45,802 bases of DNA from Syntrophorhabdaceae bacterium (GTDB lineage: Bacteria; Desulfobacterota; Syntrophorhabdia; Syntrophorhabdales; Syntrophorhabdaceae): assembly GCA_036504895.1 (NCBI GenBank), contig DASXUJ010000119.1, forward strand, positions 1-45,802, given 5' to 3'. How positions within the stretch are numbered: position 1 is the stretch's first letter; each line of letters opens with the position of its first letter. This document shows positions 1-45,802 of this stretch, piece after piece. The position numbers and the translations under genes are program-made. The notes under the pieces are model-generated. The model saw only the letters and a program-made list of their open reading frames with translations. It was not told where the DNA came from and ran no database searches.

Positions 1-6
1 AGGACT

Positions 7-918
7 TTAAAAATTGTATGCGAAATTTACTCCATACACGAAGTTGCTCGTTACATATCCGTTCGGATTAAAGGATATCCGTTGTCCGGTCGCCGGACTG
101 GTGCCGAAGGTCCTGTTCGCATCCCCTGAAAGAGGGAAATAGTACTGGACGAGAGGCTGAATAATGAATGCCTTGGTCACAGGTATTGTAAAGCCCGCCT
201 TGACCATGCCGTCATGAAGACCTTTATACCTGCTGCCCGTATAAGCGCCCGTGCCGGTCTCGTAAGTCCGCCAGAAATTGCTTTGCCCCGATTCGTACCC
301 GAAGGAGGCGCCGAGATCGAGAGTAATATCCTTCGGCAGGTTGATCGAATGGGCAAAAGAAAGGTTCATATATGTCCCCAGATAAGAGTTGATGTCCTGA
401 TAAACCGTAAAGGTGGGTTTGCCGAGCATGTCGTAGGCGACGGTGAAGAAGAATTCTTCCGTATCCTGCGCATATTTCAGATTGTAGTAGATGTATCCGC
501 CGGTAAGGGCCAGCTTATCGATATTGTAGGTATAGCTCAGGGTAAGGTCTGTCTCGTCCCACCCTTTCTGCCCCTCGTTCGAGAAGACGGCGGTAGTGGT
601 ATTCCTCTGATTTGTATCCATATTGCCCCACAACGTTGCGGTAAAACCTTTGAACGAAGCGGAGAGGGACGGCTGGATCACGAGACCGCTCTTACCGATC
701 TCATATCCACGGAATATATACCTGTTGAGAAAAGCCATGGAAGCGGTGCCCGTAACCTTGTCCTCCGGAGCCTTTTCAGCCGCCTTTTCACCGGCAGGCC
801 TGTCGGACGCCTTCACCTCCGGGAGACCCTGAGGTTCTTTCGCCTCCTGAGCAGAGACGATGCCTGTAAAAAGAGAGAAAACTCCACAAAACAGTGCCAA
901 AAATATAAACCTTTTCAT
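7..918 (-). CDS. Exported outer-membrane beta-barrel protein
   Basis: Predicted 303-residue outer-membrane protein. The N-terminus (MKRFIFLALFCGVFSL, then a small-residue stretch ending SAQE) is a clear Sec signal peptide. A charged Pro/Glu/Lys-rich linker of about 35 residues follows. The rest has alternating aromatic and polar residues typical of amphipathic beta strands and ends in a C-terminal Phe (YNF), as outer-membrane barrels do. The segment with FRGYEIGKSG resembles the start of Gcw_chp/TIGR02001-type barrels, which is a family impression only. I chose the ATG at 918 because AGGAGG sits 6 bases upstream (925-930); an upstream in-frame ATG at 945 adds nine residues that are not signal-like. 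Substrate unknown. It is separated from the sigma-factor gene upstream by a terminator. Confidence 0.72.
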   Translation of the reverse strand: MKRFIFLALFCGVFSLFTGIVSAQEAKEPQGLPEVKASDRPAGEKAAEKAPEDKVTGTASMAFLNRYIFRGYEIGKSGLVIQPSLSASFKGFTATLWGNMDTNQRNTTTAVFSNEGQKGWDETDLTLSYTYNIDKLALTGGYIYYNLKYAQDTEEFFFTVAYDMLGKPTFTVYQDINSYLGTYMNLSFAHSINLPKDITLDLGASFGYESGQSNFWRTYETGTGAYTGSRYKGLHDGMVKAGFTIPVTKAFIIQPLVQYYFPLSGDANRTFGTSPATGQRISFNPNGYVTSNFVYGVNFAYNF

Positions 919-1048
919 CTCACACCTCCTGATTATTCGATTCATTGTCGCCTATTAAACCCTTTTTTTATTACTAAACTTCTTTTCCCGTCCTGTCACC
1001 TCCTTCCATTTTTTTTAAAACTTTCTTTCCTTCCGCCAGAGGCTGATA

Positions 1049-1085
1049 ATAAAAAAAAATGGCGCCCTGCCCTGCAGAACGCCAT
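1049..1085 (-). terminator. Intrinsic terminator after the sigma-like gene
   Basis: On the minus strand ATGGCG pairs with CGCCAT, with an inner CTGC/GCAG stem, followed by an unbroken run of about nine T (the A run at 1051-1059 on the plus strand). It lies downstream of the sigma-like gene and upstream of the outer-membrane gene, so the two are probably separate transcription units. Confidence 0.8.
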
Positions 1086-1168
1086 CGTTTCATTCACATC
1101 AATGTGAGGTTCCCACCCTTTACATCGGGTTATAGCACTACAAGTCGGATCGAGTAGACGCCGGTAAC

Positions 1169-1690
1169 CTAATTCCTCATTTCCTTATTGAACCGGGTAT
1201 ATTTATCTTTAATCCTGTTTCGTATCTTGAGTACCATCACGTGGGAGATCCCGAGCCTCCCCCCTATCTCTCTCATGGACATCCCTTCCATGAAGAGCAT
1301 GAGCACCCTTGTCTCCCTTTCAGTGAAGTACATCTTTTCCGCCACTTCCATCTGCATTCTGCTTTCGAGCTGCTCGAAGGTAAGGTTATCATCCGATGCC
1401 ATGGAATCTTCGAGTCGTCCCCCGTCTTCACCCATGGGGGCATTCAGACTCAGGATGGTGACGTTGTCCTGGACCTTTCGGAGGTAATTCCTCAGATGGA
1501 AGTAACAGCCCTGAAGGATGTAACTGTCCGTTTTGTCTCCCAGCACCCCTTCCCTGTAATCAATCCACAGCCGCGTCAGGGCTTCCTGGTAAAGGTCCTC
1601 GTCATTGAAAAAAGAATAGTGTCCATTGAGTTTTCTGGTGATCCTTTTGAGTGTCGGAGAAATGCGGTGGACCAGACTATCGAATGTCAT
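1169..1690 (-). CDS. Small sigma-70-like factor
   Basis: A 173-residue protein with the layout of a small sigma factor. An N-terminal helical part (residues about 5-75, with EDLYQEALTRLWIDYRE matching sigma region 2 in style) is followed by an acidic linker and a C-terminal helix-turn-helix (about 122-165, FTERETRVLMLFMEGMSMREIGGRLGIS) of the region-4 or LuxR kind. The start at 1690 is chosen because GGGAGG lies 6 bases upstream (1697-1702). The longer reading from 1732 would begin inside the leader terminator and is unlikely. No anti-sigma gene is adjacent. The gene has its own promoter and a structured, terminator-bearing leader, and its upstream neighbour encodes an ANTAR protein. Target promoters are unknown. 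Confidence 0.78.
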   Translation of the reverse strand: MTFDSLVHRISPTLKRITRKLNGHYSFFNDEDLYQEALTRLWIDYREGVLGDKTDSYILQGCYFHLRNYLRKVQDNVTILSLNAPMGEDGGRLEDSMASDDNLTFEQLESRMQMEVAEKMYFTERETRVLMLFMEGMSMREIGGRLGISHVMVLKIRNRIKDKYTRFNKEMRN

Positions 1691-1711
1691 CTTAAGCCTC
1701 CCGAGGACCTC

Positions 1712-1756
1712 AAAATAAAAAAGGCGTCTCAAACCACTTTCGGTGATTTGGACGCC
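1712..1756 (-). terminator. Leader terminator upstream of the sigma-like gene
   Basis: Minus-strand GGCGTC pairs with GACGCC. The inner stem CAAATCAC pairs with GTGGTTTG around a CGAAA loop, and TTTTTTATTTT follows. It lies in the 5' leader, 22 bases before the chosen start codon, so it would stop transcription before the gene unless an antiterminating structure forms. Confidence 0.8.
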
Positions 1757-1806
1757 TGAGTCCTCTTTTCGTGTAGCAGCTCGCGCTGCGAGACCTCAAT
1801 GTCTGC
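1750..1806 (-). promoter_or_regulatory. Candidate ANTAR-type antitermination hairpins
   Basis: Two hairpins precede the terminator on the minus strand. The first (1788-1806) is GC-AGAC, loop ATTGAG, GTCT-(C)-GC; its six-base loop has A at position 1 and G at position 4, the pattern known for ANTAR target RNAs. The second (1750-1763) is GGAC, loop TCAGGC, GTCC; it has G at position 4 but T at position 1. This second hairpin uses the 5' arm of the terminator, so the two cannot coexist. Another hairpin (GCAGC-GCGA-GCTGC) lies between them. ANTAR binding is inference. Confidence 0.45.
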
Positions 1807-1814
1807 TTTGATAT

Positions 1815-1843
1815 AGGATATAGACTAAAATGCCCGATGTCAA
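1815..1843 (-). promoter_or_regulatory. Sigma-70 promoter of the sigma-like gene
   Basis: On the minus strand TTGACA (1838-1843), a 17-base spacer and TATCCT (1815-1820). Predicted start near 1808 gives a leader of about 118 bases that holds the hairpins and terminator described for 1712-1806. Confidence 0.7.
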
Positions 1844-1886
1844 GTTATTCGAGCGGAGGCTTGGTAACCTCCCCCCCCCGGGGGCG

Positions 1887-1955
1887 CTACAATTGGTAGT
1901 CCTCCCTTCGGAAGCCCTACAATTGGTAGTCCTCCCTTCGGAAGCCCTACAATTT
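1887..1955. repeat. Tandem 30-base repeat at the 3' end of the ANTAR gene
   Basis: Two identical 30-base copies (1887-1916 and 1917-1946) are followed by the first 8 bases of a third. Each copy contains CTAC-AATTG-GTAG and CTTCGGAAG, both able to fold. The partial third copy includes the stop codon of the GAF-GAF-ANTAR gene (CTA at 1947-1949), so the array seems to have grown from the gene's last bases. A C9/G5 run lies just beyond (1871-1884). Confidence 0.9.
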
Positions 1956-3179
1956 CCGTTTAAGGTCGGAAGTAAGTATTATGGCTTCGGCGATCTCTTT
2001 CATTGTTTTTCTTAGATCCATGCTCTTCTTGTGGATCTTCTTGTACGCCTCGTCTTCGGTTACCCCCAGTTCCTTCATAAGGATGCCTTTCGCTCGTTCT
2101 ATGGTCTTTCGGGCTTCGAGGGCTTCTCTTGCAGCGAATATCTCCTGGCTCAGGTGGGTATTCTCTATTGCCACGGCAGCCTGGTTTGCCACGGCCTGGA
2201 GGATATCTATCTCCTCTTTTCTGAAGCTGTGCTCGCTTTTCGTATAGCTGTTGATAACACCGATAACCCTGTCCTTGATCATCATGGGTACCGAAAGGAG
2301 CGAGACTATGCCTTCCTTTTTCGCCACATCCGGGTACATGAAGCCCTTTTCCTTGGTCACATCGAGGACGGTTATGGGCTTTTTCTCGAGCACTATCCTT
2401 CCACTCACCGATTGACCCACTTTCAGGTTCGGCTTATTCACGTAGTCCTGGCTCAGGCTCTGGGTCGCCGCAATTACGAGCTCTTCTCTTTTTTCATCAA
2501 GGAGCATGATGGAGCATATCTTCGAATCCATCACCTTGGCCGTCATGGTGACAATAAGCTGAAGGATCTCCTTGAGATAATAATCGGAGACTATCGTGCG
2601 GGAGACCTCTGAAAGCAGATCGAGCTGTCGCGCCTTGCTCACTACCTCATCATAGGTGCGGGCATGGGAGATTGCGCTGCCAAGATACCGGCTGACGGTG
2701 AAAAGCAGATCTATCTGGTGGGACGGATAGGCGTGCTCTTCCCGGTTCCTTATATTCATCACTCCTGCTATCTCATTTTTAGAAAGTATAGGGATGGAGA
2801 GAAAGGCCTCATACTTTTCGTCATCCAGGGCGGCGAATGTTTTGAATCGCTGGTCTTTATACGCCTTCGACGCCAGGGCAAGTGGCTTTTTTTCTTTCGC
2901 TACCCATCCGGTCACGCCTTCCCCGAGCTTAAGCTTCACCATGCCCAGCATCTTGTGGTCCTCATTACTCGATGCGGTAAGGGTCAATTCATCGTTCCCT
3001 TTATCGTAAAGATAGATAAGGCATGAATCGGCCACTATCGTATTCATTACCATATCGACAATTTTTTCAAGAAGCTCGTGAAGCGAAAGATTACTACTGA
3101 TGTCCTGGGCTATTTCATGCAGTATCTTCAACTCCTGCTCTTTTTGCTGCAAGCGCTCCTTCAATTCTTCGGTCATCAT
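1947..3179 (-). CDS. GAF-GAF-ANTAR regulatory protein
   Basis: A predicted cytoplasmic sensor and RNA-binding regulator of 410 residues. A short coiled-coil start (LKERLQQKEQELKILHEI) leads into two GAF domains (about 20-170 and 190-340, each with the ending SVPM/SIPI...GVINSY/GVMNIR). A helical linker and an ANTAR domain follow (about 355-408, ARKTIERAKGILMKELGVTE and then AYKKIHKKSM). ANTAR domains bind twin hexaloop hairpins and prevent transcription termination. The reading frame opens at 3215, but the strong promoter at 3219-3247 would start RNA near 3212, so I prefer the ATG at 3179, or the one three bases later; neither has a strong Shine-Dalgarno. GAF ligands unknown. The downstream sigma-like gene has an attenuator leader that is a natural target. 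Confidence 0.85.
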   Translation of the reverse strand: MMTEELKERLQQKEQELKILHEIAQDISSNLSLHELLEKIVDMVMNTIVADSCLIYLYDKGNDELTLTASSNEDHKMLGMVKLKLGEGVTGWVAKEKKPLALASKAYKDQRFKTFAALDDEKYEAFLSIPILSKNEIAGVMNIRNREEHAYPSHQIDLLFTVSRYLGSAISHARTYDEVVSKARQLDLLSEVSRTIVSDYYLKEILQLIVTMTAKVMDSKICSIMLLDEKREELVIAATQSLSQDYVNKPNLKVGQSVSGRIVLEKKPITVLDVTKEKGFMYPDVAKKEGIVSLLSVPMMIKDRVIGVINSYTKSEHSFRKEEIDILQAVANQAAVAIENTHLSQEIFAAREALEARKTIERAKGILMKELGVTEDEAYKKIHKKSMDLRKTMKEIAEAIILTSDLKRKL

Positions 3180-3218
3180 GTCCGTCTCTTTTTCCTTTTT
3201 TACCTTCAAAGTCATTGA

Positions 3219-3247
3219 CTATAATATCTTTTCCCGCACCTTGTCAA
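3219..3247 (-). promoter_or_regulatory. Promoter of the GAF-GAF-ANTAR gene
   Basis: On the minus strand TTGACA (3242-3247), a 17-base spacer and TTATAG (3219-3224). The expected start near 3212 excludes the upstream ATG at 3215. Confidence 0.65.
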
Positions 3248-3310
3248 ACGATGCGCCCGCGACAAACCCCGAGTATGGCCGGGACCGCCATGACCTTCTT
3301 CTTCCGGGCG

Positions 3311-3979
3311 TCAGGTGGGATATACGGGACGCAGCGTATATTGCCGCTTGATCACGCTTATCTTATTCTTGTTGACGAGGCTTTTTATCATCCTCGAGAC
3401 GGTCTCCCGCGAACAACCGCAGGAGTTGGCAATCTCGACCTGCGTGGGGCCCCGCTCGATGATCACCCTGTCCTTTATTCGTACCCCTGACTTCTCTCCT
3501 ATATCGGCGAGATATCTTAATATCCTGTTTTCAACATTCAGAAAAGCGAGACCTTTAATGCGCTCGTTTGCCGCCCTTAATTTCTTGACCAGTGTCTTGA
3601 GTACATTTACGGTGAAGGCAGGATTGCTCATGAGGAGGTCAACAAAATCCTGCCTCTGTATTACCACGCATTCGGTCTCTTCCGTGGCGATGATATTGGC
3701 AAATCCGGTCAGCTCGTCGAACATGGAGAGCTCGCCGAAAAACCCGCCGGAGCCGATGACATCGAGCACGTATTCTTTGCCTTCTTCATCATAAAGGGAA
3801 ATCTTGACCTTCCCGTGGAGTATGATGTGAAGGGCGGCACGGGTGTCGCCTTCTTCGAATATCACGTGCCCCTTATTGAATTTCCTGATCTTTGCGATTT
3901 TTAAAAGGATGGAAAGCTCACCCCCGGTCAATACGGAAAAGAAACTGGCACCCTGTACTCGCTCAAGATATTCCTTCAT
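3311..3979 (-). CDS. Crp/Fnr-family transcription regulator
   Basis: 222 residues. The N-terminal two thirds is a cyclic-nucleotide-binding-type beta roll (about 12-125; KGHVIFEEGD and FFGELSMFDE are the usual landmarks). The C-terminal part is a Crp helix-turn-helix (about 145-215; PTQVEIANSCGCSRETVSRM is the recognition region). No N-terminal cysteine cluster of the oxygen-sensing Fnr type is visible. The effector-binding position is not an obvious cAMP site, so the signal is unknown. It is the last gene of the his-recA-alaS run, 31 bases after alaS. Confidence 0.88.
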   Translation of the reverse strand: MKEYLERVQGASFFSVLTGGELSILLKIAKIRKFNKGHVIFEEGDTRAALHIILHGKVKISLYDEEGKEYVLDVIGSGGFFGELSMFDELTGFANIIATEETECVVIQRQDFVDLLMSNPAFTVNVLKTLVKKLRAANERIKGLAFLNVENRILRYLADIGEKSGVRIKDRVIIERGPTQVEIANSCGCSRETVSRMIKSLVNKNKISVIKRQYTLRPVYPT

Positions 3980-4010
3980 TCAGTCCCTCTCGTCATTAGG
4001 AATGTCGCTG

Positions 4011-6632
4011 CTATATCAGTTCCCGCGCACTCTCAAGCACCTCTGCTATCTTGTCGCCGGGCACACCGCCCTGAGCAATCTGGGCTCCCCCGCCCCCTTT
4101 ACCCTGATATTTTTCGGTCAATGCTTTAATGATTTTGCCCGCATGAAAGGTTGCCTGCAGGTCGCGACTCACCGCGACGACCAGCATACCTTTCCCTTCT
4201 TCCTGTGACCCCGCCACCACGATGCAGCTTTTTACCCTGTCCCTGATCACATCCGTTACTTTCCGGAGATCGTCCGCTTTCCCGTTCACCACATTCATGG
4301 ATATCAGTTTTACTCCATTCTTCTCGTATGCGGTAGTGATGGCCTCATCCACCCGGGAAAGGATGATCTCCTCCTTCAGACGCTCGATCTCTTTTTCCTT
4401 ACGGTCGAGCTCGCCTAAAATCGATTCCACCCTCTCCTGCACCCTTTCGGTCTCCACATTGAGTGAGCCTGCAATCGACCGGATAGCGCCGTCAAGCTTT
4501 CTCTTGTACCGGATCGCCCCTTTTCCGGTAGCAGCTTCGATCCTCCGCACCCCTGAAGCGAGCGAGCCCTCGCTGATCACATAGAAACTGCCTATCTCGC
4601 CCGTATTACGCACATGGGTTCCCCCGCATAGTTCCACGCTGAAATCGCCAATTTTGACTACCCTGACCGTCTCCCCGTACTTCTCTTCGAAGAGCGCGGT
4701 AGCGCCTTCCTTTATTGCTTCCTCACGGTTTCTTACCTCCGTGGCAACTCCGTCACATCCCATGATCCTTTCGTTGACGATATCCTCCACCTTTGCCAAT
4801 TCGAAGGCATCGAGCCCCTGGAAATGGGTGAAATCGAATCTCAGACGGTCCTTTTCCACGAGAGAGCCCGACTGTTTTACGTGATCGCCCAAGACCTGCC
4901 TCAGGGCATACTGAAGGAGATGGGTGGCCGTATGGTTTCTCGCCACACTGCGCCGTTTTTCCCTGTCTACCTCCAGGTTAACCTTCTGCCCCCTTGCGAG
5001 CGAACCTTCCTCAACGGTCACGCCATGGGAAAAGAGATCGGCCTTGACCTTTTTCACTTCCCGTATTATCGCTTTTCCGCCCGCCCAACTCACCAGCCCC
5101 TCGTCTTCAACCTGCCCGCCGCTCTCCGCGTAAAAAGGAGTGGTATCAAGGAAAATCTCTCCCTCTTCTCCCCGGGCGAGCTCCTGAACAGGTTTTTCCT
5201 CTTTCAGAATCGAGAGCACCGTGGCGTCTTTCACGCCGAGCCTCTCATATCCCACGAATTCACTTGTAATGCCTTCTTTAAGAACGGATATCTGGCCAAC
5301 GCCCAGGGTCTCGCCTTTGAGCCTGGACCCCACTCTCGACCTCGTTTTCTGATCTTCCAGCGCCCGCTCGAACCCCTCCATATCCATGGTGAGTCCGTCT
5401 TCTTCCGCCATCTCCTGGGTGATATCGAGGGGGAAACCATAGGTGTCATAAAGCTTGTAGATGAGGTCGCCCGGTATGGTGCGCTCCCCCTTCTTCTTTA
5501 TCTCTTCCTGGATTTCCCCATAGACCTTCATTCCCACGTTGAGGGTCTCCATGAACCTTTCCTCTTCTCCTCTTATCACGCGGGCAATATAGGGATGGTT
5601 ATTCTTCACGTCGGGATATACATCTCCCATAAGGTCGACCACGGCGCCGGACAGACCGAAGAGGAACTCTTTCTCGATGCCTATCTTCTTTCCGTACCTG
5701 AGCGCCCTTCTGATGATTCTCCGGAGCACGTAAGCCCTGCCGTCCTTTCCGGGCAGGACCCCGTCGTTGATGATAAAGGTGGCACCCCTTGCATGATCGG
5801 CAATAACCCTGATTGCCGTGTCGACGGCTTCGTCTTCTCCGTAAATCCGCCGGGACATGTCTTCGATCTTCCTGATGAGAGGGAGAAAGAGGTCCGTCTC
5901 ATAATTGCCGATCTTGCCCTGGAGTACGCTCGTGACCCTTTCGAAGCCCATGCCCGTGTCTATGGACGGCCTGGGCAGCTTCTTCATCTCCCCGTCGCTG
6001 GTGCGCTCGAATTCCATGAAGACAAGGTTCCATATTTCCAGATATCGGTCACAATCGCACCCCACCCTGCACTCGGGCCTCTTGCACCCTACGCTTTCAC
6101 CGAGGTCATAGATGATCTCCGAGCAGGGGCCGCAAGGGCCTTCGTCGCCCATGGACCAAAAATTATCCTTTTCTCCGAGCCTGACGATCCTCTCCTTCCG
6201 GACCCCGATCGATTCCCAGATCGCGGCGGCATCGTCATCTTCCTCGTAGACGGTAACCCACAGCTTTTCCTCATCGAGCTTAATGACGCGGGTGAGGAAT
6301 TCCCAGGCATAGGCGATCGCCTCTTTCTTGAAATAATCACCGAAGGAAAAATTGCCCAGCATCTCGAAAAAGGTATGGTGACGGAGTGTTTTCCCTATGT
6401 TATCGAGGTCGTTATGCTTTCCTCCGGCGCGCACGCACTTCTGGCACGTCGTCGCCCTATGATAATCCCTTTTCTCTATGCCCAGGAAGAGGTTCTTGAA
6501 CTGCACCATGCCCGCGTTCACAAAAAGCAGCGTGGGGTCCTTCTCCGGCACCAATGAGGCGCTCGGCACGATTGTATGCCCCTTTCCGGCAAAATAATCG
6601 AGAAATATTCTTCTTATCTCTTTCGAATTCAC
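4011..6632 (-). CDS. alaS: Alanine--tRNA ligase
   Basis: Attaches alanine to tRNA-Ala and edits mischarged Ser/Gly. At 873 residues it has the full family length. The class II catalytic core fills roughly the first 240 residues (TCQKCVRAGGKHNDLDNIGK, motif 2 region FFEMLGNFSFGDYF). A cysteine-rich patch (CKRPECRVGCDCDR) follows, then the tRNA-recognition region. The editing domain has HTATH near residue 565 and CGGTH near 665 as zinc ligands, and the C-terminal DHHA1 domain has GGGGAQIAQGG. The start is GTG and shares its first base with the last base of the recA stop (TAGTG), which points to translational coupling with recA. Confidence 0.97.
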   Translation of the reverse strand: MNSKEIRRIFLDYFAGKGHTIVPSASLVPEKDPTLLFVNAGMVQFKNLFLGIEKRDYHRATTCQKCVRAGGKHNDLDNIGKTLRHHTFFEMLGNFSFGDYFKKEAIAYAWEFLTRVIKLDEEKLWVTVYEEDDDAAAIWESIGVRKERIVRLGEKDNFWSMGDEGPCGPCSEIIYDLGESVGCKRPECRVGCDCDRYLEIWNLVFMEFERTSDGEMKKLPRPSIDTGMGFERVTSVLQGKIGNYETDLFLPLIRKIEDMSRRIYGEDEAVDTAIRVIADHARGATFIINDGVLPGKDGRAYVLRRIIRRALRYGKKIGIEKEFLFGLSGAVVDLMGDVYPDVKNNHPYIARVIRGEEERFMETLNVGMKVYGEIQEEIKKKGERTIPGDLIYKLYDTYGFPLDITQEMAEEDGLTMDMEGFERALEDQKTRSRVGSRLKGETLGVGQISVLKEGITSEFVGYERLGVKDATVLSILKEEKPVQELARGEEGEIFLDTTPFYAESGGQVEDEGLVSWAGGKAIIREVKKVKADLFSHGVTVEEGSLARGQKVNLEVDREKRRSVARNHTATHLLQYALRQVLGDHVKQSGSLVEKDRLRFDFTHFQGLDAFELAKVEDIVNERIMGCDGVATEVRNREEAIKEGATALFEEKYGETVRVVKIGDFSVELCGGTHVRNTGEIGSFYVISEGSLASGVRRIEAATGKGAIRYKRKLDGAIRSIAGSLNVETERVQERVESILGELDRKEKEIERLKEEIILSRVDEAITTAYEKNGVKLISMNVVNGKADDLRKVTDVIRDRVKSCIVVAGSQEEGKGMLVVAVSRDLQATFHAGKIIKALTEKYQGKGGGGAQIAQGGVPGDKIAEVLESARELI

Positions 6633-7645
6633 TATTCACCCTTCTTCATTTCATAATGTGCGAGGATCTTCGCTTCGACCTCCTGAGCCACGGACTCGTG
6701 CTTCTTGAGAAAATCCTTGGCATTCTCCCTTCCCTGGCCGATCCTCGTCTCACCATAGGAGTACCATGCGCCCAGCTTCTCCACCACCCCTGCCTCGACC
6801 CCAAGATCAATCAGGTCCCCTTCCTTCGATATGCCGTAGCCGAAGATAATATCAAATTCCACTTCCCGGAAAGGCGGGGCAACCTTATTCTTCACGATCT
6901 TTACCCGGGTCCTGCTTCCCACCACTTCCTGACCGTCTTTAATGGCCGCTATCCGCCGGATATCGAGTCTCACCGACGCATAAAATTTAAGGGCATTTCC
7001 GCCAGTGGTAGTTTCCGGATTACCGAACATGACCCCGATCTTCTGCCTGATCTGATTAATGAAAATGACCGTGGTCATTGATTTGCTGATCGTGGCCGTG
7101 AGCTTTCTCAGCGCCTGGGACATGAGCCTCGCCTGAAGCCCCATATGGGCGTCTCCCATCTCGCCTTCAATCTCCGCCTTGGGCACGAGGGCCGCCACCG
7201 AGTCGACAACGATGATGTCCACCGCCCCGCTTCTCACGAGTATCTCAGTGATCTCCAGGGCCTGCTCGCCCGTATCGGGCTGGGAGATGAGGAGATCGTC
7301 CGTATTGACCCCGATCCGCTTCGCGTACGCCACGTCGAGGGCATGCTCCGCGTCGATGAAGGCCGCGGTCCCTCCCGTCTTCTGGATCTCGCTTACTACT
7401 TCGAGAGCGAGGGTTGTCTTGCCCGACGCCTCGGGACCATAAATCTCGACGACCCTGCCTCTCGGAAGGCCTCCGACGCCAAGGGCCATATCAAGGGCGA
7501 TCGACCCTGTGGAGACCACGGGTATGGCTTCAATAGGCTTTTCACCAAGCTTCATTATCGAGCCCTTACCGAAAAGCTTCTCGATCTGGGTGACCGCCAT
7601 ATCGATGGCTCTTCCTTTGTTACCCTCTTTCGCCTCTTCTTTCAC
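6632..7645 (-). CDS. recA: Recombinase RecA
   Basis: DNA strand-exchange protein and LexA co-protease, 337 residues. The Walker A motif GPEASGKTT is at 70-78, and [11 protein letters not shown] is the Walker B region. Loop L2 ([18 protein letters not shown]) is intact. The C-terminal acidic tail is short. The start is GTG with GGAGG a few bases upstream. No recX lies between recA and alaS. I saw no LexA-type operator directly upstream; the gene sits inside a long operon, 3 bases after thpR. Confidence 0.97.
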
Positions 7646-7648
7646 GCT

Positions 7649-8194
7649 CTATCCTCCAAGTTTGATGTCCCACTGAGGCGTGTACACGGCCCCCTCTTTT
7701 TTCAGGGTGGACTCAAAGAGCACCACCCTCTCCACGGGAAATTGCCTTCTCTCCAAAGGCTCTATATCTCTGTCGAGCAGGGGCCCGGGGATCTTTGCCC
7801 GCCCCAATGTAATGTGGGGCGTAAATTCCCGCGCCTCCGATTCAATATCCAGAGTGGAAAGTCCGATTTCCATGTCGTCAAAAATCTCTTTTATTGTGGC
7901 TGCTCCTTCTTCCAGATCGGCCATCACTACCCTCGCCCTCCTCCGGTTGGGGAAAGCGCCTATCCCTTTTATGGAAGCCGTAAAAGGCTTGTAGTCGGCA
8001 CCGATAAAAGAGATGCTCTGCCTGATCCTGAGGGCGGTCTCCTGATCTATCTGCCCCAGAAACTTGAGTGTGACGTGAAGCTGCTCCTGCCGCACCCACC
8101 GGATCCCTTTGGCCCGCGCTGCCATGCGGGTAATCACATCGTAAAGATATTTCTTGAGGTCGTCGGGGATCTCGATTGCGAGAAAGGCCCTCAC
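7649..8194 (-). CDS. thpR: RNA 2',3'-cyclic phosphodiesterase
   Basis: A 181-residue member of the 2H phosphoesterase (LigT) family. The two catalytic HxTL motifs are present: HVTL at 40-43 and HITL at 127-130. Family members open 2',3'-cyclic phosphates at RNA ends. The start overlaps the stop of the cinA-like gene by 4 bases (ATGA type), and recA follows 3 bases later, an order common upstream of recA in deltaproteobacteria. Confidence 0.93.
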   Translation of the reverse strand: MRAFLAIEIPDDLKKYLYDVITRMAARAKGIRWVRQEQLHVTLKFLGQIDQETALRIRQSISFIGADYKPFTASIKGIGAFPNRRRARVVMADLEEGAATIKEIFDDMEIGLSTLDIESEAREFTPHITLGRAKIPGPLLDRDIEPLERRQFPVERVVLFESTLKKEGAVYTPQWDIKLGG

Positions 8195-8670
8195 TCAAGC
8201 TCTCCTTTAAGGCAGGCATACAAGAGGTTCAGGGCCTCTTCGGCCGTCTTCGCCCTTATCTCGCCGCGGTCTCCCTGAAAAAGAAATTTTCGGACATGGC
8301 TCTTCCCCGCCCACGCCAGACCCACGAAAACCGTACCCACAGGTTTTTCGGGCGTGCCGCCCCCGGGTCCTGCTATGCCTGTCACGGAAAGGCTGATATC
8401 CGCCGACGCCAGTCTTCTCACCCCATCGGCCATGGCCGCCGCGACTTCGTTGCTCACCGCCCCCATTCGTGCCAGCAGTTCCCCCGGCACTCCCAGGATC
8501 GTTTCTTTTGCACGGTTGCTGTAGGTAATCACTCCCATCTCAAAATAATCGGACGCACCTGCAATATCGGTGATGAGCTTGGCTAAGAGTCCGCCAGTGC
8601 AGGACTCGGCCACGGAGATCTTCATCTCTTTTTCCCTGAGCAAGGCACCGACTTTCTCTTCCGGACTCAT
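8191..8670 (-). CDS. pncC: Nicotinamide-nucleotide amidohydrolase (CinA C-terminal family)
   Basis: 159 residues, equivalent to the C-terminal CinA domain alone. Hallmarks are AESCTGGLLA (21-30), YSNRAK and the glycine-rich VTGIAGPGGGTPEKPVGTV. Stand-alone proteins of this family deamidate NMN to nicotinate mononucleotide in NAD recycling. The N-terminal molybdopterin-binding-like COG1058 domain of full-length CinA is absent. It overlaps pgpA upstream and thpR downstream by 4 bases each. Confidence 0.92.
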   Translation of the reverse strand: MSPEEKVGALLREKEMKISVAESCTGGLLAKLITDIAGASDYFEMGVITYSNRAKETILGVPGELLARMGAVSNEVAAAMADGVRRLASADISLSVTGIAGPGGGTPEKPVGTVFVGLAWAGKSHVRKFLFQGDRGEIRAKTAEEALNLLYACLKGELE

Positions 8671-9116
8671 ATTACCATTCCTATGGCGAGAAGGACAAGG
8701 TTTGCAAGAATTCCGGCAACCACGTCGTCGGCCACGACTCCGTATCCCCGCCTCAGTGCCTCTGCCTGGCGCACGGGGAAAGGCTTCACGATGTCGAAAA
8801 ACCTGAAAAGGACAAAGCCCGCGACGATATTGACTATTGTCGGCCTATGGCCGGTCATGGTCACGTACATGCCTACCAGCTCGTCCAGAACGATGTAGCA
8901 CGGGTCCTTCTCTGCCGACTTGAACAGGTTGATCAATATAACGGAAATCACACACAGGGAAGCGGTAAAAATTACATTAGCGGCAAGTGAGGAAAAAGGG
9001 AATAGGTACGCCAGGAGCGCCCCGAACGCCGACGCCCATGTACCCGGAGCAAAAGGCAGATAGCCTATGAACCCGCAGCTTACACAAAAGAGCAGGGCCT
9101 TATGTCTTATCTCCAT
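8667..9116 (-). CDS. pgpA: Phosphatidylglycerophosphatase A
   Basis: An inner-membrane enzyme that dephosphorylates phosphatidylglycerophosphate to phosphatidylglycerol. It has 149 residues from the ATG at 9116; an in-frame TTG at 9134 would add six. Family signatures are GYLPFAPGTWAS near the start, DELVGMYVT in the middle and FFDIVKPFPVRQAE followed by GYGVVADDVVAGI. Three or four hydrophobic segments are visible. The start overlaps the end of hisI, and the end overlaps the cinA-like gene. Confidence 0.92.
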   Translation of the reverse strand: MEIRHKALLFCVSCGFIGYLPFAPGTWASAFGALLAYLFPFSSLAANVIFTASLCVISVILINLFKSAEKDPCYIVLDELVGMYVTMTGHRPTIVNIVAGFVLFRFFDIVKPFPVRQAEALRRGYGVVADDVVAGILANLVLLAIGMVI

Positions 9117-9477
9117 AGACCTGTTTGTCGTCAAACACCTTTGTGCCTACCACTTTCCATCCTTTATCCCACACCCTGTAGAAGCAGCTCCAGAATCCCG
9201 TATGGCATGCAGCCACTTTCTGATTCACCATGAGCAATATCGTATCGTTGTCGCAGTCGATAAAGACCGACTTCACTTCCTGGGTATGGCCCGAGCTCTC
9301 CCCCTTGAGCCAGAGCTTGTTTCTCGAACGCGAGTAAAAATGCGCCTTACCGGACTGGAGGGTAAGGTCGAAGGCCTCTTTATTCATGTAAGCCACCATG
9401 AGCACGTCTTTCGTGCCCTCATCCTGGACCACCGCCGGGACCAGTCCTCTTTCATCCCATTTTATCTCTTCCATCAT
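9100..9477 (-). CDS. hisI: Phosphoribosyl-AMP cyclohydrolase
   Basis: Third step of histidine synthesis: opens the adenine ring of PR-AMP. At 125 residues it is the single-domain form; no HisE pyrophosphohydrolase is fused, so that activity must be encoded elsewhere. Magnesium and zinc ligands are visible: DCDND at 74-78, C91-H92 and C98. The RSRNKLWLKGESSGHTQ signature is intact. It follows hisF after 27 bases and overlaps pgpA. Confidence 0.96.
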   Translation of the reverse strand: MMEEIKWDERGLVPAVVQDEGTKDVLMVAYMNKEAFDLTLQSGKAHFYSRSRNKLWLKGESSGHTQEVKSVFIDCDNDTILLMVNQKVAACHTGFWSCFYRVWDKGWKVVGTKVFDDKQVYGDKT

Positions 9478-9504
9478 TATCCACCCATTCGGCTCGAGCC
9501 TCTG

Positions 9505-10260
9505 CTAAAGCCTTACGTTAACTCCTTTTCCCTTAAGATACCTCTTCGCGTCCATCACCGTGTGCTCCTTATAATGAAAGATGGATGCGGCAAGCACGGC
9601 ATCGGCCTTCCCTTCTACAAACCCCTCGTAAAGGTGCTCCAGGGTACCCACGCCGCCTGATGCGATTACCGGTATATTCACTCTTTCCGAAATCATGCGG
9701 GTGAGCTCGATATCAAAACCTATTTTCGTCCCGTCCCTGTCCATGCTGGTAAGGAGTATCTCGCCCGCGCCGAGTTCCTCCACCTTCTTTGCCCATTCTA
9801 TCGCGTCGACTCCCGTGGGCCGTCTTCCTCCGTAGGTAAAGACCTCAAAGCCATCGCCCTTCCTCTTCGCGTCAATGGCGATACATATGCATTGGCTGCC
9901 GAAGACCTCCGCGGCCTCCCGCACAAATTCCGGAAATTCCACCGCCGTGGTATTTATCGTTACTTTATCGGCCCCGGCAAGGAGTATCTCCCTGATGTCC
10001 TGCAGGCTCTTTATGCCTCCGCCAACCGTGAGGGGCATGAACACTTCGTGGGCGACCTTCTCCACTACCTTTATGATCGTTTTGCGTTTCTCATGGGACG
10101 CCGTGATATCAAGGAAACAAAGCTCATCGGCCATCTGCTCCTCGTAGCTCTGCGCATTCGCCACCGGGTCGCCTGCATCCCGGAGCTCGAGGAAATTTGT
10201 CCCCTTCACTACCCTTCCCTCCATCACGTCGAGACAGGGTATGATTCTCTTCGTCAACAT
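9505..10260 (-). CDS. hisF: Imidazole glycerol phosphate synthase, cyclase subunit
   Basis: A (beta/alpha)8 barrel that uses ammonia from HisH to convert PRFAR into imidazole glycerol phosphate and AICAR. 251 residues. Catalytic aspartates are seen in [14 protein letters not shown] (Asp11) and [10 protein letters not shown] (about Asp130); phosphate-binding glycines are in TVGGGI and ASGGVG. HisH is not next to it in this window. The start overlaps the hisA stop by 7 bases. Confidence 0.96.
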
Positions 10261-10958
10261 AGGGCAACCGCCTCCTCGATATCGATCAATCCCTCGTATA
10301 CTGCCTTACCGAGAATTGTCGCCCAGGCGCCCATATCTTTGAGCTTCTTCACGTCATCGATGTGCGTGACCCCGCCGCTCGCGATGACCGGAATAGAGGT
10401 CATTTTCATCATCTCCTCAAGTCCCCCGTAATCGGGCCCCGAAAGCATACCGTCTCTGGCGACGCTGGTACAGAGGATGGCCATAATGCCGATCCTCTCC
10501 GCCCCTTCGAGGATCTCTTTCACATCTTTATCCACCGCGGCCTTCCAGCCCCTCACCATGGGTTTGCCGTCGAGAAGGTCGAGGCCGAGCACCACGTTTT
10601 TGAATTTGGAAAGGCCTTCGAAAAAGGTCGGGTCCTCGAGGGCCTGTGTCCCCACAATGACCCCTTGAGCCCCACATTTCGTATAGTAGTCGATCTCAGC
10701 GTCGGTCCTGATACCGCCGCCCACTTCCAAATAGCCCTGCACCCTCGTACCGATATTTTCAATCACATCACGGTGGTGAGGCGTTCCCGTCCGCGCGCCG
10801 TCAAGATCTATGATATGGAAATCCCTGGCGCCCTTCTTCATCATCTCTTCGATTTTCGAGACGGGGTCATCGCTATACACAGTTACCTTCGTAAAATCGC
10901 CCTTCATGAGACGGACACACTTCCCGCCCATTAAGTCCATGGCAAATAAGGCTTTCAT
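10254..10958 (-). CDS. hisA: ProFAR isomerase
   Basis: A (beta/alpha)8-barrel isomerase of histidine synthesis, 234 residues. The family catalytic aspartates are visible in [13 protein letters not shown] (Asp8) and [12 protein letters not shown]. Phosphate loops VGGGIR and ASGGVT are intact. A TrpF-like dual role (PriA) is possible in principle but nothing in the sequence argues for it. It overlaps the upstream exported-protein gene by 4 bases and hisF by 7. Confidence 0.95.
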
Positions 10959-11488
10959 TCCACCACCTCAAGGAGATTATCGAGCCCTTTCGTGATTCCG
11001 TCTCCCGAAAGCCTTTCCACCGTCACCCATTTCCCGCCGCGTTTCATAAATTTCCCCAAAGTCAAAAGGTTATCCATAAGGGCTTGTTGGTCTTCTTCAT
11101 AGACAAACACCCGTTTCATGACGCCTTTATTGATAAGATGCATGTGAAATCCCACCCGGGCCGGCCTGTCAACCGCAAAATCACCGCCCTGCCGCTCCTC
11201 GAACCTGTAAATAAGCACGTTGATATACTGTGTTCTTGCAGTACCTTCCAGAAACCCCATATCCTTATCCGTCAGGGCCGATTGCAATTGGTTTTTCACG
11301 ATCAATTCCGCATCCTGGTGGACTCTTCCCACATTAATCAACCTTCCGCAATACCTGCACTTGTCAATGCCCCCTCCCTCGGATACCCTCTCCACTTCTA
11401 TCCCGAGGTCGCCTATGGCCCGGCAGACATTGTGCCAGGGAGTAAAAATACTTAATATCAAAAAGAGCACGCTCAGGAAGGCACGCAT
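10955..11488 (-). CDS. Unknown exported protein, first gene of the his-recA run
   Basis: 177 residues, no function recognised. An N-terminal hydrophobic segment (MRAFLSVLFLILSIFTPW) looks like a signal peptide or membrane anchor. The mature part is alpha/beta in character and holds a CRYCG motif near residue 45, which could be a metal or redox site but is the only such pair. A GGGTG-like Shine-Dalgarno (AAGGGGTG) precedes the ATG. It overlaps hisA by an ATGA, so it is translated with the histidine genes, which says little about its role. Confidence 0.7.
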   Translation of the reverse strand: MRAFLSVLFLILSIFTPWHNVCRAIGDLGIEVERVSEGGGIDKCRYCGRLINVGRVHQDAELIVKNQLQSALTDKDMGFLEGTARTQYINVLIYRFEERQGGDFAVDRPARVGFHMHLINKGVMKRVFVYEEDQQALMDNLLTLGKFMKRGGKWVTVERLSGDGITKGLDNLLEVVE

Positions 11489-11726
11489 TTTTCACCCCTT
11501 TCGAGTCGATAGTTCTTAATAATTGTATAGGAAAACGGCCATAAAGAAAAGACTAAAAGCGGAAAAGACCAAAGGATTTCGGGTTACATAAAGCGGTCCG
11601 CCTAAGGCAATACCGCCGGAGAGACAGGGGCGCCCGGTGCGGGGCCCATGTTTTCTTTCAAATCCTTCGGAAAAATGGTAAAAATATAAGAAATTGAGAT
11701 ATCGATAAGGAATCCTATCAACGGGT

Positions 11727-13121
11727 GTGGCCAAAATGACAGAAGAAATACTGGTTCAGATGTTGCGAAAATATCGACAGTCCTCAATCTTCGCTCACTA
11801 CGCCTCTCTTTCGCAGGAGAAGAAAGTCGTCTTTCTGGAAGAATCGGGTCAGTTTGATTTCGACCTTGCCTTTTCTCTTTACGGTGATTCTCTCAAGACA
11901 AAAGCAGGCGCTGCCGGGGCAGACTCTATTGATCCGGCGCCTATCCTGACCATTCCCCGCACCGCCGAGGGGATCGCACGAAAAGAAGAAGCGCTCCGTG
12001 CGGGCGAGACCCTCCTCCGTGAAGGCAAGGTAGCAGTGCTCATCGTCGCCGGAGGCCAGGGTTCGCGCCTCGGATTCGAGGGCCCTAAAGGCGCATTCCC
12101 TATTTCCCCTATCAAAGGAAAAACGCTTTTCCGCCTCTTCTGCGAGTCCTTGAAAGCCATGTCCCTCCTTTACGGATGTCCCATCCCTCTCGTTATCATG
12201 ACCAGCCGGGAGAACGATCTCGATACGAGGAAATACTTCGATTCCCATCGATATTTCGGCCTCGAATCCGGTAATGTCGATTTTTTTCAGCAGGGAATGC
12301 TGCCTACCGTCACGCCCGAGGGCGAATTTCTTTTAAAAGATGAAACCCATTTCTTCACAAATCCCGATGGACACGGAGGCTCTTTGAAGGGCATTTACGA
12401 CTCGGGCCTCCTTGACCGTCTCATGTCCAGGGGTGTATCCGAACTTTTTTATTGTCAGGTAGACAACCCCCTGGTGAGAATGGCCGACCCGGTATTCCTC
12501 GGCTATCATCACCTTAAAGGATCGGAGATGAGTACGAAGGTGGTGAGGCGTGAAAATATCGAGGAAAAAGTAGGAGTTTATGTTACGGTGGGCGGCAAGG
12601 AAGCCATAGTCGAATATAGCGACCTCGGCGGCAAACATATGGAAGCCCTGGACGACAAGGGAAATATCCTTTATTGGGGTGGGAATACGGCAATTCATAT
12701 CCTCAGCCTCGAATTCGTGAGACGCTTGAATTCCCACGGCTTCGTCCTTCCCTACCACCGCGCCTCAAGGCCTGTCGATGCGTGGAAGCCTGAGGGCGGC
12801 TTTGAACGGGCCGAAGGATGGAAGTTCGAGACTTTTGTATTCGATGCCATACCTTTTGCGGGAAAGACATGCGCCATTGAAGTCTCCAGGGAAGAAGAAT
12901 TCTCCCCTGTCAAGAATAGCGAGGGCCCCGATTCACCCCGCACCGCCTCGGAGGCTATGAACAGGCTCTTCCGGAAATGGCTCGAGGATTCGGGGGTCTC
13001 CGTGGCGCCCGGCGCCCGGGTAGAGATCAGCCCTTTATTCGCCGTCGATAGGGAGCGGCTTGCGTTGAAACTGGCGGGTGAGAAAATCGAGATCACCCGG
13101 GATACCTACCTTGGCGATTAG
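11727..13121 (+). CDS. UDP-N-acetylhexosamine / UDP-sugar pyrophosphorylase, eukaryotic type
   Basis: 464 residues of the UDPGP family. The nucleotide-binding signature LIVAGGQGSRLGFEGPKG lies at about 105-122. FFQQGMLP, NPDGHGGSLKGI and YCQVDNPLVR match the UAP1-type active site (uracil and sugar contacts). By family it makes UDP-GlcNAc or UDP-GalNAc (or another UDP-sugar) from UTP and the sugar-1-phosphate. Bacteria usually use GlmU, so this is an extra or alternative enzyme. Start choice is uncertain: GTG at 11727 or ATG at 11736, neither with a strong Shine-Dalgarno. It could feed the glycan cluster at 26-42 kb. Confidence 0.85.
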   Translation: MAKMTEEILVQMLRKYRQSSIFAHYASLSQEKKVVFLEESGQFDFDLAFSLYGDSLKTKAGAAGADSIDPAPILTIPRTAEGIARKEEALRAGETLLREGKVAVLIVAGGQGSRLGFEGPKGAFPISPIKGKTLFRLFCESLKAMSLLYGCPIPLVIMTSRENDLDTRKYFDSHRYFGLESGNVDFFQQGMLPTVTPEGEFLLKDETHFFTNPDGHGGSLKGIYDSGLLDRLMSRGVSELFYCQVDNPLVRMADPVFLGYHHLKGSEMSTKVVRRENIEEKVGVYVTVGGKEAIVEYSDLGGKHMEALDDKGNILYWGGNTAIHILSLEFVRRLNSHGFVLPYHRASRPVDAWKPEGGFERAEGWKFETFVFDAIPFAGKTCAIEVSREEEFSPVKNSEGPDSPRTASEAMNRLFRKWLEDSGVSVAPGARVEISPLFAVDRERLALKLAGEKIEITRDTYLGD

Positions 13122-13229
13122 GCGAATGAACACCATCACGGCAACAGGTGATCACGCAGGCGGTGAGTCTGTGCTGCCGGACCGTCATGGGTGCACCTGC
13201 GCCGGAGTGCGGGGAAGGGAGTGTCTCTC

Positions 13230-13862
13230 ATGATAAGAATTCTCATTGCCGACGACCATCCCATCGTGCGACGGGGCCTGAAGCAGATACTCTCCGACGA
13301 GCCCGATATGGCGGTACCCGGCGAAGCCAGTGACGCCAATGAAGTGCTCGCCCTCATGACAAAGGGCACCTGGGATATCGTGATCCTCGATATCAAGATG
13401 CCCGGACGGAGCGGCCTGGACGTACTGAAAGAGCTGAGACAGAAATACCCTAAACTGCCCGTCCTCGTCTTAAGCATCCATCCGGAAGACCAGTACGCGG
13501 TGCGGGCACTGAGGACCGGGGCCGCGGGCTATCTCACCAAAGAGAGTGCCCCCGAAGAACTGGTAAAAGCCATCAGAACCATTCTCAATAGGGGGAAATA
13601 CGTAAGTGCCAGCCTGGCCGAGCGCCTCGCCTTCGAATTGGAGACGGACGGCGGAAAGGCATCTCATTTTAAGCTGTCGAACCGGGAGTACCAGGTAATG
13701 CTCCTGATCGCCGGAGGTAAGCGGTTAAGCGATATCGCAGATGAATTATCCCTGAGCGTGAAGACGATCAGCACCTACAGGGCCCGTATCCTTGAGAAAA
13801 TGAGTCTCAAAAATAATGCCGAAGTCACCCATTATGCGATAAAAAACCTTCTGGTCGAATAA
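13230..13862 (+). CDS. NarL/FixJ-family response regulator, no adjacent kinase
   Basis: 210 residues. The receiver domain (1-120) has the acidic pair D8-D9, phospho-acceptor D54 (VILDIKMPG) and K104. The C-terminal LuxR-type helix-turn-helix (about 145-205) includes LSNREYQVMLLIAGGKRLSDI and LSLSVKTISTYRARI. The ATG at 13230 follows GGGGAAGGGA by 9 bases; an earlier in-frame ATG adds 13 residues ahead of the receiver strand and is unlikely. No histidine kinase gene is in the window. It is the last protein gene before the structured RNA candidate. Confidence 0.92.
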   Translation: MIRILIADDHPIVRRGLKQILSDEPDMAVPGEASDANEVLALMTKGTWDIVILDIKMPGRSGLDVLKELRQKYPKLPVLVLSIHPEDQYAVRALRTGAAGYLTKESAPEELVKAIRTILNRGKYVSASLAERLAFELETDGGKASHFKLSNREYQVMLLIAGGKRLSDIADELSLSVKTISTYRARILEKMSLKNNAEVTHYAIKNLLVE

Positions 13863-13959
13863 ATCTCCCTATTTGTAGGACAAATTCGGACATATAAATC
13901 AGAAATCAACCTATTTTCACACTTTCATCGATTTGATATGCTTATAGGGTAACAGATGA

Positions 13960-14165
13960 GGTGGCATACGGATGTTCGCACCGTGCGAATACTTCAAAAG
14001 ACCGGACATCCGTAAGCCGATTCACTGAGTGAGGTACCGATTTTTAACCGGTCGAAGTTTAGTGGATTATCCCTCCGACACATCCTTTGGTATTTCAGAA
14101 TGGAGGGTGACCGCTCACTGAAATAGGCTGCACCCCTGCCACCCCCCCTTCAGGTATGGGGTGCA
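13960..14165 (+). ncRNA. Unidentified structured RNA candidate with possible pseudoknots
   Basis: The region 13863-14315 holds no convincing protein gene but an unusual density of long perfect pairings. A closing stem GGTGGCA (13960-13966) pairs with TGCCACC (14137-14143). Directly stacked on its 5' side, TACGGATGT (13967-13975) pairs with ACATCCGTA (14006-14014), enclosing the hairpin TCGCAC/GTGCGA. ACTTC and GACCGG (13991-14005) match CCGGTCGAAGT (14048-14058), which would make a pseudoknot. CCCTCC (14071-14076) with GGAGGG (14102-14107) and TATTTCAG (14091-14098) with CTGAAATA (14118-14125) would make a second. A final hairpin TGCACCCC/GGGGTGCA (14129-14165) competes with the closing stem. 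The strand is not proven; a weak promoter-like TTTCAC-N16-TATGCT at 13915-13942 favours plus. The tail 14166-14315 shows nothing clear. Confidence 0.45.
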
Positions 14166-14315
14166 TCTATTTCGTGAGATTTTCGCTTACAATTTCTCAG
14201 CCATTTCTCTAAAGGGTTAAGCTTTTTAGATAATCCTGCGCCGCGCTGCCGGCCACCCTTCCCGGACCCGGACAAACAAAGGTATCAAAATCTTCGGATA
14301 TACTTCGAATTCCCC

Positions 14316-15752
14316 CTAACGGCCCTCCAGCACATGAATCTTTATAAAATTAGTCGTACCTCCCACGAGCAGCGGCAGGCTCGCCACGATCACCAGTTTG
14401 TCGCCCACAGACGCGTATCCTAACTCGATGAGCTCCCGATCGAGGCGCCTTACAAGCTCTTCGGAGGTTTCGAGGCTTTCCACGCGATAGGGGAGGACCC
14501 CCCAATAAAGGGCCATACGGTTCACCACTTTTTCGTAGGGAGAAAAGGCCACTATGGGTGTTTCCGGCCTGAATTCAGAAATGAGGTGGGCTGTGAAGCC
14601 GGTGGTGGTGAAAGCGACGATAAACTTCGCCCCTACCTCCGCGGCCGCCCGTGACGCCGCATGGGCAATAGCTTCGGGTATCTCGCAGATCCTGTCCGGC
14701 CCGAAAGAGAAGGGCCGGTGTTCACCCGGGCCCACCCTGGAGCTTTCGGTATATCGGATAATTCTGCCCATGGTCTCCACTGCCTGGACAGGAAACTTCC
14801 CCGAGGCAGTCTCTTCGGAAAGCATGAGTGCGTCGGTCCCGTCAATCACCGCATTCGCCACATCAGTGGCCTCCGCCCTGGTCGGTCTCTCGTGGACCGT
14901 CATCGACTCGAGCATCTGGGTTGCCGTAATGACGAGCTTCCTGTTCCCCCGGGCTTTCTCGATGAGCATCTTCTGATAGAGGGGAACCTGTTCCAGGGGA
15001 GTCTCGACCCCGAGGTCCCCCCGGGCTACCATGATGCCGTCTACCTCTTTGAGAATCTCGTCGATGGCATCGATGGCTTCCTTTTTTTCGATCTTTGCGA
15101 TAATGGGAATAGACGCATTTCTCTTCGCGAGCCAAGTCCTGGCCGCACGCACGTCCCTCACGGACCGTACAAAAGAAAGAGCCACATAATCGATCCCCAT
15201 TGCAAGCCCGAACTCGAGGTCCTGCTTATCCTTTGCCGTGAAAGACAACTCCTTGAGCTTCATCCCGGGCAGGTTTACCCCTTTCTTTTCCCTCAGTACG
15301 CCCCCTTCGACTATTGAAGTAACAAGCCTCTCTCCTTCTTTGTGAAGGACCTTCAACTGGATCATGCCATCGTCGAGGAGAATGACGTCGCCCGTCTTCG
15401 CCGCATCGATAAGGGTGGGATAGGGGATGAAGAAGGCTTTTGCAGTACCCAACCCTTCGCCTGTTAAAATATCGACCTGGTCTCCCGCCGTCAGTTTTAC
15501 CTTGCCCCCCTGAAGCCGGCCGACTCTGATCTTTATGCCCTGGAGGTCCTGGAGTATGGCAACGGGTTTCTCGAGCTTGAGCGATGCCCTGCGAATCTTC
15601 CCGATCACTTCTCCATGGGAGGCGTGATCCCCGTGGGAAAAATTGAGTCTCGCCACATTCATTCCGCTCGCGATCAGGGCTTCAATTTTACTCTCCCTTT
15701 GTGTGGCGGGTCCTATGGTGCAGACTATTCTCGCTTTTCTCCCATCCTCCAT
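14316..15752 (-). CDS. pyk: Pyruvate kinase
   Basis: Last step of glycolysis: phosphoenolpyruvate and ADP to pyruvate and ATP. 478 residues, normal length. Visible landmarks are the N-terminal RIVCTIGPAT and RLNFSHGDHASH, the barrel active-site stretch IAKIEKKEAIDAIDEIL (catalytic Lys), MVARGDLGVE and TATQMLESM. The C-terminal allosteric domain is present, without the extra PEP-utiliser-like domain of Bacillus enzymes. recG lies upstream on the same strand after an 86-base gap, so co-transcription is possible. Confidence 0.97.
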   Translation of the reverse strand: MEDGRKARIVCTIGPATQRESKIEALIASGMNVARLNFSHGDHASHGEVIGKIRRASLKLEKPVAILQDLQGIKIRVGRLQGGKVKLTAGDQVDILTGEGLGTAKAFFIPYPTLIDAAKTGDVILLDDGMIQLKVLHKEGERLVTSIVEGGVLREKKGVNLPGMKLKELSFTAKDKQDLEFGLAMGIDYVALSFVRSVRDVRAARTWLAKRNASIPIIAKIEKKEAIDAIDEILKEVDGIMVARGDLGVETPLEQVPLYQKMLIEKARGNRKLVITATQMLESMTVHERPTRAEATDVANAVIDGTDALMLSEETASGKFPVQAVETMGRIIRYTESSRVGPGEHRPFSFGPDRICEIPEAIAHAASRAAAEVGAKFIVAFTTTGFTAHLISEFRPETPIVAFSPYEKVVNRMALYWGVLPYRVESLETSEELVRRLDRELIELGYASVGDKLVIVASLPLLVGGTTNFIKIHVLEGR

Positions 15753-15838
15753 GGAGGTCCTCCTTCAGATTTATTTTCCCGGGACAGAGACCCGGGGCTG
15801 TCTCCCCCGCCGCTTTAGTCCATCGGGCGCCGGTCAAA

Positions 15839-17926
15839 TTATGCAATATCGAAAACATTGAGGCCGTGAGACCACCTTTTAGCAAAGATCGCCTTGATCT
15901 CCTCCGCTTCAGGATGGGACCACTCTTTCAGGGCCTCCGCGGCTAATTCGCGGGCAAGGGCCATCGTTTCCCCGTCACGGCGGAGGTCTCCTATCCGGAA
16001 ACCGGTGAGACCCGATTGCCTTAGCCCCAACATCTCTCCCGCCCCCCTGATCTTCAGATCCTCCTCGGCAATCAGGAAGCCGTCATTCGTTTTGGCAAGG
16101 ATTTTGAGGCGGCGCGACGCCTGCTCCGTTCGTTTCGCTTGGGTTAGGAGAAGGCACTTCGAGGGAAAGGTGCTTCTTCCGACCCTCCCCCTGAGCTGGT
16201 GCAACTGGGAAAGACCGAACCTTTCCGCATGTTCTACGGCAATCACGGTGGCGTTCGGCACGTCGATTCCGACTTCAACCACGGTCGTGCAGACCAGCAC
16301 GTCCACCTCTCCGGCCTTGAAAGCGGACATGATCTGCTCCTTCTCCCGGGGTTTCATTTTCCCGTGGAGAAGGCCTATCCTTCTGCCGGGAAAGAGGGTC
16401 TCCGCGTGGGAAGCCATGGCCGTGGCATCGAGAAGGTCCACTTTTTCGGACTGTTCCACGAGGGGATAGACCATGTATGCCTGCCGGCCCTTCTCAAGCT
16501 CGGCCTCTATCATGCGATACGCTTCAGACCGCAGGGAATCGGGCAGGACATGGGTCGCGATCCGGTGCCTGCCCCGGGGGAGCTCGTCGAGGATCGACAC
16601 GTCGAGGTCTCCATGGAGGACCAGGGAAAGGGTTCTCGGGATTGGGGTGGCGCTCATCACGAGGACATGGGGCATGAACCCTTTCTGCTTCAGGGTCCTC
16701 CTCTGGCTCACGCCGAACCTGTGCTGCTCGTCCACCACCACGAGCCCGAGCCGCGTCAGAGTGACATCCTTTTGCAGAAGGGCGTGGGTACCGATCAGGA
16801 TGAAGGACTTTTCGGACTCCATTCGCCTGAGTGTCTCCTCCCTCTCCTTTCCCATGTCGCCCCTCAGGTAAAAGACCGGCACCCCTGTCTCCTCGAACAT
16901 CCTGTGGACCGTCAGGTAATGCTGCTCGGCCAGTATCTCCGTGGGCGCCATAAAGGCCGCCTGCAACCCGTCTCCTACCGCAATACAGGATGCGAGGATG
17001 GCGAGAATCGTCTTGCCGGAGCCCACGTCCCCCTGGAGCAGGCGGTTCATGGGGCGCAACCCCGCCATGTCTCCTTCTATTTCTTCCAAGACCCTTTGTT
17101 GTGCGGTGGTGAGATCGAAGGTGAGGTTTCCAAGGGTCCCCCTGTAAAGGTCATTATTGATGTCAAGCCTGATGCCCGGAAATCTTCTCCCCTCTTCCCG
17201 CTCAAGGAGCACTGCCGCTTGGAAAAGGAAGAATTCTTCTATAATGAGCCTTTTTCGCTCGACAAAATCTTCATCCGATAATGGAGGAGGGACATGAGGG
17301 AAATGGAGCGCTTCCAGCGCCTCCCTGAGTGACGGCAGTCTGTGGCGACTCTCGATTCCAACGGGTATGAGGCTTTCCAGAGAGGCGCCATGGTCCTCGA
17401 AGGCTTTCTTCACCAGTCTCTTTAATATTCCCCGTTTAACCCCCTCGATCTCCGGATAGAGTGGGATCACGGCCTTGTACTCTCGCGACTCCTCCTCGTT
17501 TTCAAGTGGCATCACATCGGGATGAACGATCTGTCTTTGCGCGCCGAAACGCGTCACTTTGCCCGATATCAGGAGAAGGGTGCCCTTCGAGGCGCTTTCC
17601 TTGAGATAACGAGGGGGATGGTGGAACCATTTCAGGCAGATCGTACCCGTATCGTCCGTCACCACCGCCTGATACCCGGCTTTTCCGCCCCTGCGGAAAG
17701 AGAGGGAGCCCTGGGTGAGCACTCGAGCGACAATGAGTGCCGGCTCTCCTTCTTCGATCTCCGAAATGGGCCTTATCTCCCTCCTGTCCTCGTACCTGGT
17801 GGGCAGGAAAAAGAGGAGGTCCTCAATTGTATGAATGGCCCTGCCTGCAAGTCCACGGGTTATGGCAGGTCCTACCCCCTTGAGGTCGCTCACGGGCCGG
17901 TCGAGATTTTCATTTCTCTTTCGCAT
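15839..17926 (-). CDS. recG: ATP-dependent DNA helicase RecG
   Basis: Branch-migration helicase that regresses stalled forks, 695 residues. The N-terminal wedge/OB domain comes first (LKGVGPAITRGL, then LFFLPTRYEDRR). The helicase motor follows with LLQGDVGSGKTILA (Walker A), VVDEQHRFGV (DEQH box), MSATPIPRTL and QLRGRVGRS (motif VI). The C-terminal RecG hook region contains LKIRGAGEMLG. The ATG at 17926 is the first possible start, since an in-frame stop lies at 17936-17938. It has no Shine-Dalgarno and an AT-rich TATATT-like sequence shortly upstream, so a short-leader or leaderless mRNA is possible. Divergent from the macro-domain gene. Confidence 0.96.
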   Translation of the reverse strand: MRKRNENLDRPVSDLKGVGPAITRGLAGRAIHTIEDLLFFLPTRYEDRREIRPISEIEEGEPALIVARVLTQGSLSFRRGGKAGYQAVVTDDTGTICLKWFHHPPRYLKESASKGTLLLISGKVTRFGAQRQIVHPDVMPLENEEESREYKAVIPLYPEIEGVKRGILKRLVKKAFEDHGASLESLIPVGIESRHRLPSLREALEALHFPHVPPPLSDEDFVERKRLIIEEFFLFQAAVLLEREEGRRFPGIRLDINNDLYRGTLGNLTFDLTTAQQRVLEEIEGDMAGLRPMNRLLQGDVGSGKTILAILASCIAVGDGLQAAFMAPTEILAEQHYLTVHRMFEETGVPVFYLRGDMGKEREETLRRMESEKSFILIGTHALLQKDVTLTRLGLVVVDEQHRFGVSQRRTLKQKGFMPHVLVMSATPIPRTLSLVLHGDLDVSILDELPRGRHRIATHVLPDSLRSEAYRMIEAELEKGRQAYMVYPLVEQSEKVDLLDATAMASHAETLFPGRRIGLLHGKMKPREKEQIMSAFKAGEVDVLVCTTVVEVGIDVPNATVIAVEHAERFGLSQLHQLRGRVGRSTFPSKCLLLTQAKRTEQASRRLKILAKTNDGFLIAEEDLKIRGAGEMLGLRQSGLTGFRIGDLRRDGETMALARELAAEALKEWSHPEAEEIKAIFAKRWSHGLNVFDIA

Positions 17927-18086
17927 TTGCGATTTTTATATTACAATATACGAGAGCCGATTTAAACGACAAATGAACCTGACCGCCAAGGAGAGTCCGG
18001 GCGTGGCCTCCTGTCCTTCGCCTCACGAGGATCGCAATCGGTGGTCGATCGGGTCCCGGGAAATACACAGATCGTCAGCGGCCTCT

Positions 18087-18644
18087 ATGGAAGCCATGGA
18101 ATCAGACAACCTTCTCATTGCAAATAATGGGGTGATAAAGATCGTTGAAGGTGATCTCACTGAAAGCGACGTGGACGCGATCGTCAATGCCGCAAACTCG
18201 CACCTCCAGCATGGAGGCGGTGTGGCGGGGGCCATCTCGAGAAAAGGAGGGCCAGTCATACAGGAGGAGAGTAATCGCATAGGCCATGTCCCCGTGGGCG
18301 GATGTGCACTCACCTCGGGAGGCAGACTCAAGGCGCGTCACGTAATTCATGCGGTAGGACCCAGATGGGGTGAAGGGGATGAGGAGCGCAAACTGACGGA
18401 GGCCGTCCGAAATACCTTATCCCTGGCCGCCGAGCAAGGTTTCAGGAGTATCTCCTTTCCTGCCATAAGTGCGGGTATTTTCGGTTTTCCCAAGAAACGA
18501 TGCGCCGAGATCATGGTCGGGGAGGTAACCGACTATCTCAAAAGTAAGGCCACATCGCTCAAGGAAGTTAATTTTTATCTTACTGATGCGGAGATCATTC
18601 GGTTCTTCAAAGAAGAGCTGAGAAAAAAAGAAAAAGGGATATAA
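18087..18644 (+). CDS. Macro-domain protein (ADP-ribose binding/hydrolysing)
   Basis: About 186 residues, essentially one macro domain. The signature IVNAANSHLQHGGGVAGAIS binds ADP-ribose, and the second phosphate loop is SAGIFGFPKKRCAEI. Homologues bind ADP-ribose, deacetylate O-acetyl-ADP-ribose or remove ADP-ribose from proteins or nucleic acids; which applies here cannot be read from the sequence. Start is uncertain: ATG 18087, or ATG 18096 with a weak GGAAG; both sit just before the first strand. Its TAA is immediately followed by the purF ATG. No partner ADP-ribosyltransferase is seen nearby. Confidence 0.88.
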   Translation: MEAMESDNLLIANNGVIKIVEGDLTESDVDAIVNAANSHLQHGGGVAGAISRKGGPVIQEESNRIGHVPVGGCALTSGGRLKARHVIHAVGPRWGEGDEERKLTEAVRNTLSLAAEQGFRSISFPAISAGIFGFPKKRCAEIMVGEVTDYLKSKATSLKEVNFYLTDAEIIRFFKEELRKKEKGI

Positions 18645-20027
18645 ATGTGCGGTATATTTGGAATATTTAATCATAAGGACGCAGCGAACATTGTCTATCT
18701 GGGTCTTCACGCACTTCAGCACAGGGGGCAGGAAAGTGCGGGAATCGCAAGCTCGGACGGCGACGCCATACTGTCCCACCGGCAGATGGGACTCGTATCG
18801 GATATATTCAATGAGACTACCCTCAGGCGATTGAAAGGTAATTCGGCCATCGGACACGTGAGATATTCGACTGCCGGATCGAGCAACATCGGCAATGCCC
18901 AGCCCCTTGTGGTGGAGTACTCAAAGGGATTCATCGCCCTCGCCCATAATGGAAACCTCACCAATGCAAAGATCATAAAAGACGAGCTTGAGAGTTACGG
19001 CTCTATTTTTCAGTCCTCCACGGATACGGAGGTTATCATCCATCTTGTGGCCCTCTCTCACGAAAACTCTACCCTCGACAGGCTCATTGCCGCCCTCAGA
19101 AGGCTGGAGGGCTCCTTTTCCCTCCTTGTCATGACGGACCGGGAGCTTATCGCCCTGAGAGACCCTTACGGGTTCCGGCCCCTGGTGCTGGGCCGGCTCA
19201 AAGATTCCTACGTCGTCTCCAGCGAGACCTGCGCCTTCGATCTGGTGGAAGCCGAATACTTACGGGAGATAGAGCCGGGCGAAATCCTCCACATTACCCA
19301 TGACGACGTAAAAAGCTATATGCCTTTTAAAAAGGTGAATAAAAAACGCTGTATCTTCGAATATATCTATTTTGCACGACCCGACAGCTTCATGTTCGGC
19401 AAGACCGTCTATACCGTGAGAAAGGCCCTGGGAAGGGAATTGGCGAGGGACACTCATGTGGAGGCCGATATGGTGATTCCCATCCCCGATTCGGGCATAG
19501 GGGCGGCCATAGGTTACTCTCAGGAGACAGGCATACCTTTCGAGCTCGGGCTCATAAGAAACCATTACGTGGGCAGGACCTTCATAGAACCCGAAGAGTC
19601 GATCCGCCATTTCGGGGTAAAGCTGAAACTGAACGCCGTACGGGACGTAGTGAAAGGGAAAAGGATCGTCGTCATAGACGATTCCATTGTAAGGGCTACC
19701 ACCGGCCGGAAGATCATAAAGATGCTGAGACAATACGGAGCAAAGGAAGTCCACTTCAGGGTAAGCTCTCCCCCTACGGAGTATCCCTGCTTCTATGGCA
19801 TAGACACGCCTTCAAGGGGCGAGCTGATCGCATCCTCTCACTCGCCCGAAGAGATCAATAAATACATGGAATCCGATACGCTTAAGTACCTGACTGTGGA
19901 CGGGATGAAAAGGGCCCTCGACAATGGAGAGTATTCTTATTGCGATGCCTGTTTTACAGGCGCCTATCCATCGAAATTTCCGTGGGGCATGGAGCTCGAG
20001 CAGATGGAACTATTCGTGAAGAGGTGA
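18645..20027 (+). CDS. purF: Amidophosphoribosyltransferase
   Basis: First committed step of purine synthesis: PRPP plus glutamine to phosphoribosylamine. 460 residues. The catalytic cysteine is residue 2 (MCGIFGIF), exposed by Met removal with no propeptide. The glutaminase part continues with [11 protein letters not shown]. The PRPP loop is [15 protein letters not shown]. Cysteines in [18 protein letters not shown] and CDACFTG match the four ligands of the iron-sulfur form known from Bacillus, so an oxygen-sensitive 4Fe-4S type is likely. It starts directly at the end of the macro gene and is followed by pyrE after 2 bases. Confidence 0.96.
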
Positions 20028-20029
20028 AA

Positions 20030-20575
20030 ATGAACGAGGAAAAACGGCTGTTGGAACTATTGAAGCATCTGTCCTACGAAGAGGGCGATTTTGTCCTTAC
20101 GAGTGGGAAGAGAAGCACCTATTACATCGACGCCAAGGAGACCACTCTCAACCCGGAAGGCATGTCTCTCGTGGGCAGCATCATGCACCGGATGGTGCGC
20201 GAATTACCGGGAATCCAGGCCGTGGGCGGCGTGAGCATTGGCGGCGATCCCCTGGTCTGCTCCGTGGTACTCCGGGCGGCAGCGCAAAAGGATCCGCTCC
20301 TCGGCTTTTTCATCAGGAAAGAGCCCAAAGGACACGGGAAGAATTTATGGGTAGAGGGCGGGAAGAACCTCGAGAGGGACATGAATGTGGTGATCCTCGA
20401 AGACGTGGTCACCACGGGCGGCTCGTCTCTTAAGGCAATAGAAGTAACCGAAAAAGAGGGATATAAGGTCAAGGGTATCGTGGCCCTCCTCGACCGCCTG
20501 GAAGGCGGGAAGGCTGCCATCGAGGCCGGAGGATATAGTTTTAGATCCATATTCACCCTCACCGACTTACGGTAA
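20030..20575 (+). CDS. pyrE: Orotate phosphoribosyltransferase
   Basis: Converts orotate and PRPP to OMP in pyrimidine synthesis. 181 residues from the ATG at 20030, which has AGAGGTG upstream overlapping the purF stop. Key parts are FVLTSGKRSTYYIDAK (substrate loop), FIRKEPKGHG (catalytic flexible loop with Lys) and the PRPP motif VVILEDVVTTGGSS. Paired with purF it puts purine and pyrimidine PRPP enzymes in one transcript. Confidence 0.95.
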   Translation: MNEEKRLLELLKHLSYEEGDFVLTSGKRSTYYIDAKETTLNPEGMSLVGSIMHRMVRELPGIQAVGGVSIGGDPLVCSVVLRAAAQKDPLLGFFIRKEPKGHGKNLWVEGGKNLERDMNVVILEDVVTTGGSSLKAIEVTEKEGYKVKGIVALLDRLEGGKAAIEAGGYSFRSIFTLTDLR

Positions 20576-20653
20576 TAAGTCAAATTTGCGGGTCGGGCGC
20601 GAAAGAAGGTAATGCCGGGGTTATACCGGAAAAAATGTGAAGGGGAGGTCAGG

Positions 20654-20962
20654 ATGAAACGCATTGCATCGACTATTCTTACTGTAGTTGCTCTTTCTCT
20701 TATTTTTACGGGAATCGCCGCGGCCAAAATGGAAACGGCGACAGGCAAAGTTACCGCCATAGATCCCGCAGGAAAGGCCATAGTGATCGTACAGGGAAAA
20801 GGTTACGGCGCCCGCACAGTGGGACCCATAATCGGCCCTGATACGGTAATCAAGGTGAAAGGAAAAAAAACCGACCTGAATTCCATAAAGGTAGGCGACA
20901 AAGTAACGATCAAGCTCGAAAGGTCCGACAACGAATACGCAAAGCAGATAATAAAGAAGTAA
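20654..20962 (+). CDS. Small exported protein, beta-rich (DUF5666-like)
   Basis: 102 residues. A signal peptide (MKRIASTILTVVALSLIFTGIAAA) precedes a small domain of about 75 residues. Its repeated pattern TGKVTAIDPAGKAIVIV, DTVIKVKGKKTDLNSIKVGDKVTIKLE reads like an OB-type barrel seen in periplasmic DUF5666-like proteins. GGGAGG lies 8 bases before the ATG. Function unknown. It follows pyrE by 78 bases and may be separately expressed. Confidence 0.75.
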   Translation: MKRIASTILTVVALSLIFTGIAAAKMETATGKVTAIDPAGKAIVIVQGKGYGARTVGPIIGPDTVIKVKGKKTDLNSIKVGDKVTIKLERSDNEYAKQIIKK

Positions 20963-20965
20963 CTT

Positions 20966-21341
20966 TAGCTCCCACCGCGAGCGACAGGCACCCCGGGTTT
21001 TTGCCCCCGGACCAACAGCAGGCGCTTAAAGGCGACGAGTTCCTTCTCTTGTTTTCTGTTTCACCTTAGCTCGCCTAGCGAGCGAGAAGGGGAGGCTCCG
21101 CGGGCTTTGCCCGTGGACCAACAGTAGGGGCCTTAAGGCCGGGGGGCGACGTGAGCCCGTTCAAATAGCTGGCGACGCAGGACCCTGCAAATAACCGACG
21201 GAATGAGTTCTTGTTTCTATTTAGCTCGCACCGCGAGCGAGAGGGGAAGGCTCCGCGGGCTTTGCCCGTGGAGGGGGCGACGTGAGCCCCTAAAATAGCT
21301 GGCGACGTGAGCCCCTAAAATAGCTGGCGACGTAAGCCCCT
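20966..21341. repeat. Palindromic intergenic repeat array
   Basis: This 380-base gap has no gene. Three diverged copies of a palindrome-rich element start at about 20966, 21067 and 21222. Each copy opens with TAGCTCGC..GCGAGCGAG (a hairpin) and continues with a GC stem (CCGCGGGC-TTT-GCCCGTGG in the last two). The first two share a GGACCAACAG block. The last two reach GGCGACGTGAGCCC, itself a hairpin (GGGGC/GCCCC). The arrangement is like REP/BIME-type extragenic repeats between the ends of two convergent genes. Confidence 0.8.
21276..21340. repeat. Three tandem 25-base units at the engB 3' end
   Basis: Two perfect 25-base copies (21276-21300, 21301-21325) of a unit beginning GGCGACGTGAGCCCC and ending TAGCT, then a partial third (21326-21340) with one change (GTAAG). 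The third runs to within a base of the engB stop codon. Confidence 0.9.
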
Positions 21342-21932
21342 TTAATGTTCCGCCACAATATGCGAGAGCAACTCCTTTCTCCCATAGCCGTCCTTTGCTG
21401 AAAAGGTAAGGACACGGCTTTCGCCGAAATATCGCGAGAAGAGCATCTTCTTCTTCATTACATTACTTCTCGTCTCTTTGTCGATTTTCGTCAATACCAC
21501 CGAAAATTCAAGTTCCAGGGAAAAAACCCAATCTATCAGGGCCTTATCAAGATCGTCTATATCCCTTCTCACATCGTAGACCCAGATAAGGTCACGGATG
21601 CGCCGGCTTTCGGCTATATAACCCCCGATCATGGATTCCCAGCCCTTATACATCTCTTTCGATACCTTGGCGTAACCGAATCCCGGAAAATCGGAAAAGA
21701 TCATCGACTTCCTGCCGCCTCCGAGTTCATAGAGGACCTTGTAGAGGTTGATAATCCTCGTCGCCCCGGGCGTCGAGCTGGTCTTCGCCACTTTTCGCAT
21801 AACCAGCCTGTTGATCATCGATGATTTTCCGACATTCGACCGCCCTATAAAAGAGACCTCGGGGACAGTCTCGTCTGCGGTCTCGTCCGGTCGAGTAACT
21901 CCCTTCATATATTCGGCATTTAATATCTTCAT
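21342..21932 (-). CDS. engB: Ribosome-biogenesis GTPase EngB/YsxC
   Basis: 196 residues; the GTPase acts in large-subunit assembly. G motifs are clear: G1 GRSNVGKSS, G3 DFPGFGYA, G4 LTKID and G5 FSAKDG. The ATG at 21932 has AAGGAAGG 3-4 bases upstream, favoured over the opening at 21992. Convergent with the 20654 gene across the repeat array. Confidence 0.94.
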   Translation of the reverse strand: MKILNAEYMKGVTRPDETADETVPEVSFIGRSNVGKSSMINRLVMRKVAKTSSTPGATRIINLYKVLYELGGGRKSMIFSDFPGFGYAKVSKEMYKGWESMIGGYIAESRRIRDLIWVYDVRRDIDDLDKALIDWVFSLELEFSVVLTKIDKETRSNVMKKKMLFSRYFGESRVLTFSAKDGYGRKELLSHIVAEH

Positions 21933-22040
21933 ATTCCTTCCTTTATTGCCGAACCGGAAGCTCGGCCGCGCTATAGTATACCACAGGTTCACACGCAGAC
22001 AAGGGGCAGGTCCCGGTAAAGCGGAGCGGCCAAAAATCCG

Positions 22041-22069
22041 TTGACACCCTCAGGAGGGTATGGTAGGTT
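22041..22069 (+). promoter_or_regulatory. Promoter of the pst-type operon with a dyad in its spacer
   Basis: TTGACA (22041-22046), 17-base spacer, TAGGTT (22064-22069). The spacer holds a perfect inverted repeat ACCCTC-AG-GAGGGT (22046-22059), which could be an operator; MerR-type activators bind such central dyads but normally with a 19-base spacer. No clear Pho box was recognised. Confidence 0.5.
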
Positions 22070-22131
22070 AGGCTCAAATAAGGTTTCATGGATATTACCT
22101 AAAATAGTCATTCCAGGGTTTCAAAGGCTTT

Positions 22132-22296
22132 ATGAACACCATTGAGCGAAAGTTGTCCCGTCTTTCATCATCCATGTCTCGCAAGATGCAATATACCGAA
22201 AAGGCGGAGACGTCGATGGTTCACGATAAACACGAGGTGCAGTCCAAAAGAAGAACCTCAATCCTCGGGTATCTGCTCAAGGAGGATATCATTTGA
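22132..22296 (+). CDS. Small ORF coupled to pstS
   Basis: A 54-residue reading frame (MNTIERKLSRLSSSMSRKMQ...LLKEDII), too short for most gene callers. It is basic and Ser/Arg/Lys-rich, with no membrane segment and no family I recognise. It lies between the promoter at 22041 and pstS. AAAGG stands 5 bases before its ATG. Its TGA overlaps the TTG start of pstS (TTGA), the same junction that joins pstC to pstA. Its C-terminal codons contain the pstS Shine-Dalgarno (AAGGAGG). It could be a real small protein or a coupling leader peptide. Confidence 0.45.
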   Translation: MNTIERKLSRLSSSMSRKMQYTEKAETSMVHDKHEVQSKRRTSILGYLLKEDII

Positions 22297-23291
22297 TAAC
22301 CGAAGGGCACAAATTCCTCTCGTCCCACTCCCTCATTCTTTGCTTTCTCTTCATCTTTTTCCTCTTCTCGGGCCTCGCCGGCTGCGGACAAAAGGAAGAT
22401 GCAGTCTCTTCGGGCATTCAACTTAAAGGTACTGTTCGCGTTTCAGGCGCTTGGGCCCTTTACCCTATGATGGTGAGGTGGGCGGAAGAGTTCAACAAGA
22501 TCTATCCTCACGTCAGAATCGATGTTTCGGCAGGCGGGGCGGGAAAGGGCGCGGCCGATGCCCTTGCGGGTCTCACCGATATCGGTATGGTTTCACGGGA
22601 CATCAAAGAAGAAGAGATTCGGCAGGGAGGCTTTTTCGTTCCTGTGGTAAAGGACGCGGTCTTCCCCACTATGAATGCAGAGAATCCGGCGGCAAAAGAG
22701 ATACTGACCCGGACAGGGCTGAAGAAAGATCAGTTCATAAATCTTTGGGTTAAAAGCCGCGCCCTCACGTGGGGCGAGCTCGGAGGCACACCGTCAAAGG
22801 ATAAAGTTCAGGTCTACACAAGGTCCGATTCCTGTGGGGCTGCCGAGACATGGGCCGCCTACCTCGGCGGGAAAAATCAGGAAGACCTGAAGGGAGTCGG
22901 CGTATACGGCGACCCCGGCGTGGCGGATGCGGTCAGGAAAGATGTAATGGCTTTAGGCTTCAACAATCTTAATTATGCCTATGACTCCAAAACAGGACTC
23001 GCCATCAAGGGACTTGCCGTTCCTCCGGTCGATGTAAACGGAAATGGAAGAGTAGATCCTGAAGAAGATCTGAGCACTAAGGAGAAGGCAATCAAAGCCG
23101 TCATGTCCGGCATTTATCCCTCCCCCCCTGCGCGGTCATTAAACCTTATCACAAAAGAGCGTTTTAAAGGACCGGCAAAGATCTTCGTAAAATGGATACT
23201 CACGGAAGGTCAGAAATACGTGGATGAAGTCGGCTATATCAGGCTCGAGGATTCGCTGATTAAAGATACTATTCGGAAGATGGACCAATGA
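22293..23291 (+). CDS. pstS: Phosphate-type ABC substrate-binding lipoprotein with an EF-hand loop
   Basis: 332 residues from a TTG start supported by AAGGAGG 6 bases upstream. A lipoprotein signal ends in the lipobox LAGC (Cys31). The mature part is of the PstS class: VRVSGAWALYPMM at the first binding loop, SAGGAGKGAADALAG and TRSDSCGAAETWAAY as further ligand loops. Residues 247-258 (DVNGNGRVDPEE) form a perfect EF-hand/dockerin-type calcium loop, unusual for PstS. Phosphate is the likely ligand by family, but another oxyanion cannot be excluded. First large gene of the operon with pstC, pstA and pstB. Confidence 0.85.
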   Translation: MITEGHKFLSSHSLILCFLFIFFLFSGLAGCGQKEDAVSSGIQLKGTVRVSGAWALYPMMVRWAEEFNKIYPHVRIDVSAGGAGKGAADALAGLTDIGMVSRDIKEEEIRQGGFFVPVVKDAVFPTMNAENPAAKEILTRTGLKKDQFINLWVKSRALTWGELGGTPSKDKVQVYTRSDSCGAAETWAAYLGGKNQEDLKGVGVYGDPGVADAVRKDVMALGFNNLNYAYDSKTGLAIKGLAVPPVDVNGNGRVDPEEDLSTKEKAIKAVMSGIYPSPPARSLNLITKERFKGPAKIFVKWILTEGQKYVDEVGYIRLEDSLIKDTIRKMDQ

Positions 23292-23349
23292 GGTCAGGAC
23301 CAAAAAAGACGATCAGCCTCTCGGTTTCAGGGCGGGAGGTGTGACCGGC

Positions 23350-24246
23350 GTGAAGTGGCGGTACCTTAAGGACAGTGCGGCGAAAATATCGATCCGCTCT
23401 TCTCTTATTCTCATCAATCTTTTAGCGCTGGCTGTGGTGGCGGTGCTCCTTATAAAATCTAAACCCATATTGATGACTCACCCCCTCAGCCGCCTCCTCT
23501 TCTCCTCTTCCTGGCATCCGGTGAAGGGGGAATTCGGTTTCCTCCCTTATATAGTAGGAACCATCGAGGTAACCGCCATTGCCATGATTCTGTCGGTGCC
23601 CATGTGTCTCCTCTCCGCAATCTATCTTTCTGAATTTGCCCATAAGCGGTTCAGGGAATTGGTGCGTCTTGTGATCGATATCCTTGCCGGCATTCCGTCC
23701 GTTATCTACGGACTTTGCGGCGTCATAGCCGTGGTACCTTTTGTCCACGAGCTCGGCCGCCTTCTGGGTTCGCCCACCACGGGCTATAGCCTTCTTTCCG
23801 GAGGCATCATACTCGCCGTCATGGTCGCCCCGGTAATCATTTCAGTAACCATGGAGGTGCTTGCTGCCGTGCCGAAGGAGGCGCGGGAAAGCGCGCTTGC
23901 CCTGGGGGCCACAAAATGGGAGACCGCCCGCCACGTGGTAGTGAAGGCGTCCCTTCACGGGATAATCGCGGCGATCGTCCTTGGTTTTGCCCGCGCCTTC
24001 GGGGAGACCATTGCCGTCCTTATGGTGATTGGAAATGTGGCGAAAATCCCTGTTTCCCTCTTCGATCCCGCCTATCCCCTGCCTGCGTTGATTGCGAACA
24101 ATTATGGCGAAATGATGTCCATACCCCTTTATGACTCAGCCCTTCTTTTCGCGTCTCTGATCCTTCTCTTCCTGGTAGGCGTCTTCAGTCTCGGCGCCAA
24201 TATCACGCTTTCACGTCTCATGAAGAGGGGGTATTACGGCAATTGA
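23350..24246 (+). CDS. pstC: Phosphate-type ABC permease PstC
   Basis: Inner-membrane permease, 298 residues from the GTG at 23350 (10 bases after GGGAGG). A GTG at 23341 is also possible but only one base from the Shine-Dalgarno. About six hydrophobic segments are visible. The EAA-type cytoplasmic loop is ARESALALGATKWETARHVVV, and FARAFGETIAVLMVIGN is a PstC hallmark. It ends in TTGA overlapping pstA. Confidence 0.9.
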   Translation: MKWRYLKDSAAKISIRSSLILINLLALAVVAVLLIKSKPILMTHPLSRLLFSSSWHPVKGEFGFLPYIVGTIEVTAIAMILSVPMCLLSAIYLSEFAHKRFRELVRLVIDILAGIPSVIYGLCGVIAVVPFVHELGRLLGSPTTGYSLLSGGIILAVMVAPVIISVTMEVLAAVPKEARESALALGATKWETARHVVVKASLHGIIAAIVLGFARAFGETIAVLMVIGNVAKIPVSLFDPAYPLPALIANNYGEMMSIPLYDSALLFASLILLFLVGVFSLGANITLSRLMKRGYYGN

Positions 24247-25091
24247 GGTCACGAAGAGCTACGGAATCCCTATTTAAGGCGCTCATGATAATATCCCTTG
24301 CGGTGGTGCTGACCACCCTCGCCGGCATCATCTTCATCATTTTAGTGAAGGGTGCGCCGGCCCTTACCCTCAGCATGCTTATCGAAACCCCTAAAGGCGG
24401 ATATTATCTCGGAAAAGGCGGAGGCATCGCAAACGCTATTGTGGGCTCCCTCTATCTATCCCTCGGGGCCTCCATCATTTCGATTTTATTAAGCCTTCCC
24501 GCCGCCTTCGCCCTGCAGAAGGAGTACGCGAACCGGCACATTGCAAATTTCACGAGACTGACCCTCGACGTGCTGTGGGGCACCCCTTCCATCGTGTACG
24601 GCGCCTTCGGCTTCGTCGTCATGATCTATTTTGGTTTGAGGGCCTCTCTCCTCGGGGGCATTATCGTGCTTACCCTTCTCATGTTGCCTATCATGGTGCG
24701 GTCGATGGAAGAGGTGATCCGCATGATACCCCTGGAGCTTAAGGAAATCTCCTATGCCCTGGGCGCCACAAAGCTCGAGACTACCTTTTCGGTAATTTTG
24801 CGACAAGCCCTCCCCGGTATTGTAACCGCCGTGCTCCTCGCATTCGGGCGAGGGATCGGCGACGCGGCATCTATCCTCTTTACCGCCGGGTACACCGATT
24901 ACATTCCCCGCTCTCTTTTCGATCCGGTCGCCTCTCTTCCCCTTGCGGTCTTTTTTCAGATCGGGACCCCCAGCCCCGAGGTGCAGGAGCGGGCGTATGC
25001 ATCTGCCCTTATTCTTCTGGTAATCATCCTCATCGTGTGCGTCGTCTCCCGTCTTCTCGGACGCCGCTTTTCCAAACATATCGTAAGGTAG
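24243..25091 (+). CDS. pstA: Phosphate-type ABC permease PstA
   Basis: Second permease, 282 residues, beginning with TTG that overlaps the pstC stop by 4 bases. Features are about six membrane segments, the TPSIVYGAFGFVVMIY stretch, the EAA loop (LKEISYALGATKLETTFSV) and GRGIGDAASILFTAGYTD. No better start with a Shine-Dalgarno is seen, so coupling with pstC is the likely initiation route. Confidence 0.9.
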   Translation: MRSRRATESLFKALMIISLAVVLTTLAGIIFIILVKGAPALTLSMLIETPKGGYYLGKGGGIANAIVGSLYLSLGASIISILLSLPAAFALQKEYANRHIANFTRLTLDVLWGTPSIVYGAFGFVVMIYFGLRASLLGGIIVLTLLMLPIMVRSMEEVIRMIPLELKEISYALGATKLETTFSVILRQALPGIVTAVLLAFGRGIGDAASILFTAGYTDYIPRSLFDPVASLPLAVFFQIGTPSPEVQERAYASALILLVIILIVCVVSRLLGRRFSKHIVR

Positions 25092-25102
25092 GTAGATCAT
25101 CT

Positions 25103-25951
25103 ATGTCCCATATAAGCCTCACAAACCTCACTATTAGCTATGGAGACCACAAGGTGCTCCATGATATCACCGCGGACATTCCCGACAGCCGCATCACCAC
25201 GATCATAGGTCCTTCAGGGTGCGGTAAGACTACTTTGCTCAAGAGTCTCAACCGGCTGCTCGACCTCACGGAGGACGTGAAGGTGACAGGGAGCGTGCTC
25301 ATAGACGGCGTCAACACCTATGACCCCAATGCGGATGTCCTGGCACTGAGAAAGAAGGTGGGTTTTCTTTCTCAACGGCCTTATCCGCTCCCCATGTCCA
25401 TCTACGACAACATTGCATTCGGTCCGCGGATTCACCGTATGACTGAATCGGAATTAGGCAAGCAGCTTTCGGATCTGGAGGAGCAAAAGTTTCTCTCCCT
25501 CGCAGGCGCCCCGGGCTCCATTATAGGCAAAAAAACTCCCAGGGGCGGGCTCATGGACCTCCTGGTCGAGTCGTACCTCCGCGTAGCAGGCCTATGGGAT
25601 GAGGTAAAGGACAGGCTCCACTCGCCGGCCTCGCGCCTTTCGATCGGACAGCAGCAAAGGCTGGCCCTCGCAAGGGCCCTCGCTGTGGAACCGGAGGTTA
25701 TTCTGGCCGACGAACCGACTTCAGCCCTGGACCCGATCTCGGCCCAACTCATCGAGAAACGGTTTAAGATCCTGAAGGAGAAATATACCATCATCGTCGT
25801 CACTCATATCCTGAGACAGGCCCGCAGAATATCCGACTACGCCCTCTTCCTCTATATGGGCGAGCTTGTCGAGCACGGTCCGGCGGAGCAATTCTTTGCC
25901 TCGCCCAGGGACGACAGGACGAAGGCATATATTTCGGGCGAGATCAGTTAA
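25103..25951 (+). CDS. pstB: Phosphate-type ABC ATPase PstB, with insertion
   Basis: 282 residues. Walker A GPSGCGKTT (36-44), Q-loop Gln91, Walker B VILADEP (199-205) and switch His in VVTHILRQ are present. Two differences from typical PstB stand out: the signature is LSIGQQQ (179-185), not LSGGQQQ, and about 30 extra residues (about 119-152, with IIGKKTPRGGLMD) sit before the normal VAGLWDEVKDRL. AAGGTAGG lies upstream of the ATG. No phoU or phoBR follows in this window. Confidence 0.9.
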   Translation: MSHISLTNLTISYGDHKVLHDITADIPDSRITTIIGPSGCGKTTLLKSLNRLLDLTEDVKVTGSVLIDGVNTYDPNADVLALRKKVGFLSQRPYPLPMSIYDNIAFGPRIHRMTESELGKQLSDLEEQKFLSLAGAPGSIIGKKTPRGGLMDLLVESYLRVAGLWDEVKDRLHSPASRLSIGQQQRLALARALAVEPEVILADEPTSALDPISAQLIEKRFKILKEKYTIIVVTHILRQARRISDYALFLYMGELVEHGPAEQFFASPRDDRTKAYISGEIS

Positions 25952-25960
25952 AAATAATCG

Positions 25961-25984
25961 GGTTTAAAAAGGTAGGATGCTACC
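25961..25984 (-). terminator. Short terminator at the end of the glycan cluster
   Basis: On the minus strand GGTAG-CATC-CTACC is followed by TTTTTAAACC. The five-pair stem begins at the last gene's stop codon. Weak but correctly placed to end the minus-strand cluster facing pstB. Confidence 0.45.
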
Positions 25985-26870
25985 GGCGGGCTGATATGCG
26001 GGCCCCTGCTGCCTTGATAAGACGCACAAGGGGCTTAAGCGGCGGAAGATAGAGTGAGAGGATAACAAGCTGCTTGTACAGATAGAAAGGCTGGTAAAGG
26101 GGCGGATAGCGTCGCGCAATCCCCTTGTCCGTCAGCCTGTATGGTGCGTCAAGAAGGCTATGGACATGGGCCGCTTCTCCTGCCAAAGCAATATTCCGCT
26201 TCGATTCCTCACCCTGCATAGCCCCTTTCCACCCTTCGGGATGGTGAGAATAGTCGTGGTTCTCATGAACCACGGTCACTGCCTCTGTCAGGTCGACTAC
26301 AGGCATGCCGGACGAGCAGGCCTTGTATATAACCCAATTATCCCATGCGGGACGACCGATTGCGAAGGGGGGAATTCTGCCGAGACCGTTCTTCGGGAAT
26401 ACGAAATAATCAATCGCATAATAAGGGTAAAGGGCGCCCCGGCTCCTCGCCAGGGAGAAAAGCGCATCCTGCCAATGGTCATCAAATGAGATAGGCTCGA
26501 TGATATCCACGTTCCACCTTCTGCCCACCATGAGGGCCCCCGGCTTCACTGCAGTTACCCTCTTAATCCCTTCCATAAAATCCTGCATAAAGATTATATC
26601 GGCATTTGCGTAACACATGAGAGGACGAGTCGAAGCCTTCTCCGATTCGTGGAATATGGAGCTGATGAGGGGCGTGCCGAATTCATTGCATTCGACCTTG
26701 GGGACATGCTTCACCCCGTATTCGCACGCTGCTTGCGCCACCCCGTCATCATTGCCCACGAGAATGATTTCAGGCGTGGGATCGAGCCTGAGCCAGCTCT
26801 GCACCGCGTTGCGCTGAATAATCTCAACATGACCGCGAAAGGGTTTTGGGCAACTGAATATGGTAATCAT
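25980..26870 (-). CDS. Glycosyltransferase-like protein (GT-A type)
   Basis: 296 residues. It starts with a GT-A style nucleotide-binding strand (MITIFSCPKPFRGH...), and CYANADIIFM is a plausible DxD-like metal/sugar site at about residue 90. Later conserved-looking parts are YYAIDYFVFPK and FAIGRPAWDNW. No named family fits with certainty. It overlaps the upstream glycosyltransferase gene by 4 bases (ATGA) and is the last gene of the cluster. Donor and acceptor unknown. Confidence 0.68.
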   Translation of the reverse strand: MITIFSCPKPFRGHVEIIQRNAVQSWLRLDPTPEIILVGNDDGVAQAACEYGVKHVPKVECNEFGTPLISSIFHESEKASTRPLMCYANADIIFMQDFMEGIKRVTAVKPGALMVGRRWNVDIIEPISFDDHWQDALFSLARSRGALYPYYAIDYFVFPKNGLGRIPPFAIGRPAWDNWVIYKACSSGMPVVDLTEAVTVVHENHDYSHHPEGWKGAMQGEESKRNIALAGEAAHVHSLLDAPYRLTDKGIARRYPPLYQPFYLYKQLVILSLYLPPLKPLVRLIKAAGARISARR

Positions 26871-28027
26871 CGGCTCAAGACCCTCCTTACGATCGAAAGA
26901 AATCTCCTTCCGTAATCGACAAGTCTTTCCCCGTTGGCCGTCTGCGCGCGCGCTTCACGTTCCGGGTCGGGGCCGGGCTCGTATGTGTCCCAAGCCTTTG
27001 CCATCAGGTCCGCAAGCTTCCCATAATCCCCTCGTGGGAAATAAAAGGCGTCCGGCGGGTCCTGTTCTATATGGACAGGGAAATCGGAGAGGAGAATCGG
27101 CTTGCTTAATGAACGGGCGTCTTCCACCACCGTGCTCCACCCTTCAAAAAGAGACGGCTGAATTACGGCGAGAGACCTTCTCATGAGCTGTATCTGATCG
27201 ATGCGGGGGATAAAGCCCAGGATCGGGATCCGACGCTCGAGGCCCATGCTTTTAATCTTGTCCCCGATCTTTTGAAAATAAGAAACGTCCTTTTCATCGA
27301 CACTCCCCGTACACGCGACGACGCATTCGGTCCCCCTTTCTTTCAACCTCCCTACGGCCTCTATGACGGTAAGGTGGTCTTTGTGTTTCCAGAACTGATT
27401 GCTCACCAGGAAGAAACGGTCCGGGAGGCCGTACTTCGCCTGGGCTTCTGTCGGGTCGGGTCGAAGCCACTCCGGATCGATGGGGCTCACAAATGTCATA
27501 ACCGCACTCCGCGATGCGGCATGGGGGTAGAAGCGCTGAAAATCCTGCTCGGCAGATTTGCTGCTCAGGATTACCACAGCCGCATTTCGAGCGACGGAGG
27601 AGTATGCTCTTTCGAATCTGTCTATTTGAGTATGGGTAAACATTTGTGGCAGGTAACGGTATTGGAAATCAGGAATCCATCCTCCCCAGATGTACGGCGC
27701 CGCTGCGCCCGCCACTTCCGGATAGACAAAATCATATTGCCTGGGGTTGAGGAGCTTCCCGCGCATAAAAGATACACGGGCGGCCTGCTTTGCGACTTCG
27801 GAAAGGGCAAGCTTCCACAGCCCATTTGCGTATACCGTATCCGCAAATGGGCCGAACACCCTTTCCCCTTCTCCCTTTTTCGCACGGACCACCACGCTCA
27901 GCAGGATAGCTTCCCGTTCCTCCCGGGGAAGACTCGCCACCGCGCGCGCGAGATTCTGCATATAGAGGGAACCGCCCAACCAGGAATCGCCAAAGATGCT
28001 TTTCAGGCAGATATGGATCTTATCCAT
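26867..28027 (-). CDS. Glycosyltransferase, family 4-like
   Basis: 386 residues with the GT-B fold of GT4. The N-terminal acceptor half has WLGGSLYMQNLARAVASL, a hinge near FFLVSNQFWKHKDHLTVIEAV, and the C-terminal donor half has the typical FEGWSTVVEDARSLSKPILLSDFPV with the paired glutamates. Predicted to add one sugar to the glycan or its lipid-linked precursor. A 150-base gap with no evident feature separates it from the methyltransferase gene upstream. Confidence 0.85.
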   Translation of the reverse strand: MDKIHICLKSIFGDSWLGGSLYMQNLARAVASLPREEREAILLSVVVRAKKGEGERVFGPFADTVYANGLWKLALSEVAKQAARVSFMRGKLLNPRQYDFVYPEVAGAAAPYIWGGWIPDFQYRYLPQMFTHTQIDRFERAYSSVARNAAVVILSSKSAEQDFQRFYPHAASRSAVMTFVSPIDPEWLRPDPTEAQAKYGLPDRFFLVSNQFWKHKDHLTVIEAVGRLKERGTECVVACTGSVDEKDVSYFQKIGDKIKSMGLERRIPILGFIPRIDQIQLMRRSLAVIQPSLFEGWSTVVEDARSLSKPILLSDFPVHIEQDPPDAFYFPRGDYGKLADLMAKAWDTYEPGPDPEREARAQTANGERLVDYGRRFLSIVRRVLSR

Positions 28028-28177
28028 TACGAAGCGCCTCGTCCCGGGACCATCGCGAATAGCGTGGCGTCCCCTCTTCGAACCCTATGGCAGGCATGAA
28101 CCCCAAACGGGTAATGCGGAAACGGTGCCCTATGGCTGCCGATGAACCCCGAGAGCCTGGCCATAAGAACCTTTTTT

Positions 28178-29011
28178 TCATATGATTTTACGCGCTAAAA
28201 ACGTATAAAGACGTCCGGGGGTATTATCCACCCTCGTGAGGAGACGGAAGAGCCCTTTTCTCGCCGCAGCGGGGCCGCAAATAATACGTGCCATAAAAGA
28301 ACCGGTGAGCCTTGAGATTAGCCTTCTTATCTCTTCTTCCTTCTCATTCTTAGTCATGGGAAAATAATTGATGGGCGACTGGTGGGGCCCGAATACGGAA
28401 TCGATCGCGAAACCGGAAGCCTTTATGGCTTCGGTGTATTCATCGAGGAGAAATGCATTCTCCCCCCCATAGAGGGCCTGAAGGGGGTGACTCTCGAGAA
28501 ATCGGGGCAGGTCCTCCTTTCTTGATATCACATGTTCCCTGGTCGCGAGAAAACCCCCCCCGGACCGCAGCACCCGTGCCGCCTCACGGCACACGGCCCT
28601 GAGGTCCTCCGCATGGTGGAGCACCTGCCTTCCGTAGGCGATATCGAATGTGCCGTCCTTAAAGGGCAGCTCTTCCCCATAGCCCTGCACCACCTCTATG
28701 CGCGATTTTGTCTCCCCTGCAAGGGTCTTTATCGCGCCGCCCCCCACCTTGAAACTATGATCGGGCTCCAATGCGGTCACTATGCATCCGGAGCGGGCAA
28801 AGGCGTAGCTCGAAATGCCATTGCCCGCTCCGAGGTCAAGGACCTTCCCGGGCATCCAGGGCGTCAGAATTCTCGCGACCTCCCGCCATTCTCCGCCTGA
28901 GGCAAATCGCTTTGCCGCCTCCGCCGCAGGCTCGTCATAATAGGCTGCCTCGACAAGGTACTGTTTATCCGGCTGGGACTTGAGCCACTCGACTGCTTCT
29001 TCCCAGGTCAT
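28178..29011 (-). CDS. Class I SAM-dependent methyltransferase
   Basis: 277 residues. SAM motif I is VLDLGAGNGISSYAFA (about 55-70), followed by ALEPDHSF (motif II acid), then YGEELPFKDGTFDIAYGRQVLHH as in Methyltransf_11 proteins. Within a glycan cluster, O-methylation of a sugar is the simplest role. It starts one base after the end of the acyltransferase gene upstream. Confidence 0.85.
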   Translation of the reverse strand: MTWEEAVEWLKSQPDKQYLVEAAYYDEPAAEAAKRFASGGEWREVARILTPWMPGKVLDLGAGNGISSYAFARSGCIVTALEPDHSFKVGGGAIKTLAGETKSRIEVVQGYGEELPFKDGTFDIAYGRQVLHHAEDLRAVCREAARVLRSGGGFLATREHVISRKEDLPRFLESHPLQALYGGENAFLLDEYTEAIKASGFAIDSVFGPHQSPINYFPMTKNEKEEEIRRLISRLTGSFMARIICGPAAARKGLFRLLTRVDNTPGRLYTFLARKII

Positions 29012-29012
29012 G

Positions 29013-29597
29013 CTATTGCCGGTCCTCCGGCGGGATCTCCCTTATTACCTCTGCCGGATTTCCCACCACAACGGAAAAAGGCGGCACATCCCTGATTACC
29101 ACGCTTCCCGTCCCTATGACCGCACCCCTGCCTATTTTCACTCCTTTGAGAATGCTTACGTTGGCACCGACAAGCACGTCATCCTCGAGGACGACCTCCT
29201 CGTCGTTGAGGTAAACGGCCCGGGGATGCCCGGTCGCGATTATCTCCCTGAATTGTTCATGCCTCTCCCTCGGGTTGAGGGGATGGGTATCGTTATCGAA
29301 TATATTGCAGTTATGCGAAATGAGTACCCTGTCCCCTATGGTGATCGATTTTCCTGACCATATCCGGGTGTTCTCCCCCACATAGCAGTACTCCCCGATC
29401 TTTATGGCGCCGCCATGACCGAAGGTGAGGAGCTCCCCCTTTACATGAGAAAAGGCCCCTATCACAATCGCGTTGTCCTGACCGAGATTGTTGATGATCG
29501 AGGTATTGCGGTAGAACCTGGCGGTTTTATGTTTCCTGCAACGCCTGTTCGAGCTGCCTGCCCTGCGAATCATATAAAGGAGGCGGTCGGGTATCAT
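29013..29597 (-). CDS. Hexapeptide-repeat acyltransferase (LbH family)
   Basis: 194 residues. The body has repeated [LIV]GxxxxI hexapeptides forming a left-handed beta helix. [20 protein letters not shown] carries the catalytic-type His. The end, [20 protein letters not shown] and [12 protein letters not shown], is typical of maltose/galactoside-type O-acetyltransferases. Likely O-acetylates a sugar of the glycan. It overlaps the upstream gene by 4 bases. Confidence 0.87.
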
Positions 29598-30424
29598 TTT
29601 TTAAGCTCCAGGCATGCAATTGCCTCCGAAAAGGAGGGATAGCCTTTCTTATAGTTTTTCCGCGCGGTGGCGTCAAAACAGACCGCCCTTCCGCTCTCTT
29701 CGCGGTTCGATATCTTCCAGCCCCCCGGTTCATAACGGAAGATGAGCTCAGCTACGGAGGAAGGGGAGAAGACATCGATCACGCGGTCAATCATGGGGTC
29801 ATCGAACACCTGGAACCATCCATGATTCTTATATGCGCCGAAAGGAAAACTGAGATAGAGGAGTCCGCCTTTTTTCAGTATCCTGCCATACTCCTTGACG
29901 GCGGTCAAATAGGCGTCGGGAATGTTCTCTCTCTTGGAGCCGTCCTTCGTGTAGATCAATGTGTTATCGAGACCTATATGCTCGATGGTCGAAAGACTCA
30001 CCACCCAATCAAAGAAACCATCCCTGAAGCACGTCTCCCTCAAGTCCTCGAATACGTAGGATATTCCATATTTCCAGAACGCCCGGCTCTCAGGGGCAAG
30101 GGTGGAGATGAACACCTTCTTGGCTTTCATATCGTTACGGGTCAGCAAAAAATCATAATTCAAAACGGAACCCGCATCGAGGAGCCTCCCCGCTCCCCTG
30201 GGCAGCCTGGCGAAGAGCCATGGATATTCAATGGCACGCTCGTCAAGACCCACGCCATATCCTTGAGGCAATGCACGGGGGTCAAAAGTGCCGCTCCGCA
30301 GTACGGTTGATATGAACCGGTCCCGGTACGGCACGTATCCCCGGGTCCACGGCCTCTTTCCCGTCACCTGGAACCTGATTCGCATGAGCGCATCATATGA
30401 AGTTCTCAAATCGATCATGAGCAA
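29594..30424 (-). CDS. Methyltransferase-like protein of a glycan cluster
   Basis: 276 residues. [16 protein letters not shown] stands where a SAM motif I would be, but lacks the usual GxGx[18 protein letters not shown] and [15 protein letters not shown] follow and match the later Methyltransf_11 strands. I take it as a divergent or possibly SAM-independent member. An ATG two codons in (30418) is an alternative start. A 70-base gap separates it from the CgeB-like gene upstream. Confidence 0.65.
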
Positions 30425-30494
30425 TTATCTGTCGGCCTTTTTCGCGCTCGCCACACCCTGAGGACCAATAGGCCGCAATGAACCGGCAGCCCCG

Positions 30495-31568
30495 TCAGGT
30501 GGAATATTTCTTTAGAATTGCATCGAATTCGACGATCCTTCTGTCGTACCCGTGCCGTTCGATGCACGCCCTCTGGCCTGCCGCGGCTATGGCTTCCCTC
30601 TCGGCTTCATGGGCAAGATAGTATGTTATCTTTTCTACGAGATCGTTTAAAGAATCATATACCACTATCTCTTTCCCCACATCGAACATCTCATCAAGGC
30701 CCTCTGCGCTCTCCGTGAGCAAAACGGTCCCGCACCCTGTCCCCTCATAGAGGCGCATGTTTCCTGCCCAGTTCTTTACGAAATCGATATGAAAATTGAG
30801 GGATATTCTGGAATGGTTCAAGGCCCTGTACATCTCCATTCCCCAAAGCGCTCCCCCATAACTCCTGTGGATCGGATCGGGCCGAAAAGGGATGAGCTGC
30901 CTTTTGAGGCCGTAGCCGTAGGTTTTGAGATCGATGCCGCTCTTCAGAACATATTCGAGCCCATCCATCCTGCGCGCATGCGTTCTCCTCGATAATCCGC
31001 CCACAAAAGAGACATCCATTGTCCTTTTATTATCAAGGCGCGCCGCAATATCGGCGTCAAATGCCGCTTTCAATACTTCCGAGTTGACCTTTAAGTTACG
31101 AAACCGAGCGACGAAGTCTTCCACCGATGAAATTACGCACCTTACATGCGAAAAATCGAGGTTCTTCGGATAGGACGCGGCGATCCACGTAAAAATGTTC
31201 GGGGTCGTCTCGGCTACCTCTTTTAGAAAAGTTCCGTAATACTCGTACATGCTGCTCATGAAAAAGACATGGGGCTTGAATTCACGCACTTGAAGAAGGA
31301 CGGTCTCCTTCTTGTTGGCCGGGCCGGCACCCTTTTTTATGCCCCTCTCCTTGAGCCATTTGTTCTGAAGGAGAAAATCGTTGCCTATTACAAGTTCCAC
31401 CTCATGTCCCAGACCTCTGAAATACTTGAGATATGAACCGAAACTGCCGAAGTAATCGTCGATCAGATATGATAAATGCTGATCGTAGGGGAGATCGGCG
31501 AAGCTCTTTTTCTTGTAAAAGTCGTTCAGATAATGGGAATAATATTCGACAAAAAGAAATATTCGCAT
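30495..31568 (-). CDS. CgeB-like glycosyltransferase
   Basis: 357 residues with the two-part layout of CgeB/DUF3880 proteins: an N-terminal half with HVFFMSSMYEYYG and HVRCVISSVEDFV, and a C-terminal donor-binding half with SFVGGLSRRTHARR, SRISLNFHI and RLYEGTGCGTVLLTES. These are usually protein or polysaccharide glycosyltransferases of GT-B fold. It ends with a helical tail like GT4 proteins. Sugar specificity unknown. Confidence 0.8.
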   Translation of the reverse strand: MRIFLFVEYYSHYLNDFYKKKSFADLPYDQHLSYLIDDYFGSFGSYLKYFRGLGHEVELVIGNDFLLQNKWLKERGIKKGAGPANKKETVLLQVREFKPHVFFMSSMYEYYGTFLKEVAETTPNIFTWIAASYPKNLDFSHVRCVISSVEDFVARFRNLKVNSEVLKAAFDADIAARLDNKRTMDVSFVGGLSRRTHARRMDGLEYVLKSGIDLKTYGYGLKRQLIPFRPDPIHRSYGGALWGMEMYRALNHSRISLNFHIDFVKNWAGNMRLYEGTGCGTVLLTESAEGLDEMFDVGKEIVVYDSLNDLVEKITYYLAHEAEREAIAAAGQRACIERHGYDRRIVEFDAILKKYST

Positions 31569-31591
31569 ATGAGAGTGGAAATTCCGCTATT

Positions 31592-32209
31592 TTAAAACGT
31601 ATAGGGGAGATTATCGATGGAATTGATCACTTTGGCGGGGTTTCCCGCCACGACGTTCTTTTCCCCCACATCACGCGTCACCACGCTGCCGGCTCCCACA
31701 AGGGAACCCATGCCCAGCACCACGCCCGGCAGAAGCGTGCTGTTGGCTCCGACCATGGCCTGTTGCTTGATATGAGCCCCCTTAAGGGTCTCCTTCACGT
31801 TTCTTGATTTGGGATATCTTGCGTTGGTGATTACCACGTTAGGTCCTATCCAGCACCCGTCTTCCAGAATCGTGTACTCGGGGATAAAGGCTTGAGAGTG
31901 AATGCTGACCCCGTCGCCGATCGACACGTGATGCTCCACTATGGAAAGGGTTCCGATGCTCACCCCTTTTCCGATCACGTTCAGCTCCCTGATATTTGTC
32001 TTATTGCCCGTCTGAAAATTGTCGCCTATCCTATTGCCGGCGTAGATAACCGTGTGTGAGCGGATCACCGCATTGTCGCCGATGACCGTTTCCAGATCTC
32101 CCGCCTCATACCCCCTGGGCACTGCTCCTATGATCGCAAAATCCTCCACGATGCAATTTTGTCCCAGTTTCACATTAGGATAGATAATCGCACTCTTACT
32201 TATCGACAT
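31592..32209 (-). CDS. N-acetyltransferase, WbpD/WlbB-like hexapeptide protein
   Basis: 205 residues from the ATG at 32209, which has GTGAGGTGG upstream. A long left-handed beta helix (IIYPNVKLGQNCIVEDFAII...IGTLSIVEHHVSIGDGVSIHS) ends in VVAGNPAKVINSI. With the adjacent oxidoreductase and aminotransferase it forms the set that turns UDP-GlcNAcA into UDP-2,3-diacetamido-2,3-dideoxyglucuronate, where this enzyme would acetylate the 3-amino group. The set is inferred from neighbours; other amino sugars are possible. Overlaps the oxidoreductase end. Confidence 0.75.
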   Translation of the reverse strand: MSISKSAIIYPNVKLGQNCIVEDFAIIGAVPRGYEAGDLETVIGDNAVIRSHTVIYAGNRIGDNFQTGNKTNIRELNVIGKGVSIGTLSIVEHHVSIGDGVSIHSQAFIPEYTILEDGCWIGPNVVITNARYPKSRNVKETLKGAHIKQQAMVGANSTLLPGVVLGMGSLVGAGSVVTRDVGEKNVVAGNPAKVINSIDNLPYTF

Positions 32210-33293
32210 CAGCCACCTCACCGAGACGGCATTTTTTTGGGGAGAATCTCAGGAAAACCTCCTTGCCTGTTTCCGCCGACTCGTAAATTGCATTGATCAG
32301 TTCCACTGATTTCCGCCCCTCTATTCCGTCTATCAATCCCTTTGTCCCATTGAGCAAGCTCGATACCACGTCTCTGAAAAATTCTGTGTGGTTCCACGCC
32401 TGTTCGTTGGGCACCTTCCCGTATTCTCGTCGCACCTCCTCATCCATAGGGTGAGAATCGGTAAATTCCCAGATCTTCAGTTCATTCATGAAGAACCCCC
32501 CTACTTCAACGGTGCCCCTTTCTCCAAGAACGCTGATCGACCCCTCCAGGTCCCTGGGCCTTGCCGCTGTCGTGGCCTCTACGATGCCGAGAGCGCCATT
32601 TCGAAATTTGAGGACCGCCACACCCGTATCCTCAGCTTCAATGTTGACCAACCTGGTTGACGTCTTGGCGATTACGCTCTCGACCTCGCCCATCATCCAT
32701 ATAAGCATGTCGATGTGGTGGCTCGCCTGATTGGTAAGCACGCCTCCGTCGTTACTCCACGTACCTCGCCAGGGCCTTTGATCGTAATAAGATTGATCGC
32801 GTTTCCACCTGACCCTCACCGTACCTATCACGAGTTTTCCGAACCTGCCGCCATCCATTGCTTCTTTTAACTTTCTTATGGGGGGATTAAACCGGTTTTG
32901 CTGTACCACAAACAGCTTCAGCTGTCTTTTGTCGCACTCTTCGAGAATGCGGTCGATTTGGTCCAAACGCAGGGCCAAAGGCTTCTCCACCACGAAATGC
33001 CTGTTAAACCTGATTGCCTCAAGCACGTTTTCGCCGTGCAACCCTGAGGGCGTCAGCACGCACAGCACATGGGGGTCCGTCTTCCCGACCATCTCCTCAA
33101 TACTCTCAAAAACAGGGACCCCATGCTTTGAGGAGAATGCATTGGCCACTCCCGCCTCGACATCATAACCTCCCACCAGTCGCGCATTCTCTAGTCGCCC
33201 GATGGCGAGGGCGTGCTTTGCCGCGATCGACCCGCAGCCGATAAGAGCGAACCTGATAGTCTCCTTACTCGAACCCGTCAACGTCTCCATCAT
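32196..33293 (-). CDS. Gfo/Idh/MocA oxidoreductase, WbpB/WlbA-like
   Basis: 365 residues. An N-terminal Rossmann fold with FALIGCGSIAAKH leads to the catalytic EKP (HFVVEKPLALR). The second domain has GGVLTNQASHHIDMLIW, a typical His/Asp active-site helix. In the Wbp/Wlb pathway this enzyme oxidises C3 of UDP-GlcNAcA. It follows the aminotransferase gene by 6 bases, as in those operons. Substrate inferred from context. Confidence 0.85.
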   Translation of the reverse strand: MMETLTGSSKETIRFALIGCGSIAAKHALAIGRLENARLVGGYDVEAGVANAFSSKHGVPVFESIEEMVGKTDPHVLCVLTPSGLHGENVLEAIRFNRHFVVEKPLALRLDQIDRILEECDKRQLKLFVVQQNRFNPPIRKLKEAMDGGRFGKLVIGTVRVRWKRDQSYYDQRPWRGTWSNDGGVLTNQASHHIDMLIWMMGEVESVIAKTSTRLVNIEAEDTGVAVLKFRNGALGIVEATTAARPRDLEGSISVLGERGTVEVGGFFMNELKIWEFTDSHPMDEEVRREYGKVPNEQAWNHTEFFRDVVSSLLNGTKGLIDGIEGRKSVELINAIYESAETGKEVFLRFSPKKCRLGEVADVDK

Positions 33294-33299
33294 TCCCCC

Positions 33300-34409
33300 T
33301 TAAAATCCCAGAACATTCTTTATTTGGTCTATAACGTACGACACGTGTTCTTCCGTCATGCTCCCGTGCATGGGGATGCTCAGAATTTGATCCTTCATTG
33401 AATAAGAGACTGGGTAATCCTCGGGCGTGCTCCTCATGTACTCGTACGCCTTGAGATAGGGCAGAGGAATAGGATAATGAATCCCCGTCGCGATCCCTCG
33501 CTCTTCCAGGGCAGCCTTCACCTTCTCTCTCTCTTTTACTCTTATTACATAAAGATGATAGACGTGCTTCACCCCCGCGCGCTTTTCCGGAGTGACACAT
33601 ATTCCGGCGAGCCCTCTATCATATGCCCCTGCAACGGCGATTCTCCTGGCCGTCCATTCTTCTAGATGCTTCAGCTTCACATCAAGGATTGCAGCCTGAA
33701 GCCCGTCAAGCCTGCTATTCGTTCCCTCGAATTCATGGCCGAATTTATCCAATCTGCCGTGGTTCGCATACATCCGCACCATTTTCGCGAGATCATCGTT
33801 GTCCGTGACCACGGCCCCGCCGTCCCCATAGGCACCGAGATTCTTCCCGGGGAAAAAACTGAAGCATGCGCAGTCGCCGAGGGTGCCGACTTTTCTTTCC
33901 CCCAGGGAGGCCCCGTGCGCCTGGGCAGCGTCTTCAATTACCCTGAGGTTATGTTTCTTCGCGATCATGCCTATCCCTTCCATGTCTGCCGGTTGCCCAT
34001 AAAGGTGGACCGGAACGATCGCCTTCGTTCTTTCGGTAATGCGTTCTTCAATTTTTTGGGCATCTATGTTGAAGGTCACGGGATCGCAATCGACGAAGAC
34101 CGGCCGTCCTCCCGCGAGGGTAATAGCCTCCGAGGTGGCTATAAAGGTATTTGCAGCAGTTATCACCTCATCCCCGGATTTCACTCCCGCGCATTTGAGG
34201 GAAATTGCGAGTGCGTCCGTCCCGTTACCTACGCCGATACAATGTCTGGCTCCAACATAAGCGGAGAAATTGCGCTCAAAGGATTTCACATAATCCCCTC
34301 CTATAAACGAGGATTTTGCAATCACGTTTTCAATGGCCTCATCGACCTCCCTCTTTATAGAGAGATACTGGGCCTTTAGATCCACGAAGGGTATAGTCAG
34401 TCTTTCCAT
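33300..34409 (-). CDS. DegT/DnrJ/EryC1 sugar aminotransferase, WbpE/WlbC-like
   Basis: 369-residue PLP enzyme. Cofactor residues are visible in GNGTDALAISLK and VIEDAAQAHGA (Asp) and the lysine in CFSFFPGKNLGAYGDGG. Family members transaminate keto-sugars at C3, C4 or C5. Next to the WbpB-like and WbpD-like genes, a 3-keto-GlcNAcA substrate is likely. The ATG overlaps the asnB stop by one base (TAATG). Confidence 0.9.
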   Translation of the reverse strand: MERLTIPFVDLKAQYLSIKREVDEAIENVIAKSSFIGGDYVKSFERNFSAYVGARHCIGVGNGTDALAISLKCAGVKSGDEVITAANTFIATSEAITLAGGRPVFVDCDPVTFNIDAQKIEERITERTKAIVPVHLYGQPADMEGIGMIAKKHNLRVIEDAAQAHGASLGERKVGTLGDCACFSFFPGKNLGAYGDGGAVVTDNDDLAKMVRMYANHGRLDKFGHEFEGTNSRLDGLQAAILDVKLKHLEEWTARRIAVAGAYDRGLAGICVTPEKRAGVKHVYHLYVIRVKEREKVKAALEERGIATGIHYPIPLPYLKAYEYMRSTPEDYPVSYSMKDQILSIPMHGSMTEEHVSYVIDQIKNVLGF

Positions 34410-36328
34410 TAAAACGCTCCTTTCACACCGTTCATTATTTTTGTCAGCCTTAGGGCATTGAGATATTTCCAGAAGGTGAGCCCCTCATCCCATCCGATCT
34501 TACCTGTAGCTACTTTGGCAGAATAGTATTCCCCAAGCTTCCCCATGTCGATTAGTCCCCGCAGGGGGCTCTCGCTGCCGAGAACGTCCTCTACCCACGG
34601 ACGCAGGATGCCCTTTAGCCAGTCCGGCAAGGGCGAATTGAAACCTATTTTCGTTTTTCTCAGCCTGATTTCTTCCGGGAGTAAGCCTGCCATTGCCTGC
34701 CTCAAAACAAGCTTCGAATAGCCTCCGCCGATCTTACTCTGCCCGGGCAGGGAGAAGATGTAGTTCACCAGCCTGTAATCCATGAAGGGCATCCGCACCT
34801 CCACCCCATGCGCCATCGACACGGTATCGAAATTCTTGAGAATCCTCGGGAGGATCAGATGGTGAAAATCCTGATAGAGGACACTGTTCAATGCACCGAA
34901 GCCATCCGGAAGAGAAGAGATCACCTCGGGATAAGGCTCAATCTTCCGCGCGGCCCGTGACATGAAATCAGGCACGAGGGGATTTACGGTCACGGAACGC
35001 GCCGCCCACCGATATGCCTGTCTCGCGAGGGGGATAGATCTGAGTATGGCCTTGAGGGCGAAAAGAGGGGGTACCGAGGTGCCGTACATCTCTTTCTGCT
35101 GTCGCAGCAACGACCAATAAGAGCGGGAAAGAACCGGGCGGTTCTCCATTGCGGAGCTGAGATACCAGTTGTAGCCGCCGAGGGCCTCGTCCGCTCCGTG
35201 ACCGTCGAGGGATACCACCACCCCGTTCTTTCTCTGTGCCTGATACACACGCCATGCACTGTCCGGCATTCCCTCATAAATACTCTCAAAAGAATAAAGG
35301 ACATCATCGACATGGCGGCAGAAATCTTCCGGTTCCGCAGAGACATAAATCTTTTTCGCCCCTACACTGTCTGCCACCATGTCGGCATAGTGCTTTTCGT
35401 CGAGCGCCGTGCCGTCGAAGGTATGGATGAACGTGCGCTGCCAATCTTCAGCGCTGCGCTCGGCGCGGCCCCTTTGATTTCCGAGAAGAGAGACCGCTGC
35501 CAGGACGCTGCTCGAATCGAGTCCCCCACTCAACGATGTGCCGACAGGGACGTCGCTTCGTAGCCTCAACCGGCAGGAATCGATAAAGAGGTCCCGGAAA
35601 AGAGCCGCCTGATCATCAAGGCTTCGGGGACATTCGACCAGATGATCAAGCGTATTCCACCAGCGAGACATTTCAATACCCGATTCGTTGATCTTCAGGT
35701 AATGACCGGGGAGCAGATTATAGACATTCTCAAAAAGCGTATGGCCGGAGCTTTCCAGTTGAAATGCGCTAATGAGAGAAGTCTTGAGCGCCCTTGCGTC
35801 CCATTTCAATCCTATTTTTCCGGCTATGGCAAGAAATGACTTATATTCGGAGCCGAAGATTAGTTGGCGATTATCGGTGTAATAGTAGAGAGGCTTGATC
35901 CCGTACCGATCACGACAGAGAAAGAGATCTCCCTTTTTCTCATCATAAATCGCAACGGCCCACATGCCATTAAAAAGAGAAAAGCAATCGGTTGCCCATT
36001 CCGTGTACGCCGCGAGGATTACCTCCGTGTCGGAATCGGACACGAAAGAATGGCCTTTTGTTTCCAGTTCTCTTCTGATTTCAAGGAAATTGTAAATCTC
36101 ACCGTTAAAAACTATCCAAAGCCGTGAATCGCGATAGGTCATGGGTTGATGACCTGAAGGGCTCAGATCGATTATGGAAAGCCTCCGATGGCCCAGGCCC
36201 GTGCCCGTGGACTCATCCGAGTATTGACCTTCATCATCCGGGCCCCGGTGACTCAGGGCATCCGTCATGGCTTTTAGATCGGCGGTCCCCAAACAGGTCG
36301 AATGATAATATCCCGTTATACCGCACAT
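34409..36328 (-). CDS. asnB: Asparagine synthetase-like amidotransferase (glutamine-hydrolysing)
   Basis: 639 residues. Cys2 (MCGITGYY) is the glutaminase nucleophile, and HRGPDDEGQY and WIVFNGEIYN belong to the same domain. The C-terminal ATP-pyrophosphatase part has LSGGLDSSSVLA and SLDGHGADEALGGYNWY. It could make asparagine, but in polysaccharide clusters such proteins often amidate uronic-acid sugars, which would fit the WbpB/E/D trio. Starts 4 bases downstream of the sulfotransferase end... on the minus strand the order is sulfotransferase, asnB, aminotransferase. Confidence 0.9.
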   Translation of the reverse strand: MCGITGYYHSTCLGTADLKAMTDALSHRGPDDEGQYSDESTGTGLGHRRLSIIDLSPSGHQPMTYRDSRLWIVFNGEIYNFLEIRRELETKGHSFVSDSDTEVILAAYTEWATDCFSLFNGMWAVAIYDEKKGDLFLCRDRYGIKPLYYYTDNRQLIFGSEYKSFLAIAGKIGLKWDARALKTSLISAFQLESSGHTLFENVYNLLPGHYLKINESGIEMSRWWNTLDHLVECPRSLDDQAALFRDLFIDSCRLRLRSDVPVGTSLSGGLDSSSVLAAVSLLGNQRGRAERSAEDWQRTFIHTFDGTALDEKHYADMVADSVGAKKIYVSAEPEDFCRHVDDVLYSFESIYEGMPDSAWRVYQAQRKNGVVVSLDGHGADEALGGYNWYLSSAMENRPVLSRSYWSLLRQQKEMYGTSVPPLFALKAILRSIPLARQAYRWAARSVTVNPLVPDFMSRAARKIEPYPEVISSLPDGFGALNSVLYQDFHHLILPRILKNFDTVSMAHGVEVRMPFMDYRLVNYIFSLPGQSKIGGGYSKLVLRQAMAGLLPEEIRLRKTKIGFNSPLPDWLKGILRPWVEDVLGSESPLRGLIDMGKLGEYYSAKVATGKIGWDEGLTFWKYLNALRLTKIMNGVKGAF

Positions 36329-36332
36329 ATAT

Positions 36333-37322
36333 TCAGTATACTACCCTGGTTGCGGGACGAGGAATTCCGAGCATCGCATCCAGCAAAGCGAGATGGAGTT
36401 TCCGTTTCTGCGGTTTCACTCGCCCCCCCAGGCACTTGTGCCGGGAGTCGTCGAGGATGTAGCCATACTCAGAGGCCAACCGGGCCAGCGTGAATCGGGG
36501 GGCCCCCAGGAGCGCCGCAAATCCCTCGGTAAGGGTCATGGAATATACCCTATCCAGTAAAACAACTCCGCTCTTATCGTATTTGCCTATAGAATTTGCA
36601 GAAATACCTTCTGACGGCTTCGAGGCCCATGTGTCAAGCCCTTCGGCTCTCGTGATGCCCCTGCTCTCGCCCCCGCTGTCAAGAAATAGCCTCATGTCGA
36701 ACTCCACACCCAAATGTCCGCATACCTGCCGAAGGGTACTTTCCGTCTCCAGGACAAGGTCTTCGTATCTGATCTCCTGCACCCTCGGGTCCTGCCTGTG
36801 CTTCCAGATCGCGGCAACGGAGGTAAGCCAGACTTCCGCTGCTCTTTCCACGGTAAGACCCCGCCTCATCAGGGAGAGGATGGTATCTCTGGGGTCCCTC
36901 ACTATGTGAATTACCTTTGAATCGACAAAAGCTCTGAGAAACCGGTCGATAGCGTAAATATTTTCCGGGGTCTTTTCTCCCCATATCTTCTTTCCCGTAA
37001 GAGAAAAGATGTGCACTTTAAGCTTTTGTACAAAGGCCGGGCCATCCTCCGACGTCACCAGCATCTCCCAAATCCTGCTCCGGGTGAGCGAAAAAGACTC
37101 CGGATTTCTGAGAAGAGAGCGGTCCTCGAAATAGGGGTTGCTCGGCACCCCAACCCTCCGAATTATAAAGGACCACCTTTTCAGACGATCGAAGTCATCG
37201 TATAGGATAGGTTTTGAAAAAAGGCCCATCTCTTCCCCGCATACAATATCCGGATGCCTATTGAGCAGGTTAGAGAAGAAAGTGCTGCCCGACGATCCGC
37301 TGCAGCAGATGTTCACGATCAT
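36333..37322 (-). CDS. PAPS-dependent sulfotransferase
   Basis: 329 residues of the sulfotransferase superfamily. The 5'-phosphosulfate loop CCSGSSGSTFFSNLLNRHP lies at about 6-24 and the 3'-phosphate motif VIHIVRDPRDTILSLMRRG at about 139-157. Such enzymes move sulfate from PAPS to carbohydrate hydroxyls or amines. Its ATG overlaps the flippase stop (ATGA), and PAPS-forming cysC-cysD-cysN lie just upstream on the same strand, strong contextual support for glycan sulfation. Confidence 0.87.
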   Translation of the reverse strand: MIVNICCSGSSGSTFFSNLLNRHPDIVCGEEMGLFSKPILYDDFDRLKRWSFIIRRVGVPSNPYFEDRSLLRNPESFSLTRSRIWEMLVTSEDGPAFVQKLKVHIFSLTGKKIWGEKTPENIYAIDRFLRAFVDSKVIHIVRDPRDTILSLMRRGLTVERAAEVWLTSVAAIWKHRQDPRVQEIRYEDLVLETESTLRQVCGHLGVEFDMRLFLDSGGESRGITRAEGLDTWASKPSEGISANSIGKYDKSGVVLLDRVYSMTLTEGFAALLGAPRFTLARLASEYGYILDDSRHKCLGGRVKPQKRKLHLALLDAMLGIPRPATRVVY

Positions 37323-38692
37323 TTAAGGACACTTCTCCCATAATAGGCGAGCCGGAAAGGGAGGATATAGGATCTCAGGCACATGAGAAGGTTCACCCTC
37401 AGTACGGGGTGAAAGATTGAGGCGAGATAGACGGGCAGGCTGTAAGAGAGAAGGGTCGCCACTGCAGCGCCCACGATGCCGTATCTCGGGATCATAACAA
37501 GGTTGAGCCCCGTATTGACCAGAATAGCGAGGATTCTGAACCAGAGCCCGATCTGTTGCTCATTCTCGAGAATAAGGAAATGGCCCCTGATCCCTCCCTG
37601 GAATACGAATACTACGGACCATATGTATATAATGAGGACCACCCGGGCGCCCATGAAACTCTCGCCGAAAAGGGTGTTGATGATTATTCCGGAGCAAAGG
37701 GAGACGGCTATACCTATTACGAAGGCAATCATGAAAAACACGTCGTGGAGTCTCTGAAGCAGGTTCAAATACAGCGCGGGGTCTCCCTTCTTTGCATTTA
37801 TTATGGCTGGGAACAGGGAGCTTACCACAATAGTCGGAATGAAATACCATATCTCGGTGAGGTTTACCGCTACCGCATATATGCCGACCGCTTTTGCATC
37901 GAGCATGCTCCTTATCAACACCTGGTCGAGCCTCATATAAAGTGATATGGCAACGCCTGATAGAATGAGAGGCCACGAATCTTTAAGGAGCCTTGTTGCC
38001 GTCACGGTCCTGAACCGCCACAAGCGCATGGTGGCGCCAAGCTTTTTATATACAATGATAAATCCCAGTGCCATCACGCTGTTTTCGAGTGTCACCGCAA
38101 AAGCAAACCAGATGAGAGAGGCATGGTTGAAGATCAGGATAATTTTGAACGCCGATCCAATGACCGACGAAAAACATCTCACCCATACGGGATACTTCGA
38201 CAGAACCCGGGACTGAAAGAAGAAATCTATCACAAAAATCGATTGAAATACGGATGCAAAGGCGATGATAAATACTGCCCAGCTCGTCAGGCTATCGTAA
38301 GGCTTGAATGCAAGTATGGAGAGAAGGACTATCAGGACAAGCAACGCACCGAAGAGTTTAAGCACGAACGCGGTGCCGAGAAGCTCATCGTTCCGGTCTT
38401 CATTCTGGACTAAATCGCGAACCACAATGCTGTCGAGACCCAGGGCCGCCACGCCTGAAAAGAGACTTACGAAGCTCAATGCATAGCTAAATATGCCGAA
38501 GTTAACCGGCCCCAGGTATCGTATTACATACACTCCGACCAGAAAAGAGAGGAACGCCGCAAAGGCTTTTTCGAAAAGGAGCCAGCCTGTATTGGAGGAA
38601 TATCTCTTTAGACCGTTTGTTGCCGCTCCCCAGTCCATGGGAAGAATGAGCGTCAACAAACGGGAAAATATCGCTGTTCTGCGGTTAACCAT
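37319..38692 (-). CDS. wzx: Oligosaccharide flippase, Wzx/RfbX type
   Basis: 457 residues, strongly hydrophobic with about a dozen membrane segments. The start (SSNTGWLLFEKAFAAFLSFLVGVYVIRYLGP) is the usual Wzx opening. Predicted to flip the lipid-linked repeat unit across the inner membrane. No Wzy polymerase or chain-length protein is recognisable in the window, so they may lie elsewhere. Overlaps the sulfotransferase gene. Confidence 0.88.
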   Translation of the reverse strand: MVNRRTAIFSRLLTLILPMDWGAATNGLKRYSSNTGWLLFEKAFAAFLSFLVGVYVIRYLGPVNFGIFSYALSFVSLFSGVAALGLDSIVVRDLVQNEDRNDELLGTAFVLKLFGALLVLIVLLSILAFKPYDSLTSWAVFIIAFASVFQSIFVIDFFFQSRVLSKYPVWVRCFSSVIGSAFKIILIFNHASLIWFAFAVTLENSVMALGFIIVYKKLGATMRLWRFRTVTATRLLKDSWPLILSGVAISLYMRLDQVLIRSMLDAKAVGIYAVAVNLTEIWYFIPTIVVSSLFPAIINAKKGDPALYLNLLQRLHDVFFMIAFVIGIAVSLCSGIIINTLFGESFMGARVVLIIYIWSVVFVFQGGIRGHFLILENEQQIGLWFRILAILVNTGLNLVMIPRYGIVGAAVATLLSYSLPVYLASIFHPVLRVNLLMCLRSYILPFRLAYYGRSVLK

Positions 38693-38742
38693 TCTTGGTT
38701 GGGAACAGATCGGACGAGTGTGGAAACGGCTATATTGCAGGC

Positions 38743-40545
38743 CTACCAGGGTCTGAATATGATCCCCCGGTCCTGCATCAGGGTTTTTATCAAACTGACC
38801 GATTCTTCCGTATTTCTCGGCTCGGGAATAATTAGGTCACAGGGGATATCGGTGGTCACCGGATCGCCCGTCCAGACCACTCCGATACGCTCCGGCTCGA
38901 TGACCGTTCTTATTATCTCCAGATCATCCCTTGTAAGCTCGATGGCAGTGGCCAACACGATGACGCCCGCATCGAGGAGAAGGTTCGTCGCCTCCGACAA
39001 GCGCCGGATGTGCTCCTCCCTCTTATTCCCCGTCCCTTTGATATCAGCGTCTATCCCATAGAGGACGTTCCCGATGCCCAGGAAGTAGACAATCTTGCCG
39101 TCGGAGAAAAGCCTGCCCTCCAGGGCTTTCGCCACGGGCTTCTTCCCGGCGTTCTTCTGTCCTGTGATAATGATCAGCGTCGGCTTCTGATTATACTTTT
39201 CAGCCCGCATCTCCAGGGAAATGGCACTTCTCTCCCATTTATACTCCCTCTCAAAGACCTTATCCCTGACCCATGCCTGTTTATCCTCAAGGGCTTCCCG
39301 GATAATGCCTCCGCCCGAGATCTCGTAATCATCTACGATCACGAACCTACCGGTGAGGGCCGAATCCTGGGACAGGTCAAAGGCCACGGCGCGATTGCAC
39401 TTGAGTATGCAGTCGGCCACTTCGTGCCTTTCCACCATTTCCCTGTCGGTATCGGAATGAAGATCGGATGCATTCACGACCCTCGTTATCTCCTCTACGA
39501 ATACTGCTACCCGGGATGTACCCAGCTTGAGGATATATTCGGTTTTCTTACGGAACGGTTCCTTGCCGAGCCAGAACAGATTGATCCTCAGACGAGTCGT
39601 CACCCGGGGCCTCGACTCGCCCGCCTTGGCCGCCAGTTCACCTCTGGCTACATATATCTGCTCATCGAGAGTGAAACCTGAGGCCTGGCCCGCCTGAATC
39701 TCCGTCCTCGCTTCCGTATTGAACGATTCGATCGTATTGATCCTGCCTTTTTTACCCGAGGGATAGAATACTATCTCATCGCCTATCCGGGCGGAACCCG
39801 CAAGGGCGGTTCCCGCGATAATCCTTCTGCTGTCGCCGAAACCCGTGAATTTATAGATGTCCTGCACGGGCATGCGAAATGGTTTTGCGGTCGGCGGTTC
39901 TTCCTTTATGAAGGTGTCGAGTACCTCGAGAACAGTAGGTCCTTTATACCAGGGCATCGAGCCCTGGAAATGCGCGATGCCCTCGCCCGTCCTCGCGCTT
40001 GCGGGAAGGAAGCAGAGGGGCGTAATCCCGATCCGCGCCAGAAATTCCGTGTACTCAGTAACGATCCGTTCATAGATCGACCTGTCGAAGCCCACAAGGT
40101 CCATTTTATTCACGATAATGGCGGCCTGGGCGATCCCCAGCATCGAAAGCAGATACCCGTGGCGTCGCGAGTTTTCCCGGACCCCCTCTTCGGCATCGAT
40201 CACGAGAAATGCGGCTTCAGCCCTTGAAGCCCCGGTAACCATATTCTTGAGAAACTCGATATGACCGGGCGCGTCTATAAGGGTATAATTCCTTTTCTTC
40301 GTCTTGAAGAAGACCCGTGCGGAGTCGATGGTTATTCCCTGGGACTGCTCGTCCTTCAGGGCATCGATCAAAAAAGCATATTCAAAAGGCTTGGAATTCC
40401 TTTCGCAATTTGCCCTGATCTGTTCGATCTTCCCTTCGGGCAGAGAGCCCGTATCGGCGAGAAGTCTTCCAAGCACGGTACTCTTCCCGTGATCGACATG
40501 TCCCACAATGGCAAGACTAATATGTTCCTCTTCAGCTTTCATCAT
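38743..40545 (-). CDS. cysN: Sulfate adenylyltransferase GTPase subunit with degenerate APS-kinase tail
   Basis: 600 residues. Residues 1 to about 430 are CysN, an EF-Tu-like GTPase that drives APS formation: G1 [14 protein letters not shown] and NKMD are intact. From about 455 a domain of 146 residues resembles CysC, but its P-loop reads GQKNAGKKP (462-470), with Lys where Ser/Thr must bind Mg-ATP. The DGDNIR substrate motif is also missing (LGIGNV). This tail is probably not an active kinase; a complete cysC is encoded two genes upstream. Start ATG 40545, or the next codon. Confidence 0.93.
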
Positions 40546-40580
40546 TCACCCTAATCGGGAGAGCCAATGAGCGCGGACCA

Positions 40581-41465
40581 TCACATGTATCCGTCACGAC
40601 GCAATGTCTCCAATCCGCCTCCGTCATCCTTATCCTGTGCCCGTCCCGACCTCTCGGCAACGTTTTTCAATTTACCGCTTTTGAGCTCCAATATGATCTC
40701 CCCGATAGTGCGGGATTCGGAATCAATCGGGTAGGTGCAGGGATAGCATCCGAGGGAACGGTATCGCTTCCCTTCCCCCTGGTCGTAATAGAGGGAGACC
40801 GTGGGAATCCGCTCCCTTTCGATATATTCCCAGATGTTAAGCTCGGTCCAGTCGAGGAGCGGATGAATCCGCACATGGGTCCCGGGTTTAAAATCGGTTT
40901 TGAACTGGCTCCAGAACTCGGGGGGCTGATCCCCCACATCCCAAAGGTTTTCTTTGTCCCTCGGTGAAAAATAACGCTCTTTCGAACGCGAGCCCTCCTC
41001 GTCCGATCTGACGCCCACGATAATTCCTGTAAAAGCATCCGTATTTCTGTCTATTACATAATCTCCCTTCTCATGATCGAACCTGTAACGCCGCCCTTCA
41101 CCGCTGATGGTGCTCTTGAGCGCCTCGGTCTTCAGAAGCCGGCAACAGGTGATCCGGTCCACTTGTCCGTCAGGGAACGTCTGGCGTCGCGAAAGGGCAT
41201 CTTCATTCATTCCGTAAATCATCTGGAGCTTCCATTCCCTGGTAAGGCGATCGCGATATTCGATCATCTCAGGTATCTTATAATGGGTATCGATATGTAT
41301 AAGGGGGAAAGGCACATGGCCGAAGAAGGCCTTTCGTGCCAGCCACAGGAGAACGGTGCTATCCTTGCCTATGGACCAGAGCATCCCCAGGCTCTTGAAG
41401 TTGGCGTACGCCTCCCGGAGTATATGGACACTCAGATTTTCAAGCTGCTCAAGGTGATCCATCAT
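40581..41465 (-). CDS. cysD: Sulfate adenylyltransferase small subunit
   Basis: 294 residues of the PAPS-reductase-like ATP-pyrophosphatase family. [20 protein letters not shown] is the PP-loop region. [34 protein letters not shown] and [14 protein letters not shown] are CysD hallmarks. With CysN it forms APS from sulfate and ATP. Overlaps cysC by an ATGA and precedes cysN by 35 bases. Confidence 0.95.
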
Positions 41466-42109
41466 GCGCCCCCAAGTATCGGAATGGATCCGGTCCTTTC
41501 CAGATAGACCAGGACCTTCTCCACCCCTTCATCAATTCCGGTATTATCTGTTTCTATGACGAGCTCCGGGTGCTCCGGCTCCTCGTAGATATCCCCTATG
41601 CCTGTAAAATTGGTGATGATGCCCTGCTCTGCTTTTGCATAGAGACCTTTTACATCCCGAGCCCGGCACACCTGCAGAGGGCATTTCACGTAAATTTCCA
41701 CGAACTCCTCTTTCTCGACCATTTTTCTTACCCCTTGCCGGTCCTTTCTATAGGGGGAAATAAAGGAAGTGATGGCGATGATCCCCGCATCCATCAATAT
41801 TTTCGCGGTTTCGCCGATCCTTCTTATGTTTTCTTCCCTGTCTGCAGCACTGAACCCAAGGTCTTTATTGAGTCCCATTCGTATATTGTCCCCATCGAGG
41901 ACATAGGTAGTTATCGATCTGTGAAAGAGCCTCTCTTCAAGCCTGTATGCCAGGGTGGACTTGCCGGAGCCTGACAAACCGGTAAACCAGACGATCAGAG
42001 ATCCGTGGCCGTTACGCTCACGTCTCGCATTTCTTCCTATGATACCTATGTGGCTGGTCAGGTGGGGTTCTATGGTTTCAATTCCCATGTTTTGTTCTGA
42101 AACAGGCAC
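41462..42109 (-). CDS. cysC: Adenylyl-sulfate kinase
   Basis: 215 residues; phosphorylates APS to PAPS. A full P-loop [11 protein letters not shown] (about 43-53), [17 protein letters not shown] and the [10 protein letters not shown] lid are present. The GTG at 42109 has AAAAGGA upstream; an ATG at 42088 lacks a Shine-Dalgarno. First gene of the glycan cluster. No sulfite or PAPS reductase genes lie near, so the PAPS made here serves sulfation more likely than cysteine synthesis. Confidence 0.95.
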
Positions 42110-42209
42110 ATCCTTTTCGCGGCGCAGCCCTTCTTCGCACAGGCTACCGCCCTCGCGCGATTACCGGAACCAATCTGATACCTGGGAATGCACGGAAAAC
42201 CGGCCCGAA

Positions 42210-42238
42210 ATTATACCTCAACCCGCAAACCCTTGCAA
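42210..42238 (-). promoter_or_regulatory. Strong promoter of the cysC-led glycan cluster
   Basis: On the minus strand TTGCAA (42233-42238), 17-base spacer, TATAAT (42210-42215). Start near 42203 gives a leader of about 95 GC-rich bases before cysC; no known riboswitch was recognised in it. This promoter and the divergent one at 42371 account for the 323-base gap between cysC and fmdB. Confidence 0.75.
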
Positions 42239-42370
42239 CCTGATTAAAGATGGAATTCGCGATGTTGAATCTTATCACTCCTGTCCGCCAAAGTCTAGAG
42301 ACAAGAAGGCCGCCTCCAGAAGCCGCACCCCCTGTTCGCGGCGCGCAAGGCCGCGGTTCCTTAACTATTC

Positions 42371-42399
42371 TTGACGGGGGCCGTGAAATCGGATTATAT
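42371..42399 (+). promoter_or_regulatory. Promoter of fmdB
   Basis: TTGACG (42371-42376), 17-base spacer, TTATAT (42394-42399), about 34 bases before the fmdB ATG, which has TTTTTGGAGG upstream. Confidence 0.65.
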
Positions 42400-42432
42400 T
42401 AATAGAACATGTGATTTTTTGGAGGATGAGTT

Positions 42433-42750
42433 ATGCCTATCTACGAGTACAAGTGCACAAAGTGCGGAAAGACTTTTGAGATATTTCAAAAGATCGCGGA
42501 TGACCCTCTGTCCGAATGCCGCGCCTGCGGGGGCACGCTTGCGAAGCTGATTTCCCAGTGCTCTTTCCATCTGAAGGGTACAGGGTGGTATGTAACCGAT
42601 TATAAAAAGCCCGTGGATTCCGTCGGGGGCAAGCACAAGGAGAAAAAGGAAGAATCAGCCGCTGAAACAGTCACGGAGACAAAGACGGAGACTGTAACGG
42701 AAACTAAAACTAAAACCGAGACGACAAGCGCGGGACAGACTGGAGGATAA
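42433..42750 (+). CDS. FmdB-family zinc-ribbon protein
   Basis: 105 residues. The N-terminal zinc ribbon has CTKCG and CRACG pairs (residues 8-11 and 34-37). The middle [16 protein letters not shown] is the usual FmdB continuation. The C-terminal third is a low-complexity Thr/Glu/Lys tail made of [10 protein letters not shown] repeats. Family members are named after a putative regulator of formamidase but their real role is unclear. The stop is directly followed by the ATG of the 51-residue protein. Confidence 0.92.
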
Positions 42751-42906
42751 ATGAAAATCGGAGACAAAGTAAAATTTGCTTTTGCGAAGAAAGAGATGGA
42801 AGGGATAGTAGAGACTCTGTTTGAGAAGACGGTCTATATCAAAGCTGATTTTCCCCACGACAAGGGAAAGATCGTGAAGCGAAAAGTCAAGGACATCAAA
42901 GCCTAA
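42751..42906 (+). CDS. 51-residue small beta-type protein downstream of fmdB
   Basis: A short gene beginning right after the fmdB TAA, with GGAGG 5 bases before its ATG. The protein (MKIGDKVKFAFAKKEMEGIV ... KGKIVKRKVKDIKA) is highly basic. Its pattern resembles small KOW/Tudor-like barrels such as DUF2187-type proteins: a GDxVxF strand, an EGIVxxL turn and a lysine-rich end. Function unknown; a nucleic-acid-binding role is only a guess from charge. Codon use and spacing look genuine. Confidence 0.78.
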   Translation: MKIGDKVKFAFAKKEMEGIVETLFEKTVYIKADFPHDKGKIVKRKVKDIKA

Positions 42907-42917
42907 AAGCTTCAGGG

Positions 42918-42949
42918 GACCGGACCCGATGCCTCTTCAACGTCCGGTC
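42918..42949. terminator. Inverted repeat between convergent genes
   Basis: GACCGGAC (42918-42925) pairs with GTCCGGTC (42942-42949). It lies between the ends of the fmdB unit and cobA-hemD. Neither strand has a T run after it, so termination is only a possibility. Confidence 0.4.
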
Positions 42950-43001
42950 TCATCCAGCCTCCCCAAAAACTGGCAAAAAGAACCGTGTGAAAGTTTCTCT
43001 T

Positions 43002-44498
43002 CTATAGGTCCTTTCTCTGCAGTGCATCGAGGGTAACGGCATCCACGAGCCCCTGGATGTCATATCGCGAAGCGGTGATATGAGGCTCGATCCCGTATTT
43101 CCGCAACGTCTCGGTAGTAATAGGGCCGATGGATGCGATAAGCCCTTCTTTCAGAACATCCGCGCCATAGAGGGTCATAAAATTCCGCACCGTTGATGAA
43201 CTGGTAAAGGTAATGATGTCCGGTTTCGAGGCAAAAGCCTCCGGCCGCCGGGGGAGTTCGGTTCTATATATGGGTATCTGATCGCAGACACCGCCTCCAT
43301 CCTGTATATATTTCGTCACCACATCCCGCCCCTCTTCCGCTCGGGGCAGAAGAAACCTGCGCCCCTTCACCCCCACCTCGTCGAGAACCCTCACAATCCC
43401 TTCCTGGGTAAATTCGTGAGGCATATGGTCCGGCACAATGCCGCGGCTCTCCAGGAATCGCGCGGTTGCCGTGCCGATGGGAAGGACCTTCGCCGGCCCC
43501 AGGCTCCTTGAGTCTTTTCCCTGCTTTCGAAGGGCTTCAAAAAAAATTGAGGCCCCGTTCACGCTCGTAAAGATTATGCAAAAGTAGTCTTTCAGCCCTT
43601 CTATGGCTGCCGATAAAGGCAGGTTGGGCTCGATGGGTACTATCTCTATGGTGGGCGCATAGATTACCTCGGCCCCTCTTTCCACCAGCAATTCACCCAG
43701 TTTTGCTGATTGGTGAGATGCCCTGGTAACCGCCACCCGTTTTCCGAAAAGGGGCCGCCTCTCGAACCATCCGAGCTTCTCCTTCAGGCTTATGACCGCG
43801 CCGACCACGATTATTCCCGGCGGACTTATTCCCGCCTCTCCAACCAACCGTTCGATATCCTTAAGCGGCCCGGTGACGGACCTCTGGGTTGGCAAAGTGC
43901 CCCACTGGATTACACAGGCATCCGTATCAGGGTCCCTGCCCTCCTCGATCAGTCTCCGCGCGATCTCCCCCAGATGCTTCATTCCCATAAGAAATACAAG
44001 GGTATCGATTCCGGTCGCCAACTCGTGCCATCGTATAGCCGAAGCCTCTTTACGCTCATCCTCGTGCCCGGTGATAAATGCAACGGTCGAGGCGTAACCC
44101 CGGTATGTCAGGGGGATACCTGCATAGGCCGGGACCGCGATGGCCGAGGTTATCCCGGGGACAACCTCAAATTGAATGGCCCGCTCTGCAAGATAGGCAG
44201 CCTCCTCTCCCCCTCTTCCGAAGATATAGGGGTCGCCGCCTTTAAGCCGCACTACCGTCTCCCGGAGCAGAGCCTTCTCCACGAGAAGCGCGTTGATCCC
44301 GTCCTGAGACATCGCGTGGCGGGATGCCTGTTTTCCCACATAAATAACCTCCGCGTCCGCTCTCGCAAAAGCAAGAATATCCTTGTGGGCAAGATAATCA
44401 TATATGACGGTATCGGCCCGGCGGATCACCTCCCTTCCTTTTACGGTAATCAGCTTTGGGTCGCCTGGACCGGCGCCTACTAGATATACTTTACCCAT
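43002..44498 (-). CDS. cobA-hemD: Uroporphyrinogen-III methyltransferase / uroporphyrinogen-III synthase fusion
   Basis: 498 residues with two enzymes. Residues 1 to about 245 are CobA/SUMT (VYLVGAGPGDPKLITVKG, VVRLKGGDPYIFGRGGEE, VVPGITSAIAVPAYAGIPLT), which methylates uroporphyrinogen III to precorrin-2. From about 250 to the end is HemD (RRPLFGKRVAVTRA, FTSVNGASIFFEAL, FTSSSTVRNFM), which closes the tetrapyrrole ring. Together they steer toward siroheme or cobalamin. hemA and hemC, often beside this fusion, are not in the window. It has its own strong promoter. Confidence 0.95.
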   Translation of the reverse strand: MGKVYLVGAGPGDPKLITVKGREVIRRADTVIYDYLAHKDILAFARADAEVIYVGKQASRHAMSQDGINALLVEKALLRETVVRLKGGDPYIFGRGGEEAAYLAERAIQFEVVPGITSAIAVPAYAGIPLTYRGYASTVAFITGHEDERKEASAIRWHELATGIDTLVFLMGMKHLGEIARRLIEEGRDPDTDACVIQWGTLPTQRSVTGPLKDIERLVGEAGISPPGIIVVGAVISLKEKLGWFERRPLFGKRVAVTRASHQSAKLGELLVERGAEVIYAPTIEIVPIEPNLPLSAAIEGLKDYFCIIFTSVNGASIFFEALRKQGKDSRSLGPAKVLPIGTATARFLESRGIVPDHMPHEFTQEGIVRVLDEVGVKGRRFLLPRAEEGRDVVTKYIQDGGGVCDQIPIYRTELPRRPEAFASKPDIITFTSSSTVRNFMTLYGADVLKEGLIASIGPITTETLRKYGIEPHITASRYDIQGLVDAVTLDALQRKDL

Positions 44499-44548
44499 CC
44501 ATTCTCATCCTGTGAATTATTTTCCGCCTGGCTTCACGGATACCACAC

Positions 44549-44577
44549 ATTATACGTGGGAACATTGCGAGGTTCAA
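44549..44577 (-). promoter_or_regulatory. Promoter of cobA-hemD
   Basis: On the minus strand TTGAAC (44572-44577), 17-base spacer, TATAAT (44549-44554), about 50 bases before the ATG. The rest of the 361-base gap to the cold-shock gene shows no gene; it holds this and the divergent csp promoter. Confidence 0.72.
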
Positions 44578-44777
44578 ACACTTATTTCTTTACCAAAGCA
44601 AGATTCTTCTTTCGCCGCGCAACGAGGGACCGAGACCGTGGGACAGTTCAACTACATTCGTACACATTTGTGTTACACCTTCGTATACAGAAATAGCCCT
44701 TCCAATTTCAAGCCTGTGCGGTTTTCCCCCGTTTTTACGCGGATGAAGAAATATTTTCCCCTTTGTCAAGATTTCGC

Positions 44778-44807
44778 TTGACACATCTTTTCCAATGAGA
44801 ATAATAT
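44778..44807 (+). promoter_or_regulatory. Promoter of the cold-shock gene
   Basis: TTGACA (44778-44783), 18-base spacer, TAATAT (44802-44807). Start near 44814 gives a leader of about 46 bases. Confidence 0.7.
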
Positions 44808-44811
44808 TAAT

Positions 44812-44831
44812 TTAAAGCACAATTGCTTTAA
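44812..44831 (+). promoter_or_regulatory. Hairpin in the cold-shock leader
   Basis: TTAAAGCA-CAAT-TGCTTTAA, an AT-rich perfect hairpin at the very 5' end of the predicted mRNA. It could protect the 5' end or respond to temperature; that is inference. Confidence 0.45.
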
Positions 44832-44859
44832 TACCAACTAATGAAAGGAGTCCAGTAGT

Positions 44860-45063
44860 ATGCCAGTAGGTAAGGTAAAGTGGTTCAACGATTCCAAAGG
44901 GTACGGGTTTATCGAGCAGGACAGTGGGGAGGACGTATTCGTCCATTTTTCTGCAATCAAGCAGAATGGCTTTAAATCATTGAAGACCGGGGAACGGGTA
45001 GAATTCGAGATAGTCAAAGGCCCGAAAGGTCCTCAGGCCGCCAATGTGGTGAAGGCTGAATAG
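44860..45063 (+). CDS. Cold-shock protein, CspA family
   Basis: 67 residues, one cold-shock OB domain. RNP1 (KGYGFIEQD) and RNP2 (VFVHFSAI) nucleic-acid motifs are intact. It ends ...[11 protein letters not shown] as usual for the family. AAAGGAG stands 9 bases before the ATG. Acts as an RNA chaperone; whether cold-induced cannot be told. Confidence 0.96.
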
Positions 45064-45071
45064 AAGAGGGA

Positions 45072-45095
45072 GGGAGACTAATCTCTCCCTTTTTC
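45072..45095 (+). terminator. Terminator of the cold-shock gene, inside the mazG 3' end
   Basis: GGGAGA-CTAA-TCTCTCCC then TTTTT. Its 3' arm is also the last codons and stop (CTA at 45078-45080) of mazG on the other strand. Confidence 0.78.
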
Positions 45096-45802
45096 ATTAT
45101 TCTTAGCCTCATTCCAAAGCCTGTCCATTGTCGCGAGAGAGGCTTTTTCTACGTCTGTCATTGTTTCAATGTAGCTGAATCTTCTGATAAATTTATCGCA
45201 CGTAAACCTGAGAGCGTCTTCCGGGTCTATGCCCTGAAACCTCGAGATATTTACTACGGTAAAGAGCAGGTCACCGATCTCTTCCCGCACGGCTTCTTTT
45301 GATCCCGATTTTTCCGCCTCTTTCAGCTCCCCTATCTCTTCCGTCAATTTTTTATAGATATCCTCTATTTCAGGCCAATCAAAGCCGACTTTGGCGGCTC
45401 TCCGCGAGATGATCGAGGCGCGAAGTAGTGCGGGCATCACTCTCGGCACATCGGCAAGGGGTGAATAGTTTTCTTTCTCTTTCTTTTTAATCTCTTCCCA
45501 TCTCAAATCGACAGGCATATCGCCGGAAGCGTCTCCGAATACATGGGGATGCCTGCGGTACATCTTTTCATATACGCGGGAGACTACCTCCCGTATGTCG
45601 AACCGGCCATCTTCCCTGCAGATCTGAGCGATAAATACAATATGGAAGAGTAGGTCCCCCAATTCCTCCTCCATGGCGGAATAATCATCCTTTTCTATCG
45701 CATCGATCAACTCGTATACTTCCTCAAGGAGATAGGTCTTGAACTCCTTCACCGTTTGCTTCTTATCCCAGGGGCAGCCCTTACCCCCTCTCAGGGTCTC
45801 CA
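45078..45802 (-). CDS. mazG: Nucleoside triphosphate pyrophosphohydrolase MazG, 5' end cut by the window
   Basis: Hydrolyses NTPs and dNTPs to the monophosphates. The frame stays open to the window edge and reads ETLRGGKGCPWDKKQTVKEF before the first GTG at 45752. That is the conserved MazG opening, so the true start lies outside and 45752 is not the start. Two MazG repeats are seen, each with the EExxE...D metal motif: LLEEVYELIDAI with EEELGDLLFHIVF, and EEIGELKEAEKSG with EEIGDLLFTVVN. Confidence 0.95.
   Translation of the reverse strand, partial: ETLRGGKGCPWDKKQTVKEFKTYLLEEVYELIDAIEKDDYSAMEEELGDLLFHIVFIAQICREDGRFDIREVVSRVYEKMYRRHPHVFGDASGDMPVDLRWEEIKKKEKENYSPLADVPRVMPALLRASIISRRAAKVGFDWPEIEDIYKKLTEEIGELKEAEKSGSKEAVREEIGDLLFTVVNISRFQGIDPEDALRFTCDKFIRRFSYIETMTDVEKASLATMDRLWNEAKNNEKGRD

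Follow-up and report, generated by a model that had tools for sequence, protein, structure and literature searches.

A putative ANTAR-controlled leader before a sigma-like gene in Syntrophorhabdaceae, and a likely feed-forward circuit acting on nitrogen genes

The closest described system is that of EutV. Its Tyr164 stacks on the fourth base of the target hexaloop (G4) and the first base (A1) is without direct contact (PMC8934654); mutation of A1 reduced induction, and the closing AC/GU pairs of the first hairpin, P1, were important in vivo (PMC3369931). The linker between P1 and the second hairpin, P2, is 5-12 nt in eut leaders, and a longer linker abolished antitermination by EutV (PMC3369931, PMC8934654). 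The covariance search of Ramesh 2012 placed ANTAR-target RNAs upstream of genes for PII, ammonium transporters and glutamine/glutamate synthase (PMC3369931). Actinobacterial ANTAR-target RNAs are located on mRNAs of transcription factors (LacI, TetR and others), where control is mostly translational (PMC8164766). The Geobacter nif antitermination cascades, cited in the same paper, are a possible precedent for the locus described here. This locus lies in a stretch of 45,802 nucleotides (contig DASXUJ010000119.1 of a Syntrophorhabdaceae bacterium), the whole of which is called the window.

The window locus and its sigma leader

The minus strand of the window carries, in order, recA, alaS, a Crp-type regulator gene, a GAF-GAF-ANTAR gene, a sigma70-like promoter, a leader, a sigma-like gene and a porin-like gene. 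The GAF-GAF-ANTAR regulator gene (3215-1947, minus) matches Pfam GAF_2 (6e-38) and ANTAR (1.3e-20), the ANTAR domain scoring 73.4 bits against a curated cut-off of 27.3. When aligned to EutV (6wsh) this domain retains the RNA-contacting residues R142, K143, K149, E160, Y164, M172 and R175 (EutV numbering); R168, N173 and R177 are changed. We note that a 30-base direct repeat, ATTGTAGGGCTTCCGAAGGGAGGACTACCA, is present in at least two copies at 1865-1955, in the interval that separates the ANTAR stop codon from the sigma promoter.

The promoter, TTGACA-17-TATCCT (1843-1815, minus), matches the consensus at 10 of 12 positions and is followed by a leader of about 115 bases. Leader folding locates three hairpins on the minus strand: P1, AGAC-AUUGAG-GUCU (1804-1791); a linker hairpin with a four-base loop, GCAGC GCGA GCUGC (1789-1776); and the putative antiterminator P2, GGAC-UCAGGC-GUCC (1763-1750). 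P2 overlaps the 5′ arm of an intrinsic terminator (stem 1757-1722, U tract 1722-1712, minus; -21.2 kcal/mol), which is also found in relatives. A simple scan called no terminator in the leader, probably because of the single bulge in the stem. Both loops have G4; A1 is present in P1 only, P2 having U1. The P1-P2 linker is 27 nt, 14 of them inside the linker hairpin. A pair between A1 and U6, or between G1 and C6, could close some of the hexaloops into tetraloops.

The leader fold is more stable than its shuffles (z -3.05). None of 20,000 dinucleotide-shuffled leaders contained both AC-N3-G-N2-GU hexaloops, each with two further Watson-Crick pairs, and 0.6% contained at least one. Neither the window nor six relatives contained an Rfam family at gathering cut-offs, and no riboswitch was matched; a relaxed E value yielded sub-threshold sRNA matches only (window 900-2000). 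The exact dual-hexaloop pattern is met six times across the genome. One match is the window leader; the other five look like chance.

The anatomy of the leader is thus shown at the level of sequence. A preliminary description of the window had already proposed a GAF-GAF-ANTAR gene followed on the same strand by a sigma-like gene with its own promoter, a leader of about 118 bases ending in an intrinsic terminator, and an ATTGAG hairpin (A1, G4) preceding a TCAGGC hairpin (G4 only) that uses the 5′ arm of the terminator. All of these claims held.

Leaders, covariation and linkage in relatives

Homologues were gathered with the sigma protein alone (66 loci, mostly from Omnitrophota with some from Desulfobacterota and Elusimicrobia), and their choice was therefore independent of the leader. 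A sigma match, mostly strong, is present in 28 of 60 genomes close to that of the window. Hexaloop-terminator leaders were found at sigma loci of Syntrophorhabdia relatives, of Omnitrophota and of one Elusimicrobia genome. In 57 of 65 loci the 330 nt preceding the leader-controlled gene contain a paired AC-N3-G-N2-GU hexaloop, compared with 8% of random windows; two or more are present in 38 of 65 loci, compared with 2%. Terminator-overlapping hairpins with a six-base loop were counted without selecting for loop bases or closing pairs. They occur in 89 of 123 sigma/nadE leaders (72%), in 37% of the downstream leaders discussed below and at 46 of 569 other terminators in the same loci (8%). G4 is present in 82 of the 89 sigma/nadE hexaloops, and AC/GU closing pairs likewise in 82.

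Pairing outside the anchored core was assessed on unique sequences with 1000 shuffles that held the core fixed; the next pair was formed in 98% (shuffle mean 54%, maximum 66%) and 92% (mean 46%, maximum 57%). Several Watson-Crick types are observed at the outer hexaloop pairs, and pair counts on separate alignments agree. The P2 stem is 98.8% paired across 41 leaders. The sequences are related and not independent, and the shuffle counts are therefore not probabilities. It could be argued that the terminators are merely constitutive and the hexaloops by-products of palindromic stems, devoid of any regulatory role. P2 does share its 3′ arm and the loop bases GGC with the terminator, which thus explains part of its conservation. 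However, the 5′ arm of P2 and the entire P1, a separate hairpin, are not part of the terminator and still covary, the other terminators of the same loci rarely have such hairpins (counts above), and ANTAR genes co-occur with the locus. We regard the constitutive explanation as extremely unlikely and retain the ANTAR-controlled attenuator; conservation and covariation of the hairpins are shown, their function is inferred.

The relatives also place the unusual features of the window leader. Omnitrophota sigma leaders usually have two modules in series, GAC-ANNGAN-GUC with T1 followed by GGAC-UNNGGC-GUCC with T2; in both, the 3′ arm of the hexaloop hairpin doubles as the 5′ arm of the terminator. 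The linker hairpin of the window occupies the position of T1. P1 is identical in L003, and its loop is AUUGAU in L004 and L005. Within the order, P2 is present in 26 of 26 leaders, and canonical P1 is intact in six and missing in 20. The P2 loop is mostly UNNGGC in relatives; U1 is usual in Omnitrophota and A1 is found in 16 of the 26 leaders of the order. In genus g5, which is without P1, the linker hairpin has turned into AGC-hexaloop-GCU with A1 and G4, located 4-15 bases before a P2 with the loop AAGGGC, an arrangement close to that of E. faecalis. In genus g9, P2 alone remains.

The preliminary description had looked to relatives for conserved hexaloops with compensatory changes, and both were found, far above controls. 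Its hope of a conserved A1 and G4 was met only in part: G4 is nearly invariant, A1 is not conserved in P2, and few leaders of the order keep a canonical P1 (6/26). Its worry over the departure of the second loop from the consensus is answered in that U1 is a real, conserved property of P2, and the four-base-loop hairpin it saw as a complication sits where Omnitrophota have T1. One correction is needed: most Desulfobacterota relatives have the same leader before a nadE-sigma pair, and the window genome has lost that nadE.

The order ANTAR, promoter, leader, nadE, sigma is observed in 21 of 21 fetched loci of the window's family and order, and there the leader would therefore control both genes together. 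The window genome has only distant nadE homologues (27-31% identity), and its leader directly precedes the sigma gene. Of the 42 genomes that have the locus, 39 contain an ANTAR gene, as against none of 14 control genomes. This linkage is shown, and it bears on a further possibility, that the leader answers to some other controller (a REC-ANTAR protein, the ribosome or a metabolite) and not to the adjacent GAF-ANTAR protein. The genome does encode a second ANTAR protein, a REC-ANTAR response regulator on contig 67, and binding by the GAF-ANTAR protein is without experimental data. Against this, each of the 21 relatives fetched has the GAF-ANTAR gene adjoining the leader, many Omnitrophota loci have it nearby, most genomes with the locus have a single ANTAR gene, and Rfam matched no riboswitch (a comparison that left out short leader peptides). 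Another controller is in our judgement very improbable, and the adjacent GAF-GAF-ANTAR protein remains the presumed one.

Some further observations were made at these loci. The REC-ANTAR gene and an adjoining large sensor kinase-like gene lie at 259-822 and 819-3641 of locus L120 (minus), with a possible hexaloop-terminator near minus-strand position 1235. In the Elusimicrobia locus L051 (2309) a hexaloop-terminator is located upstream of the ANTAR gene itself, which suggests ANTAR autoregulation there. A conserved TACAGCGTTGTAGC-like dyad about 140 bases upstream of sigma is seen in L027, L028, L029 and L033; in many sigma leaders of Omnitrophota, transcription is expected to start close to this dyad.

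The sigma-like protein and the promoter motif

The gene after the leader (1690-1169, minus) encodes a putative ECF-like sigma factor of 173 aa, starting at ATG 1690 with GGGAGG 7 nt upstream. A TTG start at 1732, given in the list of open reading frames, was rejected: this codon falls within the terminator, and a Shine-Dalgarno sequence precedes ATG 1690. The protein matches the NCBIfam sigma70-ECF superfamily over residues 3-163 (40.7 bits, 1.7e-10), just below the cut-off of 42.9. Among 15 homologues, Pfam Sigma70_r4 is matched in 13 and Sigma70_r2 in five. The best matches of a PDB profile search were FliA and another sigma factor, in region 4. The AlphaFold prediction is poor (pLDDT 61), with weak structural matches, and these were therefore not taken as proof of sigma identity. 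No anti-sigma gene was recognised beside the gene. The idea that the protein replaces sigma54 was dropped, since sigma54 is present in the genome.

Directly after the sigma stop codon lies a putative sigma-type promoter, GTTACC-N17-ACTTGTA (1168-1139, minus), followed by a second hexaloop-terminator leader, that of the porin gene. Folding and covariation locate its P1′, UCAC-AUUGAU-GUGA, at 1107-1094; across 44 leaders this helix is 97.7% paired, and three of its four pairs have changed on both sides. P2′, AAC-GAUGGC-GUU (1089-1078), overlaps an intrinsic terminator (stem 1085-1059, U tract 1059-1051, -18.5 kcal/mol), all on the minus strand. The outer-membrane porin-like gene (945-7, minus; start probably ATG 918) encodes a signal peptide and is the last before the contig end; L004 has a similar gene after sigma, before amt and PII. 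Most relatives likewise have this promoter and these leaders after sigma. Neither the site nor this leader had been seen in the preliminary description, to which they are added.

The exact motif has two copies in the 4.35 Mb genome, one in the window and one before amt on contig 85, the latter with three hexaloops and two terminators behind it. The genes of contig 85 include amt and PII, each in two copies, and glutamine synthetase III. The second amt is preceded by GTTAAC-N17-ACTCGTA and the synthetase gene by GTTAAC-N17-ACTTGTA (L133, about 4400-4510 and 6830-6945); in this genome the leaders of these two have dual hexaloops but no clear intrinsic terminator. In other genomes the motif is found upstream of amt, porins and glutamine synthetases I and III, with PII among the downstream genes. 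Of 112 copies at related loci, 101 have a 17-base spacer. Among 297 genomes drawn evenly from the phylum, eight exact sites fall in seven strong-sigma genomes and eight in the other 290. The motif is shown, as is its concentration in genomes that carry sigma; that it goes with the sigma gene rests on association only, and genus g9 is an exception, having sigma and no exact 17-spaced sites.

Alternatively, the ANTAR attenuator could be real and the sigma-like protein a LuxR-type helix-turn-helix activator, with GTTACC and ACTTGTA as its operators. GerE is the top Pfam match of the protein and is matched in 15 of 15 homologues, and the full-length sigma scores fall just short of the cut-off. Against this, the sigma70-ECF match extends over residues 3-163, sigma regions 2 and 4 are recognised in several homologues, sigma factors head the PDB profile search, and the unlike half-sites with their fixed 17-base spacing resemble -35 and -10 boxes. 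An activator thus appears unlikely, and we continue to treat the protein as a probable sigma factor. A related site with the same 17-base spacing, GTTACC-N17-ACTTGAC (1868-1839, minus), overlaps the TTGACA box of the vegetative promoter upstream of the sigma leader. It is shared with L003, of the same genus, and absent from every other sigma locus scanned. Sigma autoregulation in the window genus is a possibility that this site raises from sequence alone.

A covariance model of the downstream leaders gave three matches in this genome. The match in the porin leader (1056-1117) concerns a window sequence that was in the training set; one match outside training (5e-7) precedes FlpD and DUF5981 genes of C1 metabolism. 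Most sigma-less relatives gave no match or only near-threshold ones, except G012, which may reflect an assembly gap. We note that the hexaloop-terminator leader of FlpD/DUF5981 (methylene-THF reductase) lies behind a TTGACA-type promoter (L192, contig 85, about 17658-17729) and that L190 and L193 have a similar one. It is possible that ANTAR acts on C1 metabolism too.

The proposed circuit and its relation to known systems

In the proposed circuit the GAF-GAF-ANTAR protein would sense a nitrogen-related signal through its GAF domains; the signal is inferred, its nitrogen theme from the target genes. The active protein would bind the hexaloops of the nascent leader RNA. By holding P2 it would make the 5′ arm of the terminator unavailable, and polymerase would read on into the sigma gene (nadE-sigma in relatives). 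The sigma factor would then start transcription of porin, ammonium transporter/PII and glutamine synthetase genes at GTTACC-N17-ACTTGTA. Since many of the resulting transcripts begin with hexaloop-terminator leaders of their own, the same ANTAR protein would be needed a second time. The predicted outcome is a coherent feed-forward, or two-key, gate on nitrogen uptake, possibly with sigma autoregulation in the window genus.

This is our best reading and we consider it likely (about 0.8), with ANTAR binding, antitermination, the pairing of sigma factor and promoter, and the signal all inferred. Several points weigh against it: U1 of P2, the 27-nt linker, the loss of P1 in most leaders, the lack of sites in g9, the sub-cut-off sigma scores and poor predicted fold, the second ANTAR protein, the leaders of glutamine synthetase III and the second amt without clear terminator, and the loops that could close into tetraloops. 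The preliminary reading of an ANTAR-controlled attenuator is supported overall, by inference from sequence alone, and its guess of a signal-to-RNA-to-sigma cascade gains support, without biochemical data, from the conserved promoter-like motif, which is found after sigma as well as upstream of amt, porin and glutamine synthetase genes. We also lean, with less confidence, towards a bolder reading in which one ANTAR protein gates a dedicated nitrogen sigma factor together with its operons in Syntrophorhabdia, Omnitrophota and Elusimicrobia, through serial modules in Omnitrophota.

Such a circuit would join RNA antitermination and alternative sigma factors, usually studied apart, in the control of nitrogen genes. 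The defined promoter and RNA motifs allow regulon prediction from sequence, in lineages represented here almost only by metagenome assemblies. The locus gives a test of ANTAR action on single, dual and serial hexaloop-terminators, U1 loops included, and, with no adjacent anti-sigma gene recognised, it may exemplify a sigma factor controlled by antitermination.

In the literature searched, which left out most subscription journals, we found no sigma factor under ANTAR control and no common alternative promoter followed by ANTAR leaders. The leaders resemble those of EutV/EutW in Enterococcus faecalis in their G4 hexaloops, mostly with A1, in AC/GU closing pairs as in P1 of eutP, in the overlap of P2 with an intrinsic terminator and in the key ANTAR residues retained (PMC3369931, PMC8934654). 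They differ in that the sensor is GAF-GAF and not a response regulator, P2 usually has U1, the linker is longer, the target is a sigma factor, and the Omnitrophota hexaloops each have their own terminator. The ANTAR targets of Ramesh 2012 include the same kind of genes and share the nitrogen theme, but no sigma layer or shared alternative promoter is reported there (PMC3369931, relevant passages). As in the actinobacterial system, the ANTAR RNA lies on the mRNA of a regulator of further genes; the word 'sigma' is absent from PMC8164766. NasR and AmiR (PMC3369931, PMC8934654) likewise combine leader antitermination by ANTAR with nitrogen-related genes; unlike the circuit proposed here, they have single operon targets and no sigma factor. 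The parts are already known, amt, PII and glutamine synthetase genes having been predicted as ANTAR targets in other bacteria, and it is their proposed coupling to a sigma factor that is new in the literature searched.
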